Shown one piece after another: positions 1 to 64,000 of a stretch of 64,000 nt of DNA. The DNA is taken from positions 1 to 64,000 of the forward strand of contig PLWQ01000038.1 in assembly GCA_003165595.1 (NCBI GenBank). Direction: 5' to 3'. A program made the translations under genes and the position numbers. The notes beneath the pieces were generated by a model. The model saw only the letters and a list, made by a program, of their open reading frames with translations, ran no database searches and was not told where the DNA came from. How positions within the stretch are numbered: the first letter of the stretch is position 1; every line of letters begins with the position of its first letter. Source of the stretch: Fibrobacterota bacterium (lineage in GTDB: Bacteria > Fibrobacterota > Chitinivibrionia > Chitinivibrionales > FEN-1185).

Positions 1-21
1 CCCCGCGCTCGCGGGGAACAT
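1..21 (-). CRISPR. First repeat of a type I-E CRISPR array (partial)
   Basis: The first 21 bases are the leader-side end of a type I-E-like repeat. Read on the minus strand they give ATGTTCCCCGCGAGCGCGGG and one more G, with the short GC palindrome typical of I-E repeats, which begin like GTGTTCCCCGCG. The array lies downstream of cas1, cas2 and the exonuclease in the same orientation and continues beyond the left edge, so no spacer is visible. The call rests on one partial repeat plus its position next to a complete I-E cas operon. Confidence 0.8.
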
Positions 22-180
22 ACTAATTTTCTTTCCGTTGATTTCAAACGAGATACAAAAATCGAAAAAAGCCACCAACTGAAATCCGGCCCTCTGCAGG
101 CCGGAGAAACAATTAGCAAAGTGCCTATCTATATTTCAAAATGTCAAAGAACGATGGCGTGATCCCGTGCGGACGGGACC
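22..180 (-). promoter_or_regulatory. CRISPR leader region
   Basis: This stretch between the exonuclease stop and the first repeat is AT-rich next to the array and is transcribed toward it. It holds two hairpins. One at 163-178 (TCCCGT/ACGGGA) lies just after the exonuclease stop, and one at 85-105 has perfect TCCGGCC/GGCCGGA arms. A TTGACA box on the minus strand at 147-142 could be a -35 element, but no good -10 box follows at 16-18 bases. Leader function is inferred from position. Confidence 0.6.
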
Positions 181-1945
<1,765 letters not shown>

Positions 1946-1949
<4 letters not shown>

Positions 1950-2809
1950 TGTAATAGATTCCTTACTCTTTTTTCAGGCAATTCCTTGTAATTGACGGCG
2001 GAAACGACCTTCCTTCCCGACTTTTTCTCCAGGTCTTTCCTGGCATTACCCGCCACGGTTCCACCATCGTTTGCAGCCTTTTTATTCGGTTCGAAACCAA
2101 CAACGTCCCTCTTTTGCGCTATTTCGGTTGTCGCCGCCTCGCCAAGCATATTGAAAATCAATTCCAAGTCTGTCATGTGGTCGCGCAGATTCTCGTTTGG
2201 TTTATCGAGGCCTTTATGCTTCTTGTATTCTTCTGGGGTAAGCCCGAATGCCGCTTTGCTGATTTCCGAGGTAAGAATTGAATATTCGTCCTCGCCCTTT
2301 ACACCACGTTTCTTCCACTCATCGGTCAGGTTCTTGCGAACTTCGATGCCACGAATTCGTTTCTCGATCCATTCATCGCTGTACCCTTTGATCCGGTATG
2401 TCGCGCGCGTCCGCTTAATTGCAAGCTCAGGATTTTCTATTTCCTGCACTCGTTCATATCCGACTTTGGCCAACCATCTCTTGAACGGCTCAGCCTTGGG
2501 CGAAGGAATGGATTGGATGATACGGAAGATGCCTTCGGTATTGGCGCAATCGGTTTCCCGGAGTTTGCCGTCCGGCGCAGGCAGTTTCAACCCGTGACAA
2601 ATTGTCACGACTTCACTTCCTTCCTCCTTCAACCGTTCTTTCAATTTTCGCCAATAGGCGCCCGGGTCAATGCTATCGGTCAGCGCCCCTGCAACGTCCA
2701 CAACCGAAAACCACCACTCGTTGTTATTCAATGTCCTCCGGATTTCACGGTTCTTAAATACCGCGATCTTGGCCGAAGGCATGGAAACGTCTTTTTTCTT
2801 TTCAAGCAT
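1946..2809 (-). CDS. BRO-N domain protein (DinD / phage antirepressor-like) inside the cas operon
   Basis: A 287-residue protein with an N-terminal BRO-N domain (about residues 10-105; IRRTLNNNEWWFSVVDVAGALTDS and TEGIFRIIQSIPSPKAEPFKRWL). The C-terminal half is typical of the chromosomal BRO/DinD-type family (YSILTSEISKAAFGLTPEEYK, NLRDHMTDLELIFNMLGEAATTEI, GGTVAGNARKDLE). BRO-N domains are DNA-binding modules of phage and viral antirepressors. E. coli DinD is SOS-inducible and antagonises RecA. The gene sits 17 bases after cas6e and overlaps cas1 (ATGA), so it is embedded between the effector and adaptation genes. The start at 2809 has AAAGGA upstream. A TTG at 2830 overlapping the cas6e stop is an alternative. 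Its role with CRISPR is unknown. Confidence 0.9.
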
Positions 2810-2826
2810 TCTTGGAATTTCCTTTC

Positions 2827-3609
2827 TCAAACCGGCTTGATGAGCATGAGGCCGCAGCCGAAGGATTTGGCGCGGCCGATGCCGGTGTAAAGACTTTCCT
2901 TGAATCTTATCGGATCAATGATAACCAATGTTCCTGAAAAATCAATACTGCTGAATCGAATATTTTGATTGCCTTTCTTCCGCAACAAATGTTGTTGGTA
3001 TGCGTAGGCATCCAGCCAGGGTTCATCCTCGGAAGTCTCAACAGAAAAGCCATACTGGGCACCTTTTCCGATTAACCAGTGAGAAGCAGCATTTTGCATC
3101 CGCTTCTGAATTGTTTTCTTGTTGGTTATTCCATCATACTTTGCCTTGGCTTTTTCGTCCATGAGAACATCGTGGTATCTGCGTAATTTTGTAGGTTCCT
3201 TTTCCTTAAGCCCTAGTTGACGTCTGCTTCTTTGCCATTCCTCGATGTTTGAACGTGTAATCTTTTCCTGGATGGTAGGATTTGCTCGTAGGTCAAATGT
3301 CAGTCGCAAGCCGTTTTTGAGGACCGGATCATATTCTTTTGATTCAACTCTTAATAAACCTGGAACGGCTCTTGGGTTGCGTTCGGAAACAACATAAAAT
3401 AATGGGAGCCCTCGTCTTGTTTCTTCAAATGCGAGCTGTTCCTTTTCAAATTCTTGCCGGAAAAGGAAATCACGTTTTGCGTCCGGGTTGTCCGGAAAGA
3501 GTTTCCAGAGAAGTTGATGTACCGTATAAACATTGCCTTGCAGAATACGAAGCAATTCTATTTGTGCAAGGGTTCCTGGTTCAATTCGTACACGCGAAAA
3601 AACCATCAT
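2827..3609 (-). CDS. cas6e: CRISPR RNA endoribonuclease Cas6e (CasE/Cse3)
   Basis: A 260-residue Cas6e, which cuts the pre-crRNA within the repeat and stays bound to the crRNA 3' hairpin in Cascade. It has the N-terminal RVRIEPG strand, a VHQLLWKLFPD segment carrying the expected catalytic His near residue 30, and the C-terminal glycine-rich loop GIGRAKSFGCGLMLI that binds RNA. The ATG at 3609 overlaps the cas5e stop as ATGA. A second ATG follows directly. An in-frame upstream extension without a ribosome site was not used. Confidence 0.95.
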   Translation of the reverse strand: MMVFSRVRIEPGTLAQIELLRILQGNVYTVHQLLWKLFPDNPDAKRDFLFRQEFEKEQLAFEETRRGLPLFYVVSERNPRAVPGLLRVESKEYDPVLKNGLRLTFDLRANPTIQEKITRSNIEEWQRSRRQLGLKEKEPTKLRRYHDVLMDEKAKAKYDGITNKKTIQKRMQNAASHWLIGKGAQYGFSVETSEDEPWLDAYAYQQHLLRKKGNQNIRFSSIDFSGTLVIIDPIRFKESLYTGIGRAKSFGCGLMLIKPV

Positions 3610-4358
3610 TGTCCCCTTTCTTCGCGCATGTTTACTTGTACGGGCGCAAACTGCCATCTTCTGCGATTAAGAGAACAGTCATACCTTTCAATGGTTTGTT
3701 GAGGTTGCATATCGCCGGACTCACCATCCCAATAATATCTATTGACTGTATCGGGTATAAGCCAACTGGTGAGATCGCGTTTTCCGTCTTTTGTTTCGAC
3801 CAACGGAGGAAATTTCGCACTTAATGCGGAATGAAATCCATCGGCGTCAACCATGTGTGGTTGTAATGGCACCGAAACAGGGCAGGATTTTCTGCCAAGA
3901 TATAAAACGAACCTTGGTTTAAGCAAAGCATTTTGAATCTCCGACAACGAGTATGGTGATTCCGACTTAGAACAAATAGCAGTAATGGCAAGGCTGTCGC
4001 ATCGATATTCACGGGAAGAAAGTATGGTGCTCAATCGATTGTCGGTACGACTGCCACCGATGACAATTTCATCGCGTCTGGTGGCATACGAAAACTTTCC
4101 GACACTGTCGGGAACCTGCACCGTATGGTAATCTTTCAGGAGGAACCCGGGATTAACGACCTTCACCGCGACCGAATACCCTTTAGTCAACGCATCGAGC
4201 CGACCCTGTTCTCCGCGTTTTATTCCAAGCGCAGCCCCGAGCAGTCCGAGAATAGCCGCCTTGCCGGGAAAAGACGCGCTTCTTCGTGTTTCTCCTACGG
4301 CTATTTCACCCCAAGCGGCCATAGGGCCGTATAGCCTGAATACAAGATATTTTTCCAT
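3606..4358 (-). CDS. cas5e: Cascade subunit Cas5e (CasD)
   Basis: A 250-residue Cas5e. In Cascade it caps the 5' handle of the crRNA and contacts the first Cas7. The N-terminus MEKYLVFRLYGPMAAWGEIAVGETR and the FPGKAAILGLLGAALGIKR stretch are characteristic of the family, and so is the DYHTVQ motif. The ATG at 4358 is preceded by GAGG and lies 7 bases after the cas7e stop. The 3' end overlaps cas6e. Confidence 0.94.
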   Translation of the reverse strand: MEKYLVFRLYGPMAAWGEIAVGETRRSASFPGKAAILGLLGAALGIKRGEQGRLDALTKGYSVAVKVVNPGFLLKDYHTVQVPDSVGKFSYATRRDEIVIGGSRTDNRLSTILSSREYRCDSLAITAICSKSESPYSLSEIQNALLKPRFVLYLGRKSCPVSVPLQPHMVDADGFHSALSAKFPPLVETKDGKRDLTSWLIPDTVNRYYWDGESGDMQPQQTIERYDCSLNRRRWQFAPVQVNMREERGQ

Positions 4359-4365
4359 TTTTACC

Positions 4366-5484
4366 TCACTTGGCAACAAATTCGAGTAGTTCTTTCATTG
4401 TTCCTTCACCGGCTATGACGTTAAGCGAATAGCAGAAATCAGCACACTTACCGTAGACCTTATCCATATTTTCTTGCTGTTCCTTTAAGGCTTTGATAGA
4501 ATCAGCCCCGTAATTTGTTCCAGTCACAGGTTTAAGAAACGAAACCGAAAGCGACCGCGGTTGCTGTTCGCCTTTTTCAGCCAGCACATACGAAGCGTAT
4601 GCCCTGCTTGCATGACTGTTCTGCATCCCTGTTGGAGACACCTTGACTGCGGTTTCGGTTAGCGCTTTTATTGCCTTATTAGCAAGTTCTTTATTTCCGC
4701 CGAGATTTTCAACAAGCAAATCCTTATTGATGCAGATGTAGGTGTAAAACATAGCTGCCGCAAAACCTCTTTCGCCTATATGCGCAGCGCCAGCATCATC
4801 TTCGTGTTTGTTAAGATCGTCGACAGCGGTAAAATAGTCGTCCTCGATGACAACCGGGTGTACACTGATTGCGTGGGAAACCTGGCAAGCGGCTTCTTCG
4901 TTAAATGCAGGGTTAGAGGCAAGCATCCTGCCGAAAAGCGCTATATCAACGGCCGTTTCGGGCTTTCTCAACAAATCCAATTCTTCCGGCTTGGGCGCTC
5001 TTTTCTCTTCGGAAATACATTTGTCTACCAGATCCATCACGGCCTCCATCTCTTCGGGCGAAATATGGGCCAGTTGCTCGATTTCAAGCGAAGAAAGCGG
5101 GTTTTTATCTGCATCTTTTCCTTTTTTCTTTTTTGTGTCCGTTTCTTCAGTCGTATCGGTGTTACTACTGTCTTTTCCTTTGAGTTTGCCAAAAACACCT
5201 GCAATATTTTTTGCCCATTCAATAGCGTCTTTCTCAGTTACTTTTCCTTCTATGAATTTATTGTAGACTTCGACCCCAAGTTTTTTTGTTCGTGTTCCTA
5301 TATGTCCTTTAACAGCAGATTCGAACAATTCCGACGTTCTCCAAGCCCTCTTAAGGCTCTGCGACGATATTCTTAAACGGTCAACACCGCCCATTTTGGC
5401 CGTCTTCGGCCGCCCCATGTCATCGCGGTTAAGATTGGCCGGCGGATAGGAAGTGAGAATATGAAGCTGAATAAACTGACTCAT
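4366..5484 (-). CDS. cas7e: Cascade backbone subunit Cas7e (CasC/Cse4)
   Basis: A 372-residue Cas7e, the six-copy backbone protein of Cascade that holds the crRNA spacer. It begins with the conserved MSQFIQLHILTSYPPANLNRDDMGRPKTA segment and contains LRISSQSLKRAWR, where RNA contacts are expected, and GAAHIGERGFAAAMFYTYI. Residues 110-145 form a Thr/Lys/Asp-rich low-complexity insert (SSNTDTTEETDTKKKKGKD) that looks like a disordered loop. AAGGAA stands 8-9 bases before the ATG. The gap to cse2 is 28 bases. Confidence 0.95.
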   Translation of the reverse strand: MSQFIQLHILTSYPPANLNRDDMGRPKTAKMGGVDRLRISSQSLKRAWRTSELFESAVKGHIGTRTKKLGVEVYNKFIEGKVTEKDAIEWAKNIAGVFGKLKGKDSSNTDTTEETDTKKKKGKDADKNPLSSLEIEQLAHISPEEMEAVMDLVDKCISEEKRAPKPEELDLLRKPETAVDIALFGRMLASNPAFNEEAACQVSHAISVHPVVIEDDYFTAVDDLNKHEDDAGAAHIGERGFAAAMFYTYICINKDLLVENLGGNKELANKAIKALTETAVKVSPTGMQNSHASRAYASYVLAEKGEQQPRSLSVSFLKPVTGTNYGADSIKALKEQQENMDKVYGKCADFCYSLNVIAGEGTMKELLEFVAK

Positions 5485-5512
5485 AATAAGTTCCTTTCTT
5501 TTTGCAAAATGG

Positions 5513-6127
5513 TTATTTATTTGAAGGTTTAGTTATTGGTACTGCCTGGAAATATTCCATTCCCCAGCGAACCAGAATCCGCTTGCGAGGGTCGTTATCA
5601 ACTTCCCCATCCATCATTTCGCTGGTCCAATGGAAAATGCTGTCGGCTATGGAAACAATGTTCGCCTTCTTTCCCAGCAACCTGACTGCACGTATCATTC
5701 GAATGTATAATTCGTCAAGCGTGCGACTTTTTTGAAGCTGGGAAAATCGCAATTCACTCATTTGCGGTTTATCTTTGTTTTTTTCACCGGGCGTTGCGCA
5801 TTGCGCGGCAAAGCTTTTGAACTCGTTGTTGGTTTCAACGTGAGATAGGATACCTGCAACTGCCGCCAAACCAAGAAGGCGCAGCTCTTGTGTCCACCAT
5901 CCGGTAAGTTCAAAACACAAGTAGCGGAAACCTTGTGACAACAAAACATCGCCCGGACTTTCCGCGCGACGTAATTCCGCGCGCCAACCGGGATTGTTTC
6001 TCAATGAAGCCCACCAAGAACGCAGTTTCTGATGGTCTTCTTCATTCCAAAATGCGTAATAGCGCTGCCTGGGCCTTTTGTCGTTTTTGCCCACTGTCAA
6101 ATCAACAGTTTCTATGGTTTCACTCAT
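5513..6127 (-). CDS. cse2: Cascade small subunit Cse2 (CasB, Cas11e)
   Basis: A 204-residue, mostly helical Cse2/Cas11e. Two copies form the inner belly of Cascade and stabilise the target and non-target strands in the R-loop. Family hallmarks are LRSWWASLRNNPGWRAELRRAESPGDVL in the first third and RFSQLQKSRTLDELYIRMIRAVRLL in the C-terminal half, including the conserved RFxxLL-like run. The ATG overlaps the cse1 stop as ATGA. Confidence 0.92.
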   Translation of the reverse strand: MSETIETVDLTVGKNDKRPRQRYYAFWNEEDHQKLRSWWASLRNNPGWRAELRRAESPGDVLLSQGFRYLCFELTGWWTQELRLLGLAAVAGILSHVETNNEFKSFAAQCATPGEKNKDKPQMSELRFSQLQKSRTLDELYIRMIRAVRLLGKKANIVSIADSIFHWTSEMMDGEVDNDPRKRILVRWGMEYFQAVPITKPSNK

Positions 6128-7683
6128 ACGGCCTCCTTGAGTGCGTTTATTGATTTTATTTTTTCACTTCTCAGAATTGCGGAAAGCGATTTTGCGGCAA
6201 GTGCAATGCGTTTCATATTCCGGGGCTCGTCAGTTGCGTTTAAAGCGAAACGGTCGAAGATTTTTTCGGCGGCAGAAATGATTGTATTCCGCCATTCGGA
6301 AAGAACAGGTGCTGTAGGTTTTTCGGATTCTATTGCGGCGCGAAGTTGCTCTACCAAGGAATAGAATTTGGATTCGGTGTCTTCCCAGAAAGAACCAGAA
6401 ATAAAGAACGTATCTCCCTTCACGTCCTTAGGTCTTGAAAACCATGCGGCTTTTACGTGGTCTCTTAATATTTTTGCAACATCTGATGATGCCGCAATCA
6501 GCTTGCTGATTACTCCAGCAAAATCATCCTTTTTATTTGATGCCAGGTGGATAATAGGCATTGTATGTTCGTACCAGCAACGGGCTTTCATGTTGTCCAT
6601 ATCATATCCAAAACACCAGAGGTGCGCATGCACATTCTTCTCAATTGCAAAGTATTTTCGTTCGTTAAACGACTTGACAACCAAAGAGGCCTTTTCGCCT
6701 TCGGTATTGCCAAAAGAAAGTGACAACCAATCGCGATAACTTAAGCCACCTTGTTTTCCTTTCATTGCAATAAGACTCACGCTTCCATCTTTTTCTTTTT
6801 GGAGCCTATAAGGACTTAAGGCATGTTGCCATGTAGAGGAATAACTTGGACCATGATTTAATGTTCTGTAATTTTCCCAAACAGCACTGCTTTTTCCACA
6901 CACGTCACAGGTACTGTTTTTGTTTATCTGGGATAAGCGAATTCTTCTCGGCATTCCCCAATACATCTGGAGTTCATTTACGTCATGCGGAAATGTTTTA
7001 TAATCCTCGTTGCTCAATCTGATTTTACCCATCCATGGGAATACATCTGCTGATAACTTTTGGGGCAGGACAAATTCTTTTTCGCCAATTGCCAAAATAT
7101 TCAGCCAAATGTTTTTCCATAAAATCATCTCTCTTTGTTCAGAAAAAATCAGTGTTGTCATTGGCCCGCCACCTCGCATTCCAGTACGATGCCCCTGTCC
7201 ACCAGATGGGGCATTGGTTTGTAATGTAAATATTGCAGCAGCTGTACAATTTTCACATAGATTTTTAAAGTTGTTCTGCTTAATAAAGTAATCACCACCA
7301 CCTGCCACATCTATAAGCAATGAACCCATATCATGCGAGGTTATTTTTTTATCGTCTCGATTTATGGTAACATCCTGCATAAACGCCGGGCCCTTTTCCG
7401 CATCCAATTCAAACGCTTCCGAAAGCTTCTCAAACGCTTTCCGCAGTTCTTCGCATTTCGGCACTTTCTTCCATTTTTCCTCCCATTCATTATCATCATC
7501 CGGCGCAAAAGCCGTCTGCACCAGCCCGATAAGAAATTGATACAATGCCCCGCGAAAATCGGGACGTGGTGCCGCGATGTCAACAACCGGATTATCCGAT
7601 GCGCCTATCTCAAACGGCGCAATGGTATCGGCTGCGCCATCGGCCCGCCGAACTGATATCCATTTGTCTTGAATAAGATTCAT
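6124..7683 (-). CDS. cse1: Cascade large subunit Cse1 (CasA, Cas8e)
   Basis: A 519-residue Cse1/Cas8e, which reads the PAM, opens the target DNA and recruits Cas3. It opens with the usual MNLIQDKWISVRR and has the loop segment APSGGQGHRTGMRGGGPMTTLI (about residues 156-178) typical of the family. Two CxxC pairs are visible, CENC near 142 and CDVCGK near 262. Either could bind zinc, which is an inference. The C-terminus is a helical bundle. The start codon is the base after the cas3 stop, giving tight coupling. Confidence 0.95.
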   Translation of the reverse strand: MNLIQDKWISVRRADGAADTIAPFEIGASDNPVVDIAAPRPDFRGALYQFLIGLVQTAFAPDDDNEWEEKWKKVPKCEELRKAFEKLSEAFELDAEKGPAFMQDVTINRDDKKITSHDMGSLLIDVAGGGDYFIKQNNFKNLCENCTAAAIFTLQTNAPSGGQGHRTGMRGGGPMTTLIFSEQREMILWKNIWLNILAIGEKEFVLPQKLSADVFPWMGKIRLSNEDYKTFPHDVNELQMYWGMPRRIRLSQINKNSTCDVCGKSSAVWENYRTLNHGPSYSSTWQHALSPYRLQKEKDGSVSLIAMKGKQGGLSYRDWLSLSFGNTEGEKASLVVKSFNERKYFAIEKNVHAHLWCFGYDMDNMKARCWYEHTMPIIHLASNKKDDFAGVISKLIAASSDVAKILRDHVKAAWFSRPKDVKGDTFFISGSFWEDTESKFYSLVEQLRAAIESEKPTAPVLSEWRNTIISAAEKIFDRFALNATDEPRNMKRIALAAKSLSAILRSEKIKSINALKEAV

Positions 7684-10452
7684 TTATTCCTCCTCGTCTA
7701 AGGACGCTCCCCAGCCATAGCGGGGACTGTAGTAATTGCAAATTGCATTATTCAAAGAAAAGGCTTCCGTGGAATGTTCGGTTGCAATAACTATCTCGGT
7801 ATATTTCAATCTGGGCAGCTTCTTTTTCAAATCCTCTATTGCTGCCATATACCTTAGTGGCGTTGTGTAACCGACACGATTCCATGCAGATCGAGACACG
7901 GATAACGTGCTCCAATCCCATGCATGTTTCTCAAAATCTGCATCATGTTCCTTAAAATCTGCATAGGGGGTAAGTACATTCTCACGAAATACGGCAAGCG
8001 CTATTTCATGGCTTTCTTCCGTAAGCCTGGTTTGAACCTTTTCGTCTTCGTCCCATTGATCGGCTCTCACGGCGTCGCGGCAATATCCTTTTTCAAGGAT
8101 AAGCGCATTCAAATGGCCCATTCCCGTTTGCGCCTGAACATGACCTTCCGCGCGTATCGTCGCTTGTTGCAAACCATCTGGAATATTTGCCTCTGACGCA
8201 TCTCCATACACCGATTCGATCAATGCACGAGCATCACCGGGCATAGACCATCCACCCTTTTCTCTGAGAATTTTTTGTGTAAGCCACAGTCGTCCTGTGT
8301 GGGCATAAACTGCGGAAGATCCTTTAAAGTCGCCACTCATCCACGTTTTGTCTGGAGTTTCGGAAAATTCTGGACCGTAGATATACAAAACTGGTTCCGC
8401 TCTTTCATCAATTACTCCCGGTACTTTATTCGGAATGCCGTTTTTATTTCTGCAATGCCGATGTAGCCGACCGGCCCGCTGGATCAACAAATCCATGGGA
8501 GCAATGTCGGTTATCATCTGATCAAAATCAAGGTCGAGCGATTGTTCCACGACCTGCGTGGCAATAAGGATGCGGCCTATACGATCCGCAGGCTCAGAAT
8601 CTTCACCGTTGCCGAAATACCGTACAACGGCGTTTTCAATTCTCGTTCTATCAATCATTGCGAAACGACTATGGAAAAGATCAATTTTCCCCGACGACAC
8701 ACCTCGTCTTATTAATTCGTGAAATGCCTTTCTTGCATCTTCCACGGTATTTCTTATCCAGCAAACGCATTGCCCTTCTTGCGATTCCCGCAGAATCTTT
8801 TCAAAAACCAGCCCCCTCTCATGAAGAAATTCGACTGCAAGGTTTCTCGCCATTTCTTTTCTGGTTTTCATTTCATGCGTTATCGTGATGTTTGCGGTGA
8901 CTTGCGTAACCATGGGAAACCCGGTCTGTTCTTCAGCGGTCGTTTGTTCTTCAGGTTTGCCATCCAAACCGGATTGAAATTTCCCGATCAATCTTTCTCG
9001 AATATTCCGCGGAATGGTTGCGGAAAGAAGAATTGCCGATCCGCCATTACGGGCATGGGCCTCAAGCAAAACGCCAAGAAGATGCTCCACGTAGGAATCG
9101 TAGGCATGTACTTCGTCAACGATAAGAATTTTTCGATGAAGACCGATCATACGCAGCGATTGATGGCGTGCAGGCAGCACGCTCAATAATGCCTGGTCGA
9201 TGGTACCGACTCCAACATCCGCAAGCAACGCCTTTTTGCGGTTGTCGGCAATCCACCCGTTGCAATATGCGCTCGCGGTTTCTTCCTTTCCATATGAGGT
9301 GTCATCGTGATGTTTAGGAACTCCGATAGAATCCGTAAATTTTTTAGAGAGGTGCCGTGTGCCATGCGAAAGAACAAGCGACGGGCGTTCTCCTTCTGAA
9401 TATAGCTTGTCATAAGCTTTTTGCAGCCGCGCATACATGGCATTTGCCGTAGCCATGGTAGGCAAACCCAAATAGATGCCATCGGCATTTCCGGCACCCA
9501 TCATCCGTTGAGCAAGAATCAGCGCCGCTTCGGTTTTTCCTGCGCCAGTAACATCTTCAATAACCCACAATTTCGGGCCGGGCTGTAATTCCGTTTCCGC
9601 CACATGTTTTTGCAATGGGGTAGGTTGCTTGACGAATGGAAATAAGTCGATAATCCGGTTGAAAGGACGAATGCCACGATCATGCCAGCCGATTGTGGAA
9701 ACGGCTTTTGCTGCCCGAGGTAAAGCAATTTTATTCCAATATTCAGCCAAAGGAATCCGTTCGAAGTTATAAGGGAAAAAGTCTATATTTGAACCGACCC
9801 AATCGGCAAGGATAGACAATCCGGCAAATTGCCATGAGGCATATTTGAAAATCTGCTTTTGCTCTTTCTCCAAATCGGGCATTGAAGGTGCAGTAGGTAG
9901 TAATGAAAAACATTCCTGCACAAAAGCCGAAGCAGCGGCAAGATCACTCTGGTCGAAAAAACTACCACAACAAAGAATGGCATTGCCACCCTTGGCCGAT
10001 AGATTTGGTGGAATGCCATGATGTCCGCATCCAGCTTTTATGATAAGCTCAAGCATCTCTGCAAGCTGTTGATTTCGGTTTTTAACTTCATTTTTTATCA
10101 CCTCTCTCCAGAGGATAAAACCAACGGTATCGTGTCGTTCACTGTATTCCTTCTTTTTCTTGGCTCTAAATAGTTTGAGAAATAGCGGCTCAATGAGACC
10201 TTGAAACGCTGTTGAAAACTTCCCCAAATCATGGAGTAACAATATCAAAACGAACAAGTATTGGACAAGTTCAGGAGAAATTCCGGTCGACCGTGAAAGA
10301 TCTTGATTCCTGCGAGTTGTGGGATGCAAAATATGAAACCCCACTGCCGCCACATCCAGGCAATGATACGGCAACAGATGGTAAGATCCATCTTTCTTAT
10401 TCCATTTTCCCCAATACCGGTAATACGTTTTTTCAATGTCCACGTTTTCCAT
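7684..10452 (-). CDS. cas3: CRISPR-associated helicase/nuclease Cas3, type I-E
   Basis: A 922-residue Cas3 with an N-terminal HD nuclease followed by an SF2 helicase. HD residues appear in [23 protein letters not shown] (about 92-105) and KAGCGHHGIP. The helicase has a Walker A-like DVTGAGKTEAALILAQ, the DEVH box in ILIVDEVHAYD, SATIP, and the QRAGRLHRH motif VI. It degrades target DNA after Cascade binding. It starts only 3 bases after the AIPR stop and ends next to cse1, so it is expressed with both. The region is intact with no frameshift. Confidence 0.96.
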   Translation of the reverse strand: MENVDIEKTYYRYWGKWNKKDGSYHLLPYHCLDVAAVGFHILHPTTRRNQDLSRSTGISPELVQYLFVLILLLHDLGKFSTAFQGLIEPLFLKLFRAKKKKEYSERHDTVGFILWREVIKNEVKNRNQQLAEMLELIIKAGCGHHGIPPNLSAKGGNAILCCGSFFDQSDLAAASAFVQECFSLLPTAPSMPDLEKEQKQIFKYASWQFAGLSILADWVGSNIDFFPYNFERIPLAEYWNKIALPRAAKAVSTIGWHDRGIRPFNRIIDLFPFVKQPTPLQKHVAETELQPGPKLWVIEDVTGAGKTEAALILAQRMMGAGNADGIYLGLPTMATANAMYARLQKAYDKLYSEGERPSLVLSHGTRHLSKKFTDSIGVPKHHDDTSYGKEETASAYCNGWIADNRKKALLADVGVGTIDQALLSVLPARHQSLRMIGLHRKILIVDEVHAYDSYVEHLLGVLLEAHARNGGSAILLSATIPRNIRERLIGKFQSGLDGKPEEQTTAEEQTGFPMVTQVTANITITHEMKTRKEMARNLAVEFLHERGLVFEKILRESQEGQCVCWIRNTVEDARKAFHELIRRGVSSGKIDLFHSRFAMIDRTRIENAVVRYFGNGEDSEPADRIGRILIATQVVEQSLDLDFDQMITDIAPMDLLIQRAGRLHRHCRNKNGIPNKVPGVIDERAEPVLYIYGPEFSETPDKTWMSGDFKGSSAVYAHTGRLWLTQKILREKGGWSMPGDARALIESVYGDASEANIPDGLQQATIRAEGHVQAQTGMGHLNALILEKGYCRDAVRADQWDEDEKVQTRLTEESHEIALAVFRENVLTPYADFKEHDADFEKHAWDWSTLSVSRSAWNRVGYTTPLRYMAAIEDLKKKLPRLKYTEIVIATEHSTEAFSLNNAICNYYSPRYGWGASLDEEE

Positions 10453-10455
10453 TCC

Positions 10456-12225
10456 TTACCTCAACCCCTTCTTCCTCCACCCCCACTTTTCCGTCGCCTC
10501 GCCCATGCAGAAACCAAACGCATTATCCTTATTCAAGAACGTAACATCCCCTGCCTCGATCTTCTCGCTATTCTTCTCTTCAAGTGAAGCAATAAGCGGT
10601 CTGCAGCGCCTACTCGAAACATCGGCGAGGTAATCGGTGAACCCGTTCGACATCACCATATCCGTTCCGAAGTTCCCGGATAGTTCTTCGAGCTTTTCAT
10701 CGTTCAGGATTGCCTGGCAGAGCAGGGCCCAAAGGAGGTTGCGCGCTTTCTTAAGATACCAGTATTTCGCCGGTCCCTTGTCCACAATCTCTTTTATCAA
10801 TCTGTTCAGCCTGTATTGGATCTTGTAGCAAAGCACTATGCGCCGGAAATCTTCTTTCAGGCGCGAAGGGCTGAAGACCTTCTCGTACACTTCATCCTCT
10901 TCAAAGGCGTCTCGCAGCGAACCGAGCAGCTTGAGTTCCCCGTCGGACGCGAGGAATGTCTGCGCGAGTTTGAGGAGCTTTATTTCCTTCTTTTCCGTAA
11001 TGCCGTCCTCGGTCTCAACGTCGATATCCGCAAAGGCGTTTTTCTGGCGTTCGTAGTAAATTCCGAGATCGGTGCGGAATTTGTCTTGGATAAGGAGCTG
11101 AATTTCATCGTTCGCGTGCAGGTCCCAGGGCGCAACCGGGTTTTGGCGGTTGTTGTTTATGGTGACCGCCGTGACGAACGCTGGTTCCGCGTCGGTTATG
11201 AACTTGCAGAGCACGCGGATCGACTCCAAAACCGGCCGGTATTTTTTGTAATCGGGGTTTTCCTCGTTGAGATTGTTATCCGCGCAAAATGCGTTGAACG
11301 TCGTGACGGTTTGGGCGCCGTTGAGTAGGCGGGGCGATGCCACGTGGCATTTCTTGTCCGCACATTTTACTTCCTGCGCCGCGATGGTTACGCCGTTGTG
11401 GTTGAACGCGAAAACGTCGGCAGATTCATTTCCGTCAATAACGATCTTCCGGAAAGAATTGGCAATTGATTTATTCACGTAGCCTTTATCGCCCAGTCCA
11501 TAGCGGATATTTCGCTCAAAAAACCTGCTTCCCATATCCCGGTACATGGCGTGCAGGTCCATGAGGCGCATAAAACCGATTGTCATTTGCTCGCCGTTGG
11601 GGCCGGCTTGCCGTAGTGCCTGGTCAATCGGCAGATCGTAGACACATACTTTTGATGTTGACCCGGTCTGGCCTATTTCCGGGGTAGAAACGGTACGCTT
11701 ATCGTAAGTAAACCGGACATTGCGGCCGTTAAAAAAACGGTCGATTATGAATTTCTTCTGCTCTAATTGCTCAAGGAGATTCTTTACATATTCGCTCTGT
11801 TCAAGCTCGGTAAGTTCGCCGGACACAAGTAGGCGCAAATAGACTTGATCAATGACCGCATTATTTTCCAGCAGGCAGTTCGCCAGATGATTTGAAAACC
11901 GATCGCCGTTTCCAGCGGGTTTTTCGGTTGCGAATATCTTCTCGACGCCGACGGTTACGAATTGTCTCAAGGGCTGTTTCACTTGGTCGGCCAGCGATGA
12001 AGAACTGGAAAGCAAGAGGTAAAGGTTGCGACGCTCATTGTCGAAGTAAAAAGCATTAACGCCATATTCGGTGTTGGAAAATGCCACCTGATTGATCGCA
12101 GCTTCTTTTACAAGACCGCACTCACTCATGAGGTATGCGAGCGAAAGGTAATGGTCCCTTGTTCCACCTGCGGTTTCTTTCATCTCCTGATAGAGCTTTT
12201 TTGCGGTTCTTTCGAGGTCGGTCAT
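10456..12225 (-). CDS. AIPR-family abortive infection protein, fused by operon to cas3
   Basis: A 589-residue protein with the core signature of the AIPR (abortive infection phage resistance) family: FFERNIRYGLGDKGYVNKSIANSF near residue 236, FAFNHNGVTIAAQEV near 272 and SPRLLNGAQTVTTFNAF near 297. Members act in phage defence, often beside restriction or other defence genes. Many carry a nuclease-like N-terminal region. Here the matching stretch (GVNAFYFDNERRNLYLLLSSSSS) has no obvious QxK, so catalysis there is doubtful, though I cannot verify this. The stop is 3 bases before the cas3 ATG. AAAGGA precedes the start. It is not a known component of I-E systems. Confidence 0.88.
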   Translation of the reverse strand: MTDLERTAKKLYQEMKETAGGTRDHYLSLAYLMSECGLVKEAAINQVAFSNTEYGVNAFYFDNERRNLYLLLSSSSSLADQVKQPLRQFVTVGVEKIFATEKPAGNGDRFSNHLANCLLENNAVIDQVYLRLLVSGELTELEQSEYVKNLLEQLEQKKFIIDRFFNGRNVRFTYDKRTVSTPEIGQTGSTSKVCVYDLPIDQALRQAGPNGEQMTIGFMRLMDLHAMYRDMGSRFFERNIRYGLGDKGYVNKSIANSFRKIVIDGNESADVFAFNHNGVTIAAQEVKCADKKCHVASPRLLNGAQTVTTFNAFCADNNLNEENPDYKKYRPVLESIRVLCKFITDAEPAFVTAVTINNNRQNPVAPWDLHANDEIQLLIQDKFRTDLGIYYERQKNAFADIDVETEDGITEKKEIKLLKLAQTFLASDGELKLLGSLRDAFEEDEVYEKVFSPSRLKEDFRRIVLCYKIQYRLNRLIKEIVDKGPAKYWYLKKARNLLWALLCQAILNDEKLEELSGNFGTDMVMSNGFTDYLADVSSRRCRPLIASLEEKNSEKIEAGDVTFLNKDNAFGFCMGEATEKWGWRKKGLR

Positions 12226-12262
12226 GTAAATTCCTTTCTGTTAACACGAGGTGTTTGCGTAG

Positions 12263-12436
12263 TCAATGCACTATATGTCTTCGGCAAAGCTTGTTGCCTT
12301 CTATTCTCCCCACCGCCGCCACATCCAAGCAATGATAAGGCAACAAATGATAGTCATATCCGCTACCATCGTCCCGAATCCTCGCCTTGCCCCAATATTT
12401 GAAATATGGCTTTCCTGTTTCTTCTTCCATCTTCAT
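12263..12436 (-). pseudogene. 5' remnant of a second, diverged cas3 (57 codons)
   Basis: An ATG at 12436 preceded by AAAGGA opens a 57-codon frame. Its residues 11-43 (YFKYWGK...[17 protein letters not shown]) match residues 11-38 of the intact cas3 (YRYWGK...[15 protein letters not shown]), including the first HD-domain histidine. After VAAVG the similarity stops abruptly, and the frame ends 14 codons later. Many shared codons differ synonymously (TTG/CTG, CCT/CCG, GCG/GCA), so it is not a recent duplicate. It lies between the DUF6933-like gene and AIPR and is most simply the stump of an earlier cas3 interrupted when the AIPR-cas3 pair arrived. Confidence 0.8.
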
Positions 12437-12607
12437 CCTGGTAATCCTTTAATCCCGCGAATCCTGATCCGTTTTCATCCCCAAGAACGCCTCAACCGGG
12501 TAACCAGCGATACTCAAATGAATGTAGTTCTTCATCCGGAGAGATAGCCCGTAGGGGTCCAATTGTTCTGATCCAATGGCGTACTTTGCATAAGATATGT
12601 TGTCAGT

Positions 12608-12637
12608 GAAGAACCCCGCAAGCTGCGGGGCATCTTC
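12608..12637. repeat. Small palindromic element 1
   Basis: CCCCGCA and TGCGGGG surround a 3-base AGC loop, and the outer bases GAAGA/TCTTC also pair, giving a 30-base hairpin inside the DUF6933-like gene. Its architecture matches the hairpin 30 bases further on. It could belong to a REP-like family. Confidence 0.55.
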
Positions 12638-12666
12638 CAACCCTAAGGAAGAAGACAATTTTAGTC

Positions 12667-12705
12667 GTTTGCTAACCCCGAAGCAAGCTTCGGGGATGCG
12701 CAAAC
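12667..12705. repeat. Small palindromic element 2 disrupting a reading frame
   Basis: Arms CCCCGAAGC and GCTTCGGGG flank a 2-base AA loop, and outer arms GTTTGC/GCAAAC extend the stem over 39 bases. The element lies where the reading frame of the DUF6933-like gene changes, which suggests it was inserted there. It may be a REP- or MITE-like unit. No transposase is nearby. Confidence 0.6.
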
Positions 12706-13075
12706 TTTGGGATTCATCGAACCGATTACTCTTCTGTCCTGCGACTTGGCAAACCGGACATCCTTTAGTCCGGGAACAATAATCCTGTGGAAAATGAGGT
12801 CGGCCCCAATTTCATGCAAAACTTCTTTGAGTGTGTCGCTCAGGCGGGAGATGAACTCGCCGTAATCCGTGACGCCTGCGCCGTGCATGAAGACCGAAAA
12901 CAGAGATGTGCTATTTGTCGCCATGATGTACTGCGCACGGTTGCAGGTAAACAGATGCGCATGCCAGTCGAGAAACGGATTGGAATCCGGGGGGAGCCAA
13001 GGCAGATTCGGTTCCTTGATTTTAACGGAGAGCTTCTTTGATAATCTGATAATCATTGCTCGTTGCACTTTCCCC

Positions 13076-13210
13076 TCACTTCCCCGCCGCTATATACTCC
13101 CCCATCAACTCCTTGCCTGCAATTGTTCCGGACTCGGGCCAATGGACGACAAGAATCCTCTTTGTTGTCTTGTCTTTCCCAACGCAAATTACCAGCCTGA
13201 GTATGAACAA
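13076..13210 (-). CDS. Possible short gene or 3' fragment upstream of the DUF6933-like gene
   Basis: A frame ending at 13076 encodes a protein-like C-terminus (RLVICVGKDKTTKRILVVHWPESGTIAGKELMGEYIAAGK), 8 bases before the GTG of the next gene. The only early start is a TTG at 13210, which lies at or before the predicted transcription start of the promoter at 13214-13242. It may therefore be the tail of a lost gene rather than a working one. I do not recognise the family. Confidence 0.3.
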   Translation of the reverse strand: MFILRLVICVGKDKTTKRILVVHWPESGTIAGKELMGEYIAAGK

Positions 13211-13213
13211 ATG

Positions 13214-13242
13214 AATATACCATTGCGTGAAGCCTGTGTCAA
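13214..13242 (-). promoter_or_regulatory. Strong sigma70-type promoter for the defence operon
   Basis: On the minus strand TTGACA (13242-13237) is followed after exactly 17 bases by TATATT (13219-13214). That is a full consensus -35 and a near-consensus -10. No other gene or terminator lies between it and the DUF6933-like gene, so it is the likely start of the transcript running through AIPR and the cas genes. No operator palindrome was seen nearby. Confidence 0.7.
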
Positions 13243-13466
13243 TTATGTCCCGTATTCAGCTCTTCTTTTGGCAAAGCACTGCATGCCAGCCGCCTGCTCT
13301 CCTGCGTCGCTATGGTTGGCGCGGGATTTCCGTATTCACAAGCCACTCACAAGATTAACGCAGGAAGGAGGTGAGCGCCCTGGCGCGGCGCAGAGGGCCG
13401 GTAGCCCTGTTGTCAATAGTGGCCTTTGCGATTTGAAATTGTCTTGTCTTGGTTTTGATTTCCGCC

Positions 13467-13562
13467 ATCAGCGACGCCCCATGGGACCATCAGATTGGTC
13501 CGCTCGTGTTGTTTGAAGCCCGGCACCATCTTTCAGATCCTACAAATGGTCCTGCCGGGCAT
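13467..13562 (+). repeat. Structured dispersed repeat, copy A
   Basis: About 96 bases that align with 30546-30636. Shared blocks are TCAGCG, CGCTCG, TGTTTGA, GCCCGGCA and GTCCTGCCGGG. Two hairpins are possible: GGACC/GGTCC, and CCCGGCA/TGCCGGG with extra inner pairs ACCAT/ATGGT. In the other copy the first stem is GGCCG/CGGCC, so both arms changed together. It lies about 160 bases upstream of a plus-strand gene. It could be a structured RNA leader or a REP-type element. Confidence 0.6.
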
Positions 13563-13724
13563 TCGAGTTGGATTGTTTTGCTCTTTCTTCCGCCATCAAC
13601 GCCCTTCTTACCATTTGTAAGAAAAAATCAATTGTGAATGTCCCTCTGCTCTTTTAGTTTGATCCTCGAAGGAACGTTACCTGTTTCTGTACCCCCCATT
13701 ACAAATCACAGAAGGAGGCGGATC

Positions 13725-15158
13725 ATGAACTTCGTCCGATTTCATTTCTTCGTCGCGATGGCGCTAACGCTTGTCTGCGGCAACGTGGGCGCCGCTCTTG
13801 CGGCGGGAGAAGACTACACGACCTGGCAATATTCCCGGAAGATCACGATGAACACCACGTCCACGGGCGCAAACGTGGCGACGGACCAGACAAATTTTCC
13901 CGTCGCGGTGAGGCTCGCGGGCGCGACCTTCCCGGCAGGCGCGAAAACCGACGGAACGGATATTCGTTTCGCAATGTCCGACGGCACGCACCTTTCCTAT
14001 CAGATAGAGCAGTGGGACAATACGAATTCTCTTGCTGCGGTGTGGGTGAAGGCGAATGTGCTGGGCAACAACAGCACGCAATACATCGTGATGTACTGGG
14101 GCAATCCCGGCGCGGCAGACAGCTCAAGCGGCGCTGCGGTCTTCGACACGGCAAACGGGTTTGTCGGCGTGTGGCACCTTGGCGAGACCGGCAATACCGA
14201 CCCGCAGGGCTACAAGGATGCAACACTTAATGCCAATGACGGCACGGGATTTCAGCTCACGGGAGCAGATGCTCCCGCCGTCATAGGCAATGGTCAGACA
14301 TTCGCGGGAACGGCTACTCCAAACGGAACGGGTAACCAGGGCCTGGGTTGCTATATCAAAGTGTCGGACGGGGTAATCAACGTAGCTTCCGGCTCAATCT
14401 CGATATGGGCGCAGATCACCACGCTTCCCGTCACGCCGGCAAACGCCGATGTGTTCGGGTCGTGGAATACGAATAATGCCAGGTATTACTTCGGATGCGA
14501 CGCGACAGGACAATTGCGGGGCGGATACGGTCCAAACAAGCAGTTTGTCACTGCTTCCTATAAGTTAACTCCGGGCATGTATTATCATCTTGTCATGGCC
14601 TGGAGCGGAAATCCGACCAAGGCGACCATGTATGTCAACGACACCTTGAGAGGGACGTCGGCCGCCCAGGCAGTGGCTGCACCCTCGGACATAAATATAG
14701 GATCATTCGGCGCGGGCTACAGCGATCCGTGGATAGGCCCGCTGGACGAATGCCGGGTGGAAAATGTGCAGCGTTCCGCGGACTGGCTCAAGCTCTGTTA
14801 TGAGAGCCAGAAACCCGGAAGCGCGTGGCTGGGCCTCCAGGCAACTTCCACGCTGCTCACTCCCGCGCAATCACGTTCCAATTCGTTCGGATTGCAGGCC
14901 GTTTCCTCGATGCGATCCGCCGGCACCACAATCCGGTACAGTCTCCCGGAGGTCGCGAAAGTAAACCTTGCCGTGTATAACCTGCGCGGAGGGCTGGTAA
15001 GGACGCTGGTGAACGCGGAGACGAACTGCGCGGGCTCCCACGCCATTCTCTGGAGCGGCAGGGACGATTTCAACCGGACGGTCGCCAACGGCTCATACAT
15101 TTGCACCATCACGACGTCCGGCTTGGCAAAGTCATCCGCCATTGCGGTGACCAGATAG
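13725..15158 (+). CDS. Secreted DUF2341/LamG-type protein with T9SS-like C-terminal domain
   Basis: A 477-residue exported protein. The first 27 residues are a signal peptide ending near ALAAG. A DUF2341-like domain follows (YSRKITMNTTSTGANVATDQTNFPVAVRL through QYIVMYWGNP), then a concanavalin/LamG-like domain (GVWHLGE...WIGPLDECRVENVQRSADWLKLCYESQK). The last 75 residues (IRYSLPEVAKVNLAVYNLRGGLVRTLV...NGSYICTITTSG) form an FlgD-like or type 9 secretion sorting-type domain. Carbohydrate or surface binding is a reasonable inference, but no enzyme motif is visible. The ATG at 13725 is chosen because AAGGAGG precedes it. An ATG at 13638 lacks one. Confidence 0.85.
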   Translation: MNFVRFHFFVAMALTLVCGNVGAALAAGEDYTTWQYSRKITMNTTSTGANVATDQTNFPVAVRLAGATFPAGAKTDGTDIRFAMSDGTHLSYQIEQWDNTNSLAAVWVKANVLGNNSTQYIVMYWGNPGAADSSSGAAVFDTANGFVGVWHLGETGNTDPQGYKDATLNANDGTGFQLTGADAPAVIGNGQTFAGTATPNGTGNQGLGCYIKVSDGVINVASGSISIWAQITTLPVTPANADVFGSWNTNNARYYFGCDATGQLRGGYGPNKQFVTASYKLTPGMYYHLVMAWSGNPTKATMYVNDTLRGTSAAQAVAAPSDINIGSFGAGYSDPWIGPLDECRVENVQRSADWLKLCYESQKPGSAWLGLQATSTLLTPAQSRSNSFGLQAVSSMRSAGTTIRYSLPEVAKVNLAVYNLRGGLVRTLVNAETNCAGSHAILWSGRDDFNRTVANGSYICTITTSGLAKSSAIAVTR

Positions 15159-15222
15159 CCTGCGCCCCCGGGCGCCAACCGGCTTTCGCAACAACCGAAG
15201 GCCGATCGTCTGGTTCACAACG

Positions 15223-15266
15223 AAAGGTGAAGCGTGCACAGAACGGTCACGCTTCACCTTTTCTTT
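15223..15266 (+). terminator. Rho-independent terminator
   Basis: AAGGTGAAGCGTG and CACGCTTCACCTT form a 13-base-pair perfect stem, followed by TTCTTTT. It lies 65 bases after the stop of the secreted protein gene and fits a strong intrinsic terminator on the plus strand. Confidence 0.85.
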
Positions 15267-15432
15267 TGTGCGTGTCAAAGTGCCCGGCGGATGCGGCCGC
15301 ATCACTCGCGCCGCTGCAACAAATCTCCGCTCTTCGCCATGCAATAACCGCTGGCCTTTGATCGATTTCAATACTATCATTATGTTTGCGATGTCCCGTT
15401 CAGTCGCTTGAACCTTCTCCAGGGCCTCTACA

Positions 15433-17205
15433 ATGTCGCCAGCGGAATTGCCCATACTCAAGGACCTTTCCCAATTCGACGAAACGGATTGGCGAATGCG
15501 GAGGCTCACGCTCAACGTTGCCATTGTCATTGGTATCGCGGCCGCCGGCTATTTCGGCGTTCTCGACACGATTCACCACCATGCCATGTCGGCGCTCGCA
15601 TCGCTCCTCACCGTTGTTGTTTTCGGCATGATCATGGTTGTAAACTCGGTGCTTCGCCGCTTCGAAACAACCACCATTGTTGTCTTTGTCGTGCTCATAG
15701 GCGCCATCTTCCTGGCGCTGATTGCAACCCGGTTTTCGCATCCGTCCACGTGCTTGTGGTGTTTTCCGTTTCCCCTCATTGCCATGTTCCTTCTGGGCCC
15801 CAAAAAGGGCCTTGTATCCGTTATCATCTTCAACCTCGCCGTCGTCCTGATCCTATTCCTCGACGCCCACCTGCAAATTCACAAATACGCGCATGAATAT
15901 TCCGTTCGCTTGAGTGCGGTGCTGCTTGTGATTTCGGTGATGGCATATTACTTCGAAGCCGCCCGCGCGCGCTCCCACGCCACGATGAACGCGCTCAATT
16001 TGTCCCTCGAACAGCGCGTGAAGGAACGGACCAAAGCGCTCGAGGAAAGCCAGGAACGACTGCGGCAGGCCGAGAAGCTCGAGTCCGTGGGCCGTCTTGC
16101 GGGCGGAATCGCGCACGATTTCAACAACCAGCTTGCCGGCATCATGGCCTTTGCGGATTTGATACGCATAACCGCCAAAGACGGCAGCGAGGTCCGTGAG
16201 TACGCCGAAAGCATCCTTGCCTCGTCGCGACGGTCCGCCGACCTCACCGGCCAACTGCTTGCTTTTGCGCGAAAAGGCAACAACCTCACCATGCCGGTCG
16301 ATGTACACAGGCTGGTAACCGACCTCGTTTCGCTGCTCCAGCGCACGTTCGACAAGCGCATCTCCATCCGGTGCAGCCTTCACGCGGGTTCATCGGCCAT
16401 CCTGGGCGATCCTTCCCAATTGCATAGCGCGCTGCTCAACATCGCGCTCAACGCCCGTGACGCCATGCCGCAGGGAGGGGAGTTGAGCTTTACAACAGAG
16501 AGCGTCGAACTCGACGACGCATTTTGCAAAGCGGTGCCCCACTTCGAAATAGCGCCCGGCGCCTCTCTACGGCTTTGCATAGCGGATACCGGATGCGGCA
16601 TGGACAAAGATACGCTGCAGCGTATCTTTGAGCCCTTTTTCACTACCAAGGAGCAGGGGAAAGGCACCGGCATGGGGTTGCCCGCGGTCTACGGCACCGT
16701 GCGAAGCCACAACGGTGCCATTACCGTTTCCAGCGAGCCCGGCAAAGGCTCCGCGTTCAACCTCTATTTCCCCGTTCTCAAGACCGGTGTGCCCTCATCC
16801 GACCCGAAGAAGGAGACTGTTGCGGCAGAGAAATGTCACGGCCATATCCTGTTTGTGGACGACGAGAAAACGGTGTCGGCAAGCTCGTCCTCTTTGCTGC
16901 GAATGCTGGGATATACGGTGGACGCATTTACAAGCGGCGCCGACGCCGCGGCATACTACGGAACCAATTGGCAAGCAGTCGACCTTGTCATCCTCGACAT
17001 GATTATGCCCGAGCTCAGCGGCAAGGACACGTTTCTTGCAATGAAGCAGACCAATCCGGATATTGTCGCATTGCTCGTTTCCGGATACAGCCTCAACGGC
17101 GAAGCGCAGGCAATCCTCGACTTGGGCGTGCGCGCGTTTATCCAGAAGCCGTTTACTTTTGCAGAGCTTCTCCAGAAGATTGAGGATGTCCGCAGAAAAT
17201 CCTGA
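15433..17205 (+). CDS. Membrane-bound hybrid histidine kinase with receiver domain
   Basis: A 590-residue sensor. About six transmembrane helices span residues 25-185 with no recognisable ligand domain, followed by a coiled coil (about 190-215). The HisKA domain carries the phospho-accepting His in LAGGIAHDFNNQLAGIM (near 232). The HATPase has NIALNARDAMP, IADTGCGMD and GTGMGLPAVYGTV. A C-terminal receiver has VDDE and the phosphorylated Asp in VILDMIMPELSG near 530. It would autophosphorylate and pass phosphate to its own receiver. No dedicated output gene adjoins it. The sigma54 regulator at 21477 is a possible but unproven partner. The ribosome site is weak. Confidence 0.9.
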   Translation: MSPAELPILKDLSQFDETDWRMRRLTLNVAIVIGIAAAGYFGVLDTIHHHAMSALASLLTVVVFGMIMVVNSVLRRFETTTIVVFVVLIGAIFLALIATRFSHPSTCLWCFPFPLIAMFLLGPKKGLVSVIIFNLAVVLILFLDAHLQIHKYAHEYSVRLSAVLLVISVMAYYFEAARARSHATMNALNLSLEQRVKERTKALEESQERLRQAEKLESVGRLAGGIAHDFNNQLAGIMAFADLIRITAKDGSEVREYAESILASSRRSADLTGQLLAFARKGNNLTMPVDVHRLVTDLVSLLQRTFDKRISIRCSLHAGSSAILGDPSQLHSALLNIALNARDAMPQGGELSFTTESVELDDAFCKAVPHFEIAPGASLRLCIADTGCGMDKDTLQRIFEPFFTTKEQGKGTGMGLPAVYGTVRSHNGAITVSSEPGKGSAFNLYFPVLKTGVPSSDPKKETVAAEKCHGHILFVDDEKTVSASSSSLLRMLGYTVDAFTSGADAAAYYGTNWQAVDLVILDMIMPELSGKDTFLAMKQTNPDIVALLVSGYSLNGEAQAILDLGVRAFIQKPFTFAELLQKIEDVRRKS

Positions 17206-17260
17206 GCCGGTTGTCGTGATCGCGTTGAGGACGCACCCCAAAAAGGGCGCTCCGATCTTC

Positions 17261-18820
17261 CTACTCTGTCGCGTCTCCTCCCGCGTACTTCCTGATTATC
17301 GCCAGCTTTTCCTCACGCTGGGCCGCGATCTTTCCCACCGAAATCGAATACGCGTGCATGGTGAGAAGAAAAATTACCGCCCGTTCCGGCGCGATGGTTC
17401 CCTTGGGAATCAGCGAAAACAGGTACCCGAATAAACGCCGCCGCCATTTGTCTCTTGTAAACAGGTACACGCGAAGCAGCAGGAAACCCAGCCGCAGCTT
17501 GTCGCCGGGCGTCACCTCAGGGTCTTTCTTCGCCTTTGCAAAATGGCCGGTTGCGAACACGGCCACGGCCTTTTCGTACACCGTCTCGAACCGGTACAAC
17601 CGGCCAACGGCATCCACAAAGGCATTATATGCCGTCAAAGGCGGCACGGACGGATGCCGTATGGACGGAAGCAGGCCTCCGTTGAGTTCAACCGGGATGG
17701 GCAAAAGCCTTCCTTCCGCCGCCATGCGCTCATGCAGCCGCGTTCCGGGCGCCGCGGCCAGGAAACTCAGGGACGTAAACGGCAGCGGCGCCCGCAGGCT
17801 GAATTCCTGGAGCCGCTCCAGGTCGTCCGGCGTGTCGTCGTCGAACCCGAAAATGAACGTGGCCTGCACGTGGATCCCCGCCGCGTTGATTTTCCGGACA
17901 GCCGCCGCGTAGTCCTTTTCCAGGTTGTGAAGCTTTTCCACTTTTCGGAGATTCACGGCGTTCAGCGATTCGAACCCGACGAGGATGTTTTCGCACCCTG
18001 CCTCGGCCATGGCCGAAAGCAGCGCGGCGTCTTCCGCGATATCGATGCTTGCCTGGCAGAACCACGAGATATCCATTCCCCGCAGCGCCCCCGCCAGGTC
18101 GCGCGCGAATCGCCGGTTTATCGAGATGTTGTCGTCCACGAAGAAAACGCGCTTGAGCGGAAGCGAAGCGACTTCCCGTATCACGTTGTCGACGTTCCGG
18201 ACGCGAACGGTGCGGCCGTAGGTGGTGGTCACATTGCAGAATTCGCAATTGTAAGGACACCCGCGCGATGCCTGGACCGGCAGCGAAAGGTAGGCGCCCG
18301 TGTCGAACAGATCCCAGCGGGGCATCGCCGGTTCGGCATAGGGAATCAGGCTTTGCGCGGCGTAGACCTTTTGCAGCGCCCCGCGCTTGAAATCGTCGAG
18401 CAGGCCCGGCCAGACGCCTTCGGCCTCTCCCACCACCACGCTGTCGGCGTGCGTCAGCGCTTCGGCCACGGTGCCCTTGGTAATGTGAGGCCCGCCCAAA
18501 ACCACGCGTGCGCCGGCAGCCCGCAGGCCGTCGGCAAGCGCATACGCGCGCGTTGACGCGGGCGTAACCACCTTTATCCCGGCCAGCTTCGCCGACACGG
18601 CCGCCGGGTCGAGACTCCTCACGTCTTCGTCGCACACCGCAACGGAGTACTCGCCGGGCGTGAGTCCGGCAAGCAGGGCAAGCGACAGCGGCGCAAGGCT
18701 GTTCTTCTTGCGCATCAGCCGCACGAGCTCGGGCTGGGTGAAATAGTGGTTAAACGGGTGCCGTGGATTTACAAAGAGTATATCGCACGCCGGTACCGGA
18801 TGTGCGCCGAAACGCCGCAC
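17261..18820 (-). CDS. B12-binding-like radical SAM protein
   Basis: A 519-residue radical SAM enzyme. Residues 10-150 form a Rossmann-like cobalamin-binding-type domain (VVTPASTRAYALADGLRAAGARVVLGGPHITKG). The SAM domain has the CxxxCxxC cluster motif in SRGCPYNCEFCNVTTTYGR near residue 190, with downstream FFVDDNI, GFES and QATFIFGFDDDT motifs. The substrate is unknown; relatives act on lipids, hopanoids and tetrapyrroles. A GTG at 18820 with GGAAGGGAG upstream is the best start. It begins 14 bases after the aminotransferase stop. Longer in-frame extensions read into that gene and were rejected. Confidence 0.85.
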   Translation of the reverse strand: MRRFGAHPVPACDILFVNPRHPFNHYFTQPELVRLMRKKNSLAPLSLALLAGLTPGEYSVAVCDEDVRSLDPAAVSAKLAGIKVVTPASTRAYALADGLRAAGARVVLGGPHITKGTVAEALTHADSVVVGEAEGVWPGLLDDFKRGALQKVYAAQSLIPYAEPAMPRWDLFDTGAYLSLPVQASRGCPYNCEFCNVTTTYGRTVRVRNVDNVIREVASLPLKRVFFVDDNISINRRFARDLAGALRGMDISWFCQASIDIAEDAALLSAMAEAGCENILVGFESLNAVNLRKVEKLHNLEKDYAAAVRKINAAGIHVQATFIFGFDDDTPDDLERLQEFSLRAPLPFTSLSFLAAAPGTRLHERMAAEGRLLPIPVELNGGLLPSIRHPSVPPLTAYNAFVDAVGRLYRFETVYEKAVAVFATGHFAKAKKDPEVTPGDKLRLGFLLLRVYLFTRDKWRRRLFGYLFSLIPKGTIAPERAVIFLLTMHAYSISVGKIAAQREEKLAIIRKYAGGDATE

Positions 18821-18834
18821 GGGGAGCTCCCTTC

Positions 18835-20028
18835 CTACGCTGCCGAAAAAAGCGCCGCCTTCAGGATTGCCAGTCCTTCGCGCATTTCGTCCCGGGTGAT
18901 GGTGAGCGCGGGAAACAGGCGGACAACGGTTCCCTGCTTTACATTGAGGATAAGACCCCGGTCCAGGCACGCTGCCGCCGCCTCCTCGGCAATTTCCTTT
19001 TCGGCAACCTGCAGCGCAAGGAGCAGCCCCGTGCCGCGCACGGCGGTAATGAGGCGCGGGTTCTCGCGCTGCCACGAGGCGAGTTCGGCCAGGGTTTTCT
19101 CGCCCATGCGCCGCACATGGCCGCCGATGTCGTTGTCGAGCAGGTACTTTACAACTGCCAAAGACACCGCGCAGCCGAGCGGATTGCCGCAAAAGGTTCC
19201 GCCGTGGTCGCCCTTTTCGAACCGTGCGGCCACCTCTTCGGTCACGGCGAACGCGGCAAAGGGGAATCCGCCCGCGATGCCTTTTGCCATGGTGAGGAAG
19301 TCGATGTGCACGCCTTCCTGCGCCGAGGCGAACATCGGACCGGTGCGGCAGAACCCGGTTTGCACTTCGTCGATAATCAGGAAAACGCCCTTGTCGCGGC
19401 ACAGCCCCGAGACGTTTCGAAGGTACTGCGGGTCCGGAACGATCACGCCGCCTTCGCCCTGGATGGGTTCCAGGATCACGGCCGCGACTTCCGGCGTTAT
19501 CACCCTGGCCATGGCTTCCATGTTGTTGTACGGGACAAAGAGATAGTTGGGCATGAGCGGGTTAAATTTCTCGCGGTGAACGGCCTGACCCGTTGCCGAG
19601 GCGGTGCTTATCGTCCGGCCGTGAAAGCTCTGCTCCGTGGACACCACATTGAGCCTTCCCGACACCTTGCGCGCGAGCTTGATCGCCGCATCGTTTACTT
19701 CCGCGCCGCTGCTGCCGAAAAACAACCGGCAAAGCCCCTGCGGAAGAATACCGGAAAGCAAGGATAGCAGTTCGGCCCGCACGGGCGAATACGTGACTCC
19801 CGAATTGGGATTCTGGATGATCTTGCCGGCCTGCTCCGTGAGCGCCCGGGTGATAACGGGGTTGGCATGGCCGATGCACGTGACGCCCCAGCCTGCGGTA
19901 AAGTCGATATAGCGTTTTCCCGCATCATCCCACACATAGACGCCTTCGCCCCGCTCAATTGTCACATGCGTCCTGTCGAAAAACGGGGCCAGATACCTGT
20001 CCTCAACGGCTTGCGTATTTGTTTTCAT
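18835..20028 (-). CDS. Class III PLP-dependent aminotransferase (acetylornithine aminotransferase-like)
   Basis: A 397-residue fold-type I aminotransferase of the ArgD/OAT group. It shows FTAGWGVTCIGHANPVI, SSGAEVNDAAIKLARK, SFHGRT, the EPIQGEGGV motif, IIDEVQTGFCRTG and the PLP lysine in LTMAKGIAGG near residue 250. ArgD makes N-acetylornithine in arginine synthesis. No other arginine gene is nearby, and the neighbours are an AsmA-like membrane protein and a radical SAM enzyme, so another substrate is possible. The ATG overlaps the AsmA stop as AATGA. A longer start lies inside that gene. Confidence 0.85.
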   Translation of the reverse strand: MKTNTQAVEDRYLAPFFDRTHVTIERGEGVYVWDDAGKRYIDFTAGWGVTCIGHANPVITRALTEQAGKIIQNPNSGVTYSPVRAELLSLLSGILPQGLCRLFFGSSGAEVNDAAIKLARKVSGRLNVVSTEQSFHGRTISTASATGQAVHREKFNPLMPNYLFVPYNNMEAMARVITPEVAAVILEPIQGEGGVIVPDPQYLRNVSGLCRDKGVFLIIDEVQTGFCRTGPMFASAQEGVHIDFLTMAKGIAGGFPFAAFAVTEEVAARFEKGDHGGTFCGNPLGCAVSLAVVKYLLDNDIGGHVRRMGEKTLAELASWQRENPRLITAVRGTGLLLALQVAEKEIAEEAAAACLDRGLILNVKQGTVVRLFPALTITRDEMREGLAILKAALFSAA

Positions 20029-21407
20029 TTCCCAAAGAACTTCCTTACTTCGTCGATAACGTTGTGTACCGCCCTGTCGGTTATTCTTCTGTCGATGTCG
20101 ATGCCCGGGTTCCCAAGGGTCCCATGCACCGTGCACGTGAATGATTTCTTTCCGTCAAGCTCCTCGTCGAGCGAGCGGGAAATAACCGGATGAAACTTCT
20201 CCACCAGATCCGCGGCGAATATTCCCTTCATCTTTTCCGAAAAGTAGCCGTCCAGTCCCACCCACCCGTCGGCGCGCACTTCGAGCGGATAGCCGTCGCC
20301 TTTGATGTCCGGCGTAAACACCTTGCCGCCCCGGACCTCCAGCGTGGTGCCGAGCTTTGAAAACGTGATGTTCCGCAGTTGCGGCACGGCCACAGAGGTA
20401 ATGATTCCGCTCTGCAGGGGCATGTCGTGCACCGATACGTCTGCCAGCCGCAGGGCGCCGCTGCCGGAAAGTGAATCGAGCGCAAGGTCGCTGCGTCCAA
20501 GGTTCAGGTTTCCGTCCACGCGCCCCTCGCATTGTCCCCGGCGGATGCGGCACGCGGCATACAGTTTCGCAAGGTTGACATGAGACAATTCCAGGGTGAG
20601 TCCCTCCAGCGTGTTCTCGCCGAGGTCGGCCTTGCCCGACGCGCCGATCGTGCCGCCGTAAAAATCGCCCCTGCCCTTATCCAGCGCAACCGTGAGTTCG
20701 CTCACACTCACCGAGGCGCGCACATCGGTAAAGTCCCACATGCCGTCAACCGTGAGGGTGCGGGCCCGCGCCCCGCCCGTAAGCGCCAGTTCCCGCTTGA
20801 ACCCGACGCTCATCCGTACATCGATCCCGTCGCCGTGCACCAGGGTTTCGCCCTTTTGCACAACGGAGATTTCGGCCCCGCGCAGCGAAATGTTCTGCAC
20901 AAGGATCGAAAACGGGCTTTCGGGCAGCGCTTTTCTGATGGCATCAACGGACAACGGCTGCACCTGCGTCCGCCCCGGCGGCACGACGGAGGGAAGCGTA
21001 ACGGTCACCCGGGGCCGTTCGATGACAACATCCTTTACTACAACGAACTTGAACAGCAGCGGGAAGATGCGGTAGGCAAGCAGGACCCGCGGGATTGTGG
21101 CCTTCACCTTGAGGGGCCCCTCTTTCTTTTCCAGTTCCATTTCGTCAATTGAGAACCCCAGCCAGGGTTGCAGCGATAGCTTCCGGATGGTGCACGACGA
21201 CGCGCCCGCCTTCACCAGCGCCCGCTCCGCGGTTCCCCGCAGTCCGTCAAAGGAAAGCGGAACAAAACCCGCCGCAACAATCAGCGCAACCGGAATGCCG
21301 AGCCATAGGAGAAGGCCTTTCACCAGCTTCTTGTGTCGCGACAGCCACGAGGCAAGCGCGCGCCTGTGGTATCCGGGAAGATGCCGCGGCCGTTGTGTGA
21401 TATTCAT
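20025..21407 (-). CDS. AsmA-like inner-membrane-anchored protein
   Basis: A 460-residue protein with basic N-terminal residues and one transmembrane helix (about 30-50, GLLLWLGIPVALIVAAGFVPL), followed by a long beta-rich periplasmic region typical of AsmA/DUF748-like proteins (VVIERPRVTVTLPS, ISLRGAEISVVQKG, GSGALRLADVSVHDMPLQSGI). Such proteins are implicated in outer-membrane biogenesis and lipid transport. It is the first gene of an overlapping operon with the aminotransferase and radical SAM genes, and is divergent from the sigma54 regulator at 21477. Confidence 0.72.
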   Translation of the reverse strand: MNITQRPRHLPGYHRRALASWLSRHKKLVKGLLLWLGIPVALIVAAGFVPLSFDGLRGTAERALVKAGASSCTIRKLSLQPWLGFSIDEMELEKKEGPLKVKATIPRVLLAYRIFPLLFKFVVVKDVVIERPRVTVTLPSVVPPGRTQVQPLSVDAIRKALPESPFSILVQNISLRGAEISVVQKGETLVHGDGIDVRMSVGFKRELALTGGARARTLTVDGMWDFTDVRASVSVSELTVALDKGRGDFYGGTIGASGKADLGENTLEGLTLELSHVNLAKLYAACRIRRGQCEGRVDGNLNLGRSDLALDSLSGSGALRLADVSVHDMPLQSGIITSVAVPQLRNITFSKLGTTLEVRGGKVFTPDIKGDGYPLEVRADGWVGLDGYFSEKMKGIFAADLVEKFHPVISRSLDEELDGKKSFTCTVHGTLGNPGIDIDRRITDRAVHNVIDEVRKFFGK

Positions 21408-21476
21408 AATGTATTTTTCAAACTAACTGTCCAACGTACTTTACAAAAATAGTTTTTGCTCGGATCAATACCAGCT

Positions 21477-22877
21477 ATGGCTGCCGCGCCACCAAAAAAA
21501 ACCATCCTGTTCGTGTCGCTCAACGCCCTGGCCAAAACTACGGCAGCGGGCGAAGGCGCGCTTTCCGGTTTTCACGTGATCGAAGCGCGTTCCCCGTCGC
21601 AGGCGCTTTCGCTCCTGGAGCGGGAAAAAATAGACATCGTGTTCCTCGACATAGAGGCGATGCCGGCCCAGGAAATGGATCTGGTTCACTATATCAAGAC
21701 CCGGTCGCCCCATTCGGAGATCGTCATCCTCGCCACCATGAACGATCTCGACGCGGCGACAAAAGCGCTGCGCAACGGCGCGTCGTTCTACCTGATGAAG
21801 CCCGTGCGGCCGGCCGATATGAAGGCCGCGGTCGACAAACTCTCGGCAAAGGTCGACAATTTCGAGGAATACCGCGAGCTCGAACAGCGCCTGCTCACCG
21901 ACCTCATGGCAGGCAGTCCCGCGATGCAGAAGCTGCTCAAACTCGCCATCAAAATAGCGCCCACGTCGTCAACCGTGCTCCTCACCGGCGAAAGCGGCAC
22001 GGGCAAGGAGTTTTTCGCCCGTATTATTCATCACATGTCGCACAGGACCGACGGCAAATTCGTTCCTGTAAACTGCGGGGCGATCCCGGACACGCTGTTC
22101 GAAAGCGAGCTCTTCGGCCATGTCAAGGGATCGTTTACGGGCGCCGACCGCGACCGCGTCGGGCTGGTGGAAGAGGCGCACATGGGCACCCTCTTCCTCG
22201 ACGAAGTCGGCGAGCTCTCGCCTGCCGCGCAGGTGAAGCTGCTGCGATTCCTTCAGGAGCGCTCGTTCAAGCGGATCGGCGAAAACACCCAGCGCACGGT
22301 CAACGTGCGAATCATCGCCGCAACCAATAAAGACCTCACCGCCCTCGCGGGCGAAGGAAAATTCAGGGAAGATCTTTTCTACCGAATCAATGTGTTCTGC
22401 CTCAACCTCCCGCCGCTCCGGGACCGCAAGGAGACCATTCCAAACCTCATCAAGCTGTTCATTCACAAGAACAACGAGCGCGTCGAAAAGAACGTCTCAA
22501 AAGTATCACCGGCCGCCGAGGCCCTGCTTGCCAATTACGACTATCCCGGCAATGTGCGCGAGCTTGAAAACATCATCGAACATGCCGTGGTGCTGTCGGA
22601 GACCGCCGAAATCACCGAGAAAGACCTGCCCGAGTTCATGTTCAGGAACAGGCTGCTGCTCGAAGGTCCGCGCACGTCAAAACTGGCCGCCTGCCTGCCG
22701 GCCGATGAAGCCGACATCGCCACGCTGGAAACCATGGAGCGCGACTATATCCGCGGCGCGCTTGGAGCGCTGCAGTACAATTATTCCGAGACCGCGCGCA
22801 AGCTCGGCATTTCGCGTTCTACGCTGTGGAGGAAGGTCAGGGAGTATAAACTTGACAAAGCAGCAGCCGCCAGCTGA
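21477..22877 (+). CDS. Sigma54-dependent response regulator with an atypical receiver
   Basis: A 466-residue NtrC-family activator. The receiver (1-115) keeps the phospho-acceptor Asp (VFLDIEAMP), the Thr (ILATMND) and the Lys (LMKPVRP), but the usual acidic pair after the first strand is replaced ([10 protein letters not shown]). The AAA+ domain has Walker A GESGTGKE, the sigma54-contacting loop GSFTGA, Walker [13 protein letters not shown] and the R-finger region. A Fis-type HTH ends the protein ([22 protein letters not shown]). It should remodel sigma54 RNA polymerase at enhancers. The ATG at 21477 is preferred to a TTG at 21456. Confidence 0.9.
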
Positions 22878-22952
22878 ATAGATAGAATTTGCAGTTGGGC
22901 GTTCCCCTGGCGGGGGCACAAGATTTTGTGCCCACTCTTGGGAAGGTAACAA

Positions 22953-23375
22953 ATGAAACACCACACCAACCATCTCGCCATCCGGGTCTACTACGAAGAC
23001 ACCGACTGCGGCAACGTCGTCTACTATGCCAACTACCTCCGCTACATGGAGCGCGGCCGCTCCGAGCTGATGCGCGACCTGGGGTTCGAGCTCGCGGAAC
23101 TTCAGGAGAAAGACTTGCTGTTTGTTGTTGCCGAGGCAAACGTCAAGTACCGGTTCCCGGCCCGGTACAACGACATGCTCGATGTAGCCACCTCCATCGC
23201 GGGCCACACCTCCGTCACGCTCACGTTTCATTACGAAATCGTCAATCAGCACGGCGTCACGTGCGTCACCGGCGACGTAAAGGCCGCCTGCGTCAACGCT
23301 GCGGGAAAGATACGGAGAATTCCCGGGGAGATACTTGACAAAATCACCAAGGGCGCTGCCGCACCAGGCCGGTAA
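22953..23375 (+). CDS. ybgC: YbgC-family acyl-CoA thioesterase
   Basis: A 140-residue hotdog-fold thioesterase. It has the YbgC signature YYEDTDCGNVVYYANYLRYMERGRSELM, with the catalytic Asp of EDTD near residue 15, and later VKYRFPARYNDMLDVATSI. YbgC-type enzymes hydrolyse short acyl-CoA or acyl-ACP and are often linked to phospholipid metabolism or the Tol-Pal cluster, though no tol genes are here. AAGG stands before the ATG. A hairpin (GGGCACAA/TTGTGCCC, about 22914-22933) lies just upstream and may end the preceding gene. Confidence 0.88.
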   Translation: MKHHTNHLAIRVYYEDTDCGNVVYYANYLRYMERGRSELMRDLGFELAELQEKDLLFVVAEANVKYRFPARYNDMLDVATSIAGHTSVTLTFHYEIVNQHGVTCVTGDVKAACVNAAGKIRRIPGEILDKITKGAAAPGR

Positions 23376-23406
23376 GGCCGCGGCGCCCGACACAGGAGCA
23401 TACTCC

Positions 23407-23901
23407 ATGAAACGAAAAGCCCGGACTCCCGCGCCTGCGGGCGCGACAGCCGAGCGCCCCCCACGAAAGACCCGGCGCACGTGCGGCCCGTGCACCGCCT
23501 GCTGCGAAGGACATCTCGAGGGTCGGGCGCATGGCCACCATTTCTACCTGGGAAGACCGTGCTATTTCCTGGGCGGCGCCGGTTGTTCAATATATCGCGA
23601 CCGCCCCGAAGATCCGTGCAGGAAATTCAACTGCGTCTGGCTCACCGAAGATATCCTGCCCGAATGGTTCCGGCCCGACAAATCCAATGTCATCGTCGCC
23701 CGGGGCGCCTGGGGTCCGGACAAAGACCGTCCCTACCTTAAGGTCACCGAAAGGGGCTCGAAGATAGACTCCGTTGCCCTGAACCTGCTGTACATGTACC
23801 ACGTCCAGACCAGAACCCCGCTGTCGGTGCAGGTTGACAGGGGCTGGAACCATTACGGCCCGCTTGAGTTTGTGCAGGAAATGCAGAAGAATGCAGATTG
23901 A
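23407..23901 (+). CDS. YkgJ-like cysteine-cluster protein
   Basis: A 164-residue protein with a Cys cluster of the YkgJ (Zn/Fe-chelating, UPF0153-like) type: CGPCTACCEG near residue 26, then CYFLGGAGCSIYRDRPEDPCRKFNC. Such clusters bind metal, but their function is not established. The remainder is unremarkable, with no signal peptide and a basic, Pro-rich first 20 residues. AGGAG precedes the ATG at 23407. The gene is convergent with the DUF2141 gene; between them is a GC-rich inverted repeat (GCCCGGG/CCCGGGGC). Confidence 0.75.
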   Translation: MKRKARTPAPAGATAERPPRKTRRTCGPCTACCEGHLEGRAHGHHFYLGRPCYFLGGAGCSIYRDRPEDPCRKFNCVWLTEDILPEWFRPDKSNVIVARGAWGPDKDRPYLKVTERGSKIDSVALNLLYMYHVQTRTPLSVQVDRGWNHYGPLEFVQEMQKNAD

Positions 23902-23943
23902 CCGATAGGCCCGGGCTGCACTCACACCCCGGGGCTTCTCACC

Positions 23944-24402
23944 CTATTTCGGAAGCATGACGTCAATGGTGTCCCGCGGTTTGTTCACCCAAAAGCTTAT
24001 TTCGTTGAACCGGGGCGCGCGGAAGGTAAGACGGAAGGGACGGGAAAAAGCGAGGGGCTCGGTGGGATAGCCGACCAAATTCACGTCCACCTTGCCGTTC
24101 GAATTGACATCGTGATACACGGTAAACGCATACTCGCCGGGCGCAAGCGCGAGCGGCACAAACACCGCCGGGCACACCGCGCCGGCGGCGCAGGCCACCC
24201 GCTTGCACACCACGCAGGAATCGTCGCTCAGGTAGTAGGAATCGTTCCGGTACACGGTGAGATCCACGACGCCGCCAGCCTTTGTCAACCCGCATACTTT
24301 TACCACGAGCGTATCGGGCGCGGCCGTCGCGCCGGCGGCGCACAGCAGCACGGCCGCGAGGGCGGCCCCGCAATAGCGGCGCACCAGGGTGCACAAAATC
24401 AT
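23944..24402 (-). CDS. Exported DUF2141-family protein
   Basis: A 152-residue exported protein. A signal peptide covers residues 1-28 ([18 protein letters not shown]). The rest resembles the DUF2141 beta-sandwich family: [48 protein letters not shown] and [16 protein letters not shown]. The Cys pair CVVCKR plus CAAGAVC may form disulphides. Function unknown. Its ATG overlaps the RNase HI stop as ATGA, so the two are coupled. Confidence 0.78.
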
Positions 24403-24857
24403 GCGCGCACGTCTTCCGGAAGGCCCCGCGTCGCCGCCGCGGCAACGGCAAGGCAGTCGCAGCGCTCGTTCTCGGGGTGGCCGGCGTGGCCGTTGACCCA
24501 TTGGAATTTTACCTGGTGGTGCGCGCACAAATCAAGCAGCCGCTGCCACAGGTCGGGGTTGAGCGCGGGGTCCTTCCGGTTGCGTTTCCATCCGTTGGCG
24601 CGCCACTTGGCGGCCCAGCCGTTTCTCATTGCGTCAACAACGTACTTGGAATCGGAGACCACGGTCACCGCGCAGGGTTCCTTGAGGGACGCCAGTCCGG
24701 CAATAACGCCCATGAGTTCCATGCGGTTATTGGTGGTGTGACCGAAACCGCCCGACAGCTCCTTTTCGGTGCCGTTATACCTGAGGATGGCTGCCCAGCC
24801 GCCGGGCCCGGGGTTGCCGGAGCAGGCACCGTCGGTGTAGAGGGTAATTTGTTTCAT
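24399..24857 (-). CDS. rnhA: Ribonuclease HI
   Basis: A 152-residue RNase HI that cuts the RNA of RNA-DNA hybrids. The catalytic set is visible: Asp in [16 protein letters not shown] (near 9), Glu in [10 protein letters not shown] (near 47), Asp in [12 protein letters not shown] (near 69), and His/Asp in [17 protein letters not shown] (near 122-133). WVNGHAG and the helix with [13 protein letters not shown] (basic protrusion) match the E. coli-type enzyme. The ATG overlaps the stop of the upstream outer-membrane gene. Confidence 0.95.
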
Positions 24858-26134
24858 CAGAACCTGAACGAAAGGGATGTGCTCAGCCGCTGCTGAGAAT
24901 GATCTTCCGTGAGTACGTCTCTCGTCTGGAGACCCCAGAAGGAATACCCGTACCCTATTTCCAGGCAGGCGGTCTTCATGATGAACGCGACGCCGGCGGT
25001 GATTGTTTGCACGTCTTTGTTGGGTGCCTCTCCCATCGGATCCCAGTTGGCGGGCGTCGAAGAGTCGGTATATTGAATCGCGAACAGATGCGTGTCGAAT
25101 TGGTCCCACGAATACCCTGCCCGCAGAAGTACTGCGCTGCTGACGATCGGCGCTTCGAGCCCTATTCCCGCGCCGAATATGGTCTTGTTCGCAAGACTGG
25201 ACGCAGGGAAATCTTCGTTGGGATACACAAAGGAGTACGGCGCGCGGATACGCAGTTCGGCGCTTGCGGTGAGGAAAGGATAGGCGCCGGAGAACCCGAC
25301 CGCGCCCGAATACGATGAAAAAATCTTGCCGTGTGCCTGCGGATAGTTGTAAACATCGGTGCCGCTGATATCGGGATTTGTCTCGCTTGCGTCCTCGGTG
25401 AACCATATCGTCTGCGGGATGACGAATCTCGCCCCAATGCTGAAATGTTTGACGAAATTATAAAGCAGCCCGAAACGCACGTCGTAGCCGACGTACGATC
25501 GCGTTGTGGTGCGGTCGTAGTCGTCGGAATACATGCTGTCCGCCAAAATGCCGTTGGTGTCCCGGTAAAAGGCTTCCCTCCGGTTTTCATCGCCCGTGAC
25601 AAGCGAGGCCGATGCGCCGATGCTGAGTCCCTTGGCCACCTGCAGGCCGAAACCGGCCGTCCAGAAGTTGAGCGAGCCGTAGGTCTTTTCGTCCCTGCCC
25701 ACAAAAACCGATTGGTTGCTTGGATCATAGTAGCTGCCCGAAAATTTCCGCGCATCGTCGAACGTGATGGGGCTTTGAAACGCGGCTGCAACGGAAAACC
25801 CGCCTTGACTCGTGGGAAACGCGTGCAGGTACCCCAGGTTGGAAACCCGCAGCCGCTGCATCACCGACGATTCGTCGTTGCCGAAGAATGACGTCTGCGA
25901 TCTCTGGGAAAGCCCGTCGACCCCCACCTGGAGTTCGCGAGCGGGAATAAAGCCGAGCCCCGCGGGATTCCAGAACAGGGCCGATTGGTCGTTTGCAAGT
26001 GCGACGAAATTGTTCCCCATGCTGAGCGCTTTTGAGCCTACTCCCGTTTCATGGGAGATTTCTATTTGGCCGAAGCAGACCGAAAAGAGCACTGCCACGG
26101 CGAGCAAGGCTGGATAGACGGATCTTTGTTTCAT
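24857..26134 (-). CDS. Outer-membrane beta-barrel of the FadL/PorV-like type
   Basis: A 425-residue exported barrel. The signal peptide ends after VCFGQ. The segment [31 protein letters not shown] is the hallmark of the OMPP1/FadL/TodX and PorV/PorQ families. The rest is repeated amphipathic strands ending in LSTSLSFRF with a terminal Phe, as expected for BAM-assembled proteins. A type 9 secretion shuttle-protein role (PorV-like) or hydrophobic transport are both possible. The ATG at 26134 overlaps the lipoprotein stop (TAATG). A second ATG lies 6 bases earlier. Confidence 0.78.
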
Positions 26135-26997
26135 TACCATCCTCTCTGGTTGCGGCCGCCCCGGGAACTTCCGCCCGACGAATTGTCCTGGCCCGAGGTT
26201 GAAGAAGGCTGCGGCGACGTGCTTGTTGACGTAGCGGGTTGAGACGCAGGAGCCGTTTGCTGTTCCGGCGGCGCAGCGGGCGGCGGAGCTTGTGATTCAG
26301 CTTGTTTGCTTTCCGCCTGCGGGCTTTGAACTTCACCCGAAGCAGGAATGCCCTCGGTCCTGCTTTGGACCCTCGCATTCGGCGAGGCGGTTGAAGGCGG
26401 ATTTTCACTTATGCCGGAGGCGGAAGACGCGGTACCCGTCGCAGGTTTGGAGAGAGGAACGGTTCTCCCGCTGGACCGCTGCGACGAGGTGGGAATTCCC
26501 TGCGTTCGTCCATTGCGGTTGCGAACCTGTTTGTTTGACGACGAGGAATAACCCGACGATCCCTGACCGGAAGAATTCCACCACCACGTCCCGTGATCGC
26601 CGCCCCCGTAGCCGCTGTAATACCGGCATGCACCGCAGGAATTGTCATAATAGTAGTAGGCAGGGCAGCGCTGGTCCCACCCGGAACTGTTGTAGGAGCC
26701 ATAGAAATAGGGGTCGGAACGGTTCCACCACGGATACTCGCTATATCGGTACCAATCCCGGCCGTAGTCCGCATCATCGCACACGAGCTCCGGCCTGCCG
26801 AGAATGTCCCTTGTCCAATAGCACACCTGGTTGGGGTTGGCCGGCACGGTGTCGCGGAGATAGGCCCCGGAGCCGTCGGCCGCATAGGCCGAATCGGGCG
26901 GCACATCACCGTCCGCGTTGCTGCGGACATAGGCGAATTGCGTGTAGCAACCGGCAAACAGGAGAAGGCAGAGAACGCCAGCAGCGTTTCGTATCAT
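26134..26997 (-). CDS. Tyr/Gly/Ser-rich lipoprotein
   Basis: A 287-residue lipoprotein with lipobox LFAGC after a short hydrophobic leader. Residues 80-150 are strikingly rich in Tyr, Trp, Gly and Asn (YWTRDILGRPELVCDD, DQRCPAYYYYDNSCGACRYYSGYGGG, GTWWWNSSGQGSSGYSSSS). The last 130 residues are a low-complexity Ser/Pro/Thr/Gln tail ending in GGSSRGGRNQRGW. It is probably an outer-surface or cell-wall-spanning protein of unknown function, in an operon with the barrel gene behind it. Confidence 0.7.
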   Translation of the reverse strand: MIRNAAGVLCLLLFAGCYTQFAYVRSNADGDVPPDSAYAADGSGAYLRDTVPANPNQVCYWTRDILGRPELVCDDADYGRDWYRYSEYPWWNRSDPYFYGSYNSSGWDQRCPAYYYYDNSCGACRYYSGYGGGDHGTWWWNSSGQGSSGYSSSSNKQVRNRNGRTQGIPTSSQRSSGRTVPLSKPATGTASSASGISENPPSTASPNARVQSRTEGIPASGEVQSPQAESKQAESQAPPPAAPPEQQTAPASQPATSTSTSPQPSSTSGQDNSSGGSSRGGRNQRGW

Positions 26998-27256
26998 ACT
27001 TTTCTTCCTTCTTGGATTGAAAAGACTACATTCGGGGATTTTGGCCATGACCGTACGTAAAATAAGTCGTTTAATCCACCGCCGGTAGGCCAATCGTCTA
27101 TTCCCCCTCCTCACCGTTGTTTCGATAATACACGAGGCGCGGCGACGATTATTGCCCGAGACCAATTCCCTTTTTTATTATATTAGAAGGTATCGCCTCT
27201 TTATGATGATTACGATTGTGCAAAAAAAGAATTTTGCCGCAAAAGAAAGGATTTTC

Positions 27257-27874
27257 ATGAAACGACTTACCATTTACTTCCTGCTTACCGTTGCCCTGTC
27301 CGGTATGTTCTTCGCTTCAAGGGCGGAGAGCATGCTGTCGCTTTCTATAGGCACCACCTGGCCGCAGGCGCTGCTATATACGGGGATCTGCTCCGGCGAT
27401 GCAGAGCTCAACGTCGGCGCGATTGTTGACAAGAGAATCGGGTTCGGATTCGCAACGGACTTCCTCTGGAACACTATTGAGAAAGACGTTCAGATCGCGG
27501 ACACCACGCCGGGCAAGTACAAAACCGTGAGCGCGCAGAGAACCTTCATGTTTCCGGTTATGGGATATTTCCTCATCGACCCCGTGCCGTCCTTGATAGT
27601 GCATCCGGTTGCGAAGTTCGAAATCGGGTACAATTCGATGATATTCGCCAACAAGGACACCACCAATGCAAGTCCCGTCAACTATCCGTATTTTTTCGGC
27701 CTCATTATCAAGGGAAGCGTGGATGCACTCTACAATATCGGCGAGCACAGCTCGCTTTTTCTGGGCGTCCAGTATCAGTGGGCCGACATGCGCAACGCCG
27801 CAAAAGGCGAGTTGTTTGACAAACGCGACATGAGCGGCGTCGGCATCCGCGCGGGCTTCCGGGTATTGATGTAA
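27257..27874 (+). CDS. Small exported beta-barrel-like protein
   Basis: A 205-residue exported protein. The signal peptide ends near FASRAES. The mature part consists of alternating beta segments (SLSIGTTWPQALLYTGI, VDKRIGFGFATDFLW, PYFFGLIIKGSVDALYNIG, SLFLGVQYQWADM, GVGIRAGFRVLM) suggesting an 8-stranded outer-membrane barrel of the OmpW/OmpX size class. No family is recognised. AAAGGA before the ATG at 27257 fixes the start. Confidence 0.65.
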   Translation: MKRLTIYFLLTVALSGMFFASRAESMLSLSIGTTWPQALLYTGICSGDAELNVGAIVDKRIGFGFATDFLWNTIEKDVQIADTTPGKYKTVSAQRTFMFPVMGYFLIDPVPSLIVHPVAKFEIGYNSMIFANKDTTNASPVNYPYFFGLIIKGSVDALYNIGEHSSLFLGVQYQWADMRNAAKGELFDKRDMSGVGIRAGFRVLM

Positions 27875-27898
27875 AGGCTCTTTGTTGAGACGGATTGT

Positions 27899-28336
27899 AT
27901 GCGCATCGTTCTCCAGCGCGTAAAGAAAGCTTCCGTCTCCGTGAGCGGCGCCATGGTCGCATCCATTGGCCCCGGCCTCCTCATCCTCCTTGGCATTCAC
28001 AAAGACGACACGCCGGCGCAAGCCGACTTCCTTGTGGACAAATGCGTCTGCCTCCGCATCTTTGCCGACGACGCGGGCAAAATGAACCGCTCTCTCACCG
28101 ACGCCGGCGGCGGCGCGCTCGTGGTGTCGCAATTCACGCTCTACGGAGACTGTTCCCGCGGCCGCAGGCCCAGCTTTACCGATGCGGCCGACGCCGACAA
28201 GGGGCGCACCCTGTACGAATACTTTGTGGCCCGGCTGCGGCAACAGGTCCCGGGAGTAGCAACCGGCGCATTCGGCGCCATGATGGATGTTGAGCTTGTA
28301 AACGACGGGCCCGCCACCTTCGTGCTTGACTCGTAG
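27899..28336 (+). CDS. dtd: D-aminoacyl-tRNA deacylase
   Basis: A 145-residue DTD that hydrolyses D-amino acids mischarged onto tRNA. The full family signature is present: [27 protein letters not shown], the catalytic SQFTLYGDC near residue 80, KGRRPSF-like [10 protein letters not shown], and the Gly-cisPro-like segment [22 protein letters not shown] near 120-137. The length is standard. Confidence 0.96.
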
Positions 28337-28396
28337 CAAAAAGGCATCACTACGAAACGCTTCGCCGCAATCCTCATTTCGTGCGCTCTTCCCTGC

Positions 28397-30478
28397 GTGG
28401 CCATGGCCCAAGGCGCCGACTGGCCCGTTCCTCGCCCGCTTTCCGGGTTCGGCGCGAGCGGACACTACCGCGTGGTGCGAGACAGCATTCCCAGCCCGCA
28501 ATGGTCCGGCAAATACGTGTACGTTTTCCATCCGGCCGACACGCTGGCGAAATATCCGCTTATTCTATTCTGTCACGGCATGGGAGAGGTCGAACCGGCA
28601 TTGTACGGTCCGCTCATCGCCAACCTGGCAAGCCGCGGCCACACCGTGGTCTTTTCCCCCTACAAGAGTTTTGCGGGTGATCCCAGGCAGAGAAAGAAAT
28701 ACAGAATATTGACCGCCGGCTTCGAGGCGGCGGTACAGCGGTTCGGCCGCTGCATAGACACAACGCGAATCGGCGTCGTGGGTCATTCGTACGGCGGCGG
28801 CGCGGTGCCCGCCGTGGCGTGGCATTGCTTGGTGGAAAATCAGTGGGGAGCAAACGGCGCGTTCCTGTATGTCATGTCGCCGTGGTTTTCCTATTTTATT
28901 ACGCAGGACCAGCTGGAGGCGTTTCCGCCCCGGACTTTTCTCGTCGCGCAGGTATATCACGACGACAGGATAAACGACAGGCGCATGGCAGTTGACATAT
29001 TCAACAATATCGACATACCCGATACCCAGAAGGTGTTCGTGGAACTGTTCAGCGACTCCATCAGGGGCTATGTTCTTTCGGCGGACAATGCCACGCCAAC
29101 GGGTCCGGCCGACAAAAACGGGGCCGAGAACGCCCTCGATTTCTACGGCGTGTATAAATTCGTGGACGCGCTTGCCGATTATGTCTTCCGGGGAAACCCC
29201 GAGGCAAAAAAGATCGCTCTCGACACCGGCACGGCGGACCAGCGTTTTATGGGCGCCTGGCCCGACAAACGGCCCGTGAGGGAGTGCGCGGTAACGCGTT
29301 CGCCCGATGCGCGGACGTCGGGGCCATGCCTTAACGAATGGGAAAACCCGCTGAATCCCCGCCGCGACGAGTCGCCCACGTTCATGCCCGAAAAACGCGC
29401 AAACAGGTTCCATCACGGGCGCAAGACAATCCACAGCTACTGGGAATTCGAAAAGGCAAAAGTCCGCGAGCGCCGCGCGCACCGGGCTATGCCGTGCGAC
29501 TCCTCCTTATGCATCATTCCGCCCATCGAACAGGGCTTCGGCGCTTTGGGGCCGTGGCAGATGAACGTCGACAGCCTTCCGCAGCCCCTCTGGAGAGGCC
29601 GCTGGGTGCATGTGTTTTCACCGGCGGGAGCGCCCGGCCCGAGGCCCGCGATTCTGTTTTGTCATGGCTATTCCTCGTCGAGGCCCGAGCACTACCTTCC
29701 GCTCATTATGCACATGGTAAGCAAAGGCTACGTGGTGATCTTCTCTCCGTATCAATTCGCGGCGGTCGACCCCAAAGAGGTCAAGAAGTACGCAACCATG
29801 GAGACCGGCTTCGAAATCGCAATTGACAACTTCCACGCCTTGATCGATACCACGCGCATCGGGTTTGTGGGCCATTCCTTCGGCGCAGGCTCAATCCCTG
29901 CCGTAGCGCTGTGGGCCCTTGTCGACAAGAACTGGGGAAACGCGGCCGCGTTCCTCTACCTGATGGCGCCCTGGTACAGCTACGAGGTCGACAGGATCAA
30001 ACTGCGCCTCTTCCCGCAGCGTGTCAAGATGATAACCGAGGTATTCGCCGACGACCACGTCTGCGATCACCGCATGGCGATTTCCCTGTTCAACACCATC
30101 GGCATTCCGGCGTCCGAAAAGAATTTTATCCTGGTCAACAGCGATTCGCTGCCGGGATGCCGGCTCAAGGCCGATCACAACACGCCCAAAGGTCCGTTTG
30201 ATCCCCGCGCCGAGGAAGATGCGCTCGACTACTACGGCGTGTACCGCCTGTTCGACGCGCTCGCAGCCTACGCCTTCGACAACGACCCGGCCGGAAAGGC
30301 GCTTGCCATGGGAAGGGACGGTACGACGCGCTTCATGGGCACCTGGAGCAACGGCAAGCCCGTGACCCCGCTTGTCGCAACAGGAAACCCGCAGCCCGAC
30401 CAGCCCGAAGACTTCTATGTGTTCGGCTGGCATTCCAGGCTCAACCCGCTGGCAAACGAAGTGATTGTTGACAAGTAG
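28397..30478 (+). CDS. Exported tandem alpha/beta-hydrolase (internal duplication)
   Basis: Two homologous halves of about 320 residues, each an alpha/beta-hydrolase. The nucleophile elbows are GVVGHSYGGGAVPAVAW and GFVGHSFGAGSIPAVAL. The oxyanion strands are LILFCHGMG and AILFCHGYS, and each half ends in DYYGVYRLFDAL-like helices. Substrates are unknown; esterase or carbohydrate esterase activity would fit. From the GTG at 28397 the protein lacks a signal peptide start, but the in-frame sequence upstream from an ATC at 28346 encodes KRFAAILISCALPCVAMAQ after TT, a perfect signal peptide preceded by AAAAAGG. The true start is probably that ATC or a mutated ATG. Confidence 0.8.
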   Translation: MAMAQGADWPVPRPLSGFGASGHYRVVRDSIPSPQWSGKYVYVFHPADTLAKYPLILFCHGMGEVEPALYGPLIANLASRGHTVVFSPYKSFAGDPRQRKKYRILTAGFEAAVQRFGRCIDTTRIGVVGHSYGGGAVPAVAWHCLVENQWGANGAFLYVMSPWFSYFITQDQLEAFPPRTFLVAQVYHDDRINDRRMAVDIFNNIDIPDTQKVFVELFSDSIRGYVLSADNATPTGPADKNGAENALDFYGVYKFVDALADYVFRGNPEAKKIALDTGTADQRFMGAWPDKRPVRECAVTRSPDARTSGPCLNEWENPLNPRRDESPTFMPEKRANRFHHGRKTIHSYWEFEKAKVRERRAHRAMPCDSSLCIIPPIEQGFGALGPWQMNVDSLPQPLWRGRWVHVFSPAGAPGPRPAILFCHGYSSSRPEHYLPLIMHMVSKGYVVIFSPYQFAAVDPKEVKKYATMETGFEIAIDNFHALIDTTRIGFVGHSFGAGSIPAVALWALVDKNWGNAAAFLYLMAPWYSYEVDRIKLRLFPQRVKMITEVFADDHVCDHRMAISLFNTIGIPASEKNFILVNSDSLPGCRLKADHNTPKGPFDPRAEEDALDYYGVYRLFDALAAYAFDNDPAGKALAMGRDGTTRFMGTWSNGKPVTPLVATGNPQPDQPEDFYVFGWHSRLNPLANEVIVDK

Positions 30479-30545
30479 AAAACCTGTCCGGATTGCGGGT
30501 AGGATTTGTTAACACTCTTAAAGGCCATGTTCGTCTTTTTTACCC

Positions 30546-30636
30546 CTCAGCGTCGGCCCTGAGGCCGGAGGATCGGCCGCTCGCGCTGTTTGAGCCCGGC
30601 ATCTTCTTGAGCTTTGCCCCTTGTCCTGCCGGGTGA
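30546..30636 (+). repeat. Structured dispersed repeat, copy B
   Basis: About 91 bases matching copy A at 13467-13562. The first hairpin is GGCCG/CGGCC where copy A has GGACC/GGTCC. The second is CCCGGCA/TGCCGGG. It ends about 100 bases before the PfkB start on the same strand. Confidence 0.6.
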
Positions 30637-30738
30637 GTTCACGTGAATCCTCGCCGCGTCCGTCCTCACCCGCTCCCGCAAGTTATTTTATTGCGGGAAC
30701 GATACTTTGTTTCACCCGTCAGCAAAGGACGCTTTCGC

Positions 30739-31746
30739 ATGAAGCAGAATTCACGACGCAAACCCGCATCAACCCTCGTGGTCGGCATCGGTTCCGCCCT
30801 TGTCGATATTCTCGTCAGGGAAACCGATGAATTTCTCGCGCAAACCGGCGGGCAAAAAGGCGGCATGACGCTTGTTTCGGGCGCGGACTTCATCGACGGC
30901 GCGCTCGCGAAAACCACGCACAAGGCATCCATCGTGCCGGGCGGGTCCGCGTGCAACACCATTCTGGGAATCGGCAGGCTCGGCGGAAACGCGCGGTTCA
31001 TCGGCAAGCGCGGCAACGACGAACTTGGTGCGCTCCTGGAAACCGCCCTGGTCAAAAACAACGTGGAGCCGCGCCTTCTGGTTTCGCCGTCACCCACGGG
31101 CCGCGTGCTGTCGGTCATCACTCCCGACGCGCAGCGGACCATGTTCACGTTTCTCGGAGCGTCAAGTGAGACCAAACCGGAGGAAATGCGGGCCGAATTG
31201 TTTGCCGGCGCCGCGCTCGTTCATATCGAAGGCTACATCCTGTTCAACGAAGCGCTTATTCTCGCGGCGCTCAAGGCCGCCAAAGCGGCAGGCGCGCTCG
31301 TATCGCTCGACCTCGCATCCTTTACCGTTGTCGAGGCATCAAAAGCCATTCTGGAAGATCTTGTCGCCGATTATGTCGACATCATTATCGCCAACGAAGA
31401 CGAGGCCCGCGCATTTACCGGGCACTCCGACGAGCACAAAGCGCTCGAAGTCCTGTCAAAGAAGGCGGGAACCGCAGTTGTCAAGGTCGGCAAGCGCGGC
31501 AGCCACATTGTACACAAGGGCGAAAAGGCGAGCATCGGCATCATGGGAGACGGGTCTGCCGTGGATACCACGGGCGCAGGCGATTTGTGGGCGTCCGGAT
31601 TCCTCTACGGCCTTGTCAACGGTCTTTCCGTGGAAAAGGCGGGCAGGCTCGGCGCCGCCTGCGGTTATGAGGTGTGCCAGGTCGTGGGAGCGCAGATCCC
31701 GGATGAAGGGTGGGAGAGAATAAACAAGTTGAAGGTTCAAAGTTGA
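30739..31746 (+). CDS. PfkB-family sugar or nucleoside kinase
   Basis: A 335-residue ribokinase/PfkB-fold kinase. The N-terminal motif is in GGSACNTILGIGRLGGNARFIGKRGNDELG near residue 60. The C-terminal signature DTTGAGDLWASGFLYGL near residue 280 holds the catalytic Asp and the anion hole. The order and spacing resemble adenosine kinase-like members, so a nucleoside is the best guess for the substrate, but this is uncertain. The ATG at 30739 has AAAGGA 9 bases upstream. A longer frame to 30643 lacks a ribosome site. Confidence 0.85.
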   Translation: MKQNSRRKPASTLVVGIGSALVDILVRETDEFLAQTGGQKGGMTLVSGADFIDGALAKTTHKASIVPGGSACNTILGIGRLGGNARFIGKRGNDELGALLETALVKNNVEPRLLVSPSPTGRVLSVITPDAQRTMFTFLGASSETKPEEMRAELFAGAALVHIEGYILFNEALILAALKAAKAAGALVSLDLASFTVVEASKAILEDLVADYVDIIIANEDEARAFTGHSDEHKALEVLSKKAGTAVVKVGKRGSHIVHKGEKASIGIMGDGSAVDTTGAGDLWASGFLYGLVNGLSVEKAGRLGAACGYEVCQVVGAQIPDEGWERINKLKVQS

Positions 31747-31766
31747 CGGTTGACGGCTAATTTCGC

Positions 31767-31855
31767 GACGGGCAAGCTGTGTTGGGATGCATTTCTTGTC
31801 TCGCCCTCTCTCTGTGGGAGAAGGCGGACTGGCGAGGGCAGGCGGGGTGAGGTCG
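31767..31855. repeat. REP-like intergenic repeat, copy 1
   Basis: Contains CCCTCTCTCTGTGGGAGA followed by AGGCGGACTGGCGAGGGCAG and GGGTGAGGTCGG, which match copy 2 at 35638-35730 closely. ACGGGCAA about 35 bases before the palindrome is also shared. It lies between the kinase and the toxin gene, away from coding sequence. Confidence 0.6.
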
Positions 31856-31958
31856 GCATCATGCCTGCCAGAATTTCCCGCTTGGTTTCAGAATCTTCCT
31901 CTCTGCCGTTTCGCTTTCTAACTCGCGAATTTCTTGTTTTCTACGGTTTCCTTCCCGT

Positions 31959-32354
31959 TTAAAGCTGCGGAAGCATTGAAAGCGTGACTTTCGCGTAACC
32001 GGCCTTCTTTTTGTCTTCAGGGTGCGGTTCAAGCCCCACGACGGTGATTTCGCCTTTGCCCGGACCGTAGACCCAAAACAATCGCCCGGCTCCGGGCGTA
32101 TTGTTATCAAGGTACGATTGCCAAACCTTGCACGGTCTGCCGACAATTTTTCCATACCTCCGGCTCAAGTCGTCGATTTCATGGGACTGAAGGCCGGTGT
32201 GGCGGGGGTTTGAAGATAGAAGCAGCACGGTCTTGATGAGCTTCTTCCACAGTTTCTTTTCTTCTTTGTCTAGCCTATCCTCCTGCGCTCTCCGACGCAT
32301 GTCGTCCCAGTATTCCTGCATGTCTGGCACGCCCATGCGGATGATGAAACTCAT
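31959..32354 (-). CDS. Probable type II toxin (RelE/ParE-like fold)
   Basis: A 131-residue basic protein. The C-terminal half GRLFWVYGPGKGEITVVGLEPHPEDKKKAGYAKVTL has the strand-loop-strand pattern and charged residues of RelE/ParE-like toxins. The first half is helical and Lys/Arg/Glu-rich (DMRRRAQEDRLDKEEKKLWKKLIKTVLLL). It starts 3 bases after the antitoxin stop, in the antitoxin-first order. RNA cleavage at the ribosome would be expected from the fold, but the family is not certain. An ATG 18 bases in is another possible start. Confidence 0.7.
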   Translation of the reverse strand: MSFIIRMGVPDMQEYWDDMRRRAQEDRLDKEEKKLWKKLIKTVLLLSSNPRHTGLQSHEIDDLSRRYGKIVGRPCKVWQSYLDNNTPGAGRLFWVYGPGKGEITVVGLEPHPEDKKKAGYAKVTLSMLPQL

Positions 32355-32357
32355 TGG

Positions 32358-32642
32358 TCACTCCTCGGCGTCTGCATACTGCTTCAGCTCTTCGAGGTCA
32401 ACGGGTTTACCGGCAATGCCTTTGGCGAAATTCTTCATGGATCTGTCCACCATATGCAATGTATTCACCGAAAGCTGGTCGAGTTTTGCCAAAACCTGGG
32501 GCTCCATTTTAAGAGTAATTGCCCCCTTTTCATTGGCATAAACTCGAACGTGATAATGTTTAAAGGGCGGAACCCCTTTCACAACAAACCGTCGCTTCGT
32601 ATCGAGCGTCGCGTCGTACTCTGTGAGTAATTCTGCTGACAT
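32358..32642 (-). CDS. Probable cognate antitoxin
   Basis: A 94-residue protein. The first half (YDATLDTKRRFVVKGVPPFKHYHVRVYANEKGAITLKMEPQVL) is a short beta-rich segment like AbrB-type or related DNA-binding antitoxin domains. The second half (LDQLSVNTLHMVDRSMKNFAKGIAGKPVDLEELKQY) is a helical region suited to wrapping a toxin. GAGGG precedes the ATG at 32642. A longer in-frame start at 32711 overlaps the promoter and was rejected. Confidence 0.72.
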   Translation of the reverse strand: MSAELLTEYDATLDTKRRFVVKGVPPFKHYHVRVYANEKGAITLKMEPQVLAKLDQLSVNTLHMVDRSMKNFAKGIAGKPVDLEELKQYADAEE

Positions 32643-32688
32643 AATACTGCCCTCTGAATCTGGATTTGAATTTGTATATAATCTGAAT

Positions 32689-32712
32689 ATTATACGTGTG
32701 GGATTTCCCACA
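32689..32712 (-). promoter_or_regulatory. Toxin-antitoxin promoter with palindromic operator
   Basis: On the minus strand a TATAAT box (32694-32689) lies about 50 bases before the antitoxin start. Immediately upstream, in the -10/-35 spacer, is a perfect 16-base palindrome TGTGGGATTTCCCACA (32697-32712). This placement is typical of autorepressed toxin-antitoxin operons. No clear -35 box is seen. Confidence 0.6.
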
Positions 32713-33151
32713 TATTTAATATAGCCCCATTTCGATAAAAAATCAACAGGAAAATAAAGAACGCCCCGGCCTCGGCCCGGACCAACCGGCCGGGCGCTCG
32801 GTCTGGCCGCGTGCCGACCGTTCGTCGTCGCCGTCTGTTTCCGGACCTTCTTCGAGGAAGAATAAAGACATTTCCGCCTCAGTTGTCAAATCTGAAAACT
32901 TGTGGTGAGCACTTCGGCAGGCTCAGTGCAGGCCCGTCGAACCATATCCGTCTCGTGGCTTCGGCTTAAAGCTTAAAAGTCATGCGCAGGTTCTCTCGAC
33001 AGCAGCACTTTGCGAGCCCAGCTACATTGTTCAAATATCCCTGTCCACGGATATTTATTTTAACAAACGAGTCATCAACGGTCACAGGCAACACGCGGAA
33101 CACGGAAACCCTTCCTCAACAACCATCATATCCACTAAGGAGCCTTTCCCT
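32713..33151. other. Intergenic region without a recognised gene
   Basis: This stretch between the antitoxin promoter and a small plus-strand gene has GC-rich inverted segments near 32765-32815 and a stretch around 32914-32943 (CTTCGGCAGGCTCAGTG) that looks like widespread intergenic repeat sequence. The last bases hold the AAGGAG ribosome site of the next gene. Nothing else was found. Confidence 0.5.
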
Positions 33152-33331
33152 ATGAAGAACTGTGAAATGAAGGTAACCGGTAACATTCTGACGATTACGG
33201 TTGACATTTCAAAGGACTTTGGCAAATCCGCTTCCGGCAAGAGCGTCATGATTGCTTCGACGGAAGGTAATGTGTCCATACCGGAAAAAGAGGACATAAA
33301 GATCGGCCTCAATGTGTACAAAAAGGCTTGA
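33152..33331 (+). CDS. Conserved-looking 59-residue protein
   Basis: An ATG at 33152 with AAGGAG 9 bases upstream opens a 59-residue protein (MKNCEMKVTGNILTITVDIS, then KDFGKSASGKSVMIASTEG and IPEKEDIKIGLNVYKK). The alternation of hydrophobic residues, the SGKSVMIAST loop and the IGLNVYK end look like a genuine small beta protein. I recall similar small uncharacterised proteins in other bacteria but cannot name a family. It is short enough to be missed by standard gene-length cut-offs. Confidence 0.72.
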   Translation: MKNCEMKVTGNILTITVDISKDFGKSASGKSVMIASTEGNVSIPEKEDIKIGLNVYKKA

Positions 33332-33644
33332 GCGTTCCAGACTACATTTCCTTGAAACGGGGGGAATTCGACGAGTTCCGAGAAGGCCGTTACAGGCACT
33401 ACGGTGACCGTGCCGAAGGATTCATTGTGGTTCCGGGCCCACGGTAGGGTATCAGCGATTCGTATTGCGCTGATCTTGTATGTCCTTCCAGACGAACAAG
33501 GAGATTAGCGTTTCTCACTTGCAAAGGAAATGAAAGCCGCGCGTCTTTCGATAGATGTGAATTTGTTGCCTTGAGCAAAGGGTGCATTAGACAGAAAGAA
33601 CCATTTCTATGCGTTCTTAAACGCACTTGGAAGGAGGTAGGATT
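33332..33644. other. Intergenic region, nothing recognised
   Basis: No frame with a ribosome site, no strong hairpin and no repeat was seen in this 313-base stretch, apart from the AAGGAGG ribosome site just before 33645. Confidence 0.5.
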
Positions 33645-34823
33645 ATGTCAATATACCTTCAAAGGTTATCTGTTTCTTTGATTTCATTTTTGTGTCTTCT
33701 GGATTGCAGCAACAACCCGGCGGCACCAACTGTCGGAACCATTCAGGGACAGATTGCAAATACTGTGGGTGACACTCTGATAGCGGGTGCCAGCATCTCG
33801 ACAACACCGCCAACTAGCGTGGTGAATACAGACGCACAGGGTAGATTCTCAATAAATGGCGTCTCCCCCGGTCAGTACACGGTTGTGGCATTTAGAGCAG
33901 GCTATTATTCCGATAGTATAACCATTACGGTAACGGCAGGCCAATCCACCACAGCCGACATACGTCTCAATCTGGCCGCACCCTTGGCTCCGACGAACTT
34001 AGCAATAACACCTAATGATAGTAGTGTGACAGTAACCTGGGCCAGTGTGAATACCGCAACCTCTTATAATCTTTATTACGCTGCGGGGACAACGGTTACC
34101 AGAACGCGCGGAACAAAGGTGACAGGAGTGATTTCTCCCCTTCAGGTAACCAGTTTGACAACCGGCACACAGTATGCTTTTGCTGTATCCGCTGTGAACG
34201 CCGGAGGAGAATCGCAATTAAGCGCGGCGATAATCGATAGCCCGATCACAATTTCTTCTCCGGTTGCTGGCGAGAAAGTTGTTGCCGGGGATACACTTCT
34301 GGTCTCTTGGACCCAATCGATTACCGGCCACAGAATCTTCTACAATTACAATTTCGGGGCCGGGTGGCAGAAGTTCCCGTCTGTCATGTCGGTCAATAAT
34401 TATTCCGCAAGAGCGGTTCTGCCAATAACCTCATATACCGACAGTTTTCAGATCATGGTCGAAGACAGCGGCAATACTTATGCGGCAGGAATCACCGCTC
34501 CATTTTCAATCAAATACATTGTCATAACAAATCCGGTAGCAGGCCAGACTTTAGCGGCAGGTTCCACGGTCATGATAACATGGAAAGACATACCGGCCAA
34601 GTTGTCCTCTCTTCGCATCCTGCTTTCAACGGACGGAGGCAATTCATTCAGCGACATGTTGACCGGATCGATCGGTGATCTTTCGGAAACGTCCTACGCT
34701 TGGATCATTGGTGCCGAACCTGGAGGCTCCTTTACATATCCAAGTTCCAGGTGCATCGTGAAAATCGCAGATTACATTATAAACAATTGTTTCGATGTTA
34801 CGGAGACTTTCAGCGTGCAGTAA
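33645..34823 (+). CDS. Lipoprotein with carboxypeptidase-regulatory-like and Fn3 domains
   Basis: A 392-residue lipoprotein with lipobox LLDC. Residues 30-105 form a carboxypeptidase regulatory-like (Ig-type) domain (GTIQGQIANTVGDTLIAGASIST...QGRFSINGVSPGQYTVVAFRAGYYS). Residues 110-195 are a fibronectin type III-like domain (PTNLAITPNDSSVTVTWASVNTATSYNLYYA). Two related Ig-like repeats follow (ITISSPVAGEKVVAGDTLLVSW and IVITNPVAGQTLAAGSTVMITW). It is a surface binding or structural protein with no enzyme motif. AAGGAGG precedes the ATG at 33645. Confidence 0.78.
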   Translation: MSIYLQRLSVSLISFLCLLDCSNNPAAPTVGTIQGQIANTVGDTLIAGASISTTPPTSVVNTDAQGRFSINGVSPGQYTVVAFRAGYYSDSITITVTAGQSTTADIRLNLAAPLAPTNLAITPNDSSVTVTWASVNTATSYNLYYAAGTTVTRTRGTKVTGVISPLQVTSLTTGTQYAFAVSAVNAGGESQLSAAIIDSPITISSPVAGEKVVAGDTLLVSWTQSITGHRIFYNYNFGAGWQKFPSVMSVNNYSARAVLPITSYTDSFQIMVEDSGNTYAAGITAPFSIKYIVITNPVAGQTLAAGSTVMITWKDIPAKLSSLRILLSTDGGNSFSDMLTGSIGDLSETSYAWIIGAEPGGSFTYPSSRCIVKIADYIINNCFDVTETFSVQ

Positions 34824-35101
34824 AGGAAAAAGCGGCCGCGTCCTTGCGCAATGACGATTGTGCAACCTACCTGGCAGCCGTTTACCTGGGAAGCTACCGG
34901 CAATGCTTCGACACAAAAACTCATTTCTGACAATGTTCCGAGGCGCTTGCGCGCCCCGGATTGAAAAGAGTAAAAGGGTACGGATATCATAAAAAGTTAT
35001 TTCACATTTTAACAAAAGGCTATTGACCCGGTCACGAGGGGTGCCAAAACGATAATTTCCTTTTGCTACGACCCGATACTCGCTTCTTGCACCTCGCTTG
35101 C

Positions 35102-35419
35102 TCACTTCCCGCTTCTCAGTATCACCATCTCCGGCCTTTTTACCTCTTTGATGGACCTGTTCCAGATAAACACCTTTTTCTCGCGCGGGATGTCAACTTC
35201 CTGCAGCGCCTTGACAAACAACTCCTTTGACACGCTTTCCAGAATAATGGCTTCAGTGCGCATTGCCTTGCAGGAACCGTATTGATAGGTGCGCAGATTA
35301 TCCGCGGTCATGAGTTCGAGAATACGGCCGCGTTTGGCATCGTATCGTTCCTGCAGGCGTTGAACCTCTTGCCGCAGACGGACGGATTCGTCGATAAGGA
35401 CATCGAGTTCGGAAGGCAT
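35102..35419 (-). CDS. Small coiled-coil protein of unknown function
   Basis: A 105-residue protein. Residues 5-40 form a coiled coil (LDVLIDESVRLRQEVQRLQERYDAKRGRILELM), then a mixed region (LRTYQYGSCKAMRTEAIILESVSKELFVKALQEVDIPREKKVFIWNRSIKEVKRPEMVIL). The layout recalls phage Gam-like or Mu-type small DNA-binding proteins, but the match is too weak to claim. It stands alone, with GGAG before the ATG. Confidence 0.55.
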   Translation of the reverse strand: MPSELDVLIDESVRLRQEVQRLQERYDAKRGRILELMTADNLRTYQYGSCKAMRTEAIILESVSKELFVKALQEVDIPREKKVFIWNRSIKEVKRPEMVILRSGK

Positions 35420-35964
35420 ACGTGACTCCGGGAAATAGATTTGCCGGTGACAGAGCGACGCCGCCGGAAGCCGGGCTACTGCAGAGGTTTCCCGTCTTCT
35501 GTCACGAGATCCATTTCGATCAAAGATTTGTTGTCGACTGATGAAAATACGGTGTTTTTGAGGGATTGGCAACCGTCATGCGAACAGGATTAGAAAGGAT
35601 CGGAACCCAAGAATGTGACCGATTTTGTACTTGCTTTGCAACGGGCAAAAGGGTTGGGCTGCCGTTTCTCATTTTGGCCCTCTCCTGTGGGAGAGGGCGG
35701 ACTGCCGAAGGCAGGCCGGGTGAGGTCGGACCTCATCCAGACGCAGGGGAACTTTTCGCCGCGCCAGCGGCGGGGCGCCCATTTTCTTTGAATTATTCCT
35801 TCTAATGCAATCTATTACTCATCTTGACACACGCCTGTTTTCTTCCAGAAAACACTTTCTTGCCTTGCCCTTTGCGGGTCCTTTCCCTTGACGGTATATT
35901 ATTCCTCAGAACATCTCTCACAATCCGACGGCCCTTTCGACCGCAGTAACAGAGGAGACTTTTC
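35420..35964. other. Intergenic region with REP-like repeat
   Basis: Between the divergent coiled-coil gene and the vWA gene. It holds REP-like copy 2 (35638-35730) and a ribosome site AGAGGAG just before 35965. No gene or clear promoter pair was seen. Confidence 0.5.
35638..35730. repeat. REP-like intergenic repeat, copy 2
   Basis: GGCCCTCTCCTGTGGGAGAG with a perfect CCCTCTCC/GGAGAGGG-type palindrome, then GGCGGACTGCCGAAGGCAG and GGGTGAGGTCGG. It matches copy 1 at 31767-31855 in sequence and in the ACGGGCAA flank. Confidence 0.65.
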
Positions 35965-38082
35965 ATGAAGAAAGAACTCGTTCTTCTGCTTGTCGCGGGA
36001 GCGTTCTTCTCGCTCGCCCACGGTTTTGGTTCCCTCAAGGGACGCGCTCCGGGCACCAACGAATTGTACGTTCCGCTCTGGCTCAAGACCCTCGACGCGA
36101 AGGTCACTATCAGCGACCAGATCGCCGTCACGTTCGTGGATCAGGTGTTTGTCAACACCGCGGCCTCCACAAAAGAGGGCATATTCGATTTCACCTTGCC
36201 CGAGGGATCCACGGTCGTCCAGCTTGCTCTGTGGATCAACGGCAAACGGCAGGTCGCCATTCCCATGGAAAAGACCCAGGCAACGTCGCAGTACGACAAT
36301 TCCGTAAGGCTGAGCGTTGATCCTGCGTTGCTCACTTCACTGGGAAACAATGAGTACCAGGTGAACGTGTATCCCCTCAACGCCGCCGGAGATTCGCTTG
36401 CCCAACGGAGAATAGATTTTACCTATGCAACCCCGCTCAAGAAGATTTCCGACACAGCGGCATATTTTTTCCAGCTCATGACCGCGAACCTGTCGAGCCA
36501 GCCGCCGGTGCGTACGTCCCTCAGTATCAGTGTTGATGCGCAGGACACCATTGCCGGAATCACGGCGCCGGGCTTTTCTGCCACCGAACTTGGCATAACC
36601 AGGAACAGCGCTAAATCCTACACACTCATGTACGGCGCCGAGAACGCCTACGCCACCAAGGACCTTGCGCTCGCCATTGCGGGCACACATTCGTCCCGGC
36701 TGCGGTTCACGGCAGCCACCTATGTTCCCGGTCTCGACACCACGCTTTCTTTCGACTCAACGGAAACGGCAAGCTACTTTGCCCTGTGGTGCACCGCCCC
36801 CACGCCGGTTTCGCAGACTGTAAAGCCGCGCGAAGCGGTGTTTGTCGTCGACGCGTCCTATTCCATGACCGGTACGAAATTCACGCAACTTACCCTGTCG
36901 CTTAAACATGCGCTCGGACTGCTCTCCCCCACCGACCGGTTCAACATTATCGCGTTCAACACCACGTCCAAGAGTTTCCAGCCCGGGCTCGTGGCCGCCA
37001 CGCCAACAAACATCAGCCTGGCCCTGGCTTTTCTCCAGACCGTGCAGACCAGGGGAATCACCAACGCGAACGGTCCCATAAAGCAGGCAATGGCCTCCAA
37101 TTGGAGCGTCGGCGCCGGCCACGCGATTTTCCTGCTCACCGACGGGTACGCAAACTGGCCCATCAGAATGTCCGCGTCCCAGATGATCGACACTTTGACT
37201 GCTGCGAACACGGCCGGAGCGCGGCTCTTCTCGGTTGCGATGAACGACGACGCCGATCAGACGTTCCTCTCCCTGCTTTCCAGCCAAAACGACGGAGCGC
37301 TGGTGACCCTTACCGCGGCCGACACCGCGCAGGGCGGCCTTACCGCCACGCTCGAACAGCTGCTGTATCCGCTGCTGTACGACATAAAGCTGAACGTTGC
37401 CGGCGCAAACGCCTACGACGTATATCCGGCGACCCTGCCGCCGCTGCCCGACGGAGGCCAGCTGTCGGTGCTGGGAAGGTATCTGCAACCCGGCGCGCAC
37501 CAGGTGATTCTCTCCGGTAAACGCGACAACGCCGTTGTCGCGGAAACCCTGTCCACCGCCCTGCCTGTTCCTAAAATCAATTACCGATCGATTCCCCGGG
37601 TCTGGGCCGCGGCCAAGGTCGATTACCTGCTCGACCAGATCCGGCTGCTGGGCGAACAGCCCGAGCTCAAGCAGGGAGTCATTACGCTCGGCCTCAAGTA
37701 CGGCATCGTAACCCCTTACACGTCGCTTCTCGTTTTGGAAACGCAGCCCTCGCCGAATAACACGTCAATCATCGACAAGACGAACAGGAATGAGATCAAG
37801 ACCATGCAACTGGCGGCCGAGAACGGTCGATCGACGGGCCTGGTTCGCATACGATACGCAATCCCCACGGCGGGAGGCCTTCGAAACGTTTCCCTCAAGA
37901 TTTACAACCTGCGAGGCGACCTGTTGCGTGAAATCGCGAATCATGTTTCGGCAGGGGGATGGTACTTTGTAAACTGGGACAGCAAAAACGGGCGCGGCGA
38001 AACCCTGGGTGCGGGAACCTACATTCTTGTGCTTGAAGCGGGAAACCAGAGAATGGCCGCGTCGATCCGTCTTGTCCGATAA
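35965..38082 (+). CDS. Exported VIT/vWA-domain protein with T9SS-like C-terminal domain
   Basis: A 705-residue exported protein. The signal peptide is residues 1-20. A VIT domain covers about 22-150 (VTISDQIAVTFVDQVFVNTAASTKEGIFDFTLPEGSTVV). A von Willebrand A domain starts near 292 with the MIDAS motif DASYS (VFVVDASYSMTGTKF) and LLTDGYAN. The last 80 residues (RIRYAIPTAGGLRNVSLKIYNLRGDLLREI...GAGTYILVLEAG) are an FlgD/T9SS-type domain. VIT-vWA proteins resemble inter-alpha-trypsin inhibitor heavy chains, and adhesion or scaffold roles are likely. The two genes that follow are also exported. Confidence 0.85.
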   Translation: MKKELVLLLVAGAFFSLAHGFGSLKGRAPGTNELYVPLWLKTLDAKVTISDQIAVTFVDQVFVNTAASTKEGIFDFTLPEGSTVVQLALWINGKRQVAIPMEKTQATSQYDNSVRLSVDPALLTSLGNNEYQVNVYPLNAAGDSLAQRRIDFTYATPLKKISDTAAYFFQLMTANLSSQPPVRTSLSISVDAQDTIAGITAPGFSATELGITRNSAKSYTLMYGAENAYATKDLALAIAGTHSSRLRFTAATYVPGLDTTLSFDSTETASYFALWCTAPTPVSQTVKPREAVFVVDASYSMTGTKFTQLTLSLKHALGLLSPTDRFNIIAFNTTSKSFQPGLVAATPTNISLALAFLQTVQTRGITNANGPIKQAMASNWSVGAGHAIFLLTDGYANWPIRMSASQMIDTLTAANTAGARLFSVAMNDDADQTFLSLLSSQNDGALVTLTAADTAQGGLTATLEQLLYPLLYDIKLNVAGANAYDVYPATLPPLPDGGQLSVLGRYLQPGAHQVILSGKRDNAVVAETLSTALPVPKINYRSIPRVWAAAKVDYLLDQIRLLGEQPELKQGVITLGLKYGIVTPYTSLLVLETQPSPNNTSIIDKTNRNEIKTMQLAAENGRSTGLVRIRYAIPTAGGLRNVSLKIYNLRGDLLREIANHVSAGGWYFVNWDSKNGRGETLGAGTYILVLEAGNQRMAASIRLVR

Positions 38083-38102
38083 CAAAACCGAAAGGAACAA
38101 TC

Positions 38103-39083
38103 ATGAAACCGGCACTTCTTGTTGCAGCGATTTTCTTCCTGGCAAGCGCGGACGCTATTCCAAAAGACGGCCTCCGCTTCTACTACACGTTCGACCAGCA
38201 GAACACGGTCGGCAGTACGGTGAAGGACCTGTCCGGCAACGGCTACAATCTCACCTCATCCGCTTCCGTGCAGCTGGCCGCCGACCGATTCTCAAATGCC
38301 AACAGCGCTTTGCAGATGGACGGGACGTACTATTTGTCGGCCGTGCTGCCCGATTCCACGGTCCACGCCATGACTGACACAAACGATTTCACGTTCGGCA
38401 TCATGTTCAAAACCTCGGTAAACTCGGCAAGCATGTCCGGCCGGATGGACATTGCGGGCATGGGCGATCCGTATAACACGGGAATTTTTCTTTCCATGAC
38501 CAACGACCAGGTACGGGTCTTTCTCGGCAATCACGGCTACTACGACACTCCGGACTCGCTCAACGACGGAAAATGGCATAGCGCGATAGCGGTGCGGTCG
38601 CAGGGCGCGGTGTTCCTGTATATCGACGGCAAGCTTGTCGACCAGGGCGCGGTCACCGGGACCATTTACCCGGGACAGGTTCCACTCACCATCGGCAAGC
38701 ACGGCACCAAGAACGAATCGTATTATTCCGGACTGCTCGACGACGTGTTCTATTACTCCCGCGCTTTCTCGGCGGGCGATATAAGCCTGCTGTACGGTGT
38801 GCTCAGCGGCCAGACAGTCTCCTTTGTCACGCCCTTGGACACGTTCCGGATTTCCCGGCCGACATTTGCCTGGCACCCGGTAAAGAACACCGTCGCCTAT
38901 GCATTTGAAATCGGGGACGATTCCCTTTTTGCAAACCCAACGCTGTCCCTTCCCCTCGAAGACACGACAATCACCGTGCCCCAGGCGCTATCGGCGGGCA
39001 GGTACTTTGTGCGGGTGGGCTGCAACGCCGACGACAGGTCGCCGTTTTTGTTCGTAAACTGCCATCCGTTTGTGGTGAAGTGA
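38103..39083 (+). CDS. Exported LamG-domain protein
   Basis: A 326-residue exported protein, 20 bases after the vWA gene. The signal peptide is about residues 1-19 (MKPALLVAAIFFLASADA). A LamG/concanavalin-like domain spans 22-235 (LRFYYTFDQQNTVGSTVKDLSGNGYNL, VFLYIDGKLVDQG, YSGLLDDVFYYSRAFSAGDISLLYG). A short C-terminal Ig-like region follows (SRPTFAWHPVKNTVAYAFEIGDDSLF). It probably binds carbohydrate or another surface ligand. It lacks the sorting-type domain of its neighbour. Confidence 0.75.
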   Translation: MKPALLVAAIFFLASADAIPKDGLRFYYTFDQQNTVGSTVKDLSGNGYNLTSSASVQLAADRFSNANSALQMDGTYYLSAVLPDSTVHAMTDTNDFTFGIMFKTSVNSASMSGRMDIAGMGDPYNTGIFLSMTNDQVRVFLGNHGYYDTPDSLNDGKWHSAIAVRSQGAVFLYIDGKLVDQGAVTGTIYPGQVPLTIGKHGTKNESYYSGLLDDVFYYSRAFSAGDISLLYGVLSGQTVSFVTPLDTFRISRPTFAWHPVKNTVAYAFEIGDDSLFANPTLSLPLEDTTITVPQALSAGRYFVRVGCNADDRSPFLFVNCHPFVVK

Positions 39084-39252
39084 TCCGCCGGCATTGCGCG
39101 CTGTTGTCCGTCGTTTTCAGGGAACCGCACGCGCGCCGGCGGACTGCGTCCGCACCTTTCCTTCCGCATCGCGCACCGACTATTTTTGGGTAAGACCGGC
39201 GGCGAGCACTTGCCGCTGCGCAGGTTTCACCTTGTCAAACGGAGATTCATCC

Positions 39253-39771
39253 ATGCCGACGTCCCGCATTGCCATCCTTTTCGCCGCGGCACTCGCCTTC
39301 TGTTTGCAGCCGGCCTTTTGCGGTCATCCTTCCGAAATGCTTGCCGATGTGGTCGGGGGGTCACCCATCATCGTGGTCGGAAAGATCGCCTCGGCGCGAA
39401 AAACCGACAAATTCGCCACCCAAAAAGGCGTGAACTACTATTACTATGTCTTCACAATCAAGATCGATACGGTCCTCAAGGGCGACGCGCATCTCAGGCA
39501 ATTCGACGTTATGGATTTTCCCGGCACGGCCGGATGCATGGATACGTCTCGAAACGTCAAGTGCCTGTTTTTCCTCTCGAAGTCGCCGTTTGTGGCAAAA
39601 GACGTCACCGACTGGATGGTGGAACGCCAGTATAAAATCGTCAAGGGTTCGATCACGCCGACGGAATTCATAGACGAGAAGGCGGTGCAGCCCGTGCGAG
39701 CGTTCGAAAAGAAGATCGGCGAGATCGTGACCCTCGAACGCGCGAAACATGCACCGGCCGCGGCGCAGTAA
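39253..39771 (+). CDS. Exported protein of unknown function
   Basis: A 172-residue exported protein with a signal peptide MPTSRIAILFAAALAFCLQPAFCG. The mature part has a beta-rich region (SPIIVVGKIASARKTDKFATQKGVNYYYYVFTIKIDTVLKGD) that resembles small OB-fold or DUF-type secreted proteins in which VVGK...VLKG recurs, then KCLFFLSKSPFVAKDVTDW. I do not recognise the family. GGAGA precedes the ATG at 39253. Frames starting further upstream lack a ribosome site. Confidence 0.65.
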   Translation: MPTSRIAILFAAALAFCLQPAFCGHPSEMLADVVGGSPIIVVGKIASARKTDKFATQKGVNYYYYVFTIKIDTVLKGDAHLRQFDVMDFPGTAGCMDTSRNVKCLFFLSKSPFVAKDVTDWMVERQYKIVKGSITPTEFIDEKAVQPVRAFEKKIGEIVTLERAKHAPAAAQ

Positions 39772-39820
39772 CCTCGGCAGGCGGCAACCGCTCAATTCCC
39801 ATTTTCCAAGGAAAGTCACC

Positions 39821-40267
39821 ATGACCGCTTCAGAAGATGCGATCGGCCTTTACAAACAAACCTTCACCTGTTCGCAGGCCGTTTGCGCCGCCTTTGGAAG
39901 CCGGCTCGGGCTCGACCGGGAAACCGCGCTCAAAATTTCCTGCGCCTTCGGCGGCGGGTGCAGCAGGCTGGGCCTCACGTGCGGGGCGGTGACGGGGGCG
40001 TTCATGGTGATCGGCCTCAAACACGGCAGGAGCACGCCGGACGGCACCGCGGCCAAAGAGAAGGCCTACTCGTTGACGCAGGAGTTTGCAAAAAGATTTG
40101 TCGAAAAGAACGGCTCCCTCAATTGCACGGAGCTTCTCGGTTGCGATCTGGGAACAGACGAAGGGTATGCCGCGGCAAAGGAGAAGAACCTTTTCACTAC
40201 CCTGTGCCTGCGGCTGGTGAAGGACTCGGCGGGGATATTGGAAGAATTGTTAGAGAGTGCCGCCTGA
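39821..40267 (+). CDS. C_GCAxxG_C_C family protein
   Basis: A 148-residue protein matching the C_GCAxxG_C_C family: TCSQAVCAAFG, ISCAFGGGCSRLGLTCGAVTGAFMVIGL, and later Cys in SLNCTELLGCDL and TTLCLRLV. These cysteines are thought to bind metal or an iron-sulphur centre. Members are often redox or electron-transfer-linked, with no firm function. AAGGAAAG stands before the ATG at 39821. It is cytoplasmic, unlike its exported neighbours. Confidence 0.85.
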   Translation: MTASEDAIGLYKQTFTCSQAVCAAFGSRLGLDRETALKISCAFGGGCSRLGLTCGAVTGAFMVIGLKHGRSTPDGTAAKEKAYSLTQEFAKRFVEKNGSLNCTELLGCDLGTDEGYAAAKEKNLFTTLCLRLVKDSAGILEELLESAA

Positions 40268-40284
40268 CCGGTGCCCACTCCGTC

Positions 40285-41136
40285 CTACTTCACCGCGTTC
40301 ACCCGGAAGGCGCGCTCGTAGTTCCCAAGCTTCACTTGTGCCAAGAGCATTCCTGCGCTGCCGGCCGGCACATCGCACGTGAAAGATGCCACCCCCGCGG
40401 GCAGAAGCGCCTTCTTCACAAGTGCGCCTGACGAGGTGTACAGCGAAATGCTCCCGGCCTCCCGCCCCGCATATTTTGACCACATCATACTTAGACGCAG
40501 CGAATTGCCGTTTAGTCTGACAGACAAGAAATGCTCAGGCTTGTCCACGGCATGCACCGCTTTTTGGTGTGAAATGGATGCAGAAACTCCAGCTCCCTGG
40601 TAAACGCCCATATTCTCCCCGTCCATCCCCGTGCCGATGCAGGGTGACGAGGCCAGCAACGCACCGGTCGTAGAATCGGCGAATAGGGATTTCTTTACGA
40701 TGTTGAAAAACGCGTCGCAGGAATCACCCCTGGCGTTCGTCATAGCGTTGATGCCGATGCCAAGCGGATCAGCGTGCCCGGACACATGATTGTTATATGC
40801 AAAGAACAGGGTCCGATTACTTGCGAACAGAAAGGAATCGGCGCTGAAAATATTGCTTGCGACCGTGTCGTGTCCCGACAAACTCATGCAGTTGATAAGC
40901 GCGGATCCCAAAACGGTATTGCGCCGCACATAGAACGTTCCCCCGGCCACAGGCATAACGGTGAGGGGCATGGTCGACGATTGGATGAAATTGTCGGTGA
41001 TCACCGTGGTATCTGCCACCTGGAAGTCGGCCAGCGGCCCGACTCCTCGCGTGCAACCGACAACCCGGTTGTGTGCAAACCACAGTTCTTCCACGGGATC
41101 GTCACACAGGAAGGCCAACAAATCACAAGCGCCCAC
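40285..41136 (-). pseudogene. 5'-truncated exported beta-helix-type protein with T9SS-like tail
   Basis: A 283-codon frame with no signal peptide; an in-frame stop lies a few codons upstream of its GTG. The protein looks like the C-terminal part of a parallel beta-helix protein (WFAHNRVVGCTRGVG, TTVITDNFIQSS, GTFYVRRNTVLGSALINC, TVASNIFSADSFLFA) followed by an FlgD/T9SS-type domain (GSISLYTSSGALVKKALLPAGVASFTC). Because its family should be exported and longer, it is probably a remnant or is cut by a frameshift or deletion. The start of the original gene is not visible before the next gene at 41225. Confidence 0.6.
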
Positions 41137-41224
41137 GTCTGCCTGATGTCAAGAGACGGGGGCGCATGCGAGCAAATCAATCGGTCCCGGGCCAGGGCTT
41201 CACCACCCCGCCACTATTCCCCGC

Positions 41225-42850
41225 TCACGGATTCCACGTCACCTTCATGCTGTCGGTCTCGGCCAAGATTGCGTCGATATACGATATGGTGATCGTGTCG
41301 CTGCCGGCGACCGAGATGGTGCCGTTCGCCGCGGACGACGTCCCCAGTGTAAATCCGACGCTTCCGCGGAACAACCAGGTGGTGTCGGCGTTAACGGCCA
41401 GGGGCACGGAAATACCCGTGGGGTCCTTTTTGCTCTTCACGTTTATGGCCACCGAGCTGGCCAGAATATGGTCGTTTTCCATGGTAATTTTCATTTTGCT
41501 CGTCGTGCCGTGGTAACCGGCACCGAGCGAATCGGGCAACATTGATACTTCGTTGCACTTCCACAGGAGCGCGGTACCTTGCGCCGCGGAACTCACCACC
41601 GGCTTGCTGTACGCCGGGCTCAAGTACGATGTGGTAAGGGTGTCTATGGGAGGCCGCACTGCGATAACCTTGCCCGGAGTCGACGTTGTCAACGAAGGCA
41701 TGACTGAGCCCGTGTACGAGCCGGGCGATCCGGCAAGGGCGTGCAATGCGACATCAATGCCCACCGTGTCCTTATGGGAAGACAGGTGAATGGTAATCGA
41801 GGTATCGGTGATGTTGCGGTCATCGGCGTTGATGTTGATGGGGAGCTTTAGTCCCAGGTAAATCGATACGGCGGGTCTTACATCCGGCGCTATACCGTTC
41901 CAGACCGCTTTTGCGAAAGCCGCCACGTTCCCCGCCTTTACATAGGAAACTGTGACCGTGTCGTTGTCCTTAACGCGAACCGTGTCCCCAAGGGTGGTAA
42001 CTTTGCTCACGGTGAAACCGATGTTGCCTGCATAGCTCCCGGGATTGGCCGTATCTTTTGCCAGCGTCAGACTGATGGGCGTCGGATACGACGTTGAGGC
42101 AACGGTGGCGGAAATCGTTGTGCTTGAAACGGAAAGGTCCCACACCGAGGCGGTCATCGGCCAATCGATGCTCTGATAGGAGTCCATATCCAGAGCAACC
42201 GAAATCGCCCACTGCAAAGTGATGGGAAAGTTGCCCACATACGAATCCAAAGCTTGCTTTTGGGTGGCATACCCCGAACGGGTTACAGTGAGCGTATCCA
42301 CGGCAGCCGATTCCTTGGCAAGATTCTTTTGTGTGGATTGTTTACTCACCTGCATGCCGGACCCCGCTCCAAATGATTGACCGATAAGAGGTCTCTTCAT
42401 GAGACGCGATACGGTAGTTCCTATCGTTACCCGGCAAAGATATATCTGCGACGAAAAACCGGCGGGGAACGGAAGGGTCTTGTATGTTCCGGCCGGCATC
42501 GCCTTATCAAGCGCAACGCGGACGCATCTCCCTTTACAATCAAATGTTTCTATCCTGACACGGTCGCTATTGTTTGCAACGGTAAAATTGAGGAAATTGC
42601 CTGAAAAGAACGGCATGGCATACGCAGGCTCCGGTTTGATTGCGCCCGCACCGGCCACCGAAAAGGCAAAGTGGCCGGCCGTGTCCGTTACGGTTCTCAG
42701 CGAAAGGTTCTTCAACCGCACAACGGCGCCCGACACTTTCTTACTGTTTACGTCCGTGATTGTGCCGGTGATATTGACTGTCTGGCCCAGCACGAATGAA
42801 AACAGGCCAAGCTGCAACAGTATCGCGAACAGCAATTTTGTTTGATTCAT
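41225..42850 (-). CDS. Exported multidomain protein with carboxypeptidase-regulatory-like domain
   Basis: A 541-residue exported protein. The signal peptide ends at VLGQ. Residues 24-70 form a carboxypeptidase regulatory-like domain (VNITGTITDVNSKKVSGAVVRLKNLSLRTVTDTAGHFAFSV). Residues 80-155 resemble a sorting-type or FlgD-like fold (LNFTVANNSDRVRIETFDCKGRCVRVAL...SQIYLCRVTI), unusually internal rather than terminal. Residues 215-541 hold three repeats of an Ig-like unit, each with a period of about 110 (ISLTLAKDTANPGSYAGNIGFTV, IDVALHALAGSPGSYTGSVMPSL, ISVPLAVNADTTWLFRGSVGFTL). Its role is probably surface attachment or binding; function unknown. Confidence 0.72.
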   Translation of the reverse strand: MNQTKLLFAILLQLGLFSFVLGQTVNITGTITDVNSKKVSGAVVRLKNLSLRTVTDTAGHFAFSVAGAGAIKPEPAYAMPFFSGNFLNFTVANNSDRVRIETFDCKGRCVRVALDKAMPAGTYKTLPFPAGFSSQIYLCRVTIGTTVSRLMKRPLIGQSFGAGSGMQVSKQSTQKNLAKESAAVDTLTVTRSGYATQKQALDSYVGNFPITLQWAISVALDMDSYQSIDWPMTASVWDLSVSSTTISATVASTSYPTPISLTLAKDTANPGSYAGNIGFTVSKVTTLGDTVRVKDNDTVTVSYVKAGNVAAFAKAVWNGIAPDVRPAVSIYLGLKLPININADDRNITDTSITIHLSSHKDTVGIDVALHALAGSPGSYTGSVMPSLTTSTPGKVIAVRPPIDTLTTSYLSPAYSKPVVSSAAQGTALLWKCNEVSMLPDSLGAGYHGTTSKMKITMENDHILASSVAINVKSKKDPTGISVPLAVNADTTWLFRGSVGFTLGTSSAANGTISVAGSDTITISYIDAILAETDSMKVTWNP

Positions 42851-42970
42851 GAGTCCCCCTCAAAAAGAAATAGTAAATGAATGAAACCGTCTCTTGACTG
42901 GATGTTTGACAATATGACAAAAAATCGTTATTGCACGCTCTCTTGGCAACAAAAACAACCTGAGCCAATC

Positions 42971-43020
42971 CAAAAAAGGTGAAAGTTGAAAGGGGACTAT
43001 TCTTCCGCCTTTCAACTTTC
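42971..43020 (-). terminator. Rho-independent terminator of the GH3 operon
   Basis: On the minus strand a 13-base-pair stem GAAAGTTGAAAGG/CCTTTCAACTTTC (arms 43020-43008 and 42993-42981, 14-base loop) is followed by ACC and then TTTTTT at 42977-42972. It lies about 30 bases after the stop of the second GH3 gene. Confidence 0.8.
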
Positions 43021-43051
43021 AACCCTCAACAATCAATGCGCGTGTTTATTC

Positions 43052-45331
43052 TTAGTATATCGTAATCGTCCCCTGCTGTCTGATGTCCAGCGACGATGAC
43101 CCCACGAGCACGTCTATAGGCCCGGGCTCCACCACCCACGCCGACTGCGTGGTGTCGTAGTACTCGAAGTCGCGCTCCACAAGATTGAAGTTGACGGTCT
43201 TTGCCTCTCCGGCGTCAAGAGGAACGCGCCTGAAGCCGCGGAGGTCTTTATATCGCCGCGGCTGTGCACTCTCCTCGTCGTGAAGGTACAGCTGCACCAC
43301 CTCGTCTCCGGCGCGCGTGCCGGTATTTTTCACGTTCACCGAAACGGCAAACGTGTCCCCCGGGTATCCGCCGGGCGGGGAAATCGATAGATTGCTGTAC
43401 GCGAATGTCGTGTAGCTGAGGCCATAGCCGAAGCAGAAAAGCGGCTTCAATTTATGATAATCGTAATAGGGATATCCCCTTCCCTCCCACACGGGCTCGT
43501 AGGGATCGCCGGAATCTCCATATTGTGCAACGTTCATGCCGAACCTCGGAAGCTGGGTCGAGTCCAGCGGGAACGTGAGCGGGGTCTTCCCGCCCGGATT
43601 GTAGTCGCCGAACAAAACCTCGCCCAAGGCCATGGCGTGATCTTCGCCGGGATAAGACGACATGAGAATCGCCGGGGCCTTGTTCCAGTTGCCGGTGTCT
43701 GCGGTACTGCCTCCGGTATACCACACGATGGTATGACCAGGTTTTGCGGCGAGCACTGTTCCCGCCAACTTGTCCTGAGTGTCGGGAAGTGAAACCTCGT
43801 TGCGGTCAAAGCCTTCGCCTTCGTCGTTGGGACCGATGCACACGATTGCATAGTCGCAATTATTGTAGTCACTGTTGACCGTAATGTTTGTGCCGCCGAT
43901 CTGCTTTACCGCCTGATTGGGCGGGGTGTAGTGCTTGCTGGGACAGTTCTGCGCGCTGCCCACCGGACCGCAGCGCAGTGTATTGGCCCAGGGCCCCACC
44001 ATGGCAATGGTCATCGGAGTGCTTCTGTCAAGGGGCAGCAGGTTGCCGTCGTTCTTGAGAAGGATATAGCATTCGCGCGAGACACGGCGCGCGTAGTTGT
44101 ACATGTTCGTACTGTTGATGGAATCCGTGTACATTGTTCTTGAGTATCCGGGATCGAAACAACCCGTTTTGTAGCGCGCCCACAGCGAGCGCCGAGCCTT
44201 GTCGTCGTAAAAGCCCTGCGATATCGTGCCGGGCACCAGTCCTTCCAGGCCGCCGCCCCACGTTCCCGGAGTGGGAAGGTCAAGTCCCGCCAATGCCAAT
44301 ATGGAAGCATTGCCGGTGCCGCCGTTGTCCCAGTCCGTGAGGATGAATCCCTTCAGGCCCCAGAAGTCCTTGAGGATGTCGGTCATGGTGTGATGATTTT
44401 GCGCGTTATGGAGGCCGTTCACCGAATTGTAGGCTACCATGATGGCGGCGGTACCGCCGTCATGAGCAGCCATGCCGAAGTGGTATGTGTAAAGCTCGCG
44501 AAGTCCCCGCTCAGAAACGTGCACGGGGTAGAATCCGCGCGCGCGCTCCACATTGTTGCAGCAGTAATGCTTGAGCGTCGGAATGGTGCCGCCCCGCATC
44601 ACGCCCTTAACGGCTGCGGTAGCGCCCTTGCCGTTTACAAAGGGATCTTCGCCGTAAGATTCGGTAGTCCGTCCGGCGCGGCTGTCGCGGCAAAGATTGC
44701 AGGAAGGTCCCAGCTGGACGTTATAATCGTGTCCCCGGAAGGTCATTCCCATGAAATAGCCGCCCTCTTCGACGATGGCCGTGTCCCACGTGGCGGCCAT
44801 TGCGAGGCCCGTGGGGAAGGACCAGGTGCCGCCGAGGCCGTACGGGCCGTCGCGCCAGTTGAGCCCGACAACGCCTGCCGCGCTCCCGCCGTTGACGATC
44901 GTCTGCTTGTCGCCGTTGGACATTGATGCGATCTTGTTTTCGATGAACGTGGCGGTGTCGCTCCGCGAACAGGCAATCGAGACTTTTGCCTTATAGGTGC
45001 CCGTGGGCTGGCCGTTGAACTGGCAGGCGAAATGGACGCTTTTATCTCCTGCCCAGGTGAGCTGGCCTACATCGCCCTTGGTCATCGTGAGCGGCACAAC
45101 ATCACCGGTGCCGTCCTTGATAATGGACACAGACACGTTGAACCTGTCGTATGCCCAGCCTATGATGCGGTAGGACACCTTCCCCCTGTACTTGTAGATC
45201 CCGCCCGAATTATCCACGAGCTTAAGGAATACCGGCGTCACCTGCACAGTGTCGATATCGGAGGTCACCTGGGGTTGAGCGAAACATCCCAGGACACCCG
45301 ATAGCAGTATTAATCCGAATCTGCAACGCAT
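43052..45331 (-). CDS. Secreted GH3 beta-glucosidase (paralogue A)
   Basis: A 759-residue glycoside hydrolase family 3 enzyme. The signal peptide ends at CFAQ. A TIM-barrel follows with the nucleophile Asp in GFILTDWDNGG (near 330) and the KHYCC-like conserved block NNVERARGF. Then come an alpha/beta sandwich (VCIGPNDEGEGFDRNEVSL) and a C-terminal fibronectin-like domain (AVSVNVKNTGTRAGDEVVQLYL...DLRGFRRVPL). Cleavage of beta-glucosides or related sugars is expected; the exact substrate is unknown. It follows the other GH3 gene by 62 bases. The start at 45331 has a GGGGGC-type ribosome site. Confidence 0.9.
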   Translation of the reverse strand: MRCRFGLILLSGVLGCFAQPQVTSDIDTVQVTPVFLKLVDNSGGIYKYRGKVSYRIIGWAYDRFNVSVSIIKDGTGDVVPLTMTKGDVGQLTWAGDKSVHFACQFNGQPTGTYKAKVSIACSRSDTATFIENKIASMSNGDKQTIVNGGSAAGVVGLNWRDGPYGLGGTWSFPTGLAMAATWDTAIVEEGGYFMGMTFRGHDYNVQLGPSCNLCRDSRAGRTTESYGEDPFVNGKGATAAVKGVMRGGTIPTLKHYCCNNVERARGFYPVHVSERGLRELYTYHFGMAAHDGGTAAIMVAYNSVNGLHNAQNHHTMTDILKDFWGLKGFILTDWDNGGTGNASILALAGLDLPTPGTWGGGLEGLVPGTISQGFYDDKARRSLWARYKTGCFDPGYSRTMYTDSINSTNMYNYARRVSRECYILLKNDGNLLPLDRSTPMTIAMVGPWANTLRCGPVGSAQNCPSKHYTPPNQAVKQIGGTNITVNSDYNNCDYAIVCIGPNDEGEGFDRNEVSLPDTQDKLAGTVLAAKPGHTIVWYTGGSTADTGNWNKAPAILMSSYPGEDHAMALGEVLFGDYNPGGKTPLTFPLDSTQLPRFGMNVAQYGDSGDPYEPVWEGRGYPYYDYHKLKPLFCFGYGLSYTTFAYSNLSISPPGGYPGDTFAVSVNVKNTGTRAGDEVVQLYLHDEESAQPRRYKDLRGFRRVPLDAGEAKTVNFNLVERDFEYYDTTQSAWVVEPGPIDVLVGSSSLDIRQQGTITIY

Positions 45332-45393
45332 GCTGCCCCCTTCTTTTTCATCCTTTGTACTGTCTAATAAGCCGAAAGTTGCGCATTTACGCA

Positions 45394-47670
45394 TCAATAG
45401 AGCGAGATCTTTCCCGTCTGACGAATATCATGCGATGACGCGCCCACGAGCACATCGATCAGGCCCGGCTCCACCACCCAGGCGCTCTGCGTAGTGTCGT
45501 AGTATTCCATATCGCGTTCCGTGATCCCGAAATTAACGGTCTTTGTCTGGCCTGCGGTGAGCGGAACCCTGGCAAAGCCGCGCAAGTCCTTGTACCGCCG
45601 CTGCTGGGCGCTCTGCTCGTCGTGCAGGTACAGCTGCACAACCTCGTCGCCGTCGCGCGCACCCGTGTTCTTCACGTCAACGCTTACGTGAAACGTGTCG
45701 CCCGGATAGCCACCGGCCGGATTTACCGAGAGGTTGCTGTATGCGAACGTCGTGTAACTCAAGCCCTGGCCGAAGTAGAATAGCGGCGTCATATTATGAT
45801 AATCGTAATAGGGATATCCTCTGCCTTCCCACGGATCCTCGTAAATGTCTTTGGTGGCGCCCGAGCTGTTCCATGGAAGGCCGATGCCAAACACCGGCAG
45901 CTGGGTCGAATCCGCGGGAAATGTGAACGGGAGCCTTCCGGCGGGATTGTAATCGCCAAAAAGAACCTCCGCCATGGCAAGGGTATGGTCTTCACCGGCA
46001 AAAAACTCCGCTATAATCGCCGGCGCCTTGTTCCATTCGCCCGAATCCGCACAGCTTCCTCCACAATAGAACACGATGGTTTTCGGATTTGCAGCCCTCA
46101 CCTGTTTGACCAGATTGTTCGTTGAATCCCCCAAGCTGACCTCGACCCTGTCGTTTCCTTCGCCTTTGTCCACCGGCCCTATGCAGACCACTGCATAATC
46201 GGCGTTCGCATAATCGGTGTTTACCGTCACATTTGTGCCGCCGATCTTCTTTATCGCGGCCGCGGCCGACGTCAGATGCTTCGGATTCACAAGGCTGCTT
46301 GCGGAAATGAACCATTGCATATTGTTCGCGTACGTACCCACGACGGCAATCGTCACCGGCGCTGATTTCCTGTCAATCGGAAGGAGGTTGCCGTCGTTTT
46401 TTATGAGCACCATTGACTCGCGGGTCGCGCGGCGCATATATGCATAGTGCGTCGCGTTGTCAATGGAATCACCGTATGTCGACTTGATGGAATAACCCGG
46501 TTCAAAGCAATGGGTCATATAACGGGCCCAGATCCAGCGATACGCCTTGTCGTCGAAGAATCCCTGGGAGATTGTTCCCGGCACCATTCCCGCCAGGCCG
46601 CCGCCCCACCCGTCAGGGGTCGGAAGGTCGGTGCCGGCGAGCGCGTCGTTAGTATGATTGCCGCCGTTGTCCCAGTCGGTGAGAACAAAGCCTTTTGCGC
46701 CCCAGGAGTTTTTGAGAATGTCGGTGACAATGTGCTTGTTTTCCGGACAGTGGATTCCGTTTACATTGTTGTAAGCGGTCATGAAACCCGTGGCCGGCGC
46801 CTGCGACGCAGCTATGCCGAAATGGTAGGTGTATAGCTCGCGCAAAGAACGCTCGGAGGCTGTCGAGGGATATCCGCCGCGCGCCCTTTCTTCGTTGTTG
46901 CAGCAAAAATGTTTCACGGTGACCATCAGCCCCGACTTACTGCAGCCCCGGCAGTCCGCAGCGCCCATTTTCCCATTGACAAAAGGGTCCTCGCCGTAGC
47001 TTTCGAACGTACGGCCGCCGCGACCGTCGCGCACCAGGTTCATGGTGGGTCCAAGCATGATATTAAAACCCAGCCCCCGGAAGTCCTGACCCTTGTAGTA
47101 TCCGCCATCTTCGGCAAGAGCCGTGTCGAACGTGGCCGCCATGCCTTCACCCGTGGGATAGGCATAGCCGCCACGGCAGCCGTACGGGCCGTCCTGCCAC
47201 GCAACGGCCGGCACGCTTCCGGCTGCCCCGCCGTTGATGATCGTCTGCTTGTCGCCATTGGAAAGGGAGTTGACTAGGTTCTCAACAAACTTGGCCGAGT
47301 CGCTCTGGGAACCAGTGACGCTCACCTTTGCCTTGTAGGTGCCGGAGGGGGCGCCGCTAAATTGACAGGTGAAGAAAATGCCCCGTATCCCCCCAAAGCT
47401 GAAACTGCCGTAACCGTCGCCCTTTGCCGAGGTAAGCGGCACCACTTCGCCGGTGCCATCCTTAGTGATGGTGAGCGTGGCGCTGAACCGGTCGTTGCTC
47501 CAGCCCACGAGTTCGTATGAAACCTTGCCCACGTACTTGAAAACGTTGTTCGAATTGTCGATGAGTTGGAGAAACACCGGCGTCACGAGCACGGTATCGA
47601 TGGTTGAGGCCGGCTGCGCAGAGAGCAGTCCCGCGGCCAAAGCAATGACAAGCGCGGTCTTTTTCAACAT
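45394..47670 (-). CDS. Secreted GH3 beta-glucosidase (paralogue B)
   Basis: A 758-residue GH3 enzyme with the same architecture as its neighbour: signal peptide (GLLSAQPA), TIM barrel with nucleophile Asp in GFVLTDWDNGGN (near 335) and KHFCCNNEERARGGYPSTASERSLREL, the alpha/beta sandwich, and a C-terminal fibronectin-like domain ending YYDTTQSAWVVEPGLIDVLVGASSHDIRQTGKISLY. It is clearly the closest relative of the downstream enzyme, so the pair arose by tandem duplication. Its start lies 9 bases after the small CTD gene. Confidence 0.9.
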   Translation of the reverse strand: MLKKTALVIALAAGLLSAQPASTIDTVLVTPVFLQLIDNSNNVFKYVGKVSYELVGWSNDRFSATLTITKDGTGEVVPLTSAKGDGYGSFSFGGIRGIFFTCQFSGAPSGTYKAKVSVTGSQSDSAKFVENLVNSLSNGDKQTIINGGAAGSVPAVAWQDGPYGCRGGYAYPTGEGMAATFDTALAEDGGYYKGQDFRGLGFNIMLGPTMNLVRDGRGGRTFESYGEDPFVNGKMGAADCRGCSKSGLMVTVKHFCCNNEERARGGYPSTASERSLRELYTYHFGIAASQAPATGFMTAYNNVNGIHCPENKHIVTDILKNSWGAKGFVLTDWDNGGNHTNDALAGTDLPTPDGWGGGLAGMVPGTISQGFFDDKAYRWIWARYMTHCFEPGYSIKSTYGDSIDNATHYAYMRRATRESMVLIKNDGNLLPIDRKSAPVTIAVVGTYANNMQWFISASSLVNPKHLTSAAAAIKKIGGTNVTVNTDYANADYAVVCIGPVDKGEGNDRVEVSLGDSTNNLVKQVRAANPKTIVFYCGGSCADSGEWNKAPAIIAEFFAGEDHTLAMAEVLFGDYNPAGRLPFTFPADSTQLPVFGIGLPWNSSGATKDIYEDPWEGRGYPYYDYHNMTPLFYFGQGLSYTTFAYSNLSVNPAGGYPGDTFHVSVDVKNTGARDGDEVVQLYLHDEQSAQQRRYKDLRGFARVPLTAGQTKTVNFGITERDMEYYDTTQSAWVVEPGLIDVLVGASSHDIRQTGKISLY

Positions 47671-47679
47671 GGTGTCCCC

Positions 47680-48084
47680 CTACTTGTACAATGCGAGTTT
47701 AAGGTTCTGGCGGTACGTGCCGTAGGAAATGGTGGCCAGATAAATCCCCGTGGCCGACCGCGACAGATCGCATTGCAGCGAGCCCTGATTTTTTGTGAGC
47801 ACCAGGTTCTTTATGAGTACGCCTGAAATTGAGTAGACTGAGATGCGCCCTTGCATAGCGCTGGTTGGAACACTCCACTCAACCGTGAATACTCCCTTTC
47901 GAGACATGTTTCCCGTGGTGCGGAAGTATGTTGCCTGCCCCGGAGCCACCTGCTTTCCCGTCACCGAGGTAAGGTTAGTGGGAAACGTAAACGACGCGCT
48001 GGATTTCTCAACCACCTGCGCAAACAATGCGGTCGAAGCGAATAGCAGGACGCATCCGACTATTGCGACTTTCTGGATGGACAT
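47680..48084 (-). CDS. Small exported T9SS-like domain protein
   Basis: A 134-residue exported protein. The signal peptide is about residues 1-22. The remainder is largely one FlgD/T9SS-type domain (VFTVEWSVPTSAMQGRISVYSISGVLIKNLV...ATGIYLATISYGTYRQNLKLALYK). It lies directly before the two GH3 genes and may be a carrier or anchoring module for a secreted complex. Free-standing CTD domains of this kind are unusual. A ribosome site AGGAGG precedes the ATG. Confidence 0.7.
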   Translation of the reverse strand: MSIQKVAIVGCVLLFASTALFAQVVEKSSASFTFPTNLTSVTGKQVAPGQATYFRTTGNMSRKGVFTVEWSVPTSAMQGRISVYSISGVLIKNLVLTKNQGSLQCDLSRSATGIYLATISYGTYRQNLKLALYK

Positions 48085-48651
48085 TTTCCCCCTCCTTTGT
48101 TTGAATGAGTTGGCTTTAGAACTTGTGTTCAGAATTGGTGACGAAGATCAGGTGCCGTGTTTGCAACGACACCGGCGCTTCCCGGACCGGCAATACCATC
48201 GGTTACGCAACCAGGTGCAACGGGAATATTTTTCTGTCGCTCTCGTAAGGCGGGGAAAAACCGGCAAGAGGCCACCACAAGCAAAATGCGCAATTCTTGT
48301 GGTAACCCTCCCCCCCTTTTTCTGAGATTGGTTAACCGATTAAGAATCGAATTTGTGCTCTGATCGAATCCGATTTACGGCATCATAGCCCGGCACCGGA
48401 CCGGGCGCCGATCGCTCTTAGTCATAATATATTTAAGATTCGATCGAAAAGTTTGAAAATAATGCGGATCTGGGTCGGTAGTGAAGCGCCTGGGAGGGAC
48501 GCACCGGGGTCGTCACCATGAATCTGTCACGTGGTTCGTCAAAAAATGTCCTTACTGGCGCGTGATAGCGACCGTAAGTCAATTCGCTTGCGGGGCACGA
48601 GGCTCGCGACGGCGCCCCACTAACAACCCGGACGAGGCCTGCGCCGTCTTC
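48085..48651. other. Intergenic region upstream of the GH3 operon
   Basis: This 567-base region precedes the small CTD gene. It holds a structured element at 48362-48445. No gene with a ribosome site was seen and no convincing promoter pair. A purine-rich run (GGGGGGGAGG on the minus strand) near 48310-48320 is low complexity. Confidence 0.5.
48362..48445. promoter_or_regulatory. Inverted repeat framing a GC-rich hairpin
   Basis: GATCGAATC (48362-48370) and its reverse complement GATTCGATC (48437-48445) frame a hairpin GCCCGG/CCGGGC (48388-48393, 48401-48406) with an outer CGGC/GCCG pair. It lies about 280 bases upstream of the small CTD gene of the GH3 operon. It could be an operator or a structured leader; no known riboswitch matches. 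Confidence 0.4.
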
Positions 48652-48852
48652 CTAATTCGGCATCCGCTCCTCAACCTGCCCTATATCCGCGACAAGCAGA
48701 TGCGTGCTCTGGTCTTCGGTATTGTACCAGAAGCACAGCTTTCCCCTGTCCATTGTAAAGCATTGTGCAAACTCTTTCCTTGCGGCGCACGGGAATATTC
48801 TTTCGTGTATCGCTTCCGCCTGGCCCACGAGTCTCGTCTCAAGCTCTGTCAT
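48652..48852 (-). CDS. Small cytoplasmic protein of unknown function
   Basis: A 66-residue protein with no signal peptide and a pattern like a genuine small domain (MTELETRLVGQAEAIHERIF, ending GKLCFWYNTEDQSTHLLVADIGQVEERMP). It lies downstream of ftsZ with a repeat between them. I do not recognise the family. Confidence 0.5.
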   Translation of the reverse strand: MTELETRLVGQAEAIHERIFPCAARKEFAQCFTMDRGKLCFWYNTEDQSTHLLVADIGQVEERMPN

Positions 48853-48881
48853 GAATGCTCCTTGTCCTCTGCTTTTCACTT

Positions 48882-48920
48882 CCCCCTGCCTCCTCTCCGG
48901 TAGTCGGGAGAGGGGCAGGG
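48882..48920. repeat. REP-like palindrome, copy 3
   Basis: CCCCTGCCTCCTCTCC and GGGAGAGGGGCAGGG form a near-perfect palindrome between ftsZ and the small gene. It shares the CCTCTCC/GGAGAGGGG core with the other REP-like copies. No T-run follows on the minus strand, so it is not a classic terminator. Confidence 0.55.
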
Positions 48921-48978
48921 ACAAGGTTTCCTTCTCTTTTTCTTCTCTGTGGACTCTGTGGCTCTGTGGTGATTTTTT

Positions 48979-50364
48979 TTATTGCATCTGCTTTCTCAGG
49001 AACGTCGGCACGTCCATGTCGTCCTCATAGTGCTCGATGATGTTGCCTTTCGAGACCACGAAATGCGGATCCTTCTTGGCCGCCTTTTCCTTTTTGAGAA
49101 ACGCCGGAAACTCAAGCTGCTGCGACTGGGACGGCGCGGCGCAATGGCCGGAGAGCGCCGATGCGACCGCACGCTGGGTTTCTTCCGGAATCGAAGCAAG
49201 AGCCGCCTTGGGGCAGTCCTCGAACTTTTCGTCGGCAAGCGCCGCTTCTACGAACTGTCTCTCCTCAGCCTTGGGCACTGCGGTTGCAAGCGCAAACGAC
49301 AGCTGCTCGGCCTGGCGATCCGGCGCGGCGGTCCTCTGACCAGGGAGCTTCAGGGTGAGTTTCGCGGCATTCGATTCTTCCTTCTTCTTTTCCAGCTTTT
49401 CCTCGCTGAAGCCGGTGGCGATGACGGTCACGCGTATCTTGCCGTTCATCGTCGCGTCGGTGACGGCGCCGAAAATGATGTTGGTCTCCACGTCCTCGCC
49501 CACTGCGTCGTAAATGGTCTGGGTGGCGTCGTTGACATCGTATAATGTAATATCTTCGCCGCCCGTGATGTTGATGAGAATGCCCTTGGCGCCCACGATG
49601 GAAACGTCGTCGAGCAGCGGGCTGTGGATGGCGTTGTCGGCCGCCGTAACCGCCCTGTTTTCGCCCTCGGAGTAGCCGGTGCCCATGAGCGCGTCGCCCA
49701 TGCCGTTCATTATCGTGCGCACGTCGGCAAAGTCGAGATTGACAAGTCCATGCACGGAGATGAGGTCCGAAATGCCTTTGGTCGCCTGGTACAGCACGTC
49801 GTCGGCGATCTTAAAGGCATCGATGAGCGATGTGGTGCGGTCGACTATCGACAGCAGTTTCTGGTTGGGGATCACGATGATGGTGTCTACGCTCTTGCGC
49901 AGATCGTCAATGCCTTTGCGGGCATTGCGGTCGCGCACCTTTCCTTCAAAGATAAACGGACGCGTCACGATGGCAACGGTGAGGATGCCCAGTTCGCGCG
50001 CGATCTCGGCCACCACGGGCGCGCCGCCCGTGCCGGTGCCGCCGCCCATGCCCGCCGTGATGAACACCATATCGGCGCCTTCGAGCATGGCCGCGACTTT
50101 CTCGCGGTCTTCCTCCATGGCGATGCGGCCGATCTCCGGGTTGGCGCCGGCGCCCAGGCCCTTGGTGATCTTGTCGCCGATCTGGACGCGGTTGGCGGCT
50201 TTGTTATTGTCAAGCGCCATCGCGTCGGTGTTGATTGCAATGAACTCGACACCGGACAAACCCGCAGCCACCATTCGGTTCACGGCATTGCCGCCTGCCC
50301 CGCCGACGCCGAGCACCTTCATCCTGGCCTTGGCATCAAAATTTTCGTCGAGCGTGAAAACCAT
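48979..50364 (-). CDS. ftsZ: Cell division protein FtsZ
   Basis: A 461-residue tubulin-like GTPase that forms the Z ring. The GTP site shows [13 protein letters not shown], the tubulin signature [12 protein letters not shown] (near 107) and the T7-loop region [11 protein letters not shown]. The C-terminal part has a long variable linker and the conserved terminal peptide [14 protein letters not shown] that binds FtsA and other partners. It is the last gene of the dcw cluster, separated from ftsA by a 122-base gap with a REP-like element. Confidence 0.96.
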
Positions 50365-50449
50365 ACAAACCCCCTTCTGAAGGTTTAGAGTTTATAGTAA
50401 GGAATCGTTTGTAAATTTCATTTTCTCGTTCTTCCTGCCATCGTTCTCC

Positions 50450-50487
50450 ACCCTCTCCTTTGTAAGGAGAGGGGCTGGGGGTGAGGT
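50450..50487. repeat. REP-like palindrome, copy 4
   Basis: CCCTCTCCTTTGTAAGGAGAGGG is a perfect palindrome core (CTCTCCTT/AAGGAGAG), followed by GGCTGGGGGTGAGGTC, the sequence that follows the palindromes in copies 1 and 2. It abuts the ftsA stop codon at 50487-50489 in the ftsA-ftsZ gap and could affect expression between these genes. Confidence 0.55.
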
Positions 50488-51725
50488 CAAAAAAACTCCT
50501 TGACCCAGACTTTCATGCGGTCGAATATCTTCTTAAAATTGTCGTCGCCGGAAAAATTCTTCTTGCTCTTCTTGGCGCCCGAGCCGTGCTTGACGCCATA
50601 AATGCATAGACCCACGCCGGTCGCGTGAATGGGCGACTTGGCGGCCTCGGTGAGCCCGCCGAAGCCCGTCGGCACGCCGATCTTTACCGGCATTTCAAAC
50701 ACCTTCTCTGCCAGCTCCTGAATTCCCTCCATGAGGGCTCCGCCGCCCGTGAGCACCACGCCCGCGCCGAGCATATCGGAGTATTCGGTGCGCTTGATTT
50801 CCCGTAAGGCAAGGGACAGGATTTCTTCGAGCCGCGGCTCGATGATGGAGGCCAGGACGGCCTTGGACACCTCGCGCTGCTCGCGGCCGCCCACGCCGGG
50901 CACGCTTATGTATTCGTCGGCCTTTACAAGAGGAGAATAGGCGCAACCGTACTGCTTTTTGATTTCCTCGGCCCGCTCAATGGGCGTGCGTATCCCGATG
51001 GCGATATCGCTCGTGACGTTCTTGCCGCCCAGGCCCACCACCGCGGTATGCCGGATGCTTTCGTCAAAGTAAATTGCGATGTCGGTGGTGCCGCCGCCCA
51101 TGTCCACCAGGGCCACGCCGAGTTCCTTCTCGTCCTTTTCGAGCACGGCGTAGCTCGACGCGAGCGGTTCGAGCACAAGGTCGCGCACCTTGAGCCCCGC
51201 CTTCTCCACGCTTTTGTAAATGTTCTGCGCGCTCGTGACCGCGCCGGTGATGATGTGTACCTGCGTTTCCAGCCGTACGCCGCACATACCGATGGGGTCT
51301 TTGATGCCCTTCTGGTCGTCTACGATAAATTCCTGGGGAATCACATGGAGAATTTCCCGGTCCATGGGAATCGATACGGCCTTTGCCGCGTCGATGGCAC
51401 GGATCACATCGAGCTCCGCGATTTCGTTGTCTTCGCGGGAGATCGCCACGACGCCCTTGGAGTTTATCGCCCGAATGTGATCGCCGGCGATGCCGACGTA
51501 TACCGATTCCACGTCGGTGCCGGCCATCAGCTCGGCTTCCTCCACCGCTTTCTGGATGGAATGAACCGTCTTATCGATATTGACAACCACGCCTTTGCGC
51601 AGGCCGTCGGACTGGCTCACCCCGACGCCCACGATCTTGAGCTCGTTATTGGCATCGAGTTCCGAGATGATACAGGCGATCTTGGTAGTCCCTATATCGA
51701 GGCCAATAAAACTGTTATCTTCCAT
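50487..51725 (-). CDS. ftsA: Cell division protein FtsA
   Basis: A 412-residue actin-like ATPase that links FtsZ to the membrane. It has FIGLDIGTTKIACIISE, MGGGTTDIAIYF and GVVLTGGGALMEGI motifs, and ends in an amphipathic helix region FKKIFDRMKVWVKEFF. Start at 51725 with GGAGG upstream. In-frame sequence beyond it runs into ftsQ and was rejected. It lies 68 bases after ftsQ. Confidence 0.95.
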   Translation of the reverse strand: MEDNSFIGLDIGTTKIACIISELDANNELKIVGVGVSQSDGLRKGVVVNIDKTVHSIQKAVEEAELMAGTDVESVYVGIAGDHIRAINSKGVVAISREDNEIAELDVIRAIDAAKAVSIPMDREILHVIPQEFIVDDQKGIKDPIGMCGVRLETQVHIITGAVTSAQNIYKSVEKAGLKVRDLVLEPLASSYAVLEKDEKELGVALVDMGGGTTDIAIYFDESIRHTAVVGLGGKNVTSDIAIGIRTPIERAEEIKKQYGCAYSPLVKADEYISVPGVGGREQREVSKAVLASIIEPRLEEILSLALREIKRTEYSDMLGAGVVLTGGGALMEGIQELAEKVFEMPVKIGVPTGFGGLTEAAKSPIHATGVGLCIYGVKHGSGAKKSKKNFSGDDNFKKIFDRMKVWVKEFF

Positions 51726-51793
51726 GATCCTCCTCCAGACAGGTAAAAGTATAGAAACGCCCCGCGCCGTGGCGCAGGACCGATTGTTCCAGG

Positions 51794-52606
51794 CTATCGC
51801 TGCACATACGCGAGATTCTCGTAGCACAGGTTGATTCTTTTCGGCTGCAATGCGGGATCGCCGCCCGACGTGCCGACCAGGGCGCCAAGCCTGCGCATTT
51901 CCACGCCCGTTGCGGCATCGTTCATTTCCACTACGGCACCGAAATCTTCTATCCTGACCCGCACGCCGCCGCTCTGGGAAAAGTCGATTTGCGAAATCCT
52001 TCGCGCCAGCGCCGGGTCCTCGTTTACACAGTCGTCGAGAAACCGTTTCACCCGCGCTACCACAGCGGAGGAAATGCATCCGGCCGAATCGCGTCCCAGG
52101 CCCGAGACGACCGGCAGATTCGAATAGGTCCCGGCAAACAGCGGCAGCAGAACGCCGCAATCGTCCATGTACCGCACGCGACCTGCATTGACAAGTGCTA
52201 TCGGCGTACGCTCGGTGAGGCGAATCACCACGGTGCCGGGAAAATGACGCGACACGCGCACGCCGCGCACCCATGGATTGCGCCCTATCCCCTGCTCGCA
52301 CGAAGCGGGCCGCAGGGACATCATGCGCATGCCCGGCGTGATCCCGGACAGCCTCACCGCCTCCGCCTGGTCGACGCGCATGGCGCCTTCCACGCGGATC
52401 GTTGCAACCGTAAAGAGCGGTGACGTGTTCACCCGGGATGCTATCTTTACGGCTGCGAATACAGCCGCCCCGCACACGCACACCGCGATAATGGCAACCG
52501 TCGAAAACGATGTGCCTCGTGCCACGGCCTTTTTCACGGCCTTGCCCAGCGCCCTGTGGCGTTCGCCGTGCTGCTTTCGCTTGTTTGCGCCCATCCGTTT
52601 ATGCAT
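51794..52606 (-). CDS. ftsQ: Cell division protein FtsQ (DivIB)
   Basis: A 270-residue bitopic protein. A basic N-terminal cytoplasmic part is followed by one membrane helix (about 37-57, VAIIAVCVCGAAVFAAV) and a POTRA-type domain (ATIRVEGAMRVDQAEAVRLSGI...NPWVRGVRVSRHFPGTVVIRLTERTPIA), then the FtsQ beta domain. It anchors FtsL/FtsB-type partners at the division site. Start chosen at 52606 because it overlaps the murC stop (GAATGCATAA). Confidence 0.9.
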   Translation of the reverse strand: MHKRMGANKRKQHGERHRALGKAVKKAVARGTSFSTVAIIAVCVCGAAVFAAVKIASRVNTSPLFTVATIRVEGAMRVDQAEAVRLSGITPGMRMMSLRPASCEQGIGRNPWVRGVRVSRHFPGTVVIRLTERTPIALVNAGRVRYMDDCGVLLPLFAGTYSNLPVVSGLGRDSAGCISSAVVARVKRFLDDCVNEDPALARRISQIDFSQSGGVRVRIEDFGAVVEMNDAATGVEMRRLGALVGTSGGDPALQPKRINLCYENLAYVQR

Positions 52607-53978
52607 TCCCGATCCTCGCAAGGATATCGTTGCAGATCTCATTGATGTCGCCGGCGCCCATTACCACCACGGCATCGCCGCCGGCAAGCAGAGGCGCGAG
52701 CAGAGCCGGGATGTCTTCCTTTTTGTCTACGTAGTGCGCGTGCGCGTGGCCCTTTGCCTTGGCCGCGTCCACAATGGCGCGGCTGTGTACCCCGGCAATC
52801 GGCTCCTCCCGCGACTTGTAAATCTCCGTCACGAAAAATTCGTCGGCCATGCACAGCGCGTCCGCGAAATCGGAAAGGAAATCCCTGGTACGCGTGTACA
52901 GGTGCGGCTGGAACACGGCCATCACGCGGCCGTACCCCGAGCTTTTTGCCGCCGACAGGGTCGCGCGGATTTCGCTCGGATGATGCGCGTAGTCGTCAAT
53001 AACGGCGATCCCCTTCTTTTCACCGATAATTTCGAACCTGCGCTTGACGCCGCCGAAGCCCAGCAGGCTCCTGGCGATATCGGAGAAATCGACGCCGAGT
53101 TCGGTTGCGACGGCGCAGGCGGCCAGAGCGTTCTTGACATTGTGGATTCCCGGGATCGTGAGCGCGATCGCGCCGAGACGTTCGGTCTTCCGGTACACCG
53201 CACAGGTCGTCTTCCCGGCCGAAAAGCTGATGTCGCGCGCCGTGTATTCGGCGTCCCGGGTGATGCCGTAGGTGACCACGGGCTTTGAGTAGGCCGGCAG
53301 TATTTCGCACACGTGCGACTCGTCGACGCAGGCTACCAGCGCGCCGTAAAACGGCACCAGGTTGGCAAATTGGAGAAACGCCGCCTTGATGTCTTCTATT
53401 CCCGAATAGCAATCCAAATGATCTTCCTCGATGTTGGTTATTACGGCTATCGACGGATACATCCTGAGGAACGAACGGTCGTATTCGTCGGCCTCTGCTA
53501 CAAGGATGTCGCCTTCGCCCGAAATGGCGTTGGTGTCGAGCCGCCGCAGAATTCCTCCCACGATCACCGTGGGCGTCCTGCCCGCGTCGGTAAGAATTTG
53601 CCCGATAAGCGAGGTCGTGGTGGTCTTGCCGTGCGTGCCTGCAACGGCAACCGAGAACTTCATCCGCATGAGTTCGCCCAGCATTTCGGCGCGCCGCATG
53701 AGGGGAATCCTGTTCGCCGCCGCGTACGCGCGCTCCGGATTGTCCTCGCGGATGGCGCTCGAATACACCGCAAGCGATGTATCCTTTATCAACAACGGCG
53801 TATGATTGTACTGTAATTTCATGCCGAGTGACTCAAGCCTTCTCGTAATGGCCGACGCCTGCCGGTCGCTGCCGGTCACCGAATATCCGGCGGCCCACAA
53901 ATACTCCGCGAGGCCGCTCATGCCTACGCCGCCGATGCCCACAAAGTGGACTTTCTTCTGCCGGTTGAGTCCGATCAT
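52599..53978 (-). CDS. murC: UDP-N-acetylmuramate--L-alanine ligase MurC
   Basis: A 459-residue Mur ligase that adds the first L-Ala to UDP-MurNAc. It begins with the NAD-like HFVGIGGVGMSGLAEYL and has the ATP motif VAGTHGKTTTTSLIG (near 110), EADEYDRSFL and the C-terminal DDYAHHPSEI. The ATG overlaps the murG stop (ATGA). No murB or ddl gene lies between it and ftsQ. Confidence 0.96.
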   Translation of the reverse strand: MIGLNRQKKVHFVGIGGVGMSGLAEYLWAAGYSVTGSDRQASAITRRLESLGMKLQYNHTPLLIKDTSLAVYSSAIREDNPERAYAAANRIPLMRRAEMLGELMRMKFSVAVAGTHGKTTTTSLIGQILTDAGRTPTVIVGGILRRLDTNAISGEGDILVAEADEYDRSFLRMYPSIAVITNIEEDHLDCYSGIEDIKAAFLQFANLVPFYGALVACVDESHVCEILPAYSKPVVTYGITRDAEYTARDISFSAGKTTCAVYRKTERLGAIALTIPGIHNVKNALAACAVATELGVDFSDIARSLLGFGGVKRRFEIIGEKKGIAVIDDYAHHPSEIRATLSAAKSSGYGRVMAVFQPHLYTRTRDFLSDFADALCMADEFFVTEIYKSREEPIAGVHSRAIVDAAKAKGHAHAHYVDKKEDIPALLAPLLAGGDAVVVMGAGDINEICNDILARIGNA

Positions 53979-55069
53979 AGTTCCAGGTCCCCGGCAAGCG
54001 TTTCAACGATCTTCTTTGCGGCGTCAGCCGGGCTGTTCTCAAGCGCCTTTGCCCGCATGCCGCCATGGGTATTATCGTTCGACACTATTGTGTGCACTGC
54101 TTTTTCCACCATGGCGGCCGTGGCGCCGTCTTGCGCAACGCGAATTGCCCATCCCTGCTCTTCGACGAGGCCTGCATTGAACCACTGATGATTCTCGGCC
54201 GCCCACGGCAGGGGAACAAGTACCGCCGGCAGACCAAAGGAGCTCACCTCGGCAAGCGTCGATGCGCCGGCGCGGCCCACCATCACTCGCGCCGCGGCAT
54301 AGAACGGATACAAGTCGGCGATCGTGGAGAACACGAACACCGACTTGCAACTTCTGCATGCGGCAGTCACGGCGTCGAAGGATGCCGCGCCGGTCTGCCA
54401 CACCACCTGGAGACCCGACTCTGCCCATTTTTTGACAACCGGTACAAGCGCGTCGTTCATCGACTGCGCGCCCTGGCTCCCGCCGCATACGAGCACCGTA
54501 GATTTCGCCTTTGAAAAGCCGGCCGGATATGCAAATCCGTCATAGGATTCCTGCCTGGCGCGAACAGGCGTTCCGGTCACTTCACAGGTGCAGGCAAGCG
54601 GGCGCTTCCCTGCGAGCGCCATTCCCAGGAAGACGCGTCGCGCGCTCTTTGCAAATAACCGGTTGACAAGGCCTGCTATCGTATTCTGTTCCTGAAGGAA
54701 ATACGGTATGCGCCGGAATCTGGCTGCGGCCAGAACGGGCGCGCACACGTAGCCTCCGAACGCGACAACGGCGAGCGGACGTTTACGGCCAAACATTGCG
54801 GTCATGCGCAGCACGGAAACCGCAAACTTGAGCGCCGCGGAAGCCGCGCTCAGGCTTAATGCCCGCCGTATTCCCGTAACGTCAAGGATCATCATCGGGA
54901 TACCGTTCTTTTCGCACAATTCCTTTTCTCTGCTGCGGCTGGTGCCTATCCATACCAGGCCCGTCGCCGGGAATCGGCGCCGCAGCTCAAGCGCCAGGCT
55001 CAGTGCAGGGAAAATATGCCCGCCCGTTCCTCCGGCTGTCAGCACGATTGCTCCGGCTAATGCGTTCAC
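53975..55069 (-). CDS. murG: Lipid II synthase MurG
   Basis: A 364-residue UDP-GlcNAc transferase that turns lipid I into lipid II on the inner face of the membrane. Signature motifs are LTAGGTGGHIFPALSLA near 10, FGGYVCAPVL near 103, and VCGGSQGAQSMND and GRAGASTLAEVSSFGLPAVLVPLP in the UDP-GlcNAc site. The start is GTG, one base after the ftsW stop. It is consistent with the operon layout. Confidence 0.95.
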   Translation of the reverse strand: MNALAGAIVLTAGGTGGHIFPALSLALELRRRFPATGLVWIGTSRSREKELCEKNGIPMMILDVTGIRRALSLSAASAALKFAVSVLRMTAMFGRKRPLAVVAFGGYVCAPVLAAARFRRIPYFLQEQNTIAGLVNRLFAKSARRVFLGMALAGKRPLACTCEVTGTPVRARQESYDGFAYPAGFSKAKSTVLVCGGSQGAQSMNDALVPVVKKWAESGLQVVWQTGAASFDAVTAACRSCKSVFVFSTIADLYPFYAAARVMVGRAGASTLAEVSSFGLPAVLVPLPWAAENHQWFNAGLVEEQGWAIRVAQDGATAAMVEKAVHTIVSNDNTHGGMRAKALENSPADAAKKIVETLAGDLEL

Positions 55070-55070
55070 G

Positions 55071-56225
55071 CTACACCTTCCTCGCCGCGTGAAGCGGGCG
55101 ATACGGTTTTCGCACCTGAATGCCGGGCGCCCGACCGGCCTGGCTCGAAATATTGAGCAAAATGCCCATACTGCTCATGGTAAACACGAGGCTCATGCCG
55201 CCGTAGCTGAGAAACGGCAGCGGTATGCCGGTTGTGGGAATGAGGCCGACGTTGACAGCCGCGTGAATGAGAGCGTAAATCGCGAGAATAAAGGTAAATC
55301 CGAACGCCATGAGCTGTCCCATTTTGTCCGGCGCCCTCAGCGCGATCTTTATCCCGCAGTACACCATAAACGCAAACAGCAGCAACACCGCCACCGCACC
55401 CACGAATCCCAGCTCCTCGCCGAGTATCGAAAACACGAAATCGGTGTGCGGCTCGGGCAAATAGAAGTATTTCTGTCCCCCCTGGCCAATGCCCACGCCG
55501 AACAACCCGCCGTTTCCGAGCCCGATAAGCGCCTGATAAGCCTGATACCCGATGTCGCCCCTGTGGTCCGATGTGTGAAGGAACGCAAAGATCCTGTGCC
55601 TCCGGTATCCGGCCCCGAACGCCGCCACAACGGCAAGCGGCACCACGCCGCCAAGCAGTGCTGCGAGGTGTGAGATGCGAGCGCCCGCGACAAAGAGGAT
55701 GCAGATTCCCAGAAATCCCACCAGCGACGCGGTGGAGAAATTCGGTTCGAGTCCGATAAGGCCGCACACTATTCCTATTTTGACAAGATATCCGAGGAAT
55801 TTTCCGCCTTCCTTCACGCCGTCTTCGTCCTGCGCAAGCTGCGTTGCGAGCATGGTTACCAGCACCAGGAGTGCCAGTTCCGACACCTGAAACTGGACAA
55901 AACCGAGGGATATCCAGCGCCGGGCACCGTGAATGGCGCGCGCGGTGGGAGCAACCATAACGTATATCAGCAGCGCGATAACGGCCCCGTAGGCGATCTT
56001 GCTCTGCTTTCCCCACACATGGTAATCGACGTTGATAAACACCATGAAGCAGCCGAGCGCCAGCGCGGCGCGGATCGCCTGCCGCAGCAGAAAGAAGTTT
56101 GCGCCGCCGTACTTGCTCTGCGCGAGCGCGAACGAGGAGCTGTAGACCATCACGATGCTGATGCCGACCATCAGGAGCGTGGCAACGAGGAGTCCAAAGT
56201 CGATGCGCGACAGTCGCATGTTCAT
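55071..56225 (-). CDS. ftsW: Lipid II polymerase FtsW
   Basis: A 384-residue SEDS-family polytopic glycosyltransferase of septal peptidoglycan. About ten membrane segments are visible. The conserved Asp-type region is in FLHTSDHRGDIGYQAYQALIGLGNGGLFGVGIGQG and LPEPHTDFVFSILGEELGF, and the family end motif is TTGIPLPFLSYGGMSL. The ATG at 56225 overlaps the end of the fused murF-murD gene as ATGA. Confidence 0.95.
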   Translation of the reverse strand: MNMRLSRIDFGLLVATLLMVGISIVMVYSSSFALAQSKYGGANFFLLRQAIRAALALGCFMVFINVDYHVWGKQSKIAYGAVIALLIYVMVAPTARAIHGARRWISLGFVQFQVSELALLVLVTMLATQLAQDEDGVKEGGKFLGYLVKIGIVCGLIGLEPNFSTASLVGFLGICILFVAGARISHLAALLGGVVPLAVVAAFGAGYRRHRIFAFLHTSDHRGDIGYQAYQALIGLGNGGLFGVGIGQGGQKYFYLPEPHTDFVFSILGEELGFVGAVAVLLLFAFMVYCGIKIALRAPDKMGQLMAFGFTFILAIYALIHAAVNVGLIPTTGIPLPFLSYGGMSLVFTMSSMGILLNISSQAGRAPGIQVRKPYRPLHAARKV

Positions 56226-59032
56226 CGCGCCTCCTCCTTGAGCTTGCGCACGATCATGCCGAAAATCTCTCCGCGGTGTTCGTAGTTCTCGAACATATCG
56301 AAGCTCGAACACCCGGGCGAAAGCACAACCACATCGCCCGGCCGGGCGTTTTCCTGTGCGGCGCGCATGGCCTCTTCCAGCGATTCGAACGTTTCCTGCG
56401 GGGCACAACCGTGCCACTCTGCGGAGATTCTGCCGGCCGCTTCGCCGATGAGGTACACGCCTCGGACGTTGGTCCGGATCGCATCTTTAACAATAGAGAA
56501 ATCGCAGCCTTTGTCCCGTCCGCCGGCAATCAGATGCACGTTCCTGCCGAACGCGGTCACGGCGCACAGGACCGATTCGGCGGTCGTGGCCTTGGAATCG
56601 TTGTAGAACCGCACGCCCTTGATTTCGTCGATGTATTCCAGGCGGTGCGGAAGTCCCTTGAATCCGCAGATTCCCTTTGCAATCGCTTCGTCGCCGATGC
56701 CGGCGGAAAGGGCGAGCGCGGCAGCGGCGCATGCGTTGTCGTAGTTATGCGGCCCGCGCAGGTACATGGCGTCGGTTTCGAAAATTGCGCGCGTCACGCC
56801 GCTCATGGTGGCCCACACCACGCCGTCCCGGTGCCACACGCAGTCGGCGCCTTCCACCGGGCCGCCAAAGTACACGATGTTCGTCTTTCCGGCCATCGCC
56901 GCGGCCCATTCCACAAGCCGGAAGTCGCGGCTGTTAAGCACCAGGTAATTGTCGAACGTGAAATTGCGCGCAATTTCCTTCTTTGCTTTGTAGTAATCTT
57001 CTTCGCCGTCGTACCGGTCCAGATGATTCTTCATGAGGTTGAGCACGGCCGCCGCCTTGGGTTGGAACAGGTCGACGGTCTCAAGCTGGAAGCTCGAAAT
57101 CTCGGCGACCACGAAACCGTTGGCGGGCACAGAATCGATAACATTTACGAGCGGAATCCCGATATTGCCGGCAACCGCGTGCGGCGTCCCGGAAGCGGCC
57201 ATGACCGCGCCGAGCATGCTCGTGGTGGTGCTCTTGCCGCTGGACCCGGTGATGGCGATGAACTTCGCATCGGTAAAGCGGTAGGCCAGTTCCACCTCCG
57301 ACCAGACCGGGATGCCCTTTTCTTTGGCCTCGATGAGCACCGCAAGGTTCGAGCGCACGCCCGGCGACAGGATGATGACGTCGGCATCGAGCACGGCGCT
57401 GGTATGGCCGCCCGCTTCGTGCCGCACGCTCGCCAGGCCGCTGGCGGTAAGCAGCTTGTCGAGCTTCTGCGGCGAGCAGGTATCGCTCACGAACACGTCG
57501 ACGCCTTTACGTTTGAGAAATTTCGCCGCGCCGATGCCGCTTTTCGCCGCGCCGATGATGGACGCAAGTTTGGGCACCCAGGATTTCGGATACGATTTCT
57601 TCGCCTGCGCCCGGTGCGCGTTTTCGCCCGCGCCGTCCAGCCCTTCGTAGATGGTTTCCAGATGAACGCCGCGCGAGCCCTTGAGCAGGACCGTATCGCC
57701 CGACTTGATCATGTTTTTTGCAAGTGGAAGCGCCGCCACGCTCGTTTCCGCGGTTGCGATATTCGCGGCCGGTACGCCGGCCGCCATTGCGCCCTTCTTC
57801 ACAAGCTCCGCATGTTCTCCAACCGCAAGGATGCGGTTGACGCCGCTCTTGGCAAGCTGCCGGCCGAGCGCGGTGTGAAGTCGCGGCGCGTACTTGCCGA
57901 GTTCGAGCATGTCGCCCACGATGGCCATTTTCGGCTGTGGTCCGGCTACGTCCGACAGCAGTCCTATGCCGCTTTTCATGGATGAGGGATTTGCATTGTA
58001 GCAATCCACCACGAACGTGGCGCCGTGTTTCTTTTCTATGGTGCCTCGCAGGGGCGCCGGCCGCATGGCCGAAAACGCGGCGTCGATCGACGATTTGGAA
58101 ATCCCGAGCTTCCTGCCCACCGTGATGGCGGCAAGCGCGGCGTACACGAAGTGGCCGCCCGGCATGGGAAGTTCGTACACTTCGCCGTCCACTGCAAAGC
58201 GTATGCGTCCATCATCCGTCAATTCAACATTCTCGGCCCGCACGCCGCAGCGCTTCGACGTGCCGAAGAATTCAACGCGAGTACGCACCTTTTTTGCACC
58301 GCTCACGAGGAGCTGATCGTCGCCGTTAAGCAGGAGTATGCCGCTCTTCTTCATGCCGTCGACAATTTCGAATTTCGCCCGGGCAATGTTTTGCAGGGAC
58401 CCGAAATAGCCGATATGCGCGTAGCCGATGTTCATGATAATTGCAATGTCGGGCCGGGCGATTTTCGACAGTGTGCGGATTTCGTGCACGTGATTCGCCC
58501 CGAACTCCAGCACGCCCACGTTTTCTTTTCCCGTAAAGCGCAACAGGCACAGCGGCACGCCGATATGGTTGTTCCAATTGCCCTGAGTTTCGCTTACCGC
58601 AAGCGACTGTCCGAGTACGGCCGACACGAACGAACGCGCCGTGGTCTTGCCCGAGCTTCCCGTTATCCCGACGACGGGGCACGAGAGCGTGGTGCGGAAT
58701 CTTGCGGCAATCCGTTGCAGGGACTTGAGCGGATCGGTGACGAAGATAAGCCTGTTTCGCAATGAGGCCGGAAACATGCCGATTTTCTTTTTTGCAACGA
58801 GCGCCGCTACAGCACCCTGCTCCAGCGCGCTCTTCACGTAGTTGTGACCGTCGTCGGTTTCGGTTTCTAATGCGACAAAGACATCGCCGGCCGCCACTTT
58901 TCTGGAGTCGTTCCAGACGGCCGCAAGCGGCTGCGCACGTTGGCCGGGAGAAAGCGCGGTTTCGCCGCCGCAGAAGGCCGCGAATTGCCCCAGCGTGAGC
59001 CCCGGCCGTGCCTGTGTCGCGCTAGTTTTCAT
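56222..59032 (-). CDS. MurF-MurD fusion: bifunctional Mur ligase
   Basis: A single 936-residue frame holding two Mur ligases. Residues about 1-470 are MurF, which adds D-Ala-D-Ala (ATP motif GITGSSGKTTARSF; later DCYNANPSSMKSG, GDMLELGKYAPRLH). After a Lys/Gln-rich linker near 470-485, residues about 485-936 are MurD, which adds D-Glu (IIGAAKSGIGAAKFLKRKGVDVFVSD; ATP motif AITGSSGKSTTTSML; later NDSKATTAESVL, GGRDKGCDFS). In most dcw clusters mraY lies between murF and murD; here it is missing and the two genes are joined in frame. Starts inside murE (59032, overlap 11 bases). Confidence 0.92.
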   Translation of the reverse strand: MKTSATQARPGLTLGQFAAFCGGETALSPGQRAQPLAAVWNDSRKVAAGDVFVALETETDDGHNYVKSALEQGAVAALVAKKKIGMFPASLRNRLIFVTDPLKSLQRIAARFRTTLSCPVVGITGSSGKTTARSFVSAVLGQSLAVSETQGNWNNHIGVPLCLLRFTGKENVGVLEFGANHVHEIRTLSKIARPDIAIIMNIGYAHIGYFGSLQNIARAKFEIVDGMKKSGILLLNGDDQLLVSGAKKVRTRVEFFGTSKRCGVRAENVELTDDGRIRFAVDGEVYELPMPGGHFVYAALAAITVGRKLGISKSSIDAAFSAMRPAPLRGTIEKKHGATFVVDCYNANPSSMKSGIGLLSDVAGPQPKMAIVGDMLELGKYAPRLHTALGRQLAKSGVNRILAVGEHAELVKKGAMAAGVPAANIATAETSVAALPLAKNMIKSGDTVLLKGSRGVHLETIYEGLDGAGENAHRAQAKKSYPKSWVPKLASIIGAAKSGIGAAKFLKRKGVDVFVSDTCSPQKLDKLLTASGLASVRHEAGGHTSAVLDADVIILSPGVRSNLAVLIEAKEKGIPVWSEVELAYRFTDAKFIAITGSSGKSTTTSMLGAVMAASGTPHAVAGNIGIPLVNVIDSVPANGFVVAEISSFQLETVDLFQPKAAAVLNLMKNHLDRYDGEEDYYKAKKEIARNFTFDNYLVLNSRDFRLVEWAAAMAGKTNIVYFGGPVEGADCVWHRDGVVWATMSGVTRAIFETDAMYLRGPHNYDNACAAAALALSAGIGDEAIAKGICGFKGLPHRLEYIDEIKGVRFYNDSKATTAESVLCAVTAFGRNVHLIAGGRDKGCDFSIVKDAIRTNVRGVYLIGEAAGRISAEWHGCAPQETFESLEEAMRAAQENARPGDVVVLSPGCSSFDMFENYEHRGEIFGMIVRKLKEEAR

Positions 59033-60497
59033 TGCCCCGCATCTCCCTGTAGGCCGCCACAACTTCCTCTTTGTCATCAAAATGATGCCGCACTCCCTTT
59101 ACTTCCTGATAATCCTCGTGGCCTTTCCCCGCAATCACCACGCAATCGCCGGACCGGGCGATTCTAAGCGCCTTGCGGATCGCCTCTTTGCGGTCGGCAA
59201 GCACCGTGTGCGGGAAGTCCAGCGGCATTCCCGCGAGCACGTCCCGCAGGATCGCATGCGGATCTTCGCTGCGCGGATTGTCGGACGTCACCACGGCCTC
59301 GTCGGCGTTCTGCGCAACCGCCTGCGCCATGAGGGGCCGTTTTGTTTTGTCCCGGTCGCCGCCGCAGCCGAACACGCAGATGAGCCTTCCCCTGGTGAGG
59401 TTCTTGACAGTAGACAGCACGTTGACAAGCGCATCCGGCGTGTGGGCATAATCCACAAAAACCGAGAACGGCGCGTTTTCGAGCGGCACCCGGTCCATGC
59501 GGCCGGCCACGGCATCGACGGCGTCCAGCCCCCGAATCACGGCGTCCATCGATATTCCCAGGGCGTGCGCGCCGGCGACAAGTGCCGTTATGTTGTACAC
59601 GTTGAAGAAACCCGCCAGCTTCGACGAAACAGCCAGCAACGTTCCGGCAACGTTCAGGGAAACCGCGGTAGAATCCCAGGAACAGTCCCAGCCCGTGATG
59701 CATACGTCGGCTGCCGTGTTCTTGCCGAACGTCACGACGCGCGCCGGCGCCAGTTCCTGCGAGAGTTTCGCGCCGTACGGATCGTCGATGTTTATCACGG
59801 CGCTGCCGCTTGCTTTGAGGTAATTGACAAACAACAGCTTCTTTGCCTGGTAGTAATTCTCCATTGTTTCGTGGAAGTCGAGATGGTCCTGCGTGAGATT
59901 GGTGAATATCGCGCAATCGTACAGGAGCCCCGACACTCGGTCGAGCGCCAGCGAATGGGACGAGACCTCCATCACCACGGCTTTCGGCTTGTGTCCCGCC
60001 GTCCACATTTGCCGGAAGATCGACGCCGCTTCGGGCGTTGTGTTGAGCGCGGCGCGCGTGATTCCCGCGGCATGGTATTTGATGGTCCCGAACATCCAGG
60101 TATCCCTCTCGCCGTGCAGCTGCGACAGAAGCGACTTGAACAAATGGGCCGTCGTGGTCTTGCCGTTGGTGCCCGTTATGCCCACCATGGTCACGGCCGA
60201 CAGGTCGATCCCGAACACCAGGCGGCTTATAGCCCCCAGGCTTTTTCGCGTATTGTCTATCTGGGCCCAGGGAACCGGGCACTGCGGCTGGGCCTTTTCC
60301 GACAGCACGGCGCACGCGCCCTTGTCAATCGCGCCGCGGATAAACTCGTCGCCGTTCACCCGGAAACCCGGAATGCTCACAAAAAGTGAGCCGGGCGCCA
60401 CGGTGCGGGAATCGCAGGTGACGTCGGTGATACGGGGGTCGCCCGTTCCGCCGGCACATTTCATGGGAAGCTGCGCCTTAAGCTCATTCCAGGTCAT
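59022..60497 (-). CDS. murE: UDP-MurNAc-tripeptide synthetase MurE
   Basis: A 491-residue Mur ligase that adds the third residue to the stem peptide. It has DSRTVAPGSLFVSIPG, the ATP motif GITGTNGKTTTAHLFKSLL, NLTQDHLDFHETMENYYQAK and DYAHTPDALVNVL. The diaminopimelate/lysine specificity motif region shows TSDNPRSEDPHAIL; DNPR is the form seen in meso-diaminopimelate-adding enzymes, so DAP is likely. The ATG at 60497 overlaps the small gene upstream. Confidence 0.95.
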   Translation of the reverse strand: MTWNELKAQLPMKCAGGTGDPRITDVTCDSRTVAPGSLFVSIPGFRVNGDEFIRGAIDKGACAVLSEKAQPQCPVPWAQIDNTRKSLGAISRLVFGIDLSAVTMVGITGTNGKTTTAHLFKSLLSQLHGERDTWMFGTIKYHAAGITRAALNTTPEAASIFRQMWTAGHKPKAVVMEVSSHSLALDRVSGLLYDCAIFTNLTQDHLDFHETMENYYQAKKLLFVNYLKASGSAVINIDDPYGAKLSQELAPARVVTFGKNTAADVCITGWDCSWDSTAVSLNVAGTLLAVSSKLAGFFNVYNITALVAGAHALGISMDAVIRGLDAVDAVAGRMDRVPLENAPFSVFVDYAHTPDALVNVLSTVKNLTRGRLICVFGCGGDRDKTKRPLMAQAVAQNADEAVVTSDNPRSEDPHAILRDVLAGMPLDFPHTVLADRKEAIRKALRIARSGDCVVIAGKGHEDYQEVKGVRHHFDDKEEVVAAYREMRGNEN

Positions 60498-60708
60498 AGA
60501 CTGTTGCTTCCTGCCGGGATTTTCTCTTTCGCGCGACGATTTTCCGCTTCTTCCTGTCCCACTGCGCCCGGAATCCGGCCGCATTCTTCTCGATCCATTC
60601 CAGCGCTTTCTTCGTGAAGTGCGCAGAGTTCGAATCACTGCAACGGCCGATTTCTTTCAGCATCACGCAGATTTCCGCTTCCATGAATTCCTTGAGATCG
60701 CTCGCCAT
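60484..60708 (-). CDS. Small helical protein between ftsI and murE
   Basis: A 74-residue protein with a helical, charged sequence (LKEFMEAEICVMLKEIGRC, ALEWIEKNAAGFRAQWDRKKRK). The ALEWIEKNAAGFRAQW segment looks like a conserved small domain. GGGGGGA precedes the ATG at 60708, and it overlaps murE by 14 bases, so it is co-translated. No standard dcw gene of this kind is known to me; its function is unknown. Confidence 0.7.
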   Translation of the reverse strand: MASDLKEFMEAEICVMLKEIGRCSDSNSAHFTKKALEWIEKNAAGFRAQWDRKKRKIVARKRKSRQEATVYDLE

Positions 60709-60734
60709 AAACAATTCCCCCCGCTCCCGTCTCA

Positions 60735-62720
60735 TCACAGTTTTCTGGCAATCTCGCCGAACGAACACGCAAGGGTGCACACTTCGGCGTGATGGACCAG
60801 TTCTCCCGCCAGCGGGCTTTGCCGCGCCACGAGGCCTGCGCCGATAACATAGGGTGTGAGCCCTTTCAGGTTCATCGCGTTCACCGCGTCGCGCAGGTCT
60901 TTTCCCATGCAATTGGGCACCGCGACGTTTTCCCCGCTTCGGCCTCCGGCGGCAGGTGCGCCGGTGTACAGCAGCAGCTTTTGCGCGCCGGCAAGCGGTG
61001 TACCGGGTCGAGGTTCCTGAAACGCAATGGCGCCGCTGCCGCCGCCCACGAGTTCAAACGGGATGTGTTCCGATTTGAGCAAGCCTTCCGCCTTGTCGGA
61101 CGGCATGCCGCTGCAATCGGGCACCTCGGTCAATACGCCTGCCGCGGCTTCTTTCGCCGCAGCGGGCGCGCCGAGAAACTTCTCCGCGAATTCAAGCTGC
61201 GGGTGCGATACGATCTGGCTCATTATTTTCTGGAAGGCCGGCGCAGCGGCGGAACCGCCCATCTCGCTGTGGAGCGGTTCGTCTATGACCACGGCGCACA
61301 GCAGGAGAGGATGGTCGGCCGGGGCGAATCCGATAAACGAGGCCCATTGGCGCGTGGCGGAGTACGTTCCGGTCTCCTTATCGATTTTCTGGGCAGTGCC
61401 GGTCTTCCCCGCAACCGCGATGCCGTTTATCGCCGCTTTCATGCCCGTGCCTTTGCGAACCACGCCGCACAGCATGGCGCCGAGGCGCCGCGCGGCGTCC
61501 TCGCCGATCACCCGGCGCACCGGCCGGCATTCTCCGCTGTCAACAACGACGCCTCCCTGCGCCTGCACCGATTCCAGGATGCGCGGCTCCACAAGCACGC
61601 CCCCGTTTGCCACCGCGGCAAAAAGAAGGGACATCTGCAGCAACGTTACGCTCACCTCCTGGCCTATCGCCATGGTAACGCGGGTGCGTCCGGACCATTT
61701 GTCTATGGGGTGCACCACGCCGGCTTCTTCGCCGGGAAGAAGTATGCCGGCCCGGGCGCCAAACCCGAAGTCGCGCGCGTATTTGTACAGCCGCTCGTTG
61801 CCGATGTCGTTTGCGACCTTGGCGAAACACACGTTGCTCGAATAGCTCAGGGCCTCGGCAAAGGTGAGTTTGCCGTACGGTTTTTCGTCCCGGATCTTTT
61901 CGTCGTACACCTCGTAGACGCCGTGATTGCCGTCGATGGTGTCCGTTTCTTTCTTTACATGCTCCTGGAGGGCGCAGGCGGCCGTCACGGCCTTGAACGT
62001 AGAGCCGGGCTCATAGGTGTAACCGATGCATTTGTTAAGCCGTGCGTCCAGCGCGTAACGGTTGGGCATGTTCGGGTTGAACGCGGGCTCGTTCACCATG
62101 GCGAGAATCCTGCCGTTTGCCGGTTCCATCACGATGCACATGCCGCCCTTGGCATTCAGGGAGCTTACCGCCTGCCGTATCACGTTTTCGGCTATCTTCT
62201 GAATGTCGATATCGATGGTGAGGTAGACGTCGTCTCCGGCCCGGGGCTGCTTTCTCGGCAGATCAAGCGTCGGGTACTTGCGGTTGCGGCCGTCGCGCAT
62301 CACAATGGCCCAGCCGTTCTCGCCGCGCAGGTACTTGTCGAAAAAGAATTCCGCGCCGGCGAGGCCGAATCCGTCGGTTCCCACGCAGCCGAGAAGCGCG
62401 CCCGCGGCCTCGCCGAACGGGTACACGCGCCGCAGGGTCACCGTCCGTTCGGCCGAATCGGCCGGCCCGGCGTTCTGCGACGCGAGCATCGTTGCCGTGA
62501 GCGTGAGCTGGCTTCCCACGCTTGCAGCCAGCGCGCGGCCTTTTCTGTCGCGGATGTCGCCCCGCTTCGCGCAGAGCAGCACGCGCTGCTGCGCCTGTTT
62601 CCGGCTTTCGGCCGCATAGTCGCTGTTGTGCAGGACCTGGATGTAGAACAGGCGCGACACGATCCCGAGGCCGAGCGCGGCAAACACGAGAACGACGAAA
62701 TACGCCCGCGCCCTGAACAT
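60735..62720 (-). CDS. ftsI: Septal transpeptidase FtsI-like PBP with PASTA domains
   Basis: A 661-residue class B penicillin-binding protein. One membrane helix (about 5-25) is followed by a dimerisation domain, then a transpeptidase with SxxK in EPGSTFKAV, SxN in YSSNVC and KTGT in AGKTGTAQK. Two C-terminal PASTA-type domains (VPDCSGMPSDKAEGLLKSEHIPFELV and VPNCMGKDLRDAVNAMNLKGLTPYVIG) follow, which bind peptidoglycan in related SpoVD-like enzymes. It cross-links septal peptidoglycan. It starts 5 bases after the ftsL stop. Confidence 0.94.
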   Translation of the reverse strand: MFRARAYFVVLVFAALGLGIVSRLFYIQVLHNSDYAAESRKQAQQRVLLCAKRGDIRDRKGRALAASVGSQLTLTATMLASQNAGPADSAERTVTLRRVYPFGEAAGALLGCVGTDGFGLAGAEFFFDKYLRGENGWAIVMRDGRNRKYPTLDLPRKQPRAGDDVYLTIDIDIQKIAENVIRQAVSSLNAKGGMCIVMEPANGRILAMVNEPAFNPNMPNRYALDARLNKCIGYTYEPGSTFKAVTAACALQEHVKKETDTIDGNHGVYEVYDEKIRDEKPYGKLTFAEALSYSSNVCFAKVANDIGNERLYKYARDFGFGARAGILLPGEEAGVVHPIDKWSGRTRVTMAIGQEVSVTLLQMSLLFAAVANGGVLVEPRILESVQAQGGVVVDSGECRPVRRVIGEDAARRLGAMLCGVVRKGTGMKAAINGIAVAGKTGTAQKIDKETGTYSATRQWASFIGFAPADHPLLLCAVVIDEPLHSEMGGSAAAPAFQKIMSQIVSHPQLEFAEKFLGAPAAAKEAAAGVLTEVPDCSGMPSDKAEGLLKSEHIPFELVGGGSGAIAFQEPRPGTPLAGAQKLLLYTGAPAAGGRSGENVAVPNCMGKDLRDAVNAMNLKGLTPYVIGAGLVARQSPLAGELVHHAEVCTLACSFGEIARKL

Positions 62721-62725
62721 GACTG

Positions 62726-63145
62726 CTAGCCTTTCTCGCGGGAAAAGGGTTTCTTGATAATCGCGAAGAACTTCGAGGGATTCTGCCTGTCGAAGTTGCT
62801 GCGCCCGGGTTCGCGGATCACAACGATCTGCCCGGCGGCGGGATAGTCGAGGCCCCGATGTTCACGCATGATGGATTCTATGCGGGCCGTGCTCGACAGT
62901 TTTTCGTTGTACAGCCGCTGCGTGGCGCATTGCCGGCCGACTGCGGCAAGGCTGTCGGCAAGCGCGCTTTCGCGCACCGACAGGTTGGTGATAAAGATCT
63001 GCTTGGACACCATAAACAGCGGCCACACGATCAACAGCGCAATACAGGCGATGCCGGCGGCCAGTTCCCGCAGCCGCAGCACCGGGGCGGCCACCGGCGC
63101 GCCCCCCGACTTTCCCGTCTTTCTTCCCTGCTTGCGAGCAATCAT
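62726..63145 (-). CDS. ftsL: Cell division protein FtsL
   Basis: A 139-residue bitopic protein in the standard ftsL position. A basic N-terminus precedes one membrane helix (about 30-48, AAGIACIALLIVWPLFMVS) and a coiled-coil-like segment (LSVRESALADSLAAVGRQCATQRLYNEKLSSTARIESIM). FtsL sequences are poorly conserved, so the call leans on topology and gene order. The C-terminus is basic. Confidence 0.82.
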   Translation of the reverse strand: MIARKQGRKTGKSGGAPVAAPVLRLRELAAGIACIALLIVWPLFMVSKQIFITNLSVRESALADSLAAVGRQCATQRLYNEKLSSTARIESIMREHRGLDYPAAGQIVVIREPGRSNFDRQNPSKFFAIIKKPFSREKG

Positions 63146-63164
63146 GACCGGATACCCCTTTTTA

Positions 63165-64000
63165 TCAAGCTACCATCTCTGCCGCGCGCAGGCGCGCGCT
63201 GCGCGAGCGCGGGTTGTTTTCGACCTCAGACACCGACGGAATTACCACTTTTTTGTTTAGGCGCTTAAGCAATATTTTTTTCCCGCAGACGCAGCGGGGT
63301 AGTACGGGCGGACACACGCACCCCTGCTCACCGTCGCGAAAGAAATTCTTGACTATCCTGTCTTCAAGCGAATGGTACGAAATAACCACGATCCTGCCGC
63401 CTTTCTTTACTTTTGATACTGCCAGGGAAAGGCAGGCACAGAGTTCGGCCAGTTCGTCGTTTACCGCAATGCGCAACGCCTGGAACACCTTGGCGATTAC
63501 CTTGACCGGAAAGGATGGGCCGTATTCGTTTCGCAGGCAGGTCACGAGATCGATCGAGGTACGAAGGGGGCGGCGCTTTCCGCACGCCTTGACGGCGCGA
63601 GCCATGCGCATCGGGTTGGTGATCTCGCCGTAGGTCCGCAGCACCCGCGCGAGTTCTTCCTCGCTCAACCGCGCACAGAGCTCCGCCGCCGTGAAGCCGG
63701 CGGAAGGGTCCATGCGCATGTCGAGGTCAGATTGTTTCATGTACGAGAATCCGCGCTCCTGTGCGTCAATTTGACGCGACGACACGCCGAGGTCAAGCAG
63801 CATGCCGTCGATTGCTCCAATGTTGTGGCGCTCAAGAACAGAGTCGAAACGTGAAAACGGGCTTTGTTCCAGAATGACGGTTGCGGCGCTCCGCGATATC
63901 TGTGCGCCTATCCAGGCGATTGCGTCCGGGTCTCTATCGATGCCGATTGCCGTTCCCGAATCTTCGAGCCTTGCGATGATTTCTCTCAAATGACCGCCGC
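63165..64000 (-). CDS. rsmH: 16S rRNA m4C1402 methyltransferase RsmH (MraW), 5' end outside the window
   Basis: The frame covers 278 codons from the right edge and continues beyond it. It reads GGHLREIIARLEDSGTAIGIDRDPDAI, DGMLLDLGVSSRQIDAQERGFSY, and KKGGRIVVISYHSLEDRIVKNFF, matching the RsmH/MraW family, which methylates N4 of C1402 in 16S rRNA. The missing part is the first 35-40 residues including the DGTxGxGGHS motif start. It is the first gene of the dcw cluster seen here. Confidence 0.94.
   Translation of the reverse strand, partial: GGHLREIIARLEDSGTAIGIDRDPDAIAWIGAQISRSAATVILEQSPFSRFDSVLERHNIGAIDGMLLDLGVSSRQIDAQERGFSYMKQSDLDMRMDPSAGFTAAELCARLSEEELARVLRTYGEITNPMRMARAVKACGKRRPLRTSIDLVTCLRNEYGPSFPVKVIAKVFQALRIAVNDELAELCACLSLAVSKVKKGGRIVVISYHSLEDRIVKNFFRDGEQGCVCPPVLPRCVCGKKILLKRLNKKVVIPSVSEVENNPRSRSARLRAAEMVA

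Follow-up and report, generated by a model that had tools for sequence, protein, structure and literature searches.

An AIPR-family gene at the 5' end of a type I-E CRISPR-cas operon in Fibrobacterota and its relation to an exchanged interference module

In the literature, AIPR proteins are associated with restriction-modification, Mza or satellite defence loci (PMC2292703, PMC9523054, PMC9122126), and a HEPN motif has been proposed for the family (PMC3506569). In CRISPR-cas loci, it is a recognised trend for effector modules to be shuffled in situ and for ancillary genes to be acquired (2025 classification, PMC12669027), and WYL proteins regulate defence loci, including a CRISPR locus (PMC9122601). 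Our literature search, which had little coverage of subscription journals, returned no paper on AIPR in I-E loci. Here we analyzed an AIPR gene adjacent to cas3 in a 64,000-nt stretch of DNA (the window), which lies on contig C30 of a 5.4-Mb Fibrobacterota genome (G000) from the same order as the Chitinispirillaceae MAG Zod_Metabat.237.

The type I-E operon and the AIPR-cas3 junction

The window carries a type I-E system, with cas3, cse1, cse2, cas7e, cas5e, cas6e, cas1e and cas2e all present and the array broken by the contig end. PADLOC matched Cas3e at 1e-198, as well as Cas8e, Cas11e, Cas7e, Cas5e, Cas6e and Cas1e, and Pfam identified HD and helicase domains in cas3. The operon runs on the minus strand from 12225 to 181, in the order AIPR-cas3-cse1-cse2-cas7-cas5-cas6-BroN-cas1-cas2-DEDDh, and is followed by a CRISPR repeat at the contig edge.

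13214..13242, minus strand, promoter-like TTGACA-17-TATATT upstream of DUF6933; consensus match, count not above that in shuffled sequences
10456..12225, minus strand, AIPR/AbiU-like gene, 589 aa; heads the I-E operon as its first intact gene
7684..10452, minus strand, cas3e (HD nuclease and helicase), 922 aa; Pfam, PADLOC
6124..7683, minus strand, cse1/cas8e; Pfam, PADLOC
5513..6127, minus strand, cse2/cas11e; Pfam, PADLOC
4366..5484, minus strand, cas7e; Pfam, PADLOC
3606..4379, minus strand, cas5e; Pfam, PADLOC
2827..3657, minus strand, cas6e; Pfam, PADLOC
1946..2830, minus strand, BRO-N protein (PADLOC PDC-S13), in the accessory slot before cas1
1026..1949, minus strand, cas1e; Pfam, PADLOC
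728..1045, minus strand, cas2e; open reading frame matched by cas2 of related loci
181..789, minus strand, DEDDh (DnaQ-like) exonuclease of the CRISPR-associated type; Pfam, PADLOC
1..19, minus strand, first CRISPR repeat, GTTCCCCGCGAGCGCGGGG; array cut by the contig end, second copy on contig C36

From AIPR onward, the gaps between successive genes are 3, 0, -4, 28, -14, -52, -4, -4, -20 and -62 nt; AIPR is thus packed as closely as the core cas genes. The BRO-N gene, fitted tightly between cas6 and cas1, matches the PADLOC candidate PDC-S13 at 1e-123 and, weakly, DNA-damage-inducible protein D.

The first-pass annotation had placed the AIPR stop at 10456 and the cas3 start at 10452, three bases apart, and both the coordinates and the gap are correct. 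Exactly 3 nt (GGA) separate the AIPR stop from the cas3 ATG, and a Shine–Dalgarno-like GAGG lies within the last AIPR codons, ahead of cas3. A separate cas3 promoter would have room only inside AIPR. The putative translational coupling of the two genes is a reading of this spacing alone. Upstream, the region's best promoter-like site stands before a DUF6933 gene (12661-13068, 135 aa), itself upstream of an orphan cas3 fragment described below. This site is a possible operon promoter, and DUF6933 is possibly the first gene of the operon transcript.

The AIPR protein

Pfam AIPR (PF10592) matched residues 236-477 at 78.3 bits (cut-off 25), and the PADLOC AbiU profile (PDLC02357) matched at 1e-27. 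The protein consists of a degenerate N-terminal nuclease-like domain (residues 1-170), the AIPR core (236-477) and a clade-specific helical C-terminus; an AIPR_N domain is absent. Across an alignment of 16 AIPRs, core columns N239, R241, N251, N277-G278, N302-G303-x-Q305, N359 and Q361-N362 are invariant, and the conserved core motifs (NxR, NNG/HNG, NGxQ and NxQN) are all present in the window protein. Its identity to other AIPRs of the phylum is 16-20% over the full alignment.

In this alignment, the AbiU-type AIPRs read NDxGxDA...FQSKY, a pattern characteristic of PD-(D/E)XK nucleases. In the window protein and its closest relative (from genome G027, see below), the nuclease motif D...Q[GSA]K is lost, with N57 and SSS/ITA at the motif columns, which speaks against the window AIPR as an active PD-(D/E)XK nuclease. 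A structure model of an AbiU-type AIPR gave only a weak match to FokI (probability 0.89 but E 0.08), so that a PD-(D/E)XK fold of the N-terminal domain is no more than suggested. The HEPN motif Rx4-6H is not conserved either: its sole occurrence in the window protein, R220-H225, is placed differently in the G027 protein, which speaks against a HEPN RNase. Because the PD-(D/E)XK motif is lost and the HEPN motif is not conserved, the AIPR protein alone is unlikely to be a DNA- or RNA-cutting toxin.

Structure models of AIPR reached middling confidence (mean pLDDT 64 and 67). Foldseek with the AIPR model returned a viral AIPR first (5e-8) and then, more weakly, DndB-like, GmrSD-N (DUF262) and ParB-like proteins. 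The fold search of the PDB gave nothing significant for the window protein, no sequence relatives were found in the PDB, and no recognised DNA-binding domain was found in AIPR.

Distribution, selection and module exchange

AIPR relatives were sought in 101 relatives and in a scan of 84,980 species that reaches close relatives only. The closest was encoded at locus L021 of G027, a genome from another family of the order, and is 72% identical over the full length; the next best were about 30-33% identical over part of the length. Two viral-contig scans for AIPR relatives were empty, and matches in phages and plasmids were all below 30% identity. The L021 gene also lies directly upstream of an I-E locus. 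Hence the AIPR-cas3 adjacency, which the first-pass annotation allowed might be unique to one genome, extends beyond it: among the close relatives sampled, both known members of this putatively CRISPR-linked clade (2/2) stand at I-E loci, probably through one acquisition.

Between the window and G027, AIPR has a pS of 0.81 (saturated) and a pN of 0.165, similar to cas1 (0.78 and 0.154); the housekeeping protein Ffh is 71% identical between the two genomes. With pS saturated and pN low, as in cas1, AIPR is old, functional and under selection, and these values indicate strong purifying selection on this clade. The best-conserved part, residues 400-589, lies mostly outside the shared AIPR core.

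Of the 168 genomes of the phylum, 113 have AIPR; about 15, with ~16 loci between them, gave strong Cas3e matches (E of ~1e-70 or lower). AIPR and Cas3e are within 5 kb of each other only in the window genome and G027, leaving ~14 I-E loci without AIPR. Other genes fill comparable positions. Before cas3, G037 has a YhcG-type nuclease and G011 an SNase-domain protein; the slot before cas1 is occupied by BRO-N in the window, AlbA_2 in G027 and G039, YhcG in G037 and PDDEXK_3 in G022 and G032. AIPR is one of several accessory genes at these I-E loci. In G037, an 895-aa open reading frame with no Pfam or PADLOC match also lies between cas3 and cse1 of the I-E operon (L044:10621-13308). Nearly every Fibrobacteraceae genome has one AIPR gene of about 630 aa, which in four mapped loci (L081-L084) is away from cas genes and looks like a family core gene with a degenerate nuclease motif.

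A 45-nt repeat (89% identity) revealed an orphan cas3 fragment just ahead of AIPR, missed by the first-pass annotation.

10339..10383, minus strand, 45-nt repeat copy near the start of cas3
12308..12352, minus strand, second 45-nt repeat copy (89%), inside the orphan fragment
12263..12436, minus strand, orphan 5' fragment of a divergent cas3e, 57 codons; 37 nt before the AIPR start
12435..12457, minus strand, intergenic repeat GGGATTNNNGGATTNNCNGGAT, directly upstream of the orphan fragment

The fragment ends just past the first histidine motif of the HD domain. Recent tandem duplication is ruled out as the source of the repeat: the protein sequences of the two N-terminal fragments are not the same, and it is the orphan one that more resembles its counterparts in other genomes. 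The fragment is the scar of an operon exchange. GGGATTNNNGGATTNNCNGGAT is found once in the window genome; it also turns up, in a few copies, in several genomes from another family of the order. G+C is 43-50% in the cas operon, 53-57% in cas1-cas2 and DEDDh, and 58% in the rest of the window. From the GGGATTNNNGGATTNNCNGGAT distribution and the low operon G+C, the cas region was probably acquired.

Within the order, four loci have such orphan cas3e 5' fragments: the window, L021, L048 (G026) and L068 (G027 contig 42). That of L048 (10680-10830, minus strand) precedes a type I-C operon, its stop overlapping the I-C cas3 start as ATGA; the L021 fragment's stop likewise overlaps the start of the next gene (ATGA). 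At L068 (220-330), the fragment reaches ~codon 21 and stands before another I-C operon. These arrangements suggest that I-C took the place of I-E at the same site in L048 and L068, in separate events, given that the two I-C Cas3 proteins are only 31% identical. Three of the four fragment ends fall within about 15 codons (~8e-4 under a uniform model, for a count made post hoc and with the fourth end elsewhere). The pattern was not seen in E. coli, where partial matches among the records listed stop upstream of the cas3 start.

In L021, the cas3, cse1, cse2, cas6, cas7 and cas5 genes are those of a distant I-E lineage and are arranged in another order, the cas3 product being 28% identical to that of the window, while cas1 and cas2 are of the window type (77% and 74% identical). 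An operon of this foreign kind (B-type) in Fibrobacteraceae, L053, has its own cas1, 34% identical. Homology between L021 and the corresponding locus of same-genus G039 (L047) ends at L021:12190, ~codon 42 of the resident cas3. The foreign block extends from the cas3B ATG at 12197 to the cas5B stop at 19215; after it, at L021:19222-19272, the resident cas6 survives as its last 17 codons (GPAKAFGCGLMLIKPV), followed by an AlbA_2 gene and cas1. The two exchange scars (L021:12066-12196 and 19222-19272) thus flank the foreign cas3-cse1-cse2-cas6-cas7-cas5, with resident cas1-cas2 retained. These boundaries indicate that the whole interference module was swapped for one of a distant I-E lineage and that AIPR was kept, outside the exchanged block and 429 nt upstream of the incoming cas3. 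The G039 locus, which shares the cas1 type of G027, lacks AIPR: there a WYL regulator is followed, after a short gap, by cas3. Taken together, the exchange in G027 with AIPR outside it and the lack of AIPR in G039 show that AIPR came in next to the locus and persisted after its Cas3 was lost; it has not been co-inherited with one Cas3/Cascade lineage. In G039, a short genomic repeat (SPPSPLSTCGEGE; L047:8183-8350) is inserted in frame in the cas3 N-terminus. Cas1 was dropped as a dating marker because it evolves too slowly (69% identity even to E. coli Cas1e), and its tree was poorly resolved.

The specific AIPR-Cas3 coupling proposed in the first-pass annotation is not supported by this comparison. 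The 3-nt spacing is not conserved, Cas3 and all of Cascade were replaced in G027 while AIPR stayed, and the ~14 other I-E loci do without AIPR. G027 thereby rules out Cas3-specific coupling as a general feature.

Of the seven AIPR-less loci with known upstream DNA, six (G032, G022, G037, G035, G039 and G026) have a full-length WYL regulator ahead of cas3 or of the orphan fragment; G011 has neither WYL nor AIPR. WYL is absent from the whole window genome. Beside the G027 AIPR, it has lost its middle (about 165 residues), leaving an in-frame 158-aa open reading frame that keeps both ends (L021:9501-9977). The link between AIPR presence and WYL loss is suggestive (P about 0.08 by hand count, with two AIPR loci only).

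Role of the AIPR gene and comparison with known systems

We hold, with moderate confidence, that AIPR serves the I-E operon, at whose 5' end it lies, as an accessory (ancillary) defence gene, and that it belongs to the locus and not to one Cas3. It would share a transcript with cas3, Cascade and cas1-cas2. It would have entered the slot between the operon 5' region and cas3, where related loci hold other nuclease-type genes, and it stays there when the interference module is exchanged. More tentatively, the protein may act as an AbiU-type anti-phage factor. Its ParB/DndB/DUF262-like core might be a sensor or NTP-dependent switch, and, given the loss of its own nuclease motif, it might work through a partner or by target binding instead of cutting DNA itself. 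It could thus add a second defence layer independent of Cas3. Against the accessory-gene reading, there are two loci only, probably from one acquisition, and the window AIPR is packed with cas3 as tightly as core genes are; a dedicated partner would look alike.

Other accounts fit parts of these data. AIPR could be an operon regulator that replaced the WYL repressor, its DndB/ParB-like core and dead nuclease domain sensing infection and controlling cas expression. The fold resemblances and the lost nuclease motif agree with this, as does WYL being intact in nearly all AIPR-less loci, gutted in G027 and absent from the window genome; yet the association draws on just two loci, G011 lacks WYL although it lacks AIPR, and AIPR has no recognised DNA-binding domain. 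We regard this account as unlikely. About as unlikely, or slightly more so, is that a common gene landed beside the locus by chance and has no functional link to it. The AIPR background in the phylum is high, defence genes cluster in islands and the locus itself is a hotspot of exchange where turnover is high, but AIPR is more than nearby, lying within the operon and 3 nt from cas3, and both known clade members remain at I-E loci despite saturated synonymous divergence.

The first-pass annotation had suggested an abortive-infection effector, translationally coupled to Cas3 and firing when CRISPR interference fails. The 3-nt junction with the ribosome-binding site inside AIPR, family membership and the AbiU profile match speak for such an effector. 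Against it, the coupling is not conserved (429 nt in G027), the toxin-type HEPN and PD-(D/E)XK motifs expected of an effector are not conserved either, most I-E loci of the phylum lack AIPR, and in G027 AIPR stayed unchanged while a Cas3 of 28% identity took the place of its partner. This account seems quite improbable to us. More speculative still, and a long shot, is a dead AIPR turned CRISPR switch: it would have replaced WYL and would control or license any I-E module behind it, the locus 5' end (promoter, regulator slot and first 42 cas3 codons) serving as a fixed socket for interference modules of different lineages, even type I-C.

The window shows an AIPR gene built into a type I-E operon and retained over long divergence, an arrangement not described in the literature searched. 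Two readable scars of a whole Cascade-Cas3 exchange part the stayers (regulator slot, ancillary gene and cas1-cas2) from the replaced genes. Should AIPR be needed for protection or regulation with any Cas3, it would be a portable CRISPR accessory.

Compared with the AbiU/AIPR family, the window protein shares the AIPR domain and the invariant core motif columns; it differs in its degenerate N-terminal nuclease-like domain, its lack of AIPR_N and its site in a CRISPR operon. MzaE of the Mza anti-phage system shows an AIPR-family core match over window residues 224-379, but at 24.8 bits against a cut-off of 1050 (NCBIfam NF041935); the rest of MzaE is unmatched, and the neighbors here are cas genes. 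Like the type I-E system of E. coli, the locus has all eight cas genes in the E. coli order and an I-E repeat. Unlike it, the window has AIPR at the 5' end, BRO-N before cas1, a DEDDh exonuclease after cas2 and an orphan cas3 5' fragment upstream. With respect to the trends of the 2025 classification (PMC12669027), G027 joins a resident-type cas1 with a foreign interference module, and AIPR would be an ancillary gene. The figure example there is Cas9, whereas here a whole Cascade-Cas3 module is involved, both scars are readable and part of the cas3 5' end is kept as a short open reading frame.
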